Source: Prototheca cutis
Lineage: Eukaryota > Chlorophyta > Trebouxiophyceae > Chlorellales > Chlorellaceae
Reading direction: 5' to 3'
Assembly (NCBI GenBank): GCA_002897115.2
Contig: BCIH01000004.1
Span: 251,820 to 315,819 of the forward strand
Length of the DNA stretch: 64,000 bases
Shown one piece after another: positions 1 through 64,000 of the stretch (its first letter is position 1; each line of letters opens with the position of its first letter). Both the position numbers and the translations under genes were made by a program. The notes under the pieces were generated by a model, which saw only the letters and a list, made by a program, of their open reading frames with translations, made no database searches and had not been told where the DNA came from.

Positions 1-239
1 GAACCGCGTTGCAAAGTCCGCACTGCCCGCCTCGTCCTCCTCCAGCAACACGAGTGCGGCAAAGTGCGAGGCATGCTGCTTCACGGGGTGCATCTTTTGG
101 ACATACCGCTCCTGAGGACCATGGAACATGCGCTTCCAGGTCGCCAGCACCGACGCCTTGGCAGCCCTAAAGACGCCCTTGAGCGCCTCCCGCCCGCGGC
201 CCCAAAAGTCGCGGTCCATCGACCTCGCAATCCCGCCTG
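1..239 (-). CDS. Edge of an unidentified minus-strand gene
   Basis: An open minus-strand frame enters from the left edge. It reads 73 residues from an ATG at 219-217 to base 1, and the frame is open up to a possible splice acceptor (CAG) just right of 239. The start could therefore be internal to an exon. The protein begins MDRDFWGRGREALKG and is rich in basic and aromatic residues, then turns acidic (LEEDEAG). I do not recognise the family. A broken paralogous copy of the same exon lies at 391-507, which supports this being real coding sequence. The rest of the gene is outside the window. Confidence 0.45.
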
Positions 240-390
240 CTGTAACAATGGGTGGATGGATTGGGCAGGCCGGCGTGAAGTCTCCCACCTTCGACACCTT
301 CAGTTGGGGGGGCTGTTAGAATGCCAACGCGCACGGGACAGCACCGCCTTCCAGAACGGGAACTCACGAGCTGATGTCGACCTGGCTCTC

Positions 391-507
391 CTATTCGTCC
401 AGAAGACCGTGGAACCTGCGCTGCCAGGTCGCACGCACTGACGCCCTGACGGTCGTCATGGCGCCCCTGGGCGCCTCCCGCCCGCTACCCCAAAAGTTGC
501 GGGCCAT
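391..507 (-). pseudogene. Broken duplicate of the exon at 1-239
   Basis: A minus-strand frame of 38 codons (MARNFWGSGREAP...) matches about 20 of the first 34 residues of the edge exon and then meets a TAG at 391-393. In the intact copy that place reads on as GPQERYV. Nucleotide similarity continues across the surrounding sequence, and both copies have a CAG/AAG-type acceptor a short way upstream. It looks like a tandem duplication of one exon in which the second copy has decayed. An alternative exon with a different end cannot be excluded. Confidence 0.45.
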
Positions 508-1494
508 TCGCTTTGCACCAGTTATTGTAATGGGTGCATGAAATAGATAGGTTCGCGGGGAATCCCCGTATGTTGTACCGAGTTCCCACTGGCTGACCGC
601 CTCGGGAGACGCAGGGCCCTTGGCCTGGGTCAATGTCCAGGACCTTGTAAAACCTCCTTGCACGACCTGTCCCATGAAGGAACTAAGCCCATTTTCTGGG
701 CAACGCGGCAAGGGGATGTGGTCCAACAGGGCATTTTGGGAGACATGCCCTTGCTGCGCAGGTGGGAGTCGATGAATCTCGACAAGGTTGCATCATTTTC
801 TGCCTGTAATGTAAATCCTTGCCCCGGGACTTCCCAGGCACTCTCTTGCTTCGGATAGTGAGCCTCATGTCGCTGTAAAGCAGTCCCACGCTCCTTCCGG
901 AAGGCGATGCAACACGTCTCCTTCATGGCTTGATGGCGATCTTTGCTTTCTTGCAGAGGTGGGACATGCCATCCTGGAAGGATCATCATGTTGTTGCCTG
1001 AAACCATGCTGATGTACATTCTTGCATGCATAATCATGCTCTGTCATTCAGGAACCTGCTTTCTGACTTCAACCTACGAAGATTTCTTGACCAGCATTGG
1101 CCGTGGTCCGGTTTGGCCTTGAGAACATGACCTATTGCACCTTTGCACCGACGTACTGGGCCGTATCAGACGCGAATCCTGTACTCAGTGCGCATGCATT
1201 TTGGGTGCATGGGCGTAGTAACAGAGCATGTTCTGTTTCTGCAATGCTCACTGCCGTCTGGGTCATGTTTTTATGCCCTGAGATGTGGCCAAGTTGTCGA
1301 GCCCCCCAAGCAAAAAATGATCTGATCCCCAAGCTACAAGGCGACTGTGATCGGGCCCACAGTTTGCAGAACGTGTCGCTGTTGTCCACTGCCGCGTTCT
1401 ATCGACAGAATAGTATCAATCTGTTTTTCTTCAGTCGCGTGGGTGCACACTCAAGTTCGGATCGGGCCGGCGTCCACGCCGGGACGGTGGTGGC
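508..1494. other. No gene recognised
   Basis: Only short, mutually contradictory open frames are present on both strands, with no family motif or consistent splice chain. The right part is presumably the promoter and 5' leader of the proteasome gene. Confidence 0.5.
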
Positions 1495-2822
1495 ATGGAC
1501 CGGTCGGGGGATGTGCCAAGCACCTTCTCCCCACCGCACACTGGGACAACCATTGTCGCGGTGACGTTTGATGGGGGGGTGGTGATTGGTGCAGACTCAC
1601 GTGTGAGCACGGGAGACTACATCAGCAACCGGGCGTCGGACAAGATCACACCCCTCTCCGACCTGGTCTACCTTTTGCGCTCGGGCTCGGCCAGCGACAC
1701 ACAGGCCGTGGCAGATTATGGTGCGTTCATGTGTCCTCCCGAGCTCCAGAGTGCTGCGCATGCCTTCAGGCAGCACCGTCACGACGGGCATTGTGGGTGC
1801 TGTGTGGTGGCTCTTGGTCATTGCCTGGACCCAGTGCTCTTCCCTGTTCCTGCACCCCAGTGAGGTACTTTGTGGAGCAACACGAGGCACAGCTTCAGCG
1901 GCCACCACTCGTCAGCACAGTGGCCGAGCTCGTCAAGGAGGTGAGCGGCCAGCCCAGAGATTTGCTGGTAGATTGGGTTTTCCCAGGTGAACCGGCCCAC
2001 TACAGCCTGCAAGAGCATGCTCCGATCGTTGTTTTGCATCCACGCCCTGCAGATGAACTACCGGTACAAGCACCTGATTGGCGCCATGCTGGTGGCGGGG
2101 TGGGACGATGAAAAGGGTGCCCAGGTCTACGGTTGCCCCATTGGCGGGGCCTTGACGCGCGAGAGCTGGGCAACCGACGGTTCCGGCAGCACGTACATCT
2201 GGGGCTACCTGGACGCCGAGTACAGGTGCTGTGCTGTTGGTCGACTGCCGGTCAAAGGGGATGAAAGGATAGAGGGGGAGAGCATGCAGGCGGCCCGCTG
2301 GAAGCGTCTTCGGACTGGGCAAGGGGTGCCTGCCGGCATAGTTGGTCCCTGAGACGTGCGGCAGCCTCTCAGAAACCCCTTATTCCCTGCCATGATTGTT
2401 CTTCCACCCAATCCCGCAGGGATGGCATGACGCGTGCGGAGGCCGAGGAATTTGTGGCGACGGCGCTTGAGCTGGCCATGTCGCGGGATGGCTCGTCGGG
2501 CGGCCTCGTCCGCTTGGTGACCATCACAAAGCAGGGTGCAGAGCGCAGGTGCGAGTAGTGGTACTGAATGCATGGACGGATGTGGAGTTTATCTCGTTGC
2601 ATGTGTTGCGGGTGGAAGTTGGCCGGGGGGGCATTGTAAATGGGCCATGGCAGTGTGGTGCCCAGGGGTGCTGGGATTCACATCATCGACGGCATAACGT
2701 CATTGGTCTACACCACTGACCACCACGCACATCAACACATCGGCAGGATGATCAAGCCACAGGAGCAGATTGTCCTGTGGGATGAGCTTCCCATGCCCAG
2801 GGGCAATGCAGTTGTCGTGTAA
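1495..2822 (+). CDS. PBA1: 20S proteasome subunit beta type-6 (beta-1, caspase-like)
   Basis: This is the catalytic beta-1 subunit of the 20S proteasome, which cleaves after acidic residues. Five exons keep frame: 1495-1720, 1861-1940, 2053-2225, 2420-2548 and 2747-2822, giving 227 residues, the usual size. A short propeptide of 17 residues ends HTG before the catalytic threonine (Thr18) of [11 protein letters not shown]. The family blocks [34 protein letters not shown] and DGSSGG are all present in order. The C-terminal tail (QIVLWDELP) resembles plant PBA1. All introns are GT-AG and 76-194 bp or so long. The stop region contains TGTAA, the usual green algal polyadenylation signal, though I cannot show it is used. 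Confidence 0.95.
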
Positions 2823-3186
2823 GTTGCCCGGGGTGGTAACATTGGCTCATGAGCAGTGCGTGGTGCCTGCCTTGATGGCAACAGGCAACCAGCTGATGGG
2901 CGATGCTCCTTTGGAAGTGACCCTTGTGGAGCGTGTAATGATACCTCTTGTTTCACTGTGTGGAAGAAAGATGGGCAGGCAAGCAAGCTGGGTGCTGGCC
3001 CTACGAAGTGATCCGGGGGGGGGGGGGGGGGGGGGGGGGGGATGAGGCTGAGCCAGGTCACCGGCAACCATCAGACTGCGGGTGCGACGAGAAACACGGG
3101 CCACACCAGAGGGGAGCCACGGCGAGCTTCATTCCCAAGCGTATTGTCATTCTCTTTGGTACATTTTCAATTTAGAGCAGTCCGGG
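2823..3186. other. Intergenic stretch with a G27 tract
   Basis: No gene is seen. The stretch holds an uninterrupted run of 27 G at 3015-3041 and the presumed promoter and leader of the zinc-finger gene that starts at 3187. Confidence 0.7.
3015..3041. repeat. Homopolymer G27
   Basis: Twenty-seven consecutive G on the + strand. A tract of exactly the same length occurs at 59076-59102. Such runs are prone to sequencing and assembly error, so the true length is uncertain. Confidence 0.95.
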
Positions 3187-4658
3187 ATGGTGCGCAAGAG
3201 GAGGCGACACGAGGAGGAGACGAAGCCATGGTGCTTCTATTGCGACAGAGAGTTCAACGTGCGTGGGCCTGTCGATGCATCATGCGAGGGCATGCGTGGT
3301 GTCTACGAATTTTTCCGTCGTCATACCCTGTCGCAGCAGCGGGCTCAGCTGCGATCGTGTGTGCCCCCTGCAGGACGAGGCCACGCTCATCACTCACCAG
3401 AAGGGCAAGCACTTCAAGTGCGAGATTTGTCACAAGCGGCTCGTGACGGTCAAGGCGCTTGCGGTGCACTCTCTGCAGGTCCGTGGGAGCACGGCATGTG
3501 AGGCTGTGTCGAATTGGGTGGGTGTCAACTGCAAGCGGGTCGGGCGCCCCAGACGAGTGTTGCTGTCAAACCCTTGGCGCAGGCTGTCTGCACAACGTCC
3601 CCCCGGCACATACTCTTGCAATACTTTGCCAGGTGCACAAGCAGGCGGTGAGCCGAGTGCCTGACGCCCTCCCCGACCGTGAGTCAACGGAGTTTGACAT
3701 TTTCGGAATGTCTGGGATCCCCGCTGGCATGGCCCGGGGCGGACCTGTCCCCGACCCCGGAACAGCCGCTGATGCCGCAGCCGCATCAGCACCGCCCCTC
3801 CCAGGCATGTCAGCAGTGCCAGTGGCCGGCCAGGCTGGCGCTGCTCCGGCCCCGCCAGTGCCTGTGGGTTATGGCGGCCCGCCGGTGGCCGGCTATGGCG
3901 CGGCCCAGGCAGCCTATCCCGGCATGCCACGGCCGGGGTATGCAGCGTATGCGGGGCTCACCCACGGTCGTTACCCCCCCGCACAGCCACCGCAGCACTA
4001 TGCAGGGGTATCACTCGGCCTGCCTGGCTACAATCACGGCATGCCAGTTCGGCCGGCGGCACCTCCCGCACCTGTGTGGCCGGCGCCGTCTCCGGCCCCG
4101 CTCTTCCCCACCACATCGAACATGCCAGTGCCAACCGGGGTCAACGGGGCAGCCCAGCCCCCGGCAGCGGCGGCGGTTCCCGGCAGTGCAGGTGGAGCGA
4201 CAGGGGGAGTGGGTCCGCCAGCCGGCACCAGCCCCTCCGCACTGCCCACTACCAGTGGTCTCGTCTGGCAGGAGGACGTGAGCATGGAAGAGCGCAGGGC
4301 ATGCCTCGCTCGTTATCGCAGCTCCGCAGTTGGCAGTGCCATATCCAGCCTGTCATCGACTGGCGGCGGCGATGCGACTGGTGACGGTCAGCAGCATGCG
4401 GCACAGGTGGTACCATCATCAGCTGCAGCCCCTGCCTCGCAGCAGCGACTGCCTCTGAGGCCGCCGGCTCCGGGAAGCGTGGGTGCCCCGGCCCCCGGCC
4501 CGCCCCAGTGGCCGGGTCCGAGACCGGACTACGGCGCGCCGCAGCCGCCGCCACCATATGGGTACGGCTACGGGTACGCGCCACCAAGAACCCATGGCCA
4601 CTACCCATATCCCCGGTACCCACCGTATCCCCAGCCGTCCGGACCTCGGCCGATTTGA
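3187..4658 (+). CDS. BuGZ/ZNF207-like zinc-finger protein
   Basis: Homologue of BuGZ (human ZNF207), a microtubule- and Bub3-binding protein of the spindle checkpoint. Exons are 3187-3258, 3374-3478 and 3633-4658, coding for 400 residues. The N-terminus carries the conserved tandem C2H2 fingers (KPWCFYCDREF, then HFKCEICHKRL) and the following block VPDALPDRESTEFDIFGMSGIP, which is typical of the family. The rest is a long low-complexity region rich in Pro, Ala, Gly and Tyr, as in animal BuGZ, where it drives phase separation. Near residue 270 lies EDVSMEERRACLARY, which matches the GLEBS motif that binds Bub3. The first two exons are small and the low-complexity tail is one large exon. The assignment is firm; the checkpoint role here is inferred from the family. 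Confidence 0.9.
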
Positions 4659-5115
4659 AGCCTAACAGAGACGCGATGGCTGCTGGGGGAAGACTGGTGC
4701 CTCGCTTGTGCTGCTGACTGGCAACGAGGGTCCACCTGGGCTTTGGGTCGGAATTCGCGATAATCGTGTCACTGATTGCCGCAAATCATGCCATCTGCCG
4801 TCCCTACTGTAAGGTTTTGAGAAATCGGTGTTCATCTAGGGTCCTGGACTTTCCTTTGTTTTGATCAAATTGGCAAGGGCCCAGGTGTCATGGAGCCTTG
4901 AAATGGGGTGGCGTCGAGGTGAGGCTCCGGGCGTGCAGACACGCTATTACAACCACCTTTTCGGCGCTGTTGTACGAGAATACCTGCACCAGGATCGCTT
5001 TCACGGCGATCTTTGGTGTGCAACGAGAATCGGAAAGCTCGTATGTGTTTGTTAAACCCTGGAAAATGCCATTTTGGGAGTTTTCGCTTGCACTCCGCGA
5101 GCGGGAAAGGTGGTC
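4659..5115. other. Intergenic stretch 5' of the permuted tRNA
   Basis: No protein gene is seen. It contains the 3' end of the BuGZ-like transcript and the upstream flank of the tRNA locus. The last bases (GAAAGG at 5105-5110) can pair with CCTTTC at 5220-5225 downstream of the tRNA halves. Confidence 0.6.
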
Positions 5116-5217
5116 ATCAAAAGGTTCAGGGTTCGAGTCCCTGGAGGGAGGTTTGCGCGACCAGTGCGCCTCAGGGCCAACTCCCTCTGGCGCAATGGAT
5201 AGCGCGTTTGACTTCTA
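5116..5217 (+). tRNA. trnR(ucu): Circularly permuted tRNA-Arg(UCU)
   Basis: The 3' half comes first (5116-5151) and the 5' half second (5181-5217), with 29 bases between. Joined in the order 5' half then 3' half they give a perfect 73-nt cloverleaf. The acceptor stem is CTCCCTC/GAGGGAG (7 of 7 pairs). The D stem is GCGC/GCGC with loop AATGGATA. The anticodon stem is TTTGA/TCAAA (5 of 5) with loop C-T-TCT-A-A and anticodon at 5214-5216. The variable loop is AGGTT. The T stem is CAGGG/CCCTG with loop TTCGAGT. G73 is the discriminator and CCA is not encoded. The junction falls between positions 37 and 38. GAAAGG (5105-5110) and CCTTTC (5220-5225) pair outside it, as expected for a bulge-helix-bulge splice site. 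A T4 run at 5231-5234 can end Pol III transcription. The B box precedes the A box. No unpermuted copy is nearby. Confidence 0.93.
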
Positions 5218-5230
5218 CTCCTTTCATCAC

Positions 5231-5234
5231 TTTT
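5231..5234 (+). terminator. Candidate Pol III terminator of the permuted tRNA
   Basis: A run of four T lies 14 bases after the 5' half of the permuted tRNA, the usual simple termination signal of RNA polymerase III. Confidence 0.6.
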
Positions 5235-5412
5235 GTTGTGTTCATTGTTCCGCGCGTGGTTTTAGCGTCTGCAGCAGTTGAACTTTTTATAAAGGGATTC
5301 ATGCACCCGCAACAAGAAGGCATACTACTGTGGTTTTCCGGGTGTTACAGCAGCAGCCCTGCTGCAAGGTCGATGCACGGCATGCTCCGGGACGAGACCC
5401 CTTTTCCATCGC

Positions 5413-7622
5413 TCACTCCTCATCAGCGGCCTGTTCGGCCTGAGACTCAGTCGGGGTCGGCGCTGCTGCTGCGGGGGCGGGGCGGGCCGCGGTGCCTGCG
5501 ACGGGCACCTGGTAGAACCGCAGCTGCGGCTTGTTGGGTTCACGGACGAGGAGGTAGGTGCCATCGTTCTCGAGCAGCTCGTAGCACAGCTCCAGCAGTG
5601 CACGCACAATGCCCCACGCGTTGTCCATGTTGAGGTTCATCTGCGCAGCAAAGTCCGCGGGCTTGACCGACTGCGTGCCCAGCAGCAGGTGTGACTCTGT
5701 CGACCGCAGCGCCGCACGCGTCACGTAACCCAGCTTGATCACGTCCACGCCACTACAAAAGAGGAATATTGGACGGGCACAGTTTTGCTTTGGAATCATA
5801 GGTGTGCGGTTACTTTGTGTGGAGTTGTGCCAATTGCGGTGCAATGGGTTTATTATTACAAGCCCCACCCCCCCACCCCAAAAATCGTCCCCACCTGAAC
5901 AGCGCGGCGGCGGTCCACTTGGCGACCTTGGCGGCGTTGTTCTTGAGTTCCGTGGCCAGCGCGGCGCCGCGCTGGTTTTCCAGCTTGCCCCGCCAGTCGA
6001 TGCCCGACCACTTTGGGTCAAACTCGTTGAATGCGTGGACAGCCACGAGTGTGGGGGCCATGCCCGGCTCAGGTGCGGTCAGCACGCCGTCGATGGCGCA
6101 GCGCACGACGAGGTCAATGTCGCCCAGGGCCCAGCGGCGGTAGCGGTAGCCCTCGCCGGCCGGGGCAGGGGGCGGGGTCGCGCCCGCAGGGGGCGCGGCA
6201 CCCTCCAGCGCCACGTGGGGACCCTCGGCGTGCAGGGCCAGCGCCTTGAACGCGGCGTGCACGGCCGTGGACTCGGCCGACAGGGCCTGCATGCCGTCGG
6301 TGCGCCGGTCCTCGGGGATAGGATCGGGCGATGACTCGCCATTGGTCAGGTAGTCCAGACTGGATCCGGGGCGCTTGTCCAGGAACAGCTTGTCCCCCCG
6401 CCGTGTGATAACCATGTCCCATGGCACCACGCTCCGCGGTGCAGTCATCAGCGTCGCCAGCAGCTCGTCCGTCAGGAACACGTGGCCCTCGCCCGCCGCG
6501 GCCAGCGCGCGCAGGACGGGGTCGGCAGACGGCGTGGTCTGGCGCCGCGGACCGGGCGGGGGAGGGGGCGCTCCGGGCGCAGCCGCGGGGGCGGCGGGCA
6601 CGCGGGGCAGGCGCAGCGGGGCGCGGGGCGTGACGCGGTCGGCCGTACGGTCGTAGGCCGCCAGCTGTCCCGACACCGCCAGGTCCTCGGGTTCGCCGCC
6701 GGGCCGCGCGTTCATCTTCGCCAGCGCCGTGAAGGGCACCGCGTCGCCCAGCACACGCCACTCGGGGCGGATCTCCACCGAGGGAGAGTACGTGACGCGG
6801 GGCTGGTCACGCCATGCGCCACCCCAGGGCCGCCCACCCGGGCCGCCGCGGCCGCCGGCACCTCCGCGCCCGCCGCGGCCGCCGCCTCCGCGACCGCCGT
6901 CACCGCCTCCGCGACCGCCGTCGCCGCGACCGGCGCCCCAGCCGCCGCGGCCGCCGCCGCGCCCACGCTGTCCGCCCGCGGGCTTGCGCACCACGCGGTT
7001 GTCCACCAGCTCGAACGCATCGTCCTGCGAGACGATGGGGTTCGGGGGGCATGCTGACCACCCATCCATGCACTCATTGCAAGATCGCTCACCCACTCAC
7101 AGCCCAGTCCCCCCCTCCCCCCATCCAGAAAGGTGTCTGGCAAGCGCCTGGCCAGGCCTGGCCCTCATAAAGGCCGATTGCTTGCTCCAGTGCCATCAGC
7201 GCGTCAATATAAGCACGCCCAAAGGAATACCACAGCATCTCTGCTCACCTCCTCGGCCTTCTCAAAGTTGAAGACGGCCATGCCGGGAAGCAGCTCCCGT
7301 TCCCGATACCGGTCTGCAGGGGTGCCGGCGAGGGAGTGCCGTTGTGGGGCTGGTCTCGTGTGCGCAGGTCGCCCAGTACATTCCCGACGCACATTAGCGT
7401 TCATGCGGCAGCTATTACAGCCAAGCAACCCCCCGACACGTCCCCGCACAACGCACTCTGGTAGCCGCGCTGGGCAGCCTGCAGGCTGAAGTCTGCGATC
7501 CTTCCTAGGCGGTCACCCTTGTTGTAGGGCATGAACGGCACATCCTTGAAGGCCGCAGGAATAGATGTTGGGCCCCAGTCCTCATCGTTCTGCTCGATGG
7601 GGGGAAGCTTGAACCCGGGCAT
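5413..7622 (-). CDS. EIF3D: Translation initiation factor eIF3 subunit D
   Basis: This subunit of eIF3 helps recruit mRNA and has a cap-binding core. Four exons on the minus strand are 7457-7622, 7249-7313, 5895-7024 and 5413-5752, giving 566 residues, close to the family length. The N-terminus has the WGP...MPYNKGDRLGRIADF block. Next comes an RG/RGG-rich stretch, then the conserved core (VITRRGDKLFLDKR, WALGDIDLVVRCAID, FNEFDPKWSG). The C-terminus carries IKLGYVTR and DFAAQMNLNMDNAWGIVR and ends acidic (AADEE). The start at 7622 is chosen because family similarity begins at MPGFKLPPI; an ATG in frame at 7676 would add 18 unsupported residues. The Arg-Gly repeat is encoded by very GC-rich DNA and creates long false frames on the other strand. 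Confidence 0.93.
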
Positions 7623-8346
7623 GTTGCCCAGGTGATCGACCACCGCGACCTTGGGCTGCGGTGGGTTGCGCAACAAACGTCTCAGACCAGGATCTTAACA
7701 CAGTAAAAGTGCGTGAGCGGCAGTGTCCCCTTTCCAGCTTGGTGCGATGCTCCACAATGGTGCCGCTCGCATGTCCACTCCGTGGCCGGGGGCGAGGGCG
7801 CCTTGATTTCGTGGCGGCCGTCGGAAGAGCGAGTGAACAGCACAATATTCGACAATACCCTCCAGGCCTTCCCGTGCAGCTCCCGTGCGAACATCCCCTT
7901 GTATGACTGCACGATGATGTTTATTCCGCACCAAAGATTAGTCTCATAACAGGGCGGGGCCAGGAAGGAGCGCGCTCGTGGGCACTTCGACCTTCGAGGG
8001 CTGCGCAGCTGCGGGGGACGGGACAGCCACCAAGCCGCGCGTGTAGGCCCCTGCAACGCCTGTTACCCCCGAAATCAAGATAATGAAAGGATTGAGGGTA
8101 CGAATGGAAGTTGTGTCTCTGCGGTTTCTCGTTTGGCGGCCCTTGGCATTCTTCAAAGGCGCCGCCAGCAAGCGCGATCGGGATTGGCAAGGACCTGGCC
8201 GATACAATGGTTGGGCCCCAGAGCAGGTGCTGTGTGGGCTGATTCCACAAGAAAATCTCGTCTTACACCTCCATATCATGATTCAATTGCCCATTGTTTT
8301 GTCGAATCAAGGGGAGTACTGTGCAGACAAAGACAGGTCAACCTAT
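7623..8346. other. Promoter side of eIF3d; no gene assigned
   Basis: Minus-strand open frames of about 110 codons occur near 7682-8279, but they overlap one another, lack family motifs and cannot be joined convincingly. The stretch nearest 7623 must hold the eIF3d promoter and leader. Confidence 0.45.
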
Positions 8347-8994
8347 CTAGGGATCAGATTCAAGTTCAGCAGCGGGCAATGTTGTGGTCACCGTTTTCTG
8401 GGCCTCTGCAGCTGCATCTGGTCTTGTCGTGGTCCTCCGCTTGTACTTCTGTGGCTGCTGTTCTGCCTGCCACTCGATCTTCCGCTTCTTGGATCCAGAG
8501 CCTGAGTTGGGAAGCATTTCAGCCCAGAGCCCTTCTTCTTCCAGCTCTGTTGTTCACTTGTCAATGCATTCCGGGGAGCGGGTGCTTAGCACTCCTCGAA
8601 TTAATCGAAGAAGGTCATCCTTCGGTGCATGTGGGTTCTTTAGCATGTGGCGCTGTACGATGCCGTTGATGACAAAGTCTCCCAGGGGTTGACCAGGGGC
8701 AGGGGTTGAAGGTCCAACGTTGTCCCCACTTTGGGGTGCCGCATTCGGGGTCAGCAGGACCAGCTGGCTGTCCACCGCAGTCTGCCGGGATCTGGCACCG
8801 TGAATGTCTCGTGATGAATCCTGCTCGGCATGACGGGGATTGGGCGAGCACTGCCGGCGGCTGACCCGACAGCCGACCGCCTGCTGGTTTGGATCGTGCC
8901 AGTCATCCATGTGCTGGGCGTCATCATCGGGCTGAGGAGCTGTGGTGGCTGGTGCTGGTTGACGTTCATAGTCAAAAAACGCCTTCTCCTCATC
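8347..8994 (-). pseudogene. Decayed or interrupted ORF with Lys/Arg-rich tail
   Basis: One minus-strand frame is open from a possible acceptor (CAG before 8994) to a TAG at 8347-8349, except for a single TGA at 8554-8556. Before the TGA the protein contains DEEKAFFDYERQPAPATT and a helical block GIVQRHMLKNPHAPKDDLLR. After it comes a basic stretch (GSKKRKIEWQAEQQPQKYKR) resembling a nuclear localisation signal. Coding character on both sides suggests one reading frame broken by a nonsense codon. An unrecognised intron is possible, but none of normal size keeps frame. It lies just left of, and antisense to, the Fanzor-like fragment at 9346. The family is not recognised. Confidence 0.35.
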
Positions 8995-9345
8995 CTGCGT
9001 TGAAGCCGGACCACGGGAATGGGTAGTGCAGCCACTGTATCAGTCTGGTCGATGCGCCGGCTGTTGCAGGGCCGGGGACAGCTCCCTGGTCAGCACCGGA
9101 CCGCCCCCGCACGACGCATTGCTGCCGCGTGAGCACAACCTCGAAGGGAGGGCTGCACCGGCGGCTGTCCTGGGATGCGCACCGCAGGGGTGGCATTGAG
9201 GTTGTCAAGCACGTGCAAGAGGCACGCCTCCGTGATGCGGCGGGAGTCGGAAGAGAAGACACCCACCCAGGTGCTACGCCGGCATCAAGCGCAACAGGTG
9301 CTCCAGGCCGGGACGAGGCCAGTGGACGTGATGCCCTGCGATTGA

Positions 9346-9585
9346 CAGTGGCCCCCATCCAGCGGCAGCACTGCACACAATCCAAACAGCAGCACCGCCC
9401 GGAACAAGTACGCCATCCTCAAATGCCAGAGTTGTGGCGTGGTGTGGAACCGCGACGTCAACGCCGCGCGGAACATCCCCCAGCTGGGGAAGAGACCGGT
9501 CCTGACTGGCAAAAGACCGCCGCCTTTTGATCGCAAAACCAAGCTCGCCCCCCTTGCATGTCCCCCTCCCAGGCGCTCCACCTGA
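9346..9585 (+). mobile_element. Fanzor/TnpB-like C-terminal fragment (OrfB zinc ribbon)
   Basis: A + strand frame from a TGA at 9343-9345 to a TGA at 9583-9585 encodes KCQSCGVVWNRDVNAARNI. This is the signature of the OrfB zinc ribbon plus the RuvC-III motif of TnpB and of its eukaryotic relatives, the Fanzor nucleases. The aspartate in NRDVNAA corresponds to the third RuvC catalytic residue. The first zinc-binding CxxC pair is not visible upstream in frame, and no RuvC-I or -II motif or N-terminal domain can be found before the stop. This is probably a remnant of a transposon-borne RNA-guided nuclease. An upstream exon joined at the CAG before 9350 is possible but unsupported. Confidence 0.6.
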
Positions 9586-10745
9586 TATGATATGATCTGA
9601 TCACCAGGATTTGCCGCAGGCCCTGCGTCACGGAACAGTACCATTGAACACGTGCTGTGAGGCAATGCCCAGTTACTTCGTTTCTCGGTAACCTCGCGGG
9701 GCGCCTCCCGGGCGCTGTGTGGGGTGCGCCCCAGTTTGCCTGGAATCGTACCCCACCCATCGTAAGACGGTGATGCGAGAGGGTTCCACTCTCAGGGCCA
9801 GGGCCGCCCCTCAGGGGCTTAGATTGAGGCAAGCAAAATAGCAAATCCAACACAAACTGACAGGAATTATGATCTATTGCATGCTTGCAATGGCACATAA
9901 ACAATTCTGCCTTGGACACAGCGAGTTGCTCTGGGTCTTGCCAGGTCGGCACTTCCCAGGAGCAGTGTCCAAGACAGCTTAGCCGTCATGGCAATCCCAT
10001 AACCGATCTCGAACCGGAAACCCACAGTGATGGCTGGTGCAGTCATTTGCACTCACCACCGGGCACACGGATGTGCCGGCTTCCTGCTGTACACTGTGCA
10101 TGTGCTGCAGATGTGAGAGCTCGCGTCTCTTCATGCAATTTGCGATCCACAGCCAGCTCAGGTCAATGCTGCAGGGAGACAAGAAATTCACAGCACAGCA
10201 CATCAAGCGCCGGTCAATGGATGGAGCAGGCGACTCCGTTGTGTGGCCCAGATGAAGCAGCTGACCGGGGGGATTGCCAGTGACACCAAGCACCTATCAG
10301 CTCCAAGGCAGGCGCAACGGGGAAAGAACCAGCCCAGCAGTTTCAAATTTACAACTGGGGAGGCACGCTGGCATCATAAAGCCGCGGGATCGGCACGGGA
10401 AGCGCGCCGGGCTCTCAAGGTCGTGCGCGCCGTACGTTGCACCCCCCGGTATCCAATGGCAGAGCAGCAGTGGCTACAGGCGCAGAAACGGGCGTGACCA
10501 AAAAGCGCCGTCCGCTCCGTCACGTTCGGACCAACCGTTTGATGGCACGGGAAGGAATGCATGCCCGTTTTGAATGCAAAAGTGAAAGGGCGAGACTCGC
10601 AGGGACGAAATGGCCCTTGATAAAATCAAGTTGGGTCCCACTCGGAAAGCGCCAGATCAGCACTGCCCCGATTGTGTTATGAAATATCATTTCTGCTCCC
10701 GCAGGCTCAGTTGGCAGCACATTTGGGTACTTTCTTCCGAGCACC
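9586..10745. other. No gene recognised; LACS promoter side
   Basis: Only short open frames without motifs. A repetitive TGATATGATATGATC segment lies at 9583-9600, immediately after the Fanzor-like stop. The right end must contain the promoter of the acyl-CoA synthetase gene. Confidence 0.45.
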
Positions 10746-13381
10746 ATGGCGCGTCAGGAAGCGAGGCTCAACATTCTGGCTGGGGGTCTGAACTCTCCGA
10801 ACGAGGAGGGCGGCATGGGGAGTGTCGTGGAGGCTGTGCCCACCAGTGCCGCGACGGATGCGATCATGGGGGGGGCCACTTTCGACTACGACTGCCAATC
10901 CGTGGCTCTTCCTGAGAAACTCAACATGCCTGGGCCTTGGACGGTGCACAGGTGAGAGGGACAGGGACTCACGTCGGGGAATTGGTCAGCCGGGTTCCCT
11001 TCCGAGAGCACTGCTGCCTGCTTGGGTCCCCGCGGCTCCTCACCCCTCCATCACGCTGCACCGAACCACGCAGGAATGCCAAGTTCCCTGACCGCTTGCT
11101 GGAGACCTTCGAGGCCCCCGACGATCACATCAGGACCACCTACGACATCCTGGAGGCCAGCGTGGACAAGTACCCCGACGTGCGCTGGTGTCTGGGCTCT
11201 GGGATGGGGTTGCCATTGCGAGGTCTGTGCTGAGCGTGAGTGATTATTTGGGAGTCGTTAGCACCCCAACGATTGGCCACTGGTGCATTGGCCTTTGACT
11301 GGTCGGGTGCTGCAGCAGCCCCTTGCACCCACCCCACAATAAACCACATGCACGCTGTCACCCTCCCCTCTACGAACCGCTAGACCCCAACAACCAACCA
11401 CATACATGTATTCCATGCGCTGCACAGAGGCCGTACCTGGGCACGCGGAGCGTGGACGCCAAGGGCAATCCCGGGGCGTACGAGTGGCTGAGCTACCGTC
11501 AGGTCGGGGAGCTGCGGTCTGCTGTGGCTTCTGGTCTGGCGCACCTGGGCGTGCCCGTCGGCGCGACCGTGGGCCTGTACTCTGCCAACTGCGCGGACTG
11601 GGTGGTCGTTGACGCGGCCCTGCACGCGAGGTCGTGCATCTCTGTGCCGCTGTACGACACGCTGGGCCCCGACGTGGTGACGTACATCTCAAACCACGCC
11701 GAGCTGACCGCGATTGCGTGTTCGGCCGTGGCACTGCCCGCGGTGCTGGAGACGCTGCCTGCAGCGCCCAGCGTGAAGCTGGTCGTCGTGTACGCGCTGC
11801 CGCACGATTTCCGGCTCCCCCCCGCATCGGCGGCCCCCGCGGGTGTGCGATTTGTGACCCTGGACCGCGTTCGCGCGCTGGGCCTCAAGCACCCGTCGCC
11901 CGCGGTGCCGCCCGCGCCATCCGACACGGCGTTGATCAACTACACCAGCGGAACGACTGGCAACCCAAAGGGCGTGGTGGTGACGCACCTCAACATCGTG
12001 TCCAGCTGCGCGGGGACGCTGGCCGGGAGCGAGGTGCTGCAGGCCATCAACGCCACGGAGCGCCACATCTCCTACCTGCCCCTCGCGCACATCTATGAGC
12101 GCGTGTCGCTGCACATGGTGACCTACCTGGGTTCGGCCATCGGGTTCTTCCGCGGCGACGTGCTGACCCTGCTGGACGATCTGCAGGCGCTGAAGCCCAC
12201 CTACTTCCCCTCGGTGCCGCGGCTGTGGAACCGCATCTACGACCGCATCATGGCGGGCGTGGAGGCCAGCGGGCCCGTCAAGCGCCGCCTGTTCTGGACA
12301 GCCTACAACTACAAGCGCGCGCGCCTGGCCGCGGGCGACCCGAGCGGCGGGCGCTTTGCGCCGTTTTGGAACCGGCTCGTGTTTGACAAGATCAAGGCGG
12401 CCACGGGCGGCGAGGTGCGGTGCATGGTCAGCGGCGCGTCGGCCCTGTCGCCCCAAGTGTTTGAGTTCCTCCGCGTCTGCTTTGACTGCACCGTCGTCGA
12501 GGGCTACGGCATGACCGAGTCAGCTTCGGGCGTAGCAGTGTCCCTCCCGGGCGACCCGGTGATCGGGCACGTTGGGCCCCCCACGCCTTCGGCCGAAATC
12601 AAGCTGGATGACGTCCCGGAAATGGGCTACACCAACGAAGACAAGCCCTGCCCCCGCGGCGAAATCTGCATCCGGGGGCCCCAGCGCTTCAAGGAGTACT
12701 ACAAGGACCCTGAAAACACGCGCGACACCATCGACGAAGAGGGCTGGCTTCACACCGGTCCGTTCTGTTGCACTTTTTTTACCCCTTTTGTTTGTTCAAG
12801 TTTGTGTTTGTTGGGTATGCACTGTTTTGCATGGGAGGTATGCCACAAAACGATGAACCGATCAATGGAGACCTGGATCGACCCCTCCCCGGTAAACAGG
12901 CGACATCGGCATGTGGCTGCCGGGTGGGCGTCTGAAGATTATCGACCGCAAGAAGAACATCTTCAAGCTGAGTCAGGGCGAGTACGTGGCGCCGGAGAAG
13001 ATTGAGAACGTGTACCTGCGCGCGCCCCTGGTCGCGCAGTCGTTTGTCCACGGCGACAGCCTCAAGGCTCGTGTCGTGGCCATCGTGATTCCCGACCCCG
13101 AGACGGTCATGCCCTGGGCCCAGTCCCGCGGCATCAAGGGCGATTTTGTCCAGCTGTGTGAGAATCGGGAGGTCAAGGACGCTGTTCTGAAGAGCATGCT
13201 GGAGGAGGGCAAGGCGGCTGGGCTCAAGGGCTTTGAGCAGGTGGCGGACATTGCCCTGAGCCCCGTGCCATTCTCGGTGGAGACCGGCACCATGACCCCC
13301 ACATTCAAGCTCAAGAGGCCACAGCTGCGCCAGGCATTTGCCGAGCAGATTGCCGCCATGTACGCCGGGATCAAGGACTGA
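10746..13381 (+). CDS. LACS: Long-chain acyl-CoA synthetase
   Basis: Activates long-chain fatty acids to acyl-CoA with ATP, feeding lipid synthesis or beta-oxidation. Exons 10746-10951, 11074-11187, 11430-12757 and 12900-13381 keep frame and give 709 residues. The AMP-binding signature INYTSGTTGNPKGVVVTH is intact, as are YGMTESASG, GWLHTGDIG and IDRKKNIFKLSQGEYVAPEK, the last being the LACS-specific hinge region. Exon 3 starts after the AG at 11428-11429; using the AG two bases earlier would create a stop. The first 68 residues are less conserved and may be a membrane or organelle-targeting region. The subcellular site cannot be told from sequence; there is no clear C-terminal peroxisomal tripeptide (it ends GIKD). 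Confidence 0.92.
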
Positions 13382-14016
13382 GCTCTTTGCCAGGGTCAAC
13401 AGACCCGAACTCTGCGGATTCTCGAGGAAGGGATGGGCTCCGCCGGGACCAGGGGCACCCTCCCCAATACCACGTGCCCGTTCGGAACCCAGCCCCAGTG
13501 CATCTCAGCCCAGCCTCTTGGCCCGAATGCCGTGCCATTACGACTGGGTTTTTTTGTTATCCTGTCCTTTTTGAAAGGATGATTGTCTCACGCCCCGTGT
13601 CCCTGCACAATTTTGGCCTGCTGCCTCGCGTGGGACAGCTGGCGCGCTCCTCCCCCGGGACGAGCCGCCGCCTCCCCACTCGTGTAATGCCCGTCTGTCC
13701 CTGGATGAACTGGGCACAGCACATGCAACGAGGCCCTTGGGCGACCAGGTGGTGGGATGCAAGAGGGATAGGAGGAGAAGGGCGGGTGCAGCCTTGTCGT
13801 TGGGTCATGTGGAGCCACGTCCCTTCCCAGGCCAGGGCTTTTCTGTCGACGACGCGAGCACATAGGCATGCACCACGGACCCTCCTGTCGTGCAAATCCG
13901 GTGCAATGGCCATGCCAATAAACTACCGCATATGATCACAGCGACTGTGACTGATCTGCCCAGCACCAGCCGTGGGGGAGTAAGCTTTCGCTTCCCATGC
14001 CAGAGGTGCCGGAGCC
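13382..14016. other. Intergenic; no gene recognised
   Basis: Contains the 3' flank of LACS and the promoter of the histidine phosphatase. Open frames here are short and overlap on both strands. Confidence 0.5.
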
Positions 14017-15758
14017 ATGAGAGTGACACTGCTCCGGCACGGGCAGAGCACGTGGAACGAGGATGGCAGGCTGCAAGGCAGCACAGACTACTCGAAGCTC
14101 ACCCCTAAAGGCATACAGCAAGCCCGGACCGCGCAGGAGGAGGTGGGTCGAGTGATCGTTTGGTCTGGCTAGGTCGTAAGCCTCTGTGTCCCCATGCCCC
14201 AGCTTTGGGATAGCAAGCTGGAGAAGGGAACCCCCAAGCACCAGGTCATCCAGGGGCCCCCTTGCCTGAATCCGGCACTTTGGGTTCCTGGAACGATCTC
14301 CAATTCGCGCATGCTGCCGCTTGACTGCTGAAGTGTGTTCTCACGAGAGAGCGTCGCGGGCACGCGGCAAGCGAGCCCCTCCCAGCGTACACCCACATCC
14401 CCAGCCCCCCTTTAAAACATCCGTGCCACAGCTACAATTGGCAGAGTTTGATGCACTGGTGCACAGTCCGCTTCAGCGCGCGAGCCTGACAGCGGAGATC
14501 GTATGGGGAGACAGGCCGGGGCGCCAGCTAGCGCTGTGGGACCTGCGCGAGGTGGATCTCTATGGCTGGCAGGGCCTGACACGTCGAGCGGCGGCCTCCC
14601 GCGACCCTGAGGCCTATGCCGCCTGGCAGCACGACCCCGAGACACTGCAGCTGGATGGACGCTGGCCCATGCGGGATCTCTGGGACCGTGCCGCGGGCGT
14701 GTGGCGGACTCTGCGTCTGGAGTTTCTGCCAGTAGGCGGCAGCTTTTGCGGCGTGGAGGCTTGTTCGCGCTCAGATGATGCCAGCCCAATCGATGAACAT
14801 CCCACGGGGGCACAACCTGGAACTCCCCGCATCCTACTAGTAGCACACCAAGGCGTGAACAAGGCTCTATTAGCAACCGCACTAGGCCTGCCCATCGCCG
14901 CCTTCCGCTGCCTGCCTCAGGTCTGGCCATTGGACTATTGGATGAATGTGGGCTGTCGGAACTTTGCTGGGTTGGGGTTTGGGAGATTGCTGAAGCCATC
15001 GTCATGTGCGGGGGATCGTGGAAAAGGTTGGGTTCTGTCTTGACTTGCTGTGACACCGATGAAGATGGTCCCCACCCACCCACCCGCCCTTGGTTGGTGG
15101 ACGGATGCATGCATCGACAACAGCAGCAGCAGCAACCCTCTCCCACTGGCATCTGTCGCCCAGGCCAACTCTGCGTACTCGACGTTGGGATTTGAAGGGG
15201 GCCTGGCAGGGCCCGGCCCAGTCACAGTCCACTGCCTCAACCAGGTGAGACTCAGCCCAGAGGTGGGGTTGACTGTCGAGTGAGACATATTTCTAGCCCA
15301 CGTGGCCTGGACTGATGTGTCCCCCCCCCTTTCGTACCCTGACACCAAAGGCATCGCTGGAGCGGGTCCTGCCGGCGGCGGACCCCGGGGCGCAGAGGGT
15401 GTACTTTTGGGTCGGACCGGAGAACGGGGTGAGCAAGGCTGCGCTGTGTCTGGCCCTGGAGGCCATCCCCCTGGACGACGGGTCTGGGCTTCCCTGGGAA
15501 CGGGCGCTGCACGAATGGCTCGACATCGGCGTGAGCAAGTCGGCTTCTGATGCCGCCCTTTTCATTCCGGTTCCCGTGCCGGAACAGCTGTCCCGCTTCA
15601 TGCATGGGTGTCTGGGCACGGATCCGGAGAAGGTGCGCTGGGCAACACAACCGGGGATGCTCACGCTATTGTCGTTTCCCCGGGGCCCGACGCGCAGCGC
15701 GCCCGTCGTGCACTGCTTCAACTTGCCCGCGCCCCATGCTCATGATCCGGCCCTTTGA
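14017..15758 (+). CDS. Histidine phosphatase, 2-carboxyarabinitol-1-phosphatase-like
   Basis: Exons 14017-14142, 14432-14920, 15164-15244 and 15351-15758 encode 367 residues. The N-terminal part is a complete histidine-phosphatase (phosphoglycerate mutase-like) domain: LLRHGQSTWNEDGRLQGS with the phospho-accepting His, then HSPLQRASLTAEI, DLREVDLYGWQGL and the second catalytic His in LLVAHQGVNKALLATALG. These blocks match the plant proteins annotated as probable 2-carboxy-D-arabinitol-1-phosphatase, which remove an inhibitor of Rubisco. The C-terminal 135 residues (VYFWVGPENGVSKAALCLAL, LTLLSFPRG) look like the end of a second such domain that has lost its RHG motif, as in the plant two-domain proteins but shorter. 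The starting exon has no obvious plastid transit peptide, so either an upstream exon is missed or it is cytosolic. Confidence 0.8.
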
Positions 15759-16033
15759 TTGCTGGTCGAGGGTCTGGAGCTGTCTTGCAACAGCGGGGTG
15801 CTGGCGGGACTGCTGTTTGATGGGGGGCCCACCAGCCGCTGGAACCGCTCGTGTCGGAGAAACGCTGACGATGGCGGCGTCATCATCCGGTCCCGGGACG
15901 CGGTCTGGTCGCCGTCGTCCAAACATAAAGCGCGCCTGCGCGCCCCAATTACCGTCGTCGAAAACAACATCTAAACATTTACACAAAAGGTCCGATTCAT
16001 CGGCGTAGAACCAGGGCGTGGGTGAAGCCAGAC

Positions 16034-17663
16034 ATGCTGCAGGCCACCGTGCGTCGGGCCGTGGCAGGCCGCGCGGCTCAGTTCCGCCCCGCCCTGCAGG
16101 CCGCCCATTTCTCCGCCCAGCCCGAGCCTGTCGCTGCCGATGCGTCCGTCGGCCTGGACTTTGACCTGTCGGAGGATGCTCTGGAGTTTAAGCGGGTGGC
16201 GGAACAGTTTGCCCGGGAGGAGCTGGCCCCGCATGGGGCTGCGTGGGATGCTGGGCACATCTTCCCCGTGGACACGATCCGTCGGGCCGCGGAGCTGGGT
16301 TTTGGGGCCATGTACGTGCGTGACGACGTGGGGGGCAGTGGTCTGTCGCGCCTGGACGCCTCGGTGGTGATGGAGGCCCTGTCCTATGGTGACGTCCCCG
16401 TGGCCGCGTACCTGTCCATCCACAACATGGTGGCCGCGGCCATCGACCGCTGGGGCACCGCCGCGCAGCGCAGTGCCTATCTGCCACGCCTGGCTGCCGC
16501 GGAGATGCTTGCCAGCTACTGCCTCACCGAGCCGGGGTCGGGCAGCGACGCTGCCTCGCTCAAGACCGTTGCCAAGCGTGACGGCAAGGACTACCTGCTC
16601 ACCGGGTCCAAGGCCTTTATTTCCGGCGGCTCGGTCTCAGACCTCTACCTCGTCATGGCACGCACGGGCCAGCCGGGGCCCAAGGGCATCTCCGCATTCC
16701 TTGTGGAGAAGGTGGGCAGTGTTTAAGAATACGGGAATGATGCGATGGAGACTGCTTGCTTGCTAGCGGCTGTGTATCTGTGTGTGTGTTTTCACGTGTG
16801 CGATTACAGTGACGAGAATGATCGCCAAGACCCCCCCTTTTTCTCTCTGTCAGGGCACGCCGGGGCTGAGCTTTGGCAAACCGGAGGACAAGCTTGGTTG
16901 GAACGCGCAGCCGACGACGGCTGTGATGCTGGATGGCGTGCGTGTGTCGGCATCGGCGCGGCTGGGCGAGGAGGGCCAGGGCTTTGCCATCGCCATGTCG
17001 GCGCTGGATGGTGGCCGGGTCAACATCGCGTCGTGCTCGTTGGGCGGCGCGGCCTTCTGCTTGGACACTGCGGCGGCGTATGCCCGCGACCGCAACCAGT
17101 TTGGCCGTGCCATCGCCGATTTCCAGGCCACGCAGTTCAAGCTGGCCGACATGGCCACGGGCCTGCACACATCCCGCCTGGCGGTACGCCACGCGGCGAG
17201 GGCGCTGGATGCAGGGTCGCCCGCCGCCACGCTCGCCGCAGCCATGGCAAAGCGCTACGCTACCGACACCTGCTACGCCCTCACCAACGATGCCCTGCAG
17301 ATGCTCGGAGGTTATGGGTGAGTATCTTGTCGTTCTTTGTTTGCTTTTCGGAGATGTTGAGCGGTTACTGTGCCACTGTGCTTGCTTTTGAGTGTATCTT
17401 TTTCTATTGCCATGCGGTGTTTTGCTTACCAGGAACTTTTCTGGAGACAGGCTCGGTGCCAACCTCCTGTCAAGGCTTCCGGGTTCGCAGCCCACCCGCC
17501 CAACACTCCCAAAACACCCACCCACCTTCCGCGCAGCTTCCTGAAGGAGTACCCTGTGGAGCGGTACATGCGCGACCTGCGCGTGCACAGCATCCTGGAA
17601 GGCACCAACGAGATCATGCGTGTCATTATCAACCGCGAGATGAACAAGATGGCGGGATTGTGA
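16034..17663 (+). CDS. Isobutyryl-CoA dehydrogenase-like acyl-CoA dehydrogenase
   Basis: FAD-dependent mitochondrial dehydrogenase, closest in memory to ACAD8, which acts in valine breakdown. Exons 16034-16711, 16854-17317 and 17537-17663 give 422 residues. The first 30 residues are Arg/Ala-rich without acidic residues (MLQATVRRAVAGRAAQF), fitting a mitochondrial presequence. Core motifs include YCLTEPGSGSDAASLKT (FAD/substrate contact), GSKAFISGG, DRNQFGRAIADFQATQFKLADM and MLGGYG. The C-terminal RVHSILEGTNEIMRV contains the glutamate expected to be the catalytic base. Neighbouring short- and branched-chain paralogues cannot be fully excluded without a tree. Introns are GT-AG. Confidence 0.88.
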
Positions 17664-18672
17664 GCTTAGCGGTTATGACTAGGGGAGGCTTGATTTGGTA
17701 GGGCCGCTCCCCAAGGGGGTTTCTCTGTCGTAGTGTGAGGGCTTGCGCGCGCGCCGACAGCCTGCCGGCCCCATGCCTGCAGGCAGCCTGTTGCTTTCCG
17801 GGAGCTTTCCACCGGGCTCAGGCAATGAGTGAGGCCAGTTTTGAACCTAAACAGTTGTTGCAGCGCTGAGCTCACTGGCCCCGGATTCTACCGGGGCTTT
17901 TTTCCGAAGGCACATTCCATGAAGGAAAGGGCAGCGCCCCATTCAGTGATCCCATCTGCTGCATCCCTTGTCTCTGCACTCGGGCTTCCCTCCTCACTGA
18001 CATTCCGCCGAGCGTTTTTATGACATGACACCAGAGCAACAATGCAGCTGTGCGGGGTGCGCATACGGTGAGGGCCACCGGAGCAACCTCGGGACATCAG
18101 CTGCGTGATTGACATGGCGAGTGGACAAGAGTGGATGGTCTTGTGCTGAGATGGACCATGGAGTGCAACGGTCACAGGTTGTCACATGCGTAAGCAGTGG
18201 ACAGAGTGCCAGGTGCCATGGTGGTTTGGATCCGGCAGCTGTCCTGCTGTCAAGACTTGACTACAGATCATTACCAGCAAGATCTGCACTATATTGCTAA
18301 GGCAGTGTTGTGCCATGTTCATGAGGTTGCATGCTTGAATGGGTCGTTGGGCCCCTCTCTCAGCAACAACGAACCCGCCCAAGGGGGCCGAAAACTCGAA
18401 GGGCCAAGCCCTCCCAACACCATCGTTCATCCCAAGAGAGCAGCACGCTCCAGGGAAACCTGATCTAGGGCACCTTCGCTGCAAGCTCAATTGCATATCT
18501 GTAGAAAATCTGGATATCTGCGCGCGGCAGTAGGACCCAGCAGTGGGCGCCACCAGGGAGCGGAGCCTCGCTGCACGCCTGGGGCAAACCCCCGCTCGGC
18601 ACCCCTGGCGAGCAGCCGCTGCGACATGCCGGTCGCCTTTTGATCTGGCCCTAGATTACCTTACAAAACGCT
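17664..18672. other. Intergenic; no gene recognised
   Basis: About 1 kb with only short frames and no motifs. An in-frame TAG a few codons before 18673 supports the start chosen for Mo25. Confidence 0.5.
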
Positions 18673-21059
18673 ATGAATATCTTACAACGAATGAGGGTGA
18701 AAAACGTCACGGAGCTGGCCCAGAAGGCGCACCAGCACTTCTCCCGGCTGCCCTATGAGACCAATCAGGAGAGGCTGGTGGAGGAGATCTCCAAAACCAT
18801 CTCCGCCATCAAGGTGGGTCGGGCAGGGACACACTGTGTAGAGTAGCGTCGTAGGCCGGTGTGTGGGGCCATGGGGCGGAGGTGACTGGCAGGTTTGTTG
18901 ATCTGCTAGAGTTGCAAGGGTGCACGTCGGCTATGTGTGTTCGTGTGCTGTCCATGCGGGTGTTCTTTTTGCATTGTGCATCATCGTGAGGCACCGCGCA
19001 TTATCACGGACAGATGCACGCTTTCCCACGCAACAGGAGGCCATGTTTGGGGAGCACGAGAGCGCCTCGAACAAGGAGCATGCCCAGGGCATCGCGGTCG
19101 AGGCCTGCCGCGACGAGCTCGTGTCGGACCTGGTGACGTACATTGGGGTGCTGGACTTTGAGACGCGGAAGGATGTCGTGCAAATCTTCTGCGCCGTCAT
19201 CCGCATCACGCTGGACGATGGCCGGCAGCCGGGCCGCGATTACGTCATCGCCCACCCGGACGTCCTTTCCACACTGTTTTACGGGTCCGTCGTTTGTTTG
19301 TAGGCAGTTGAGCAGGTTGTTTTTGGCGTTATAGTAGGAGCTGTTTGCGCCAATGTTTGTGTCGGGTGGCCGGCTGGCGGGATTGGGAGGACTGGGGCCG
19401 GTCTGGCACCATGCACGAGGGGCTTACATCTGTGCACATGCCAAATTCCAGCTTGCAAACCAATCAGCCCGCCCCTCTTCGAAACAACGATGCACGCTGC
19501 AGATACGAGGACCCGGAAATTGCGCTCAACTGCGGGCAGATGTTCCGCGAGTGCATCCGGCACGAGGAGATTGCCAAGTAGGTCGGCAGCTTGCTGCCGG
19601 GGGGGGGAGGGGGGGATGCGTTGATGCGGGCTGTGTATGAGGTGCTGTGGCGCCCATGTGTGGCAGGACCCTCGTGTCTCCTGAGCGGGGGGCAGAGATG
19701 GCTGGGAAGGGCCTGCTCCGGTGCTGCGAGCATTTCAGACGCTTCCCAATTCCTCCAAATCTTGTGCGCAGATTTGTGCTGGAGTGCAACCTGTTTGAGG
19801 AGCTGTTCGAGAAGCTTACGCTGCCGAGCTTTGAAATCGCGTCGGGTGGGTGCAGAGGAGGCTGTTGGCGAGGGTCGTAAGTCTGCTCCCTGGCTGGGCA
19901 GCCTGTCTGTTCCCTGAAAGGCCACTCACACTTCCGCCCTTGTCTGGTTTTCCTTGTAGATGCCTTTGCCACGTTCAAGGACCTGCTGACACGACACAAG
20001 CCACTGGTCGCCGCATTCCTTCAAGAAAACTACGACGATGTGTGTGGGCACTTGGATTTGGGGGTGGGTGCAGTGCCACCTGTGGAATGAACTCTGACGC
20101 GATTCAGCAGACGGGAGCTGCATCTGGCATGCAGCACCCTTTTCCCAAATCACCTTTGCCGCACTTTGCTTGCTGCAGTTCTTCTCACAGCTGGACAAGC
20201 TGCTGATGTCGGACAACTACGTGGTGCGACGGCAATCCCTGAAGGTTTGCCGTTGCGGACGTTGGCGTTTGATGAAATGGGGAAGGGAAGGGGTCTTGCT
20301 CACCCGTGAGGCATCGCACACTGTTGTGGGGTGCTTTGTTTATTGGGGCATGAATGCCATGTCCGGGTCTGGGTAGACACCCTGCATGCCGCCGGCTCAC
20401 CTCCGAGCCCAAGGTTCCATCAATGACTTTGGCACCTTCCCCGCAGCTTCTGGGCGAGCTCCTGTTGGACCGGGTGAACGTCCGCATCATGATGCACTAT
20501 GTATCGGACGTCAACAATCTCATCCTGATGATGAACCTGCTCAAGGACACGTCCCGCTCCATCCAGTTTGAGGCCTTCCACGTGTTCAAGGTGGGTAAGG
20601 TTTGCTTGCTTTCTTTTTTTGGTTCTTTGGGGTCGGGGGTAGTGATTGAGCTGGCGAAACCCAGTCCTGGCCTGCCTCCGCCGCGGCCCCAGGGCAGCCT
20701 TGAGGTCCCCCATGGCAATAGTAGTAATCATGAGTAATAAGAATACAAGCAATAAATGGGGACAGGTGTTTGTGGCGAACCCAAACAAGACGCAGCCGGT
20801 GACAGACATCCTTGTAAACAACAAGGACAAGCTGCTCAAGTACCTCGAAGACTTCCAGAACGACCGAGGTGCGCCGGAGCGTGTGCTTTGGGAGGCGTTC
20901 AGGGTTGCGCTTGAGACTTGAGGTCGCCCCGGATCATGCGTGGGTCCATGCACTTCCTCACACTTCCCTTCCTTCCTGCCCTCGTGTGCAGACGATGAGC
21001 AGTTCAAGGAGGAAAAGGCAGTCATCATCAAGGAGATTAGCATGCTGGGCAGTGCCTGA
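18673..21059 (+). CDS. MO25: Mo25 (CAB39) scaffold protein
   Basis: Mo25 is an armadillo-like scaffold that activates STE20/GCK-family kinases (with STRAD-LKB1 in animals, and in cell polarity and division in fungi and plants). Nine exons keep frame: 18673-18813, 19037-19284, 19503-19577, 19772-19845, 19960-20039, 20179-20244, 20447-20590, 20766-20868 and 20992-21059, giving 332 residues against about 340 in the family. Conserved blocks are [82 protein letters not shown] and the C-terminal FQNDRDDEQF. It is the most intron-rich gene by density here, with exons as short as 66 bp. The start is set by an upstream in-frame stop. Confidence 0.95.
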
Positions 21060-22048
21060 CCGGCCAGTGGCAACGAGTCCCACCCGCCGGGCCCACGCTC
21101 GGCCTGGCGGCCGGAAGCGCCCTTCTTGCACCAGGTCCCGGTGCTTCCAGGCATTCCCCTGTGTCTTGGGCGCATGTGCGATCTGTTGCACCGTCAAGAG
21201 GGCGAGGGGGATCCGAGTAATCCTGTGCTGAGTCTGCTTGCACTCTGCTGGACCCTATCCTGCCGTGCTGGAAACCCTGGTAGCGCAGGAAAACCATGTG
21301 AGATTTAGAACGTAAGACAGTGAGATTTCAAGGTGGTGTGCGGGGGAGATAAGCGAGACCAGGACTGACGGGCATGACAGGCAAAGACAGCACTGGGTGA
21401 TGCAAGGAATGCAAGGTGTGGGAGGGTCATTTTCAGGAGTTTCATCTTGCCCTAGGATGCAGCACTGGGCGGCAGGCACCCATGGTCTGGTGGTGGCAGC
21501 ATGATGCGGGGCATCAGGACGCATGGCTGCCCACATGGCTGTCTGGGTCAGAGATCTCCAAGCCAGGATCCTGCTGTTGCACCACAACGACATGCGTTGC
21601 CGCAGGTCGCCGGGCAAGGGTATGCGGTCGCAGGTCGTTAGAAAAAGGTCTCCTGGGGCCAACTCCCGCAAGAAACAAGGGCTGAAAACCTGCGTCCAGG
21701 CGCGGCAATCCGTGCCGGCACTGGCTTGGCAGGGCATGACTGGCTGGGAAACACGCGGGGCGTCGGGAGGGCACCCGGGAACAACCACATTGTTGCATGT
21801 GATGGGCTCTCCACCGGGCCTAGCCCAGGAGATCAAGTTGGGACAAGCGGGAGTGCAAACAAAAGGGGCAGGCGGTGCCTGGTGTGCCCGTCTATGACAC
21901 GGGCTGGCTGCTGGGGTGCAGGACCATGGTGCATGGCGATGACATGCACTCCCGAGGGGTGGGGTAGTCTCCCAAAGACCCTCACCTGCTCGGTTGGCAG
22001 CCGCGCCGTCTGCGCCCTCCCGTGCAAGCACACGCAGCGCGTGCCTGC
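21060..22048. other. Convergent 3' flanks of Mo25 and the GT92-like gene
   Basis: The stretch lies between two gene ends. No coding sequence is recognised; short frames lack motifs. Confidence 0.5.
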
Positions 22049-23845
22049 TTACGGCAGGCCGTTGCGCTTCCAGGCAGTGGGCAGCCGGCAATCTTGCCAG
22101 GCCACCTCCTGGATGCGGTGATAAAAGCCCATGGGCTTCTTGTTGGACATCCCGCTGCCACGCTCCGACTTGCGCTTGAAGCTCTCCAGCGACTTGGTCA
22201 CGTAGTGCCGGAGGGCCAGGCGCGAAAAAGTGATGTTGAGGTTGTGGGGCCCATCGACGCGGCCGTAGGCCGTGTTGACGGCAAAGCTGCCCTCCGTGTA
22301 GTTGGCGATGTGCGCGCCCTTGGGGAAGTGCAGGAACTCCGTGTTGGCGATGGTCTTGATGTGGATGTTCTCGGGGTAGTCATAGGCATTGCAGGCATGG
22401 TAGGCCTCGTGCACAGGCAATGCCGGCGCCCGGACACGGCCAGCTGCAGGGGCGGGGGGTTGAGGGCAGGGTTTGTTGAGTTGGTCGAGTCATCTGCATC
22501 GCAGTGCATCTCGGCGAGCCAACGGCTGTCGTCACTCGGCATGCCATTGGTACTCGAATGGTGAGCCAGCGGTCGCAGCGGTGAGTGGCACGGAGCAGTA
22601 CCCACCCCTCGCAAGGCATGCTCTCCCTCTCCTCGACCCAATAACATGCCATGTCGGCACTCACAGGAGGAGTACATGCGCCAGTTGATAGCCAGGCCGC
22701 CGTAGCGCTCGTAATCTGCAAACACCTCAGCCAAGCTCTTGCCCTTCTCCATCACCATCAAGTACTCATCCGTATCGATGAACGCTGCACGGGGTGGGGT
22801 GGGGGGGCTCTTGAGCTCTCCAGCGAATGCTCGGCCTCCCCCTAGGGGCAAAACTATACCCGTAGCCTGCCCACCCAGCAAACAGCCCCCCCTTCCCCTT
22901 TTCCCTTCCTGGGCCCAGGCACGTAAGAAAAGCAAGCAAGCAGCACTAGTATAAACGACTCACTCAGCCAGCGGTGGGTCTGCCTGTGGTTGGCCACACA
23001 CAGGTTATAAGCCAGCAGCTGTTTCCACTGCAGTGGGATGCGCCGCCCGGTCAGGCGGAACACCTCCGTGTGCATGGCCACCGGCGACGGGTGGTAGTAA
23101 TGCTTCACGGCCGGGTGCTGCAAGAACCAAAAGCCAGGCGGCATGACAGGGGAGGGATATCAAGATGAGGGAAAGCTGCGTCGTGACTTGGCTGAACCAC
23201 CATTTGATCTACCGATCTCTTCACCCCGGCAACACACCATACTCAGCTCAGGACCGCCTCAGCCTCGCGCCCTGCTCACGCCCGCCCTGGACACACGGCG
23301 CACCTCTGAAAGCCCTGCTGCCTGCAGCACATCGCCCATTGATGATCGACCGGTGTCGTAGATGTAGATGGTACCAAAGCCCATTTCAAGGTGATACTGC
23401 ACCCAGTCAGCAATGTCCCGATGCTCATCTGCAGCAAGGGGCAAAGGACAGCGTGATCGGGCGGGCTGTGGGCAGCGCATGTGGTCGGTGCACATGGGAC
23501 ATGAAAGGTCTGCATGAAATGGCAGGTGGGAGGTGCCACAAGCCCCTCCCTCTGCACTGCAGCAAGGTTGCCAGCCACCCACCTCCTGCAGCCAGGCAGG
23601 CGCCAATGTAGTTGGGATCCGCTGACGTGGGATACGTCCGGTTCTCGACGGCCTGAGGAGGGAGCATGCGAAGGAATGATTGCATCGAAGGGCTCTCAAG
23701 GGAATCACGCCGCCACGCAACCGCGATCGCGGTGCTGGGCCCCGGCTCCGCCTCCCCAACCACCTACCTGCACGCCTCGGCACACCAGCACCAGCACCAG
23801 CGACAACACGCACAGGAAGCCCGTCTGTGCCTGAAGACGTCCCAT
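22049..23845 (-). CDS. GT92/DUF23-like glycosyltransferase
   Basis: Six minus-strand exons (23768-23845, 23583-23652, 23304-23428, 22964-23117, 22665-22784, 22049-22443) give 313 residues in frame. A signal anchor occupies residues 8-24 (TGFLCVLSLVLVLVCRG), indicating a type II Golgi protein. After it come DEHRDIADWVQYHLEMG and IYIYDTG, then TFIDTDEYLMVM with the DxD metal-binding motif, GGLAINWRMYSSSG, and HIKTIANT. This order is that of glycosyltransferase family 92 and related GT2-fold proteins (former DUF23). The sugar and acceptor are unknown. The acceptor choices were fixed by frame. It sits head-to-tail with another membrane-anchored gene at 24887-26249. Confidence 0.82.
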
Positions 23846-24886
23846 TGCGTCTAAACGGAATATATTATGTTGTTAACGTCGCATAGGCTGCTGGACGACT
23901 TAGATCCCGTTCCACCAATGCGGCCTGGACCTGCCAGGGTCCTGCTCGATACAGTTGCTCAACACGGGAGCCTCGCCTCCGTGGCGATGTTTGCCAGTTC
24001 CAACCCAAATTCTGGAATATTTTCCGATCAAGTGAAGGCGCAGATCTACGTCGACCTGCCGGGATACAGGGCCGTTGGCCTTCCCTGTCGAACGTTTGCT
24101 CATTGACAAATGAACAGCAGTCGCGACCGGCCCGATCGGCGCGAGTACGGGTGACACGCGCCAGCTGGCGCAAACTGCGTTCGGGCCACCACGGGCGCAG
24201 CGAGACACCATACCTGTACCCGTGATCATATGTCAATCATTGATGCATTGTGATATTGGCGTCCAATCCACGGATCCTGTGCAGCGGGCTGTGGAGTTGA
24301 GGCAGAGACCTGCTGATGCCCGCTACCACCGTGGGCCCTCACACCCCTGCGGTCCCGCCCCTGTATCTATGGCCCAAAATCTGGCCTCTCTGGCACGCGT
24401 CCATGTCGATCTGGTCCACCAAAAAGAAGGGTGTTGCAGGCATGTTCAGCCACACTTCACTTTGGGGCCAGTTCCACTCGCAGCCCCCCCAGGACTTTGG
24501 AGGTGTCGGTTGCAGGGTAGTTACGACGGCGACTTACATGTACGATGGCAAGGGCGATGCGGAGGGGCCAAGCAGTGCAGAGGGTTGCTGCTGCCTTCAC
24601 GAAAAAAGCAGGAGGACTTTCTGGGTGTCTTGGGAGCATGATCCACGGATGGCGGGGCATCCGTATGAGTGCTGCTGGGAAGGGGGATTGACCCATGCAT
24701 GACATGCAGTTTCTGTTGGGATCTATCCTCCCCCGGTCTCCTGGGAAATGTGGAGTTGCGTTCCAGACATGCATAATACAGAGCTGCACGTGGTGATCTC
24801 GACTGCAACTGGCACACACACGCACACCGTCCCTGGTCGCGCCCCATGTACACACTTGCGGTGCCTGTGGTTCCCGCTCCCTCACA
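23846..24886. other. Intergenic; promoter side of the GT92-like gene
   Basis: No gene recognised. Short frames in both strands have no motifs. Confidence 0.5.
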
Positions 24887-26249
24887 TCACGTCTTCTCCG
24901 GGCAGCTGCCGCGGTTGCAAGACATTGCCACCAGCGTGCCGGCATCGTCAGCGCCAGTGTATGCCCGCGCCCACTGCTTGGGCAGCATGGACTCCAGTGC
25001 AGTAGCTTCCGCCTTGGTTGTTGACGGGATGACCAGGACCGCACCCTGCATTGGGTGGGTTGCCAGGTTGACCAGAGAGTGATTGATTGCATGCATGTAT
25101 GCATGCAAGCACACGCACACGCGAGCGCACACTACCGCGCACACGCGCACATACCCATCCGCCCACACATACACACACAGAGATACATCAACGACCATCC
25201 CCCTCTCTCAACAAAAGCTGCACAGTGGACATACGGAGGAGTCCATGATGCCAAGGGCCCGGTGGAGGACGAGTTCGCGGGCAGTTGGCCCCACGACGAC
25301 CCAGTTGTAGCCACTGGACTCCCCCAGATCGACGTTGGCATAGTCCCGGCCCTGCAGGGAGGAGGCGTTGCCAGCTTCGAGGGGCACGTGCCGCAGCTCC
25401 CAGGCCGGAAACAGCGCTGTGACGTTTTCCGCGTGCAACGTGTTGAAGGCCTCGGCCAGTGTGGGGTCGTGCTCGACAGAGATGAAGCGCGAAAAGCGGT
25501 TGGTCAGGATGAGGCCGGCCGTGACACCGATGCCCCACTCCACGCCGCGCCAGCCCTCGCGCATCCGGCACAGGTCCCACAGCTGGAACTGGGCAACGCG
25601 GGTCACGCCGTTGGGGCACACGCGGCCGCCGGGCTCGGGGTCGTCACTCAGCCAGTGAGCCGGGCAAGCAGCCACGTCCTCCACCGTGTATGCCCCAGCC
25701 AGCCTTTCATAAAACTTCTTCGCCACTTCAGATCCTGCAAAAGAGGGGTGGGGACTCATAAACCACTGTAGACGCCGGCATGAGCTGGAAGGACTAACGG
25801 TGCAGGGCCCCTGACAAGGCACAGAGAACTCTCCCCTTCAAAAAACAGGCAACACCCCCACACAGATGACCACTGTGATGATGGCGGGGGNAGCTGTGGC
25901 TGCCGTTCCACCACCACCACCAAGGTTTGGATCCATGCAGTAACAGTTTCCACAGAGCCCAGAGTCCCAAGCTGCCCGTGCAAGTGTGTGGCCCGCCGCA
26001 GCCACCATCCCCTAACCGTGGCGTCTTCTCACCTGGGTTGGTGTACACCTCACGTAGTCGAGCATAGTTGGCCGTCATACCCGTAAAACACACCACGCCC
26101 GCCATGAGGACCAGGCGGAGCAGCAGAGGAAGCCGCCTGACCCAGCTCACAACTGTTCGACCACCGTTGTGCGGCACCCGCACTCCGGGCTCCGCACGGC
26201 TAGCGTCGATGCCCAGAGCACCGCCGGAAGATGCTATGTTTGTAGTCAT
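24887..26249 (-). CDS. Type II membrane protein with SAM-methyltransferase-like fold
   Basis: Exons 26033-26249, 25235-25734 and 24887-25045 (minus) encode 291 residues. Residues about 40-58 (LPLLLRLVLMAGVVCFTGM) form a single signal anchor after a basic cytosolic tail. The luminal part contains GVEWGIGVTAGLILTNRFSR followed by FISVEHDPTLAEAF and later YNWVVVGPTARELVLHRAL. This is the pattern (E-W-G-x-G..., S-V-E-H-D) seen in plant and bacterial proteins with a class I SAM-methyltransferase fold. The second glycine-rich residues differ from a canonical methyltransferase, so catalytic activity is uncertain. Intron 1 contains an N at 25891 and intron 2 a CA-rich stretch (25108-25185). It lies between a GT92-like gene and an exostosin gene. 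Confidence 0.65.
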
Positions 26250-26887
26250 GACAAATATTTCTGGGCAGACTCCGATAAGTCTCCAGGGACCACCAGATCA
26301 CGAGCAGCAGAAGGGCCCTGGTTTAACCGTGCACCTAGATCCAATGATTCTCCCGGGAGCGGAAACAATAAGTAGCTATCATGAACAAGATGTAAACTCA
26401 GTTAATGCTTTCTTGCTGGCGTGAAGTGATGCGCATGTCGCGCATGACTTGCCTGCCTACCGGTTGCGGATGGGTACACCTTCGAGGAACCGGGTGTGTT
26501 GTCGATCGGGATGGGGCCCTTCGTCTGGTGTTCTCACAGGCTGTGCCCGCCACCTCACGCCCATGAAAGGCTCATGGGATATTTTTCTTATTCTAGGAAT
26601 CATCAAAATCTGGATGTGAGCTGCATTATTGGCCCTAGTGGGTGCAGTGGAAGCTCAATTCCTCCCCATAAAACAACGCCGCCCCAACTGCCAAGGGCGG
26701 CCCCCTTGGAGCCAGTTGCGGTTCCACGGGACCGAGATCTGAGGTTCTGGTCACGCGAGCTGTGCAGAACATTCGGACGACTCTTCCCCCCTGGAAACTG
26801 CATGGTAGTGTTTTAACATGCATTTGACGTGAGATCTGGTGGGCGCTGTGCTCCAGAGGGAGCTAGATAAGCCTGTGGCCGGTTGCC
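26250..26887. other. Divergent promoter region
   Basis: About 640 bp between the starts of the SAM-fold gene (minus) and the exostosin gene (plus). No coding sequence recognised; both promoters must lie here. Confidence 0.5.
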
Positions 26888-28769
26888 ATGCGGAAACAGA
26901 GGTCCCGGCGTCGCCTGGCCCTAGTGGGGACTCTGTGCGGTGAGTCGATGAGCGCGGCTTCATTCCTCATGGTTCCATGTGATGAACGGTATGCGCAGAA
27001 GGGAATGCCGTGGGCCGGGAGAACCCATCGACGCTGCAGCACCCTGGGCCCCANCCCCGCCGTCCCCTGCTCCCCACTCCCCGCCAGCGGCCGCGCTGCT
27101 CCTCCCCCTGGCCTTTGTGTCCCGTCGTGGCGGCGTGCGCGGGCCTGAATCCGAGGTTTATGGCCTCTTTGGTCAGGACTCGTGCTCCATCTATGTCCTG
27201 GATCCAGCCCGGGACCTGGGCCTTCCGGCCTGCAACTGGACCGACCCCCGCGTCTGGCCCTTTGCCCACGATGGCAACAAGCTCCAGGCTTCGGGCCCGC
27301 TGCAGCACTGGGAGCAGCAGCACAGCGTCAACTACTGGGTCTCGCGCGCGATCGCCGAGGCCGGCGTCGCCGCGCCCGACCCTCACTCCGCCGACCTCGT
27401 GTTTGTGAACAGCCACTGCTACGAGGAGTGGCGGCTCGGCGCGCGGTTTGTGCACCAGAAACTGAATCAGAGTTCGGATTGGGAGGCGCCGGAGCGGCAC
27501 ATGCAGGCCATGATGCGGCACCTGCACACTTGGCCGCAGTGGCGGCAGAGCAACGGCTCTCGGTTTGTCACCACCTTCTTCTGGCCGCAGACGCCGCCCG
27601 AGACGGTGCAGCTGCTGCGCCCCTGCAACATGTCCACCACCACGCTCGTGGCCACGCACTCGCAGTTTTGCGAGAAGAACCCGGCCAAGCACCTCCGGCA
27701 GGGCCTCATCCTCCCGTTCGTCTCCCGTAAGCATTGTTTTGGAGGTGGTGGTTGAGCGCTATTAGCATTATTGTTATTATTGTTGTTGTGGGATGGGGAT
27801 ATGTGTGTGTTTGGGTGGGTGGGTGGTTTGGAGTTTGAGTGTGTGTGCATGTGAGTGAGGGAGGCGCCTTGCCTGGTCTGTATGGGCATCATGCATGCAT
27901 GCGCATGAGATCAATCGATGGATTGATGAATCGATAGATCGCCCACATGCATGCTTGCAAAACACCCCCTCAAAAACGACCCCAAACAACCTCTGAACCC
28001 GCCACTGCGCTTGCCCGTAAAAAATAAAACAGCCCTGGAGTTTTGGCGTCCCGAGGCTCGAGGCACGGCGCGGGACATTTTCATCTTTTTCCGCGGTGGC
28101 TGCGCGGTTCCCTCGCTGGCGCACATGTTTTCGTGGGGCAAGCTGCAGCGCCGCGCGGTTGTGGACGGCCTGAACCGCCTGGGCCGCAAGGACGCCGACC
28201 TGGCATGCGCGTGCGATATCTGTCCGGGGGCGCTGGACCACGACACGACCATGGCCCGCATGCGGCGTTCGGTGTTTTGCGCGGCGCTGGCGGGCGACGC
28301 GCAGACGAGCCGGCGGCTGGTGGAGTCGGTGCTCTCGGGCTGCATCCCCGTCTTTGTCGGGCCCGGGTGGCACACCCTGCCCCTGGCCGACGACATCGAC
28401 TACGCGGCGTTTTCCATGTTTTTCTCGGTCACCAACGCGACGTGGATCGTGTCGGACCCGGCCAAGGCCACGCCGCTCAACGGCCCGGGGCTGGAGAGCG
28501 CGTGGTACCCCGATGCACCCGTGGCCAAGACTGCCGCCATCACCGTCGACGACGTCGCGGGCATCGACGCCGTGTTGCGGGCCATGACTGCGGACCAGAT
28601 TGCTGCGAAACAGGCCGCTCTGCGTGCCGTCATGCCGCAGTTCTCCTACCGCCGCACGCCGGGAACCCGTGTGTCGGGCGCGGGGCAGGTGATTGTCGGT
28701 CGTCTCTGCGACCGTGCGCGCGCCGTGCGCCGTGCCATGGAGGCTGGGCCTGGGGTTCTTGGCGGGTAG
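26888..28769 (+). CDS. Exostosin-family (GT47) glycosyltransferase
   Basis: Exons 26888-26939, 27088-27726 and 28033-28769 give 475 residues. The N-terminus is a textbook type II anchor: MRKQRSRRR, then a hydrophobic span (LALVGTLCAAALLLPLAFV) created by the first splice. The catalytic part shows DIFIFFRGGC (exostosin FFRG motif), RRSVFCAALAGDAQTSRRLVES and GCIPVFVGPGW, with the last giving the usual nucleotide-sugar binding block G-C-I-P-V. GT47 enzymes build cell-wall or extracellular glycans in the Golgi; donor and acceptor cannot be read from sequence. The long intron 2 (27727-28032) is rich in T and GT repeats at its start. An N at 27054 falls in intron 1. Confidence 0.88.
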
Positions 28770-29816
28770 TCCCCGTGAGAATCCAGGATTCATGTTGAAT
28801 GAGGGTTGGGTGGCTGGGGGGAAAAACCAGGCACACTCCCCGAGATGGCCGCGCGATCCCGCGGTGGAAATGCCGAGCCCACAACCTGCAAGTCTTACAC
28901 GTCCGCAGGCCACTCCAAAGCGCCCATGACCGGTCGCTCTGTGAGAGCAAAGCTTGACGGGGCCACGTGCAGATTCCACTCTCCTGTCTGTTCCATTTGC
29001 ATGTGTCGGCGTGTCCCGTCTGTCACAAGGCACGCATGCATCAACTGCTGGCAAATGCCGTCTCAACACTGCCCAGGCCCATGCAACAACTGGCATTCCC
29101 TGCATTTTGAGAGGGCCATGTCTGCAACGCCCAGGGGCTGTGAGTCCGGGAACCTTGTCACCCCTCCCGCCGCCCATTCCACCTGCTGCCGACAGGATAG
29201 TCTGGGGTGTGTGCTGCCATTACAGGGGCGCGCGCTCGACACTCAACATGCTCCGCGCGGTGAAAGCAAGAGTTGCAACACAGTGCGTTGTGGAGGGAAA
29301 GAAAAGCGATGTAGTACATTGATAATCGGGGAACAGACTTTTCTTTTCTCCATAGGGGGGTTTGCAGTGACGAAAAGAGCACAGCATCCAATGCAGGGTG
29401 GCAGCCAGTGGGTCCCTGGCGGTGTTTGGGGGGGCGGGGGATCGAGAAGAAAACATTTGGCATACAAAGAATGTGGAGCGCGGCCCTGCGGTCTGGGGGC
29501 TGGGTGTGCCGCGCTACGAAGACAGCTAGATGCGCACAGCGGGCAGTTAGGCTGGGGGGGGTCGGTCAGGGGGGGAGGTTTCTGGAGCGGCCGACAATTG
29601 CTGTGCTGCTAGACAACGATGACGATACTCTTGATTGGATTTCTCAGGTTTCCCCCCAAAGGAAAAATGCTTGCAAGTCGAGGTGCTTGTGTTGTTCACT
29701 TTGATGCTCCGTGGCACCGGCGGCCAAGGCAGCAGTCATGCGGTGGCCTGGGCGCCTGGGCAGGTCTCCGGTTTGAAGAGCTAACCGGCGGCTGGACCAA
29801 CACCTCGTTCCACGCA
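28770..29816. other. Convergent 3' flanks; no gene recognised
   Basis: About 1 kb between the end of the exostosin gene and the end of the permease gene. Frames are short and without motifs. Confidence 0.5.
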
Positions 29817-32209
29817 TCACACTTGCTCGGCGGGCGTGGTGGGCTTTTGGGGTTGTACGTCGTCATGGGGCACGACGCCGTCCTCGTCGGTCGACCCCGG
29901 CTTGATGCTGCCGTCCTTGCCCATGAGCTGCTCCGCGGGGATGTTCATGGACGGCTTGTAGATGACTGAGGGGTCGGCGTTCTGCACACTGAGGTCGGGG
30001 GTATCGAGCTCGGGGACGACCAGGGGCTTCTCGCCGGGGAGGATGAGGTTGAGGATGATGGCGGTGACGGCGCCGATGCAAAAGCCCGTCTCGAGGATGA
30101 GGATGATGGCGTCGCGCAGGCCCTTGACGCCCTCGCTCAGGCCTTCGGCGGGCCAGAGGTTGTTGGTGGCCCAGCCCGGCTGCAGCGTGACGCCGATGCC
30201 GAGGGCCATGGCGCAGGCCATGATGAAGCGGTTGCGGCGGCCCAGGTGTTCGGCAATCGTGATCTTGATGCCCGACGCGATGACATTGGCAAACAGGAAC
30301 GTGGTCATGCCACCCAGGACGCAGTTGGGGATGGTAGTAATCACGCCGCCAAACTTGCCGATCAGCCCAAAAATGAACAGCCAGCCTGCACAGGCCCAGC
30401 CGGCCTGCCGCGAGGCCACGGCCGTGAGCGCGATGATGCCGTTGTTCTGCGCAAACGTCGTCAGGGGCAGCGTGGTGGCCAGCGCGGAGAAGATGCCGGA
30501 GATGCCGTCGTTGAGCAGCGCGCCCTGCGTGCGCTTGTTGTGCACGGGGCCGGACGTCTGCAAGAAGGAAGCCTCCTCTGTGGCCGACACGTCCCCCACC
30601 GTCTCGATGGAGGTGATGCAAAACACGATGATCAGGGGCAGGATGGCGGGGCCGTAGACGTTGAGCGGGAAAGTGTGCACCCAGAGGAAGGTAATCGCTG
30701 GCGCCTGCTGGATCTTCGTCCCCGTGACAAACCGTTGGCCGTCGGCACGGGTCACGCCTGCCAGCATGTAGCCAAACAGCAGGGAGATGATGACGCCGCA
30801 GTTGCGGAGGAAGGGCGAGCCGAACAGCTCGATGATGACCAGCATGACAAACACGGAAAACCCGAGCCCCACGTACGGGCCCGAACCAAAGGGCAGCAGG
30901 ACGTTGCCGTTGCCGGAGCACATGATGGGGACGTTGGTGTAGCAGGTGTCCAGCGTCGTCACCGCGCCAGATGTCGTGTTGGTGACGGTGCACTCCCCGG
31001 ACTGCGCGATGTAGAGCCCGGCCTGGTTGGACGCGCAGAACGAGCCGCCACCCCAGTTGGCCATGCCCGTTCCGGTGAGGTTGATGCCGATCAGTATGAT
31101 GGTCACGCCGCAGACAATGGGGGGGAAGATGCGCTTGAGGGCCCGGGGGGGGAGCATCGAGATCAGAATGGGTGTGACGCCCACGCACGCCAGCGAACCC
31201 AGCACGTAGCCGTATGCCTCCTTGAACGTGTGGCCCTCGCCCATCAGCGTTGTGATGGTGCTCACAGCAATGGGGTATGTGGTGAAGGAAATGCCCATCA
31301 CGGACAGAATGCCCGCGCCCCACTGCCGGTTGAAGGGCAGTGGGATGCCAGTCACCTGTAGATTTGGTGGATGGTGGTTGGGGGNGGGAGGGTGGCTGAG
31401 GGGTGGCGGAGCGGGTGGATGGAATTGGTACATGGTACATGGTGGTGGTTACGGCATGGGGCATGGGTGGGCGACGCACGTCTAACAGTGGTAAGTTTGC
31501 GGTGTGGGGCAAGTGTCGTGTTGCAGTCACGAGGAGCTACGATCTCCCACCGCCAAACACCCCCAGTCAATCACACATGCGCGCGTCGATCAGTACCTGG
31601 ACGGCCGTCATCATGGAAGCCACCAACAAGGCAGCCGAGACAAGGTACTGGGAGATGGTGTTCACATCAGACTCGCTCAGAGTTGGGTCATTTGCCGCGT
31701 AGCCGGCCACCAGCAGCGGCGGGCTGCAAGAGTGGGAGTGGGGCACGGGGTGCTGTGAGGCGGGAGCTGGTAGGTGGGATCGGACACGCTCATCTCATCG
31801 ACAACACCAGCATCCCCAAAGATCCCCAATCACGCACGTGATCAGGCCGCCGACCATGGCCATGGCGTGCTGGAGACCCATGAGGATGGCGGTCACAATG
31901 CCCAGCCAGGCATTCACGGCGAAAAACGCTGGTGGGTCACGCTTGGCCCGGGAGAAAGGGTTGGAGGGCATGCACAGGTATTTCTGCGAAGCAAAGGGCG
32001 TCGGAAGCAGAGATGAGCACATGCAATCAGAAGATCGGGAGCCGTATGGCAACACGTGCAGTGCCCGGACGGAGGCCGACCCAGGATTGCTGCCTTGCTA
32101 TGCAAGGGAACGCTCCAGCCACAACCCCCGACCAGCGTACGTAGTCATAGTCGCCAAGGAAGAGGTACCGCCACTGCTTGGCCTTGAAGGCCTCGATCGC
32201 CCGACCCAT
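29817..32209 (-). CDS. Purine/xanthine permease (NAT/NCS2 family)
   Basis: Plasma-membrane nucleobase-cation symporter. Exons on the minus strand are 32141-32209, 31838-31983, 31597-31723 and 29817-31355, giving 626 residues with about 12-14 hydrophobic spans. The NAT signature is seen as FAQNNGIIALT (Q-N-N-G-x-x-x-x-T), and the TM8 region as SIETVGDVSATEE. The start QHAMAMVGG matches the conserved QH motif of TM1. The overall pattern, with a long cytosolic tail of about 70 residues and the SIETVGD/ATTLPLTTFAQNNG blocks, recalls fungal UapA/UapC and green algal relatives rather than land-plant NATs; this is impression, not a tree. The loop NTTSGAVTTLDTCYTN has several Cys and possible glycosylation sites. 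It is followed upstream on the same strand by a deaminase of the same pathway (32974-35420). Confidence 0.9.
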
Positions 32210-32973
32210 CACTGCCGCCCGTTTCTACACCAAGCTCTGCAAATGTCACGGGGGGGTCGTGTGTCCGCCCGCATCGGGCTGGTTCGGGGGTTCGACCTGC
32301 CCGAACCCTAGGTCTTGCCCGGGTGCCGCCGTCAGCATCCGGCGCAGTCAGGATAATGCTCCAGTTCGGCCCCATGCAGCACATCCTTCGATGCCATCGC
32401 ATTAATATCACAGACGTACATCGATTGCCTCGACGCCTACGTTTTCGGGATGACAGTGGAGTGCAATCGCCGGAAACCTAGGCCGACGTAGGAGGGGCTG
32501 TCGGGTGCACAGCGACTCCCCGAGATCCCAGCAAACAATTGTCCTTGCAATGGCGTGCCTTTACGATATAATGAAAATCGCACTGCTGGCGGTCGGAGGG
32601 ATCAGGTTATAAGCGGCCTCCACCAAGCCCTAGGACACCTGAAACGTGGAAGGGTTTGTTCCCACCTTCTTGAACCTCAAGCGCCTGGCTGTGACCCTCC
32701 CTTACGCAATGCCCTAGGATTAGGCATCCTTGCCGGCGGCGGCTCACAGACCACGCAGCTGCACTTATACTGTACTCCATTTTCAGAAAGAAATGCAACG
32801 CTTCACAGGGGCCGTGTGTGAGCAGTATGTGGAGCATGGAGTCGTACTGCGCGAACGGGGCCACATCCGCGGGGCGGGGAGCCCGGCCGCCTACCGTGCC
32901 TCCCGACAATGTCGGGTCGCCTAATTATAACTCGCCGAGGCTTTCCGGTCCACACCACAATCGTGTTCCACTC
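32210..32973. other. Between deaminase and permease genes
   Basis: Permease promoter and deaminase 3' flank. The only structure noted is a hairpin at 32280-32307, with an 8-bp stem GGTTCGGG/CCCGAACC and a loop of about 11 bases. No coding sequence recognised. Confidence 0.5.
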
Positions 32974-35420
32974 CTACGTCCTCGGAACGGCGGCGCACAC
33001 CCTGGCAGATCGTGCGTTGTGCTCCTTAACGAGCACCTGTACGAAAGGAGTTAGGGTTGCGCACTGACTTCGGGCGGCGGGCGATCTGTGCGCGACCACA
33101 ACGCCGTCGCGATTCGGGGCTGCAAACCCCTCAGAAATGCAATGTATCTCACCTTGATGTCCTGAGTTAGTAGATCGCCGTCGTGAACGATGATCTCGCC
33201 GTTGATCACGGAGGTCGTCACGTACCCCGGGGTGCAGAGGAGCAGGGATGAAACCGGGTCGTGCAGCCCACCCGCAAAAGCGACGTTGTCCGTCAACTGC
33301 ATGTGGGTGAAAATTAACATGCAAATTTCTGGTCACCACAATGCCACCGTCAGTTCCAGCACGGCCCGCCCGGCCCGTGCACAGGAGTATGAAACTCTAG
33401 CCAGGCGGGGCAGGGCCGTCCCAGGCAGGCACGACGACAACCTCAACAAAACTCGTCGGGCAATGCTCAGCCCCGATCTCAGCCCCAAAGGCACACAGAG
33501 CCATCTCCCAATTTTTCTTCGCAACCTTACTGATACAGCCAGCAGCACCCCAGGCTCTGCCCACACACCCGGAGGACACCACTCACCTTCCAGCCCACAA
33601 AGTCAGCGCCATAGCCAGGGGCGATCACTCCCAGCGAACCCTTCCAGCCCAGTGCCGCGGCGCCGCCCTTGGTCGCAATCTCCAGGGCCTCACGCACCTT
33701 GAGACCTTGCACATTGCCTGTGCACACATGGTGGGGGGTAGTGCTGTTGTTGATGGTGGAAGAGAGGGCTGGTGGAGGTGCAAGAGGAGGCCCTTGGCCT
33801 TGCACCTGTCAGCAAAGCTTTCCCTCTCTTCCCAGCTGCACATCGACATAGTCACAAGCACAAGCACAAATGCACACAAAGACGGTAGTAGTCAACAAAA
33901 ACACCCAGACCAACCAGAGGCTCGTTGGAGGAGGAGGGCCAGGCGTGCTTCGAGGAGGAGGTTTCCCGAATCGTTGGAGGCAGAGCCATCAACGCCCAGG
34001 GCGACGTTGACGCCATCATCCCTCAGCCGTCGGACAGGGCAGATGCCTGAGGCCAGGCGGAGGTTGGAGGAGGGGCAGTGCGCGACCGACATCCCCGCCT
34101 TGGCAAACTGGCGACGCTCGGCCTCGTCGAGCATGACGCAGTGGGCAAACCAGGAGCGGTCGCTCTCCCAGCCCATGTGCTTGATATATTCGCCCGGCCG
34201 ACAGCCGTACGTCGCCAGCGAAAAGTCAATGTCCTCCTGGTTCTCCGCCAGGTGCGTGTGCAGCCGCACGTCGGGGTACCGAGCCGCCAGCGCCGCCGCC
34301 CCCCGCATAACGTCATCTGTCACGGAGAACGGTGAGCAAGGCGCCACGCCGATGCGCAGCATGCTGAACTTCGCTGGGTCGTGGTGCTCCCTGATGAGTC
34401 GCTCCGCATCATCCAGCGCATCGGTCACGCCCTCCACGCACGAGTCGGGGGGGAGACCGCCCGCGCTGCGGCCGAGCGTCATCACGCCGCGCGTGGGGTG
34501 GAACCGCAGGCCCAGTTCCCGGGCCGCCCGGATTGTGTCCTCCAAGATAACATCCTGGAGAATATGTGGGAAGGCGACTTTTGTTTGGCTTTTTGCGGTT
34601 GAGAGTCGCAGATGAGAGATGGGAACGGTCGGTATGGAGGGCCAATCGCCAACATTCAGGTAGCACACACACCGCTTCCCCACGGCCACAACAAAGCCCA
34701 ACACCTAGCCATGACACCAGCCAACATTGGGGTAGATGTAGAGGTGGTCGGAGCTGGTGGTGCAGCCACTGAGGATGAGCTCCGTCATGGCAAGCTTGGA
34801 AGCCACGTAGACATCCTCGCCCTAACAGGAAAGAACGCTTTGAGGTGTATGGGCGTGAGATGGTGGCGGGGAGGGNTAGATTGAGGGAAACAGGCCCCCC
34901 TTGGGCTGCTCACCGTCATGGTGCTCCATGCAGGATAGAGACTGGTCAGCCAGCCAAATAGGGCAGAGTCCTGCGGAAAAGTGGGAGGTCCCTGGTGGCG
35001 CGTTGATCGACGCCCCTGTCTCCCACCTGATCCTGAACAGCCCCTGCCTGGCACAGGGTTCCATGCCAAGCATTGCGAAGGCTCCCTCGGGGAATCATTA
35101 TGACGAAACAAAACCCTTGCCTTGGCGATGGAACGGGTGAGGGTCTGGTACATGTGGTGGTGGGTGTTGATCAGACCAGGGATCACCACCTGCCCTGCCA
35201 GGCTGACTCGCTTGGCGTCCGGGGCCAGGGTTTCCGGAATGGAGCTGGCAGGCCCAACCCAGTCGATGACATTGCCGTGCACCACGATGGCTGCATCTGT
35301 AATGTCCCCGAGCTTCTCGTCCTGCGTCGCCAAGTGGGCGATGTCGGTGTACACAACCCAGCCCTCGGGCACGGGGCGGGGGAGCCCCGCCCTGGAGACA
35401 CCCTCCCCACCGGTACTCAT
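32974..35420 (-). CDS. 8-oxoguanine deaminase-like amidohydrolase
   Basis: Zinc-dependent amidohydrolase of the AtzB/TrzA/8-oxoguanine deaminase group, expected to deaminate an oxidised or normal purine. Seven minus-strand exons (35121-35420, 34914-34970, 34726-34821, 33915-34554, 33587-33717, 33153-33296, 32974-33036) give 476 residues. Metal and substrate motifs are [13 protein letters not shown] (HxH), [52 protein letters not shown] and [13 protein letters not shown]. These blocks match bacterial 8-oxoguanine deaminases more closely, as I remember them, than guanine deaminase. Intron 1 has a GC-AG border (GCAAGG). The start at 35420 is the first ATG in frame, but the region before [11 protein letters not shown] is not conserved, so the true start could differ. 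The neighbouring permease suggests a shared role in purine uptake and breakdown. Confidence 0.88.
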
Positions 35421-36036
35421 GCCACAGGAGGCGCCCAGGGCCTTTTCCCGATGAGTCGAACCCCGGTACGGTATGGTACGGACTTGAATAACGCTCAACG
35501 CACGAAAGGGGGCCCTCGGGCACGATCAGTCATGCGGGGGCCTTTCCCCCCCTCACACCGCGCTGCGCAGTCGCCTGAAGTCTCACGCTAGGGTTTCGGC
35601 TAGGGCGGGGAGGTCATCCAACACGTGTTGGGACCCGTTCCAGTTTACGCCGGTGATCACTTTGGTCTTGGAGAGCAGAGGTTTTTTTTCCCCATGTGAG
35701 AGCGCAATGCGCGAAATAAGATCATGCCTCGACAGTGGGTGCAACCCCGACAGCCCTGCCCCGAACCACCACCCGGGAGTGCACACGGGGGCGAAGTTCG
35801 TGGCCGCCATGGGGCTGGCTACTTCAAGAGCAATTATCCCGCTCCTGCATGAGCCTATGCGCGCGGTCATTCCGATATGCTTTCGTCCATTTCAGCGATT
35901 TTCAAAATCATCCGGGTTGGGCCAGCAGCTATGAGTGCTGCGGGGCGGCGACCCCCTTTGGCGAGCCAATTCTTGGTTCATCATGGCCGGGCCCCTTTAA
36001 GGCCGGTGCATGTGCGGGAGCCTCCCCAACATAGGC
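35421..36036. other. Intergenic; deaminase promoter side
   Basis: No coding sequence recognised between the deaminase start and the end of the coiled-coil gene. Confidence 0.5.
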
Positions 36037-37149
36037 TCATGCAGCCAGTGTGGCGCTGAGTTCCGTCTCGATGCCCAGCAGCAGCGGGAGAACTGACGAC
36101 TCCAGCTGGCGCGAGGAAAGCGCGGCACGGGTCAGCGCCGCAGCCAGGCCGCTCGCCCGTGCTTCTGCCTCCGCAGCACGAGCTTCTGCTTGCAAGGCAC
36201 TCTGCGCCGCTGCGCTGCGGGGCGAGGCCGGGCCGCCCTCGCCGCCGGGCCCCGTCCATGCCGCGCTCTCCTCCAGCAAGTCCTTCATCCTGGTGACGTC
36301 CCGCACGCCCTGCAGCGCCTGGCGCTCCCACTCCGTCGCCGCAGCCCTGGAATCCTTCAGCGCCTGCAGTGGCGTGTGACGGCAATGTTTGTGGAGATAC
36401 AGCGCGCATGTTCACGCACATCCATTGTCAATCGGGTTGGAAAAATGCGGCCCCCGACAGCTGGTGCCATGCCAATCATCGGCCGCGTGCCCTCCCTGAC
36501 AGCAAGCACGGAACGCCAGCAAGCACTTTAACAACCGCAAACACGGTGTCATCGGCAGATCACACACCACACACAAGTGCACCTCCAGCAGAGCTGCGTT
36601 GGTGGCTTGCAGGCCTTCCACTTCGGCTGCCTGTGAGTCCAGCGCCGCGATCAACCTGTTCCGGCCGGCCTTGAGTGAGGCTACCTTGGTCTGCAGGCTC
36701 GCGGCCTCTGCAGCGGGTGTGGGGCCACTGTTCCCGCCAGCAGACCCGTCCCTTTCATCCAAAGTGCCCGACTGCGCTTCAAGCTGGGCAATCGTGTCCT
36801 CGAGCTGCAGTGCATGCTGTTGGATGGCTAGGAACCGCGAGGCCAGTTCGTCCCGTGCTGCCTGTCGATTGGGAGGAGCGGACAGCGGAGTCCAGAAGAA
36901 TCAATCTATCCCTTCAGAGAAGGTAGATCACTGCGTACTTTCACTCTCCCCCCCATTGCCTCGGGCTGTTCGTTTGGTGTGGTGCCAAGCAGTCCTCATG
37001 ACAGTCTCCCCGGTCGGGTATTCCAATCCCACAGACATGCCTGCAAGCGAGCGCAGCTCTGCCTCGCAAGGTCCGCCTCTGTCTCTGCATCCCTGCGGGC
37101 CCGCTGCTCGGCGGCAAGCTGCTGCCGAAGGCTCTCGAGCTCGTCCAGC
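36037..37149 (-). CDS. Coiled-coil protein, 3' part resolved
   Basis: Three consecutive minus-strand exons keep frame: 37041-37149, 36583-36861 and 36037-36363. They encode about 238 residues of heptad-rich sequence (LDELESLRQQLAAEQRARRDAETEADLA; LASRFLAIQQHALQLEDTIAQLE; LLEALKDSRAAATEWERQALQG), with few prolines, ending LLLGIETELSATLAA. The intron at 36862-37040 has a GC-AG border. One or more 5' exons must exist between 37150 and the divergent gene at 37505, because the first exon starts in phase 1 with no ATG; I could not fix them. The family is not recognised. It could be a structural or cytoskeletal protein. Confidence 0.6.
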
Positions 37150-37504
37150 CTGGTGCTTGGAAGGGGAACTCACACAGAGCTCGTTACAAGCTTTACTCAC
37201 GACTGCCACTCGAATGTTGAGGCTTTGAAGTCTTAGAGCACAATGGAATGTTTCACTGTGTATGTACACTGCAGTTCTGAGCGAGCATGCTTGTCGGCTG
37301 CCACGGTAGTTTGAAGAGTTGGTGGGGGGCGACGACGAGATCGCACTTGGAACGTGCGAGAGCCGGCGACGAAATTTTAACCAGGTCTGGTGAGGAAGCC
37401 GGCCCAATATCCAAGCCAGGTAACCGCACAACCCCCGTTTATGCTTCTTAAAATCATTAAACCCGCGAAACAAAGCATATCCTGATCTTGCAGAGTGATT
37501 TGGG

Positions 37505-38591
37505 ATGGCGTTGCTCGGTTCTTCGAGGTGGCTCGTGGGTGGCCAGAGTTTGACGTCCCCACTGCCAGCGCGACCAATCAGACGCCCAGTTTGCCGCTCT
37601 GCCCCAGGAGGACTTGCATGCCGGCCACATGCCAAGATACTGGGCGCCGATCAGGCTGCTGAGGCGCTGCAGCTCAAATCCGTCCCCGATTTGGGTTCAT
37701 GGATAACCGCGGGAACGTTCGCTGCCGCACAGCTCCTCCCCAAGCTCACAGGGAAGAACTTGCCCATAACGCTGGACGCCAGGGTGCTGTTCACGGTTTT
37801 GGCCTGGTACACGTTTCTGTACGCAGGCACCTCCCTGATCCAGCAAAAGGTCTCAGAGTACTGTGTGTGTGTGTGTGTGTGTGTTTGGTGGGGGGTGGGG
37901 GTTCTTGTCGACACCACTTGTTTGACAACTGTCGCTCAGGTGCATCATGCGCAACAACAGTTCCTTCACGCGGCCACGATCTCACTATTGCAAGATCAAC
38001 TGCCATCCAATTCTGTAGATGGAATTTGACAGTGTGGGGACAGTGGTGGGACCAGCGTACCTGGCGGCACACGTGCTGGGTGGCTGGGGCCCGTACCTGA
38101 CACCTCCGAATGTGGCAACGCTCCTCTTTGGCTTTTTCCTGTCCTCCTGCCTACCGGTAAAGTTGAATATCATTGTAATCAGAATCGGCAGGCCATTGGA
38201 CCGCTTCTGGGACTGATGCTTTGGCCGGCAGATGATACCCTCCTCAGGTGGTACACCAGGAGTGGCCCAGTGTAGACAACCCCTCCCTCCTTCTGACCCT
38301 CCCTCCTCTCCCTGGATCAATTCCCATTTGATGCAGGGACCACGCGTGCTCTGGGTGGCAACACTGGCCGCGGCAGTGTACATTGGAAAGGGCCCCGAAT
38401 GGGTTGTTGCAGTGTTTGCCGGAGGAGCCGCCTGGAAGCTGGTGCAGGGTCTGCGGCACGGCACCCTCCGGTTTGACCAACTAGCTTTTGTTACGGCGGC
38501 AGCAGCGGCAGTGATGAGCCAGCGCCTGCCCGAACTGGCAATGCTCGTCTTCCTGGGTCAAACGTTAGCGGCCGCGTGTGGCCAGGCATGA
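37505..38591 (+). CDS. Predicted plastid membrane protein, function unknown
   Basis: Exons 37505-37849, 38019-38156 and 38337-38591 give 245 residues. The first 50 residues are rich in Ser, Arg, Pro and Ala with almost no acidic residues (MALLGSSRWLVGGQSLTS...), resembling a plastid transit peptide. Four or five hydrophobic spans follow: around WITAGTFAAAQLLPKL, VLFTVLAWYTFLYAG, VATLLFGFFLSSCLP, VLWVATLAAAVYIG and LAFVTAAAAAVM. No catalytic motif is seen and I do not recognise the family. Intron 1 holds a (TG)12 run near its start. The gene is divergent from the coiled-coil gene, sharing less than 360 bp. Confidence 0.7.
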
Positions 38592-38878
38592 TTTCTTGAA
38601 GGACTAGGCTTGAACCACGTGATGGCAGTGGCCACCTTGCGATGGCCTGAGATTCTGCTTGGTTGTCGGGAGCCGCCCTCCTCTTGTAGTGAGTGCATGT
38701 GCCTGATCGGTTGGTTGCCCTCTCGAAGACATAACGTGCATTGCACGCCATTCCCTAGCTGCCCGTGCGCTAAACGTCAGACACAGTCAAGCGCACCAGG
38801 TATGTGACGACAGGCGGAAAGAATGACAAGCTCCATAGAACAAGTACATGGCCAAAGTACAGGAGGCATTCAGTGTCT

Positions 38879-40014
38879 TTATACAGGTCCGACTTCGGAC
38901 ATGGTTTTCAGAATGCCATCCGGCGCCGGCGGTTCAGCACCTGGCGTCTGGGCCTTCTCTTCTTGGCCCAGGCCCGCCGGCACCGCCCCACTCCTCGTGG
39001 AAGGGATGGGCGCCTTTAGAATGCGGTATCTCCGCCGCATGGCCTCCAAATCATCCTGCAGCGGAAAGTGGTTTGAGTGGGGGGTTGTTGGATGTGACAG
39101 CTGGTTTTGAAACCACAGCAGTAAAACCGCCACTGCTACAAACTGATAACAACGATAAACAGATGTCCAAACCGCAAGAATGTGCTCACATCCAGGTGCT
39201 CCTCGTAGTAGATGCACATGAGGTCGGCAGCTTGTGCCCCCGCCCGGAGTGCCCAGGGCAGGAACACGGCGTTCAGTTCGCTTCTCAGCGCCGGCGCGAG
39301 TTTTNCCNCCCCCGCCAGCACTGCCATGCCCGTCATGGGCAGTCCCGTCTGCACAAACTCCATGCCCTTGAGCGCCACCTCGCCAAACACGTCGGTGTGG
39401 CAGCCAAACAGGACGTGCCAAAAGTCATGCACCTCCCTCGCACGCGTGATGACGTAAGCCAGCTCTGCATCACGAACAAACCGTACCGGCGGCCGCTCGT
39501 CGGCCGAGAAGCCGCGTGTGCCCATAAACGCCGCGTACGCGCCCCCAAATGTCTCCTGTGGAAGCCCCCGAGCGCGCCCAAACACGGCGTCCGTCACCCG
39601 GGGCCGCTCGGCCAGGATGCGGCGTCCGACGGGGTCGGCGGCCATCCGGTCGCGCAGCGCACGCAGTGCGGGCCCCGCCGTCGTCTCGCCCGTGGCCGCG
39701 ACCAGATCGGCGCGCCAGGGCCAAGCCAGCGCGCCCAGGCTGCCCAGCACCGCCAGCGCGCCGGACTGCACCCGGCTCAGTGGGACGTGCGTGGCGTACG
39801 CCGGAGCGGGCCTGTGGGAGAGGCGAAGAGGGTGCAAGGTGCAAGGTGTGAGGGTGCACGGCGGTTACCCCTTGCCATGGGGGGGTGGTGCAGTGGGGAT
39901 CTCGGGTGTTTGAATGGCCAGGCAAACATATCCTCACTCTCCACACACCCAAACACACATGGCAACCCACCTGCCGAACAGCTCCTTGCACACAAGAGAT
40001 GGGATCCAGCTCAT
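38879..40014 (-). CDS. COQ4: Ubiquinone biosynthesis protein COQ4
   Basis: COQ4 organises the mitochondrial CoQ synthome and takes part in ubiquinone ring modification. Minus-strand exons 39971-40014, 39190-39811 and 38879-39055 give 280 residues. Family blocks are [50 protein letters not shown] (the HDxxH metal site), [16 protein letters not shown] and [14 protein letters not shown]. Two N positions at 39305 and 39308 fall in exon 2 and leave two residues undefined. Exon 1 encodes only 14 full codons ([14 protein letters not shown]), short for a mitochondrial presequence, so an upstream exon may be missing. The C-terminal 40 residues are Pro/Gly-rich and not part of the family core. Confidence 0.9.
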
Positions 40015-41132
40015 GGCCGTTTGTCCCGATTTCGTCTCTTGCACCAGAACCGCGGGCTGTTGTGTCTGCAAGGTTGGTATCAGGGTTGCATGTGCGGGGA
40101 CATACAGCGCAGTGGGGGAGAGTCCCTCGAACGATCAACGCCGTGCAGAATCACCAATGCCGATACACGTGTAGTGATATATACCCGGTGTTTTTACCGG
40201 ACGTGAGTATAACGAGTATGGACATGGAACTTGTAGCTCAGGTTGCAGGTCTTTTGTTTCCGGGCGACGTGCCGCGGTGGGGGAAATCCCCGGGTTTCAA
40301 CAGGGAATTGCCCCTGCCACCCCGCACAATTGGCATTGAACATAGATCCGCCCCAAAGGAGCTGAAATCTACACAATATAGAGATCATTCTGCACTCTTT
40401 TTCTCACAGGTCAAAGCTGCGTTCAATATTGAGATGTAACAACATTTGTGTGGGATGGAGGGAAATCCAACGCAGCTGATGGGTGCGGTTTCCATGGATT
40501 TACTGTGGGGTGTTGAAGACAAGGCCCTCAGGTTTTCCGGCAGCATTCCCTTGGGCGCAAGGTGCATGGGCATCCGACGATGACAACGAAGACAACTTGA
40601 CCTTTCTGGTCGCCTGCTTTTGCGTCTACATTTCCCAAGATTTTATTCCGTAGTCTTGTCTTCAAAGCGATGCAACGTGGTGTCTGCCCTTTGTCCTAGC
40701 AGATTGAATCGCATGCAGTTGTTATCAACTGTTGGTTTGTGCGTTTGTCAGCTCTGCGGTCGCCCAAAGAAGACCCATGGGCTTGGCCATTGGCTTGGCC
40801 CAATGGCGTGGTCCTTTTAAACAGTCGAAGCCGGCGGGAAGCTGGGACACCAACAGTTCGCCACATGATTCTCTGCGCTGATATCCAATCGTCACCTCTG
40901 GCAAGTTATGCCTGAGTTAACTGTGCCCTGATCGCCTATCGAATCTTAATTCCTGTCGGTTTCGACATAAGCAGCTCCCTCGTCAACGCGAAGGAGAGCC
41001 CGAGTTTGCTGACTGGTCCCGCCGGTGCCGAGGAGCCTGATTTTGTGGCGCGATCGGCCCCCTTTCGTGCTGCCGCGAACGTTTCAGCAGGTTGTGGTGC
41101 CGGGAGCTGGGCAGGCCATCCAGTACGATCAC
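40015..41132. other. Intergenic; AT-richer than its surroundings
   Basis: No gene recognised. A TATA-like element (GATATATAC) near 40173-40181 lies about 160 bp upstream of the COQ4 start, in the minus direction. A + strand frame is open without ATG from 41025 into the orphan gene at 41133. Confidence 0.45.
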
Positions 41133-41842
41133 ATGGGGAATCGGCGCAACAAGTCGCGCGAGTGTTCCATCGATGCTCTCATGGCGATAGCGGGATTGAG
41201 GGACCTGACTGCTCGTTTGGAGGATGCTGGTCTGGACCCAAAGCGAGCGCAACGCCTGGTTGCCGAGACGGTGGCGGAAGTGGCGCAGGAACAACGCAGC
41301 TCCGTTAGGGGGACCTCCGCAAGGGCTCCAAGGACGACCGATTTCTGGGGCTTGCCTGAGCAGCCACGCCCGGTCGCCGCCGAGCAGCCCGGCAGGGTCC
41401 GGCCGAGCGGCCGCGATGACCTGGCGCCCCTGGAGGCCAAGCTGCAAGAAGCACTTTCCAAACTGGGTGGTGGGCCTGCGACCTCAGCTGGCCCCGCAAG
41501 CGGAAGCGCCTCGGGAAGACCAGAGCCAACAGCGCATCCGACCACCTCTCAGGAGGGTCCTTCTCAGGTGCGTGTGCGTTTAGCATTGTGGCGACCATCA
41601 GGCATTCGGGGGACACGGCTGGGAGGCAAGTCGAGTCTACTGGGAGGCCATGACTGGTCGCGTGAGGAGGTGCCATCGCAGCCGCAGGGGAAGAGATGTA
41701 AAAAAAAGACTTCTGAGTTTTGTGCACGCAGGCCGTTCCTGAGGGGAATGCATGTGTGGAGCACGCAGGAATGGGGGACAAGAAGGCTCGCAAACGTGCA
41801 GCGGCTCGGAACCGTTGCAAGGGCAGCGGGGGGCCAGCGTGA
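41133..41842 (+). CDS. Orphan gene, basic C-terminus
   Basis: Exons 41133-41567 and 41732-41842 encode 181 residues with a GT-AG intron in phase 0. The N-terminal part is helical (LMAIAGLRDLTARLEDAGLD, AQRLVAETVAEVAQEQ), the middle is rich in Pro, Ala, Ser and Gly, and the C-terminus is basic (KKARKRAAARNRCKG), suggesting a nuclear or nucleic-acid-binding protein. I do not recognise the family. The frame is open for 108 bases upstream of the chosen ATG, so an upstream exon is possible. Long antisense frames overlap it, so the evidence is mainly the good splice pair and the composition. Confidence 0.4.
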
Positions 41843-42652
41843 GTGACCCATCCCCAGCCAGCACCCGGGGCGGGAGCGTTTGCAGAAGCCATGCCACCGC
41901 TCAAATCCTCCGCTGCTGGAGAATGCGTTTGCATCCATGGAGTATTTCCTGCCCACCTTGATAAGCTTTTCCAGGTCATCCTGCAGCCGTGACCGAGAAA
42001 TCTCCAATGTGCTGTCGACGCCACCAAATACAAGGCCACGGTCGCTGGCATGCGTTGTCCGTTTGTCATCGCGCAGGGATTTGAAGAAGTGGTGTTGCCG
42101 TTGGAAACCGGTGCTGCCTCTACGGCCTGTGCGGGCCATTCATTCAAGCATGATCTGCGGCAATGAATGCCCTGTTCCAGGCGCTGCACCTGACTGGTGG
42201 TCTCGACCACAGGCCACTTGGATCTCCCCCGGACGAGGAGCATCTCGAGGGGCTGGACTCGGATGACTGCTGCAATTCCCTCTCCCCGCAACCCTGCATG
42301 CATTGATCCAGGGGTGTTCTTTTTTCGCCAGCATTTTCCTGTCTTCTTTCCCGATGCGCCACGTGGCCCAAGACATGAAGAGGACTGTGTTGCTGTTGCG
42401 TCGTGCCTGTGCCTGGGAACTCCGCCGTCTTGCGGGGGCATCGTATGTCATTTCAGGACTCCATGTGTGCCCACGTGCCAACTCCCGTTCCCACAAGCGA
42501 ATCCCCAGTTGCTTGTAAGAGAGCCAGCAGCACATCGGCCTGCCAAGCTCCGGACATTACAGCCGATCAGTTGGGGTGGGAGAAAGAAGAAAGCGCCAGC
42601 AGTTGTGCCGCCAAGGCAACAATTGAAGCAGCAGCGGCGGCCAGGCCACTGG
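41843..42652. other. Possible decayed minus-strand coding sequence
   Basis: Around 41890-42110 (minus) a frame reads HHFFKSLRDDKRTTHASD and later DSTLEISRSRLQDDLEKLIK, which looks coding, but neither a start nor consistent splice partners can be found. The rest, up to the SF3B3 stop, shows nothing recognisable. Confidence 0.25.
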
Positions 42653-45600
42653 TCAGATCACCCTGTTCCGGATGTCCTCCAACTTCTTCAGCACTTCCCC
42701 TGGCGTCCGGTCGAGCTCCGCCGCAATCTTCAGTGAAGAGAGTGGGTTTGGGAAAGGGGCTTGATGGGTGGGGCAGCCCCGGGTGCCCGATCCGAGGGAA
42801 ATACAAGGCTCACGTCGATGCCCACACCGACACCACCAATCAATACAAACACCCGGACCTGGCGCTGCTTGTCGGCAGGCAGCTGCGAAAACTGCTCGCA
42901 GAGGTCCCCATCCGCGACGTCCTTGACCGGGAAGTAGTACGACCTGCAGAAATTTTTTTAGGGTGGGTGAGGGTGTGTGTCAGGGAAAACCTCTGAATTT
43001 CTATTTCTTTGATCGCGGCCTTTTGGGGGCATTCCATGGGACTTGGGGTAGTGGCCAACGCCAGGGTGGCTGGCGTGCTGCGGGCGCAACCCTCAACCGA
43101 CATCCCCCTCCACCCGTCTACCCAACACTCAAGCAATCTTGCCAACAGACCTGTATGCCATGTGATCACGGCCCAGCAGGGGCGGCGCCTCTGCCCGCAT
43201 GTGCAGCTCGAGGTGCTGGAAAAAGTCAATGTCCTCTCGCGAGGCAAGGGGGTAGAGCACGTCCAGGCCGCCCATGATGGTCGCGTAAAAGATGACCTCG
43301 CGCCCGCCGGGCTGCAGCGTGCCGCGCTGCAGCGCCGTCACGGTCTCGCCAACGTGGAAGTTCATCACGGGCTCCACCTTGTTCGGCGCGCCGCCGAGGA
43401 GACCACCCTGTCCGGCAAATTTGCCCCCTGTCGGGTCCTCCTCCACCTGTGTGTTTCCGTGTTTGTTTTTCAGTTTTATGTGTGATCCATTTGTGTGAGT
43501 CATGCATGAAGCAGTGCATGAAGATGCATTTTGTGAGGTGTCTGTACTGCTTGAATTACCTGTCATGTTCCCCCCAACCACCCCCACTGCACCTCAATCT
43601 CAATATGCACAACTTGCCTGGTTGGACAGCTCTGGCGGCAGGCGGACGACAAAGGCGTTGCCGAACCGGTCGGCGCCCGCGACGGTGTCGTAGTCGAGCG
43701 TCAGAAGCGACGTGACTGCACGGGGCACAGTGTCGTCTGCAAACGCATAAAAGCTGCCGTCCGAGGTGCGGTACTTCAGGTACGTCACCGACTGCGCGGC
43801 ATCCCCGACGTAGACGCGATTTCCAGACACTGCCAGCCGCGCCACGGCAGTGGGCAGCCCGCGCAGCTCGCTCTTGCGCAGCAGACGCTTGCGTCCGATG
43901 TCAAACAGCCGCACGCCGGCGCCCACGCCAGCCAGCAGCCGGCCCCGGAACTCCGCCAGAGCCCGTGGAATGCCGTCCAGGTCCGTCGTGTGCACGTGCT
44001 CCAACCGCCGCCCGTCGGCCGAAAAGCGGAAAACGTGGATCGCGCCGCCACCTTGCGCACGGGTGGGGTAAAACTGGAGCCCCCTGGCGACGCCAACGGC
44101 CAGATGCGGCGCGGACTGGCCCTCAAATCGCACCAGCGCCGCGCTCAGAGCCGCCTCATCGCCTCCCAGCTCGATGCAATCGGCAGTTGCGAGTGTTGCG
44201 GGGTCCACGACGCGCACGCATGACCCCCACTGGCCCGGCAGCCCCGTCGTCGCGCCGATCCGCGCCCGCTCCACTGCGGATTCCTCCTCGGCCTCGGGAC
44301 CTGAAGATCGCCGCATGGTCTCTGGCAGTGGGCCCCCGTGCTCTTGGGCATCATCATTATCGTTGCCATCGGCCGTGGTGGCTGGAACAGCAACTCCAGA
44401 CCCATTGCTTGTGTCCGGGGGTCCTTCATCGTCTCCCACCGCCACCCCCACCGCGGCGTGGTCGGCTTCCAGTGTCAGCAAAACCGCGTGGTCGGGGTGA
44501 ATCAGCAGCGCGCGGGGCGTGTAGCGCAGGTGCGCGGTGCGGCAGTCAAACCTTTGACCGGGGCGCTCGACGACCATGACGCGGAGCGTGGCCCCGCTGA
44601 CGCCGACGATGCCCTCGGGACAGGCCTCTGAGGAGAACGCAGCGGCAGCGTCCAGCGGCGCGCACGTGGCAGGGAGGAGTTCCCATCGCCCACCAGCCCC
44701 CGCGCCGCCCAGCCAGACGCGCGACGACAGTGCCAGCAGCGCCGGCGCCCCTGCGATGCTTACGGGGGCCAATTTTGGAGGCCGGGTGCCCAGGAACCGG
44801 GAGCGTGCGTCGCTCAGCGCCCCCGTCACGGGGTCGGCCTCGACGCGATGAAGCAGTCCGTTCACCAAGCCCGCCTGCAACGACAGCGCCCCCCCCGCGG
44901 CCCCCGCGGCCAACAGGGCGACCGACTCGGCCGGGGCGGGCAGCGCCTGCGTGGCCAGTGGACGCAGCAGGGACTCGGGGTCCAGGCCCAGCACGCGCAG
45001 CGTGGCATCTCCCAGGGCGACGGCCAGCAGCGGCGCGCGCGTCCGGCCCTCGGGTATGGGGGCCAGCGCCAGCGCCCCCACCTCTGACCCCAGCGGCCGT
45101 CGCTCCGCCTCTGTTAATTGGCCGCCTGCGCCCAGCTCAAACAGTACAAGTTCGCCGCCGGCCAGCGCCAAAGCCACCTGGCGTGCATTGGCCGCGGCAC
45201 GTGTGACTCTGAGTCCTCCTGGCGCACGCCACTCGTTGGCGCGACCGTCGGGGCGCACGTGCCGCAGGCCCCCCGGGTGCGCCTGTACCAGCGAACCGTC
45301 GGCCAGCCGCGCGGCCGCCAGCGTTGAGACGCCGCCGGCCAGACCGCTGTCGGCCGCTTCCTCCACCGTTTCACCCACTCGAAGCACGAGCGTCGCCGAG
45401 GAAAAAGAGACCACGATGAACCCGTCGCCGCCTGACCCGGGTCCAGGCCCCACCGTGAACACGGCCGTGGCCGCCGCAGGGAGCGGCGACGCTGCGGCCT
45501 CCGTCAGTGCCACGCCGGGGCGCAGCACACGCAGCGTGGACCGTGCCCCCCGGCCGCACGCCGCATACAGCTGTGCCACCTCCTCCCCGGCCAGGTTGGC

Positions 45601-46413
45601 CACCTTGAGGTCCAATATGGGCGCCAGCGATTCCACCTCGTCGATCGACTCAAGGTTGGTCAGTGCTCGAGGCTCGAAAAAGACTGCAGCAAGGTGTAGC
45701 GAGTGAGTGGGTGTGGTGCTCGGGAGTTCGCAGCGAGGACGCCGGCACGCCAACGTACTCCCCGCAGGAGCTCCGCATGCCCCATCCCCGCAACCCCATC
45801 CGCACCAGGCTGGAAACCCTCCTCGACCTCCATCAGTGTGGAGGCGCTTGAGCTCACCGCATCGTCATCGCCCAGACCCTGTGTCGGCGGTGCGTGGAAA
45901 TTGTGTGGAAAGCGAGGATGTCAATGCGGCCCCCTGAACACAGCCAAATGAGCGGATGCCGCTTGCACACTGGGTGCAGCACGCACATCACACAAAATGC
46001 ACCCCAGGACCTCTCCATCCATCCACACGTACCTGGAACTGGTAGAGCGTGTGGTCACCCGTCTCCGAGGCGGCAAACAGGAAACCGCGGCGCAGCACCG
46101 CGATGGAGGTGGCGGGGGGGATGGTGTCAAAGTACCGAACCGTAAGGTCCCGGACCACCTCCCCCTCCCAGTCCAGTGTAACCTTGTACAGATCGCCATA
46201 CTCGCTCTGCAGGCAGGGATTTTTGTTCATGGATGGTGTTGGTTGAGGGTGTTGCCTTTTATTGTCTTGTCTTAATATGGGGAAGAGAGCATTCTGGGAA
46301 GGTGGAGAGCCTCTTTGGGCATGGCACCCCTGCGGCCGGTCGTCCTCACACCACCTAAACTGTCATTCCCCTCCCAACCCATCATCATTCTTTCAATCCC
46401 CCCTCTCCCCCCA

Positions 46414-46501
<88 letters not shown>

Positions 46502-48181
46502 GGAGGAGGACAAAGAAGAGGTTTTTTTGCTTGTGCGTTGCGGCGGCAGTGATGAGGACCGAGCGCTCAGCCGGCAAGTCGGCCCGGCGAGGCAGCACTG
46601 CTCGCAGCTCGGCAGAGCCTTCTGCCCGGTACAGCACAAAGTTCTCAGCACATACCAGCACGCCGCCCGGACCATCGCCGGCACCGGGCACGGCGACCAG
46701 CATGTTGGCGCCGTTGTCCACGGGCTCACTGTAACGCCGGACCACGTGGTTGAGTCCCAGATCCAGCTCGTACAGGGTCAAATGCTTCTGCACCTCTGCT
46801 GCCGCCTCGCCAGATGGATCCTGTTGGTTGGGGTGGGGGGCTTGGGTTGGCGATGACCGGGCTGTCAAGTGTCCCGGGCCTGATTCCGCGCTGCCCAGCC
46901 AGCCACCAATCCCCATTCCATTCTCTGAGGTTCCCATCAATCATCCACACGCACGCATCATCAGCACCTGGTCCACTTCAGAGCAGTCAAGCTCAATGGC
47001 AGCAAACACGGGGTTATCAAACCCTTGGTCCAATCCCGTGATGGCAAACGTCAGCGTGTGGCTGCGATGCGCCTCCAGAGGACTGCTAATTGTCAACCGT
47101 GCCTCGGCATCACGGTTGAGCACGTAGACAAACTTTTGCTTCTCCAGCGCCGCCACCATGCAGGCACGGCCCTTCGGGTCCACGGCCAACAGCTCGCCGG
47201 GGACGATTCGCCTGTGCAAGCATCAGTATTATTGTTGTTCTGAGGATGAAGATGGTGATAATGATGATGATGATGATGATGATGGAGGGCTGCTGGAAGC
47301 ATTCAGTGACGGGTGTCGGGGCCCTGAAAGAAATACCAAATGGCAAAACCCTCCTCATGTGTCGGGCAGAAGCCTTGCTGTTGGGCCCTCACACACTCGC
47401 AAGATCTGCAAGGCAACTTGTAACGGCAATACCACCCAGCCAATACCCATGCAGACCCGGAGAAACACTCACCGGACGCCGCTCTTGCCAAACGTCTCCT
47501 GGTGAATCTTCACAAACTGGTTCTTCTCCCTGGAGAACTGCAGGATGACGATGCGTCCAGAGTCCGAGCCGCAGATGATGTAATCCTGCTGCGCACCAGG
47601 AAACCTGCACCGCGGGGAAGGACCCGGGCCTGGGAGGTTTGTCTGCCGTCCCGGACTGATGGCGTACGATCCACAATAACCTCCACGCTGACCCACAGCA
47701 GATCCTGTTCAGGTCCCTCCATGTTGCATACTCTGATAGACAAGTGCACCAAATTCCACAGTCAAGCCTTCCTCCATGGACTCTGGGCTGCCGTCCCACC
47801 AGGCCCCCTTGCACACACCTGAACGGCTGCAGCGCTCGAATCACGCCGAATACCTCAGTGGAGCAGATGGTCTGCATGCGCCCATTCTCGTCGGGGCGCA
47901 GCAGGTCCAGGATCTTGCCTCTCGAAGCAACGATCTCGTGCACCTTGGGGGCCGAGAAGTTGCCATAGATGGCCGTCTGCGCGGTTGACAGGGTGAGGAG
48001 GCAGCTCACCTCCCGTCACGCTCAAGACCGAGCACGCATCGGCAGCACGCCAATGAGGGCGGTCCCAGCCTGACAAACGCATCCAAGCAAACCACAAAGA
48101 CAAAAACAGCATCACGTGCAGGCATGTTTCGCGCACTGTGATGGCCGTGGCGGGGTTGATGGTCAGGTTGTACAGATACAT
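42653..48181 (-). CDS. SF3B3: Splicing factor SF3B3/RSE1
   Basis: Large WD40-like scaffold of the SF3b complex in the U2 snRNP (SAP130). Eleven minus-strand exons keep frame: 48137-48181, 47819-47976, 47473-47604, 46968-47211, 46500-46820, 46033-46206, 45806-45878, 43618-45683, 43151-43446, 42859-42943 and 42653-42727. They give 1222 residues, against 1217 in human. Similarity runs end to end: [75 protein letters not shown]-like [68 protein letters not shown]. Exon 8 alone covers 2 kb. Intron 8 (43447-43617) is GC-AG. Intron 5 starts inside a (GT)42 run. The N-terminal 15 residues form a tiny first exon. Confidence 0.95.
46415..46499. repeat. (CA)42 microsatellite at a splice donor
   Basis: An uninterrupted CA run, read as (GT)42 on the minus strand, starts exactly at the 5' splice site of SF3B3 intron 5. 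The exon ends CAG at 46502-46500 and the intron opens GTGTGTGT. Confidence 0.95.
47257..47284. repeat. Imperfect (GAT)n in an SF3B3 intron
   Basis: About nine ATG/GAT units lie within the intron between exons 3 and 4 of SF3B3. On the + strand this creates a false Met-rich frame. Confidence 0.8.
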
Positions 48182-48526
48182 CGCTTCCAGGTCCGGCGCG
48201 CAAGCGCGCGAGCCCCCAGCTCCTCTCCTGTCACAGTATTCTACTTATCCCCTCATCGATAGGAATATAATCATGGGCCCCACGCACAGCGACGCGGTGT
48301 GATGGCGGCATTGTGATGCTGCCCGTCTGGGAATGCGGCAGCGCGATGGTTCCGCAGGCCGAGCCGTCCATTCCGTCATCTGGGTTCACGGGACCCGTGC
48401 CGGTGTCTCCAGGCTTTGTATGAAAGCTAAACTCGACAATTTCTATATCCATATATAGAAAAATTGGGTCCTGAAGCACAATCAACAGATTTTGTGGGTT
48501 TCGCATTCGGCTGCGAGGCTTTGGCG
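48182..48526. promoter_or_regulatory. Bidirectional promoter of SF3B3 and GrpE
   Basis: Only 345 bp separate the two divergent start codons, so both promoters lie here. A palindromic TATA-like element, TTCTATATCCATATATAGAA (48441-48460, 8-bp arms), is about 67-86 bp upstream of the GrpE ATG and about 260 bp from the SF3B3 ATG. It is AT-rich in an otherwise GC-rich region. Use as a TATA box is inferred. Confidence 0.45.
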
Positions 48527-50092
48527 ATGGCCCACACCGTGCAGCGCCTGTCCGCGCTGGGGAGGTCTGCGTTGCGACTCGCGAGGCAAGATGCTGCCCT
48601 GATTCCATCGGAAGTTCAAGGAGTGGTGCGTGGCGTGTGGGACGGGGACATTGATCCCCGGCATTGATGCGATTGCGGTGCCGTGGATTGCATGGGGCAT
48701 ACATGGGCGCATCTGGAAGGGGTTTCATGAGAGCACACGTCCGGGGCAAATGACATTGTAGGGCCCGCACGACGCCCAGCCCGCCCTCAACCCCACTGGC
48801 AGGCTGGCCAATGGAGCAACAGCCCCGTGCAGATGACGAGGTCCATCTGGACATCTGGACTTCGGGCCATGGGCAAGGATGCCGAGAAGGAGCCCGCTGC
48901 TGGGCCCAAGCCCGTTGAAGAGGCCTCTGCGGACGAGGCGACCCCGGCTGGGGAGGCAGCCCAGGAGGCTCCGTCGAGCCTGGACGAGCTGCGTGCGAGC
49001 CTGGAGGCCACGCAAAAGGCGATAGAAGCGGAGCGCCAGGCCGCCGTGGAGGCCAAGGACCGCATGCTCCGGACGCTGGCCGACATGGAAAATCTGCGAG
49101 AGCGCACCGCCCGCCAGCTGTCCGAGACCAAGCAATTTGCCGTGCAGGCAAGCATGCTTTAGGGGTCTTTTGTCTTTTGGGGGAAGGGGTTTGGAATGGA
49201 CCACTGAGTTCCATGCTCCTCGATCGGAGACCCTTTCATCCCCCCCCCNCCCCCCNCNCCCCCCCCCCCAACACCCACCCACCCACAGGGCGTTGTCAAG
49301 TCGTTTATCGAGGTGGCGGACAACCTGGAGCGGGCCATCACGGCCGTCCCCATGGCCGAGCTGGAAGCTGCCGAGCAGGTGTCGGCCGACCGCGCGATGG
49401 TGCTGCTCAAGCAGCTGCGTGACGGGGTGGTCATGACTGAGGGCATCCTGCTCAAGGTCGGCAGAGGGCGTTGGAGTGTGTTTGACTGTGGTTGTGCATG
49501 TGGGTGGTGGTTGGGGGTGAAGCTTGTGGAACAGAGAGGACGCTTCAAGTCAGGGAGAGGCGTCAGTCAATGGCCATCCCTTCCACAACAGTGGTAATCG
49601 GATAGGCCAGATCACGGGGAAAGAAAATACTTAACACCGTTGTGCAACAGGATGCATTCAGCTTTTCTTGCCTTTAACCATCACACCGTCCACAAAACAA
49701 ACTGTCGAAATGCAGCTTCTGGAGAAGGAGGGCGTCGTCCGCTTTGACCCGATGGGCAGCCCCTTTGACCCCAACCTGCACAATGCCATGTTTGAAATCC
49801 CAACCGAGGATCACAAGCCGGGTCACGTGGCCGCGGTCGTCAAGGTGCGAGGGCCGGCAGGGGATTTGGGGCGTGGAGGATGCCCTGGATTTTTCGGGCA
49901 GTGCACCCCGCCGCCAGAATGTCATCGGCCTCCCCGCGGTGGAGGCTTGCCTCAAACATGGCATGCGCACACAGTGACCCGCTTGTCATATTTCCCGCCC
50001 ACACGCAACGAATCCTGCTGCAGAAGGGCTACATGATCCATGACCGGCCTTTGAGAGCTGCGGACGTTGGCGTGGCGAAGAGCAGCAAGTGA
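48527..50092 (+). CDS. MGE1: Mitochondrial GrpE nucleotide exchange factor
   Basis: Exchange factor for mitochondrial Hsp70, needed for protein import and folding. Exons 48527-48625, 48833-49147, 49289-49456, 49716-49844 and 50024-50092 give 259 residues. Exon 1 encodes a presequence-like Arg/Leu/Ala-rich segment (MAHTVQRLSALGRSALRLARQ). The GrpE core follows: long coiled helices (LDELRASLEATQKAIEAERQ), DMENLRERTARQ, VVKSFIEVADNLERAI, EGVVRFDPMGSPFDPNLHNAMFEIP and the C-terminal GYMIHDRPLRAADVGVAK. Intron 2 is GC-AG (GCAAGC). Intron 2 also contains poly-C with N characters around 49241-49269. Exon 4 starts at CTTCTGGAG after ATGCAG. The first exon assignment is by frame and presequence character, so is less certain than the rest. 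Confidence 0.9.
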
Positions 50093-50494
50093 TCTGCCCG
50101 GCCTGCACGGGAGGCAGGTTCCGCAGCCTGGCATCTGACATCGCGTTGCATGCCCTCTCTTGCAGTTGGCAGTTTTAGTGTGCGAGAGTGTTGTTGTTCT
50201 GGGTCGCAGGCCATGGCGAGATTGGGAGGCGCATGTGACGCCCATAGTTCCTGCTGCAGTCGTCAAGCATCAAACCCCCCGTGGCTGCCCGAGGATCCCG
50301 AAGCAGTAATTCGTTGGGCAAGCCGAGGTTTGGGTCTTATCGCCCTTGAGGGCTCCTCCAGGGCTCGCCGGTATTCCCCTGGGCCCTGGGCGGCATGCAA
50401 GGGCAAATTGCGCACAACATGGTAATAGACGCGCGGGGGCGCATTGATCCGCGGTCGAGTTGAAGCCCGCAGGGAGGCCCAGCTACCCGGTGCC
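50093..50494. other. Intergenic; no gene recognised
   Basis: Lies between the GrpE stop and the proposed start of the sucrose-phosphatase gene. No motifs seen. Confidence 0.5.
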
Positions 50495-52692
50495 ATGGGC
50501 CGGCCCCAGGTCGCGTGCTCTGCCAGGAACACGCTGCAGCCCAGTGCAGCAGCCCCGCGCCGCCACGTAAGCCCTCCAATGCGGATGGAATATTGACTGC
50601 GATTATCTTGGGAATGCAGATCGCGTTTGGACGTTGGTCAGTTGGGGCTGGGGAAGCACGCCTGGCTAGGTGCCACCTCCCACTGCGCCGAAACCCCACC
50701 TGCAGGCCGGCCCCATCCCCCGGGCCCCAGGCCCCGCTCCCCACTCCCGGCGGCAAAATGGCACCTCCGGACGCACACCAAATGGCGTGCCCAGCATCGA
50801 TGTTGCGTACTCCACAGGCTGGGCCAGCCCGTCCATGTACGCCAGCATTGCCGGCGCCGGCTGGGCTGCCCACGGAATGACCCCCGTCACGTCTAGTGGC
50901 GGGCAGTGGTTCCACGTGTCGGTGCCGGTGCCAGAACGCGCTGCTCTCGCAGGACCCTCCTCGTCTTGCACCAGCACCCAAGCGCCGCCGCCGTTGCTGG
51001 AATTCGTCATGACAGACGGCGCGGGCGACTGGGACAAACCCGTCGCAGGTGCGTGTGAGCATGCTTTCCTAGAATAGATCTGTGTGAGGGCATGGCCGGT
51101 GAACCGCTGTTGCACACATGCCATGTGCGCCGTGGCATGCCAAGCTTTCCTAAAGTGGACGGCGTCTGGGGGGGCCGGAGTTCCTCCACAAGCTCCATAC
51201 TTGGCCCAGGATTCCCTCAGGACCGGGCCCCACGCTTGTGTAAGCTCAAAACACCGGAATGCTCCCTTCAATCAATCCTAAGGACCCCTCCCGCAACCCC
51301 TCACACACAAACAAAAATACAGGAGGGAACTATGAGATTGTGGCGCCCGGGCGGTATGCGCTCCGACACGGCGTCGTGGAATCTGCGAGCAGCTCGAGAA
51401 GGGTGTTGCTGGTGACAGACCTTGATGACACGCTTGTGGGGGACGATAACGGCCTGGCAGCCTTTGGAGCCTGGTGGGCGGAGCATGCCGTGCCGGCGGG
51501 GTGCCGCCTGGTCTACAACACGGGTCGGCCGCTGGAACTGTTCCTGGGCCTGCTGGCGGAAAAGGGTCACCTCTTACCTGAACCCGACCTCCTCATCTCT
51601 GCCGTCGGCACCCGCATCTACGCCAAGTGCGTGACAATGCAGTGGGTTTTTTTGTGGATATTTCCCCACCTACACCTGCTGTTAGGAAATGGCAGCAAGT
51701 CTCAGGGTCCTCAGGTTCCTTTGCCCGTCACTTACTGCCATCAAATATCTCAGGAACACCCCCACAATCACACAGGCATGCCGGCACAGGCACGTGGCGT
51801 GAGGACGAGGGCTACCGTGCCCAGCTGGAACCCGGGTGGGAACTCCAAGCCGTGCGGGATGCCGCCTACTCTGAGGTGGCGCGAGTTGGGCGCGAGGCCG
51901 TGCACTTCCGGCCCCCCGCCGAGCAGAACGAGCACAAGGTCACCTGCGGCGTCCACGCTGATGTGGCAGATGACGTACGACTGTCCCTGGAGCGCCGGCT
52001 GCGTCGACGCCACGTCGCCGTGCGCATCGTCATGAGTGGCGCAGGCGACTGGCGTTTCCTGGACCTCATACCCGCGGCCGCGGGCAAGCACAAGGTAGGA
52101 TGGCATTGAGGTCTGGGTTTGCTGTTGGAAAGGAAGAATGTGGGGGTGACATGGAATGAATGCGGTGCCTTCGCGGTGGGCAGGCAGGTCTGCGGCTCTT
52201 TGCAACCCCAGGTTTCTGGTTGCCGGGGAGCCTGGCGCATGCCACATGCTGGTTTCCGGCAAGCCCGTAGTCATGCGTCCCGATATTCTAAACCCTCCCT
52301 CCCTACGACAAACAAAACAGGCGATGGAATATGCGGCCAAGGTGTTGGGCTTCCATCACGAGGACATCGTGGCCGCCGGAGATTCGGGCAACGATGTGCG
52401 TCGGGCTTGGCTTGAGAGTTGAGACGTCGATAGAGGAATCCGATCCGCGCTGATACACATGCATGCACATTGATAACATGCACACACATGAGAATGAAAC
52501 AAGAAAATAAAAAATAAAAAATTTATGCAGGTGGACATGCTGGAAGGCGCGGCCGCTGCCATAGTGGTGTCCAATGCGCAGCCGGACCTCGTGGCGTGGG
52601 CCGACCAGGAATCCAGAGAAACCGTGGTCAGAACGTCCAAGCCCAGAGCCTGGGGCATCATGGACGGCCTGCAGCAGCTGGGCTGCGTGTGA
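50495..52692 (+). CDS. SPP: Sucrose-6F-phosphate phosphohydrolase with N-terminal CBM
   Basis: Removes phosphate from sucrose-6-phosphate, the last step of sucrose synthesis. Proposed exons 50495-50566, 50706-51048, 51323-51626, 51776-52094, 52321-52395 and 52531-52692 give 424 residues. After about 45 basic, Pro/Ala-rich residues comes a carbohydrate-binding module of the CBM25/53 type: SIDVAYSTGWASPSMYASIAG, MTPVTSSGGQWFHVSVPVPE, LEFVMTDGAGDWDKPVAGGNYEI. The HAD phosphatase domain follows: LLVTDLDDTLVGDD (nucleophile Asp), LVYNTGR, WELQAV, KVTC, AAGKHKAMEYAAKVLGF and VAAGDSGND, ending VSNAQPDL. A starch-binding-type module on SPP is unusual and may tether the enzyme to starch or other glucans. 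The first exon is tentative; from 50706 on the model is firm. Confidence 0.85.
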
Positions 52693-53397
52693 TGATGACC
52701 GGACTGGGCCCCTTTGTCCCATATCGACGATCCAGATTCTGGAGCGACAGCGCTCCCCGCGTCTGCCTGCGTCAGTGCCGCCGGGACAATGGCCTCCCAG
52801 CCAGTGCAGCAGGAGACGACCTGACACTTTTTGTCATACCAAAACGACCTGATTGCCCGAGCACGTACTGTTCTTCCTATGCCATTTCTTCCCATCAGGC
52901 CTTGCCGCTTGTGCTCCCGGGGTGGGTGCCTTTAGCCACAGCCGCCGCGTTCCCACTCCCCCGATTGCCATACTTGCCAGCATGGAAGCGTCTCCCGCAT
53001 GAATGAGAGCAGCCCAAGCCCATCAATGCGTATGGACGCAAATGTGCTTCACATGGGAATGTTCTGGACTGCATTGGTTGTTGGGGACCTGGCCTCGTCA
53101 ACGCACTCCGCCGCCTGCAAATGATGGGTGTCGGCGGGGTTGGCGTCTCGGAGACCGAGATCGGAAAACCCGAAACGCACGTCCTCCTCCAGAGTGCAAC
53201 CGTCCATAGCCGAGCTCTACCGTTATACTTGGTCTTAAATAATACATGTAGCACATTGTTTGAATTCTCATGTCACAGCACTTTTGGAAGACGAGATTGG
53301 TTGGGTGAGAGCGTCGTGACAGGTGGGCCTGGCCGCGGGTCCCGAGCCGAGCAAGCCAAGCCCCGACGACCCGGGCTCCAAGCGTGCCAGGGATCAC
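52693..53397. other. Intergenic; fumarylacetoacetase promoter side
   Basis: No gene recognised; short frames only. Confidence 0.5.
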
Positions 53398-55330
53398 ATG
53401 GCGCTGAAGAGCTGGATTGATATTGGCGCTGATTGCGACTGGTCGCTGCAAAACCTGCCGTTTGGCATTTTCAGCAGCCCCGACAACACCAGGCCGCGGC
53501 CTGGCGTGGCGATAGGGGAGTATGTGCTGGACCTGGAGGCACTGTCGGAGGTGGGCCTGCTCAGCGGCTCCATACTTGAAAAGACCCATGCCCTGCATAA
53601 TGTGAGTGAGAGGGCGATATGATGGGGGTGGGTGTTGTTGGAGGTGTGCTAAATGGCTTGTGGCACTGGGCGGTGAGCGCCGCGGTGGAAACCTTGCAGA
53701 AGCTGGCAGCGTGCGCATCACTACTCCTCATGAGCACGCGTCAACCCTCCACCCCGGCTGGCTGCAGCAGTCGACGCTGAACGCGTTCATCGAGCTGGGC
53801 AAGCCCGCCTGGGACGAGGCGCGGACGGTGCTCACACGGCTGCTGTCGGATTCAGAGGGGGCACTGCGTGACTCTGGGGCCGCACGTGCTGCGTGCTTGA
53901 CACCATTAGCAGAGGCGGACATGCACCTGCCCCTCCGAGTACCGAATTATACCGATTTTTATGCGTCCAGGGAGCATGCATCCAACGTTGGAATCATGTT
54001 CCGAGGCAAGGACAACGCCCTGCAGCCCAATTGGTATGTGGCAGTTTGCCTTTTTTGTGCTCATGGTGTGCGTGTGCGCGTGCGTGCATGCGTGCGTGCG
54101 TGATTTTGTGTGTGCGTACACTATATGCGCACACCCGAACATTTACGCTCACAGGCTGCACTTGCCTGTTGGGTATCATGGGCGGGCATCGTCGGTGGTG
54201 GTATCTGGCACAGACGTGCGGCGGCCATGGGGCCAAGTGCTGGACCCCGGGGCCAAGGCACCGCAGTGGCGTCCCAGTGCCAAGGTGGACTACGAGCTGG
54301 AGCTGGGGTTCATCATGGGCACGGGCAACGAGTTGGGATCGCCCATGCCGCTGGCGCAGGCCGCCACTGGAATCTTTGGCTATGTGCTGCTCAACGATTG
54401 GAGCGCACGCGACATCCAGGCCTGGGAGTATGTGCCCCTGGGGCCTTTTACATCCAAAAACTGGGTGCGGAAGGCTTGGATTTGTAGGTTGTATTTGTGA
54501 ATGTTTGTTGATATGTGTTCTCTGCAGGGAGGGATCAGCTGGAAAGGGGCCAAGGGCATCACTGGGAGAGGGAGGACTGGACTGGGTAAGGATCCCTCAG
54601 ACTCACCGCCACCACCACCACCACGTGTCGACGGACTTGATCCTTGCCTCATCGGAAGCCGATCGACTCCACCTGGTACTACTCACCCACCCATTCCACC
54701 AATGCAGGCCACAAGCATCAGCCCCTGGATCGTCCCTGCAGCAGCACTGGAACCGTTTGCGGTTGCAGCGCCGCGGCAGGATCCGCCGCCGCCAGCGTAC
54801 CTCCTTGACGGTGCCGGCTGCAACTACGACCTCGACCTTTGCGTCGGCATCGCACCCAGGGGGGCGGCCGAGGTCGACCTCGTAACCGCCACGTCCATGC
54901 GGAGTCTGTACTGGACTCCGGCGCAGATGGCCGCGCACCACACGGTGACGGGCTGCAACATTGTCCCCGGAGATCTCATGGGAACTGGCACCATCAGCAG
55001 CGAGGTGTGTGCTTGTGAATGGGCAGCAGTCGGTTCTCTCGTGGCCCTTGCAGCACCCTGCGTGCCAGTGCACTTGTTTGTCAATCACGGAACAGGTGGC
55101 GAGCTGCAAGAACTACGAATTCGCAGGGAGAAATGGGAGCGGGGTGTCTGCTAGAGGGCACGTGGAACGGCACCCGGCCGATTGCGCTCAAATCAGCGGG
55201 CGCCGAGCGGACTTGGCTGGAGGACGGTGACACCGTGGTGATGACGGGGTATTGCCAGGGTCAAGGGTACCGCGTAGGATTTGGGGAGTGTCGGGGAACA
55301 CTGCTCCCCGCGCTGGACCTGGCGCTGTGA
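53398..55330 (+). CDS. FAH: Fumarylacetoacetase
   Basis: Last enzyme of tyrosine breakdown, splitting fumarylacetoacetate into fumarate and acetoacetate. Exons 53398-53601, 53768-54033, 54155-54464, 54708-55004 and 55127-55330 give 426 residues (about 420 in the family). The N-terminal SH3-like domain has LPFGIFSS and [11 protein letters not shown]. The catalytic domain has [42 protein letters not shown] (metal-binding acidic residues), [24 protein letters not shown]-like [30 protein letters not shown] and [13 protein letters not shown]. The stop codon begins a TGATGATGATGATGATG repeat. The third intron is GT-rich (54065-54105). Confidence 0.95.
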
Positions 55331-55723
55331 TGATGATGATGATGCCCGTGTGGTCTTGCTGCTGGGGTGAGTGCATACTCCTCCTCCTGTTTGGTAATGT
55401 TGCCTGTACGATTTTCCTTCAGTGTGGAGTGCTAACCAGTTTCTATGAATGAAACGGCTACATTATTCCCTTCAAACGAGACGAGTCCGGAAAGCAGGGG
55501 AAGGCATCAATGATTAAGGAAGAAGAGAGTCGCCTGAGCCCTTGGCCGTGGGGGTTCATGCCATCGCTGGCAGGTGCAGCACTGTGAAAGGACACGCACA
55601 CTCTCCCTCAGGAAAGAAGACTGCTCCATGCCGTGTCTGCCAACCCGGTGACGGGCATAGCCCGAGAAGTACGGCCAGCTAATCCTAATCTCTATGATAC
55701 ATTCGCGCATGCATGCATTCCAC
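55331..55723. other. Convergent 3' flanks of FAH and the AN1/C2H2 gene
   Basis: Begins with a short TGA/ATG trinucleotide repeat continuing from the FAH stop. No coding sequence recognised. Confidence 0.5.
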
Positions 55724-56925
55724 TCAGCAGACCACGCATGCACGGTCAGGCCCCTGGACATCCTGCAGCCAGCTGGTGCCTCGGGTGTGGCGGGCTTCGA
55801 CATGCGCCACCAGGGCCGCAGCCGTGGAAAACCCGGCACCGCACAGGGGGCACGGCTCGAGCACCTCGCCGGCCGGCACGGCCCCCGCCCAGCCGTCAGC
55901 ATGTGCCACCTCCGCATGCGAAATCAGCTCGCCAACGCTGCCAAAGGCCACGCCACAGGTCGGGCACACCTCGCGGTTGCCTGTTGGTACTGGCCCGGGG
56001 CGTGGAGGTGGCACAGCACGGCCGGCTGCAGCTGCAGCCCTGATCGCCGTCGGCCTCACTGAGCTCGTTGCCGATGCTCTGGATGCTTGATCTGCTCCCG
56101 CAGACGCCCGAGGCGCTGCAGTTTCACCTCCTACCGTTTCCTTTCTCGTGCTTGCAGGCGGTATCCCGCCAACAGAACCGCTCCTGCTGCCGCGAAGGGA
56201 CCAAGACTTGAGCAGGCCAGTCAGGCGTCCGTCGGCAGCAGCACCGGCCGCGGTCCTGCGGACCGTAGCACCCGCACACCCGTGGTCGCTGGGCAGCCGG
56301 TGTGCAAGGCAGATGGTCTGGCCACAGTCCTTGCATGCAAAGCTGTTCACGCTAGTCAGTCGCTCGCGGCATCGTGGCGCGGGGCAGCGGGGCTTGCGAT
56401 GCACCCGAGCGTAGTTGGAGGGATCGCACTCGCCCGATGCTGTGTGCCTGCGAGGACATGGTAGGTGTGATGGCAGTACCATACTCACTGGACCGTACCA
56501 GTGGGATGATCAATGGAAGCGCGCTCCAGAAGAATGTGAGCGAGCCTGTGCCCGCTCACCCACGCACCCCCCCAATGTATGTGCGCTCAACACAGCTGGT
56601 CAGTAACAGGAAGCCAACGACACAAGCACAATGGGCCCCACCATCTGAAACACCCTACAAGGACTTGCCTTGCAAATGCGGCGTCGGGGCTCTCGCCCCC
56701 ACGCGGTCTGAGGGCCAGTGCGCAGATGGGGCAGACCGCGGTCTGCACTTCCCCGACTGCGGCCGTACAGGCGTGAGTCTGCTGCGTCCTGTGATCTGAG
56801 CAGTATACGTTTTTGCAAAATGTACATGTGAAGGGCAAAAAGTCCAGCTGGTGGCAGTCGGGCACCGAGCAGTGCTTCCCAATGCTCAACATGTCCAGCT
56901 GGGCCGGATCCTCCGACACAGTCAT
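55724..56925 (-). CDS. AN1- and C2H2-type zinc-finger protein
   Basis: Resembles plant stress-associated proteins with two AN1 and two C2H2 fingers (the SAP11/SAP13 group, related to yeast Cuz1 and human ZFAND2), linked to ubiquitin and proteasome handling of proteins. Minus-strand exons 56669-56925 and 55724-56447 give 326 residues. Finger 1 is [16 protein letters not shown]...CKNVYC...H, finger 2 [18 protein letters not shown]...CGQTIC...H. After a low-complexity Ser/Ala/Arg linker come [22 protein letters not shown] and [22 protein letters not shown]. The single intron uses a GC donor (AAG|GCAAGT). The GT four bases further on gives the wrong phase, so the GC donor is required to keep the frame. 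It is one of the clearest cases in the window. Confidence 0.9.
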
Positions 56926-57431
56926 GGTGCCTGCAGTCGGTGCTCTGAATTCCTATTCAATTGTTCATAAATGAAATGATTGAGCGGTTGTTGTGGCGGA
57001 CCCATTATGCTTGGAACAGACGGGGCGTCCTTGCCGGAACTTTCTGGAGATCTGATAAGCCCTTGGGTTATCGCATCTGGAGCCAGACGCAAGAAAGATC
57101 AGGGGCTGTTTCTCCTGGCCCCCCTCTCAGATGTCCCCAGTGGTGGCCATGATCAGAATTACAACAATCAATGGCAGAACATCCAGAGCTCTGTGGTTCC
57201 GTCAAAAACGCGTAGATTCGGTGGGCAAGCCAGACAATCGTCGCATCCAGGGGGGGCCCTGATGTCCTGGCGGCCGCCTCATGCCAAAGGCTGCGAGATG
57301 CAAGAGCCAGGGAGGCAACGGAAATTGGTGAAAACTACAGAGAGGATCTTACATAACATTCAACGTCACGAATGATGACAAGCAATTAAAGATGATGGGC
57401 CCCATTAATCGCTTGTTTGGATCTTGCCAGC
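56926..57431. other. Between the AN1/C2H2 and PC-esterase-like genes
   Basis: Promoter of the AN1/C2H2 gene and 3' flank of the PC-esterase-like gene. No coding sequence recognised. Confidence 0.5.
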
Positions 57432-58929
57432 CTATGGGGTTCCTGCCTGGTGAGCAGGTCCCCGGGCAGCTCCCATGGGCTCTCGGGAGGGCCGGCCCCT
57501 CCCATTCGCCGTCCAGGGTTTCTTATGTTGATCCTGGAAGAGGATGTTGAGCATCTGCTGCACGATGGCCTCGTAGACTGCGTTGATCTGGTGCAGGCCG
57601 TCAATGTTGCAGCCGTCGCCGCAGGCCGCGCCCACGTCCTGCAGCCGCAGCCGGTGCCAGATGTTGCCGCCAATGCTGCGGATGACCTCGTTGTACGCGG
57701 CCATGCCCTCGTTCGTTTCCAGACCAACCTCGGCGGTTGGCAGGAGACTGGGCACGACATAAGGACACTCCAGCATAAAAAAAGTGATGCCCCGCTCCTG
57801 GCGCAAGCGCTTGACTCGGTCGACGAGGGGTTGGAGGTCGCGGCGGTAAGCCTTTGAGTCTTGGTGGTCACGATTGTGCCAGGCGCAGGAGGAGATGAGG
57901 ATGTAGAGGTAGTTGGCCTCGGGGTCCAGCAGTTCCAGGGCCTCGGCGACCTGGTCAGGCTTGACCAACCACTGCAGCCGCAGCCGGGAGCCCAGCTCCT
58001 CTGGCAGCGCGATCTCAAGGTCCTCGTGGACGCGCCTGAAGGCAGCTGCAACGCATGTGCGCGGAAGGAGGCGAGCAAGGTGGTGAGCGAAGCCATCTTC
58101 ATTGAGCCCGCCGTGATCGAAGCCATCGTGATCGGCCCGTTGGAGTGCGTCCGACACTCAAGGCAGTAGCAGCCCTGCTGGCCGGTGAAGTGCGCCCGCA
58201 CAAGTGCCCCCACAAGCACCACGGATTGGAACGGGTGGTCGCAGGGAAAACATGCAGAGCCTCCCGGAGCGGGTCAACGCCATGTCAACGCTGCAGCACG
58301 CGCACGCGCACACCATGTAGGTGACCAATACCTCCCTCCCCCAATACCATAAGGACAGCTAATCGACCAGCCCCTCCTTGGGCGACCCACTCACTTGTGA
58401 CGTTCAGGTACACGGCTTGGGTGTAAAGGACATATCGGGAGAGAGAGTCACCCAGATAGAGCATCTCCCGGCCTCGGGTCATGTTGAAGACAATGTCGCT
58501 GGACGGCGGGACGTGCCGGGCGCCGCAGGCCACCGACGCCGAGTCCCACTTCCACTGCACGGGCGAGCCATAGGCGCATGTGGCGATGGGGGACTGTGGG
58601 GGGCAGGTGAGAGACATGACATAGTACCAACTCCCTGGGAGAGCTATCGTCTCATCGCTGCACACGACGGACTGGGCTACGAATCTGTGTGCGGATGAGG
58701 GACATTAAGGGGGGATGGGGGGGCATGAGAAGCGCTGGAGCGGGAAGTGCTTTCGAGCGCGCCAGGCATCGCCTGCCGGCTGTCAAGCGCCATTCATCTC
58801 ACTGCATTGCCATGCAAAGCTTAATACACACCTGATCTGGTTGCTGTTGGCGACGATCACCAAGGCGAGCGCAATGGCAGTTGTAGCTGCGCACAGCCCA
58901 AGCAGGCGACCGCTTCCCCGACACCTCAT
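57432..58929 (-). CDS. PC-esterase/SGNH-like type II membrane protein
   Basis: Exons 58832-58929, 58395-58684 and 57432-58045 (minus) give 333 residues. The N-terminus is a signal anchor (MRCRGSGR, then LLGLCAATTAIALALVIVA). The luminal domain has MLYLGDSLSRYVLYT, the GDS block of the SGNH/PC-esterase fold. Later LYILISSCAWHNRDHQD is followed near the end by NIDGLHQ, supplying the D-x-x-H pair of the catalytic triad. The order matches the trichome-birefringence-like/PC-esterase group, which O-acetylates or de-acetylates cell-wall polysaccharides. The family level (TBL, CAS1-like or FAM113-like) is not settled. It may work with the other secretory-pathway enzymes in this window. Confidence 0.72.
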
Positions 58930-59921
58930 CCTCCTCTGCTGTAATGGTTCATATAGTTTCACATGTGCGTATCAGATATTCTAGCGCGACTCTGGTTGAA
59001 CAGCGATTTCATTAGCTCTCTTTCCCGAGCGGTCACCATCCGTGAACAATTTCGTGAACACGTGTCAGCCCCGGCGGGGGGGGGGGGGGGGGGGGGGGGG
59101 GGATTATTGACAAATGGTCTTCAGGGCCCTCCTACGCCCACCAACCTCGCCCGCTGCACGACAATTTTTATCCCAAAGCACTGACGTGATGGGCGGACAC
59201 TTCTGGGAAGGAGGTGGCCGTGCCTGCACACAGTCCCCTCCAAAGCAACCCTGGAGCGCCGTTCCAGGGATCGGGCCCTTTGAACAGTGCGGATAAGCCT
59301 TTGCAGCGCCCGTTCCTTTCAGAACTATGTATATTAGAAACATTTAGGAGATCAGGAATGGGAAAGAGCACCTGGTATTCACGATTGAAGTGGTTTCAAG
59401 AGCACCCCTACAGACCCTTGAGCAGGACTGCGGGAAGGTGACTTGCAGGAGCTGGGCTCTGCCTTGTTTGGAGCCCTCCGTACAACCCCCCACCATCTGG
59501 GCCATTCCTCGTGGTTTCACTCTGCATGGTTATTACGTTGGTGTATTGACAATCCAAATCCGGGCACATTTGATGGGGGCGTTGTTCAGCCTGGCTGCGG
59601 ACTTGCGCTGCCAGGAGCGTGATGACAGTAGGTAGCAACCCTGAGATTTTGCCTGGATTGTTGCGCTTTCCTTGGGGTTGACATCCAGGCAAGGCTCGTG
59701 CATCGTCGACGACCTGGTGCTGATATTGCTGTGGGATCGCCGGAAATAGCGACACTACCGCTTCTGATGAGCCGCCACCGCAGAGCAGGCTATGGGTTAG
59801 AGTTCAGATGCTATTGCCATGAAAGTCGTCAGAACTGCATGCATGCTTGCCATGGTACGACAGCCCCCCGTGTGGGTCCAGGCCAAGCTATCAGCGATGA
59901 ACGCTGTTAGCCAGATGGCCG
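58930..59921. other. Intergenic with a G27 tract; no gene recognised
   Basis: Contains the promoter of the PC-esterase-like gene and a G27 run (59076-59102). Frames at 59200-59640 lack motifs. RuvC-I/II or N-terminal parts of the Fanzor-like fragment to the right were looked for here and not found. Confidence 0.5.
59076..59102. repeat. Homopolymer G27
   Basis: Twenty-seven consecutive G, the same length as the tract at 3015-3041. Confidence 0.95.
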
Positions 59922-60353
59922 TTGCATGCATGTGCGCAGGGCGATGAGGAAAGCACCGTCGGCCACTGTCCCCACGTGACGTCGCAGTCGCTGCTGCTGC
60001 ACCGCCTCCCTTATGTGATGGTGGTGCTTGTGCGGGTGCAGGGTGAGCACACACATGCACATGCGCGCGCANCCATGCACGGACGGTTTCCACGGGCTGT
60101 GGGTCACGCCTACGCCAAGTGCGCCACACCGCAGGTTTGCTCGGCATGCAATAAACCCTTGCGCCTGGGCGACTGCCCCACCGCCGCGCAGAAGCACTTT
60201 GTCCGGCTGTGTCAGAACGAGGCCTGCGGCGTCGTGCACAACCGCGACAAGAACGCAGCGCAGAACATGTGCTATGTGGCGATGGGCCTGATCTTCGACG
60301 GCGTCCGGCCGGAGCCTTTTGACAAGCAGCTCCCCCCCTGGCCCCGTGCCTGA
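59922..60353 (+). mobile_element. Fanzor/TnpB-like C-terminal fragment with full zinc ribbon
   Basis: A 143-codon frame (one N at 60072) contains ATPQVCSACNKPLRLG and, after about 16 residues, RLCQNEACGVVHNRDKNAAQNM. The four cysteines form a complete OrfB zinc ribbon. NRDKNAA carries the RuvC-III aspartate of TnpB/Fanzor nucleases, and ATPQVCSAC corresponds to the TSQ-C-S-x-C entry of that motif. Upstream, YVMVVLVRV occupies the place of the hydrophobic strand that normally precedes it, but the segment between is a CA/CG-rich low-complexity stretch. Earlier catalytic motifs and the N-terminal half are absent, so this is a truncated copy. It is distinct in sequence from the fragment at 9346, so the two are separate lineages or old copies. 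Confidence 0.65.
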
Positions 60354-60861
60354 GTTCAGCCTGAACACCCCTCCCCCTTCCTCCTTGTCCAGCTACTTAT
60401 TTCTGCTGGTCCCAAAGGAAGCTTTCGCTTCCTCCCTTGATGTTGAACAGGCATCAATAACCCCCACCCTGCACGCACGTTCGTTGCTGAGAAGGGGTTG
60501 CTCCAGGGCACCGTCAATGTTGTGTTTATTGCTTGCATGTTGTCTTGTGTTTGGCCTGCATGATGAATGGTCCAAAAATTGGCGCGCCGTGCAGATCTCG
60601 CAAAGTGGAGGATCCGCCGCCCGTGACCTCATCACTCGGCGGACCCTCCTGTGCGTACCAGCGGTTCATGGTAAATGCGAATCACGAAGCATCATTTAGG
60701 AACGACTGTCCGGTCTAGTGCCTTTCAGATCCGTGCATTCCACAGGCCGCCCGTTGCTTCCGAGGCCCCTGCTGGCTCCCTCGCCATCTTCCCGAGCTGA
60801 TCCGGGAAGGCCTCTTGGCCCCCGAAGCCGCGTGCGGTGCATCCCTGCACACGAGTGAGCG
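60354..60861. other. Between the Fanzor-like fragment and the thioredoxin-like gene
   Basis: No coding sequence recognised; holds the presumed promoter of the thioredoxin-like gene. Confidence 0.5.
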
Positions 60862-61621
60862 ATGTTGCGCACCGCAGCCCCACTGGGCGCGAGCATGCTG
60901 TATCAGCTCTTCCGGAACCTGGGACAGCGGGCAGGACCGAGCCTTGCGCAGCAGGGGAGGAGCCCCGGGCTGTACACGGCGGTGCGGGCCGGAAGCACTG
61001 GACCAGTCTCCGCCACACAGGATGACGTGATGCAGCTGAAGAGCGATGAGGAAGTGAAGGCCGCACTGGAGTGCCTGGGTGAGCAGCTGGGGCTGGGGTT
61101 CTTTGAGTGATAATGTCGTCATGATGGGAGCTCAGCAGCGTTGCTGCGGAGCTGAGATGCTGGGTGGAAAAGATGCTTTGCGAGCGGGGATCTGAGTTCC
61201 AGGCACGCTGCCTGTTGGCTCACCTCCAGCTCACCTAAGTGGAGGAGCGCGACCTGGGTGCCCCAACGCCCTGGCCCTAATCTGCACATCCTGTGCAACC
61301 TGAATGGGCCCCCCCCACCCACACACACAATCAGGACCACACGGCGTGGCCATTGTCGACTTTACGGCAGTGTGGTGCCCTCCCTGCAAAGTCATCGCAC
61401 CAGTCTACGCACAACTAGCCGCCGCCAACCCTGCCATCAGCTTCTTCAAGATCGACATCGACGGCGAGGCGGTGCGGGGGACGGTGCAGGACCTGCGCAT
61501 CACCTCTGTGCCCACCTTTGTGTCCTACCGCGGCACGCGGCAGGTGGACCGCTTCTCTGGCGCCGACCGCGGCGCGCTGCTCAGCATGGTCGCTGCGCTG
61601 TCCAGCGCTGCCGTCCTCTGA
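60862..61621 (+). CDS. Thioredoxin-like protein with organelle presequence
   Basis: Exons 60862-61078 and 61335-61621 give 167 residues. The first 45 residues are rich in Arg, Ser, Gly and Ala with one or no acidic residue (MLRTAAPLGASMLYQLFRNLGQR), fitting an organellar targeting peptide. The thioredoxin fold follows: VAIVDFTAVWCPPCKVIAPVY, FFKIDID, ITSVPTFVSYRGTRQVDRFSGAD. The active site is WCPPC rather than the usual WCGPC; both cysteines are present, and the cis-proline before TF is kept. It may be a mitochondrial or plastid thioredoxin of an atypical class. The function of the partner is unknown. Confidence 0.88.
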
Positions 61622-62268
61622 GCGGGGCAAGGGCTGGATGGCCAGCCGAAAGAATTGGCAACAGAGTCTCGCCTCTGCGACGCTCGCCCACATTGATTAC
61701 TGGCTTAGCGCTCTGCATACGTTTCCTCGTGCCCATGCTATAGAGTCCTTTCTACTCCGAGAAAGAAATGATCTGCCTGGTGCCGCCTGCTTCGGGGTGC
61801 CCCCCCCCCCCCCCCCCCCCCCCCCTTCCCCCCCCTCCCAAAGATCCCTCCTGTACCATAACCGCGCATTGCTGCCGGCGCCACCGCGAGGTGTGCTGGT
61901 ACAACGTAAACTGAGGCGCGCCTAGTTGCGGCCGCTGATCTCCAGAACCTGGACACCTGCGAAGCACAAGGTCGGAGCAATGGGGCGGTCAGTCGGCAGA
62001 GCATCTATGTNNNNNNNNNNNNNNNNNNNGGTGCCGCCTGCTTCGGGGTGCCCCCCCCCCCCCCCTCTTGCAGCCATTGCGCCCAATCCCAAAGATCCCT
62101 CCTGTACCATAACCGGGCATTGCTCCTGCAGCCAGCGAGAAGTGTGCTGTTACAAAGTAAACTGAAGCGCGCCTAGTTGCGGCCGCTGATCTCCAGAACC
62201 TGGACACCTGCGAAGCACAAGGTCGGAGCAATGGGGCGGTCAGTCGGCAGAGCATCTATGTTGAACAG
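61622..62268. repeat. Duplicated block around a 19-N gap
   Basis: Copy 1 (about 61779-62010) and copy 2 (62030-62260) share GGTGCCGCCTGCTTCGGGGTGC, a poly-C tract, a central part that differs by substitutions and a small insertion, and an identical end of about 75 bases. The gap of 19 N at 62011-62029 lies where copy 1 ends. The identical end suggests either a very recent duplication or one locus assembled twice. Copy 1 has C26 at 61800-61825. No coding function is seen. Confidence 0.8.
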
Positions 62269-62409
62269 TCAGACAAATGCGTGTCTGCTGTGTCGATGAC
62301 CATAGTGGCGCAGGAGGTGTGGAGAAAATGCTGTGAGGGAGCCTGTCCCCAGCGAACACCCCACGCCACTGTCTCCAAAGTCTGGCCCCTCTGCCCACCC
62401 AGCACTCAC

Positions 62410-62771
62410 CCGGGGGCAGGGACTGCTTGATCTTCTCCGCCTTGTCGGAGTCGGCCACAGCCAAGGTGTACAGATACTTGGTGCACCGGACCTTGAACTT
62501 GGTCTTGCCGTCAGTGGTCTTCTTGATCCTGATGGCGCGGGTGTCCTTCCGCCGGGCAAGCCGGACGAACTCCTTGATGTCCACGACTTGCCGCGGCTGC
62601 ACGAGCATGGCAAACAATGTGGGCCAGTTAGTTCTAAATACCTCAGAGCGCACCACCCTGGCACACACCGCCACGCCCAGACCACTGCACGCTGCTTGGG
62701 CCCTGGCGCCATGGCAGCGCGCAGTGGCCCACTGCCTGGCCCCAGCTCCAGACGCCGGCTCTTCTCACCAT
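62410..62771 (-). CDS. RPL38: Ribosomal protein eL38, 3' end unresolved
   Basis: Small cytosolic 60S protein. The start codon is alone in exon 1 (62769-62771): the donor GTGAGA follows the ATG directly, a known arrangement in RPL38 genes. Exon 2 (62410-62596, minus) encodes [26 protein letters not shown], then [16 protein letters not shown] and [12 protein letters not shown], all typical of the family, ending in a GT donor. The last few residues (usually about six) should come from an exon to the left. A frame giving LTVQ just right of the duplicated block resembles the end but has no good acceptor in phase. The duplicated or misassembled block at 61779-62260 is the likely reason. Confidence 0.85.
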
Positions 62772-63418
62772 GGTGCTCCTCGTACGGTCTGGGGAAGGTA
62801 AACCTCAGTTTGAAAGAGGGAGGGCGAGGGCCCTGCGGCCCCCGATGGCCACGGTGAAGCCGCCCGGGCAATGCGAGAGAATGTGCGGTACCATTGCAAC
62901 TGGGGCCCAGGGTACCGCAGTGTCGAGGCAACACTCATTAAAGACAGGCCCCGGAATTTTTAGTGGTAATCTCGTCCTCGTGTTAGGTGTCGACAGGTTG
63001 TACGGACGACGGTAATGTCATGGCGTTTACAGCAGAATATGCAAAGATTAGGAAAGAAGCATGATGCCATCCATGAAGAGAGCGTCTTGAGTCACATGGC
63101 AGCGGAGCGTCTTGTAGAATCTGCGAGTAAAAATGCCTCCAGTGACTCACAAGTAATGTTTCTCGAATTATTAATGCGCAACAGACGTTTGATCGACCAG
63201 TGCGGAGCGTCCTGGTGTGACTCGTCTCGCCAAGAAGTGTTTGTGGGAACCCAGCTTAGAAACACAATGCATGACCACTCCGCAAAAACAAAAGCGCATT
63301 GTGTAGAGTTGTTACACTGCAGCCTGCAAAGTGAATGTTCGATGCTATACTCTTTTTTATTCATATGAGTGCACTGTACCCGCTGCGACAATGAGCCTGT
63401 GCTGACCCGAGGCGCACC
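62772..63418. other. Intergenic with an AT-richer island
   Basis: Right of the eL38 promoter, about 62990-63370 is clearly less GC-rich than its surroundings. An ATG-started + frame of 117 codons (63015-63368, ending LYSFLFI) lies in it; I recognise no family and do not call it a gene. Confidence 0.45.
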
Positions 63419-64000
63419 ATGGCACTGCGCCAGGGGGCGAGCGCTCTCTTGCGGGACTTGGAAGGGTTGACAGGTCGATCCGAATCCCTGTCCGACCTGC
63501 TGCATGGAGCTGTGTCCTGGTGTTTTAAGAGCGGGACCAGGGCCCTGCAGTCGCGGGCGAGGGCCTTGCGGACTGGCCACGGCTGGCCGGGGTGCCCCCG
63601 GGCCCCCTCGGCCCACGCCCTGCCCTCTCGCTGGTCCGGCGGCCGGGGCATGAGCGTGGTGGTCAGCATCTCCCGCCATGCTTCCAGCACCGTGGTTGCC
63701 CCGGGCGCACTGGTGCAGTTCCGCCGGGGAGACAGCTTTCACCTGGGCAGGGTGGTGCGGCGCAATAGCCGCGGCTGGCAGATCGAGGATGCCGGGTGGG
63801 TACAGTGGAGTGGTGGTCGACGGAGTGTTGTTCATTGTATTCTGCCCGATGCGGTCGTGATGGGGTTCGTGCAACCCTGACCCCAGGCCAGCATCGCAAC
63901 CCCTGGCGCTCTGCGCTCGGCCAACCCAGACGCCCTTGTGTCTGCAGAGATGCGCATCTGTCCTTGCGGGAACGCACGTGCATGGCAAGCACGCCCCGAA
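63419..64000 (+). CDS. Start of a gene with possible RNase-II-type N-terminus (cut by the edge)
   Basis: Exon 1 runs 63419-63795 (125 codons plus two bases, GT donor). The first about 75 residues look like an organelle presequence: basic, Ala/Leu/Ser-rich, few acidic residues (MALRQGASALLRDLEG, SRARALRTGHGWPG). A small beta-rich part follows, APGALVQFRRGDSFHLGRVVRRNSRGWQIEDA. It recalls the region before the cold-shock/RNB domains of organellar exoribonuclease II (RNR1 type). The resemblance is short, so the name is tentative. The next exon probably starts after a CAG near 63946, but the window ends too soon to tell. Confidence 0.4.

Follow-up and report, generated by a model that had tools for sequence, protein, structure and literature searches.

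Our question was whether two tRNA halves that lie in reversed order in the DNA of Prototheca cutis, a colourless green alga, form a working tRNA gene, and how far such a gene stands alone in its genome. The window, by which we mean the whole stretch of 64,000 nucleotides that was analysed, comes from assembly GCA_002897115.2 of P. cutis JCM 15793, for which Table 1 of PMC11302234 gives 20,029,045 bp in 46 scaffolds. A preliminary description had placed the 3' half of a tRNA-Arg(UCU) 29 nt upstream of its own 5' half. The sequence and our scanner, which looks for the four stems of a permuted tRNA (T-arm, acceptor, D-arm, anticodon stem) and has the cut fixed at 37/38, agree with this: the permuted gene spans 5116-5217 on the forward strand, with the 3' half, a 29-nt spacer and the 5' half in that order. 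Its parts, with the basis of each placement, are the following.

5105..5110 (+): GAAAGG, 5' flank arm of the junction helix; exact complement of 5220-5225
5111..5115 (+): TGGTC, end of the 5' flank, predicted to be cut off before A38 (sequence)
5116..5151 (+): 3' half of tRNA-Arg(UCU), positions 38-73 (sequence, scanner)
5116 (+): A38 (sequence, scanner)
5117-5121 (+): TCAAA, anticodon 3' strand (sequence, scanner)
5122-5126 (+): AGGTT, variable loop (sequence, scanner)
5127-5143 (+): CAGGG-TTCGAGT-CCCTG, T-arm (sequence, scanner)
5144-5150 (+): GAGGGAG, acceptor 3' strand (sequence, scanner)
5151 (+): G73 (sequence, scanner)
5152..5180 (+): intervening sequence of 29 nt (3' trailer plus 5' leader), free of T4 runs (scanner)
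5181..5217 (+): 5' half of tRNA-Arg(UCU), positions 1-37 (sequence, scanner)
5181-5187 (+): CTCCCTC, acceptor 5' strand, then T8 and G9 (sequence, scanner)
5190-5205 (+): D-arm, its loop with GG (sequence, scanner)
5207-5211 (+): TTTGA, anticodon 5' strand (sequence, scanner)
5212-5217 (+): CTTCTA, positions 32-37 (sequence, scanner)
5214-5216 (+): TCT, anticodon (sequence)
5220..5225 (+): CCTTTC, 3' flank arm of the junction helix; exact complement of 5105-5110
5231..5234 (+): TTTT, likely RNA polymerase III terminator (sequence)

When the halves are rejoined they form the fully paired 73-nt cloverleaf that had been described, with 7+4+5+5 = 21 of 21 stem pairs Watson-Crick and no G-U, and T8, the D-loop GG, T33 and TTC are all kept. 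The T4 run reported downstream of the 5' half is also in place, and CCA is not encoded. The cloverleaf is the fold of lowest free energy for the joined sequence. Two folding results speak against a working gene: the joined sequence folds only moderately better than its shuffles (z -1.91; 9 of 200 do as well), and the linear precursor (5105-5225), when left to fold freely, prefers another structure, with a minimum of -51.4 kcal/mol versus -44.0 kcal/mol with the cloverleaf and the flank helix imposed. R1, a covariance model that we built from 11 permuted genes, matches 5116-5217 at 71.4 bits, this gene itself being among the training sequences.

The gene lies on a contig of 1,598,030 bases (C4) near a reading frame for eIF3 subunit D, which indicates that it is nuclear. 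Four reading frames in the window were named:

5810-7096 (-): eIF3 subunit D
11323-13005 (+): AMP-binding enzyme
29817-31433 (-): xanthine/uracil permease
43600-45753 (-): SF3B3

A tree of 27 SF3B3 proteins, in which the window and P. wickerhamii rows are among those with an unusual amino acid make-up, joins P. cutis to P. wickerhamii (100/96) and then to Auxenochlorella (100/100). Together with the eIF3 frame this bears out the placement of the gene in the nuclear genome of a trebouxiophyte. At 3015-3041 the window also holds 27 consecutive G, possibly a true homopolymer or an assembly fault.

The preliminary description had the flanks GAAAGG and CCTTTC able to form a bulge-helix-bulge at a 37/38 junction. 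The flank helix stands, as six perfect base pairs. At the junction, C32 can pair with G at -3 (the A-I pair) and U33 faces G at -4, but a U-U mismatch follows, so that the central helix is broken at its third position; judged by its sequence, the motif is a relaxed form, short of the strict bulge-helix-bulge. Likewise 37/38 fits the sequence, but a 38/39 join with C38 is also possible by sequence. A 36/37 join would give C at position 37, where all 42 permuted genes as we placed them (see below) have a purine, and 37/38 is the cut given for eukaryotic endonucleases in the review PMC3978253. Such ambiguity is found in some genes of the set: 11 of 42 have the same base at 38 and directly after 37, and 6 of 42 have the same base at 37 and directly before 38.

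The flanks of the 42 genes pair better with their own partners than with swapped ones. The mean best-helix score is 7.36 versus 5.98, a value reached by none of 1000 shuffles, and 24 of 42 genes allow the A-I pair versus 18.4 with swapped flanks (again 0 of 1000), these tests using the scanner's placement of the Trp gene, so that its flank data are off. With one gene per anticodon (n = 28), the scores are 7.07 versus 5.93 (1 of 1000 shuffles), and the A-I pair is possible in 18 of 28 versus a null of 14.5 (0 of 1000). The standard A-I pair is absent in the other 18 of 42; since all four central pairs are possible in only 8 of 42 and the A-I pair in 24, these junctions are mostly of the relaxed kind.

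It had been expected that a standard tRNA scan would miss the gene. This is the case: neither ARAGORN nor Rfam at its gathering score reports a tRNA in the window. Our scanner gives the gene a score of 48. The controls, namely 60 Markov-1 copies of the window, shuffled loci amounting to 2.56 Mb and two runs on reversed loci (51 and 151 records), gave no hit of 35 or more; the highest control match was 34, once in each reversed run and once in the Markov run. The preliminary description had also proposed a check for a second tRNA-Arg(UCU) gene, and none was found. When the joined tRNA minus G73 (72 nt) was used as a BLAST query against the 19.9-Mb genome, these two halves were the only matches, and Arg(UCU) is absent among the 17 ordered genes and the other permuted genes of the 42 that we found. 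Decoding of AGA requires a UCU anticodon, and the codon is in use, as 1 of the 60 Arg codons in the SF3B3 reading frame.

The gene had been described as a single case. It is real, but this picture was incomplete: 42 of the 59 tRNA genes found in the genome are permuted. The genome search covered 19,886,974 bases in 23 contigs. B-box-like word searches gave 452 places (43, 54, 88, 47, 87, 104 and 29, with 100 of the last-but-one 104 listed), of which about 260 by hand count lie in scanned sequence (43, 54, 67, 25, 44, 20 and 7). Most of the places are chance words, the backward control being about equal or higher in the searches that gave 54, 47 and 104. Combined with the scanner, these searches yield at least 42 distinct permuted genes with 28 anticodons, a lower bound with 37/38 as the sole junction searched. 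Duplicates were counted once (L226 repeats the L033 gene, and both L009 and L010 hold the Arg(UCU) gene of the window). The permuted genes, one each unless a number is given, are:

Ala: AGC 3, CGC 2, UGC
Arg: CCG, UCG, UCU
Asn: GUU 2
Cys: GCA
Gln: CUG 2, UUG
Glu: CUC 4
Gly: GCC 4, CCC, UCC
His: GUG
Ile: AAU 2, UAU
Leu: AAG, UAA
Pro: UGG
Ser: CGA, UGA
Thr: AGU 2, UGU
Trp: CCA
Tyr: GUA
Val: CAC 2, UAC

The 42 genes score 41 to 48 with the scanner, which finds no stem mismatch in 37 of them and one in the other 5; the counts become 36 and 6 with a better placement of the Trp gene (L227). For this gene the scanner gives a 21-nt variable loop; R1 places its start at L227:88, which makes the loop a normal one and leaves U-U at 27-43. 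We think that the R1 placement is the right one. On type I genes outside its training set, copies of the trained Glu and Gly genes excluded, R1 scores 46.5 to 67.4 bits. For the four permuted genes whose variable arms are long R1 gives 28.8 to 44.9 bits, which overlaps the scores of pieces of ordered tRNA genes that R1 also matches (up to 32.0 bits, in L020 and L011), and these four therefore rest on the scanner.

Some candidates were left out of the count. Three weak R1 matches (L063, L069 and L073 at 18.6, 12.8 and 9.4 bits) had no support from the scanner. Another place, seen as both L156 and L246, resembles a permuted gene that lacks its variable loop (28.1 bits). At L156 1043-1126 on contig C2 its acceptor, D-arm and anticodon stem are intact, the apparent anticodon is GGC and a T5 run follows, but the place of the variable loop is short by about 5-6 nt; it is perhaps a decayed permuted gene.

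The spacers of the 42 genes run from 9 to 80 nt with a median of 13. Nine nucleotides is both the shortest and the commonest length (12 of 42), and this floor hints at a minimum for the action of RNase P and RNase Z on a circle. The Gln spacers are long, 41 nt in L008, where the spacer contains a second T-arm-like word, and 39 nt in L137. The latter locus (contig C10, 42500-42845) carries permuted Gln(CUG) and Thr(AGU) genes about 150 bases apart on opposite strands.

In all 42 genes the 5' half is followed within 20 nt by the start of a T4 run. Such a run lies inside the spacer of one gene of 42 (Arg UCG, L049) and within the 20 nt that precede the 3' half of one gene of 42; within 40 nt upstream it is seen in 7 of 38. 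The two ten-base bins from -50 to -31 are slightly richer in AT (0.59 and 0.54) than the rest of the 100 nt (0.39-0.50). A TATA-like word occurs at -60 to -30 in 11 of the 37 genes with 100 nt upstream, at -30 to 0 in 3 of 37, and at -100 to -70 in none. The A and B boxes stand in reversed order in these genes. The genome holds one partial match to the TFIIIC subunit Tau95 (30 residues, 31.1 bits, cut-off 23.7), and because this subunit seems to have been kept, TFIIIC may recognise the two boxes in their reversed arrangement or may be bypassed.

A whole-genome Rfam tRNA search, with anticodons named by ARAGORN, gave 17 ordered tRNAs above the cut-off with 10 anticodons, a lower bound because 63 of 246 candidates were scored:

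Ordered, no intron noted: Lys CUU 2; Arg ACG 2; Arg CCU; Phe GAA; Met CAU; Leu CAG 3
Ordered, with intron: Leu CAA; Asp GUC 3; Pro AGG 2; Pro CGG

The introns of the ordered Asp, Pro and Leu(CAA) genes lie at about 37/38, so an endonuclease that acts there should exist. The single Met tRNA found looks like the initiator. Three further ARAGORN calls were taken as spurious: L034, read as Phe aaa with an intron of 59 nt and also matching the tRNA model at 19.4 bits, under the Rfam cut-off; L037, whose anticodon is incomplete; and L112, read as Ala ggc with an intron of 68 nt. The permuted and ordered sets have no anticodon in common. Eight expected anticodons were seen in neither form by these non-exhaustive searches, namely Glu(UUC), Leu(UAG), Lys(UUU), elongator Met, Ser(AGA), Ser(GCU), Thr(CGU) and Val(AAC). 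With at least 28 of 38 detected anticodons, in 42 of 59 detected nuclear genes, seen in permuted form only, it is likely that the permuted form is the default tRNA gene of P. cutis and that most of its translation runs on circular pre-tRNAs, bearing in mind that the 42:17 ratio compares two unlike and non-exhaustive searches.

Looking at how else the locus could be read helps to show what carries the preferred reading. The gene could be a fossil, the cell using another tRNA-Arg(UCU) that the searches missed. It is seen here as DNA sequence, the genome search scores the best candidates only, and one decayed permuted-like locus seems to exist elsewhere (L156 1043-1126), all of which leaves some room for a pseudogene. 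We still consider this improbable, given that all 21 stem pairs and the conserved bases are intact, the T-run is present and a second copy was not found. A chance arrangement of tRNA-like words has a negligible probability when the gene scores 48 and the shuffled, reversed and Markov controls hold nothing at 35 or above, and it was rejected.

The same was done with two readings that accept the halves and explain their order in another way, both of which we regard as very improbable. One is a split tRNA made from two separate transcripts joined in trans. In archaeal split tRNAs the flanks of the separate halves pair, and here too the halves are separate pieces of DNA with pairing flanks. However, the Arg(UCU) halves are 29 nt apart with no T4 run between them, which does not make two transcription units, and in the set of 42 the 9-80 nt spacers (median 13) have a T4 run in just one case and would mostly be too short for a second promoter. 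The other is a tandem duplication or mis-assembly of an ordinary gene, in which the end of one copy precedes the start of the next. This would yield the same order of halves, and may even be how permuted genes arise, but BLAST finds no other piece of the Arg(UCU) tRNA in the genome and the same plan is repeated at 42 loci with 28 anticodons.

The locus is thus very probably a working, and probably the sole, nuclear gene for tRNA-Arg(UCU), of the type II permuted kind, in a genome where the permuted form is the majority. This prediction starts from the anatomy of the gene, its T-run, the complementarity of its flanks and the fact that no other copy was detected; transcription, a circular intermediate, processing and charging are inferred by analogy with the pathway of Cyanidioschyzon merolae. 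RNA polymerase III would make a single linear transcript of 5' flank, 3' half, 29-nt spacer, 5' half, 3' flank and U-run. The two halves would fold together while the flanks pair, and the tRNA splicing endonuclease would cut at the 37/38 junction and release the flanks. A tRNA ligase would then join A37 to A38 to give a circular pre-tRNA, from which RNase P and RNase Z would excise the spacer at the acceptor stem before CCA is added.

Permuted tRNA genes have so far been treated as rare, the 2014 review PMC3978253 counting 34 from seven organisms. With at least 42 of them in one genome, for 28 anticodons of which no ordered copy was detected, what was a curiosity becomes a main source of tRNA, and this suggests that permuted order is the usual way of encoding tRNA in P. 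cutis. Three questions become testable: why a lineage would switch its gene order wholesale, how RNA polymerase III initiates on genes with reversed A and B boxes, and whether tRNA production needs a circular stage. In practical terms, standard tRNA annotation does not work for this genome and may not for the clade, which includes agents of human and animal protothecosis. If the permuted form is the default, published standard-scanner counts of the clade would miss most nuclear tRNA genes. The published account in PMC7941945 gives 64 tRNA genes by tRNAscan for P. wickerhamii, with all tRNAs except Sec encoded, 71 for A. protothecoides and 29 for Helicosporidium. These counts are in tension with a permuted majority, and either ordered genes are frequent in those algae or the totals are made up by organelle tRNAs. 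At least some of the counts are the output of a standard scanner, and they may consist largely of organelle tRNAs together with the few ordered nuclear genes.

How the P. cutis genes compare with known systems can be told from the published accounts. Permuted genes would have been extended to trebouxiophytes by our locus according to the preliminary description, but this range had already been reported in 2025 in the Plant Cell paper on Auxenochlorella UTEX 250-A (PMC12636532; preprint PMC12633428), the nearest relative with permuted tRNA genes and of the same clade. In that paper the tRNAscan-SE set is described as incomplete, as are the standard scans in P. cutis. In the open papers searched we found no report of permuted tRNA genes in Prototheca, the Auxenochlorella paper being the only work that came up for Prototheca or Auxenochlorella. 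A permuted Arg(TCT) gene with a 37/38 junction was known too, from the prasinophyte Ostreococcus tauri, and is the closest known counterpart. By Table 1 of PMC3978253 it shares with ours the order of the halves, the anticodon and, as far as the sequence places them in P. cutis, the junction and a relaxed motif, with an intervening sequence of 11 nt compared with 29 nt in P. cutis; the same table gives prasinophytes three to six permuted genes per genome, against at least 42 here. The nucleomorph of Amorphochlora amoebiformis has two permuted Ser genes, and those of two Lotharella species have none in the account of PMC4494063. In C. merolae, where the pathway through a circular RNA was worked out, the order of the halves and the T-run after the 5' half are the same as in P. 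cutis. As PMC3978253 tells it, that alga has 11 of 43 tRNA genes permuted with junctions at four places, whereas P. cutis has 42 of the 59 found, at 37/38 as the sole junction searched; and homologues of the TFIIIC subunits TFC1 and TFC3 are given there as not identified, while P. cutis has the partial Tau95 match. The kind of gene is known, then, and ours is another permuted tRNA gene; what may be new is the wholesale use that P. cutis makes of the form.
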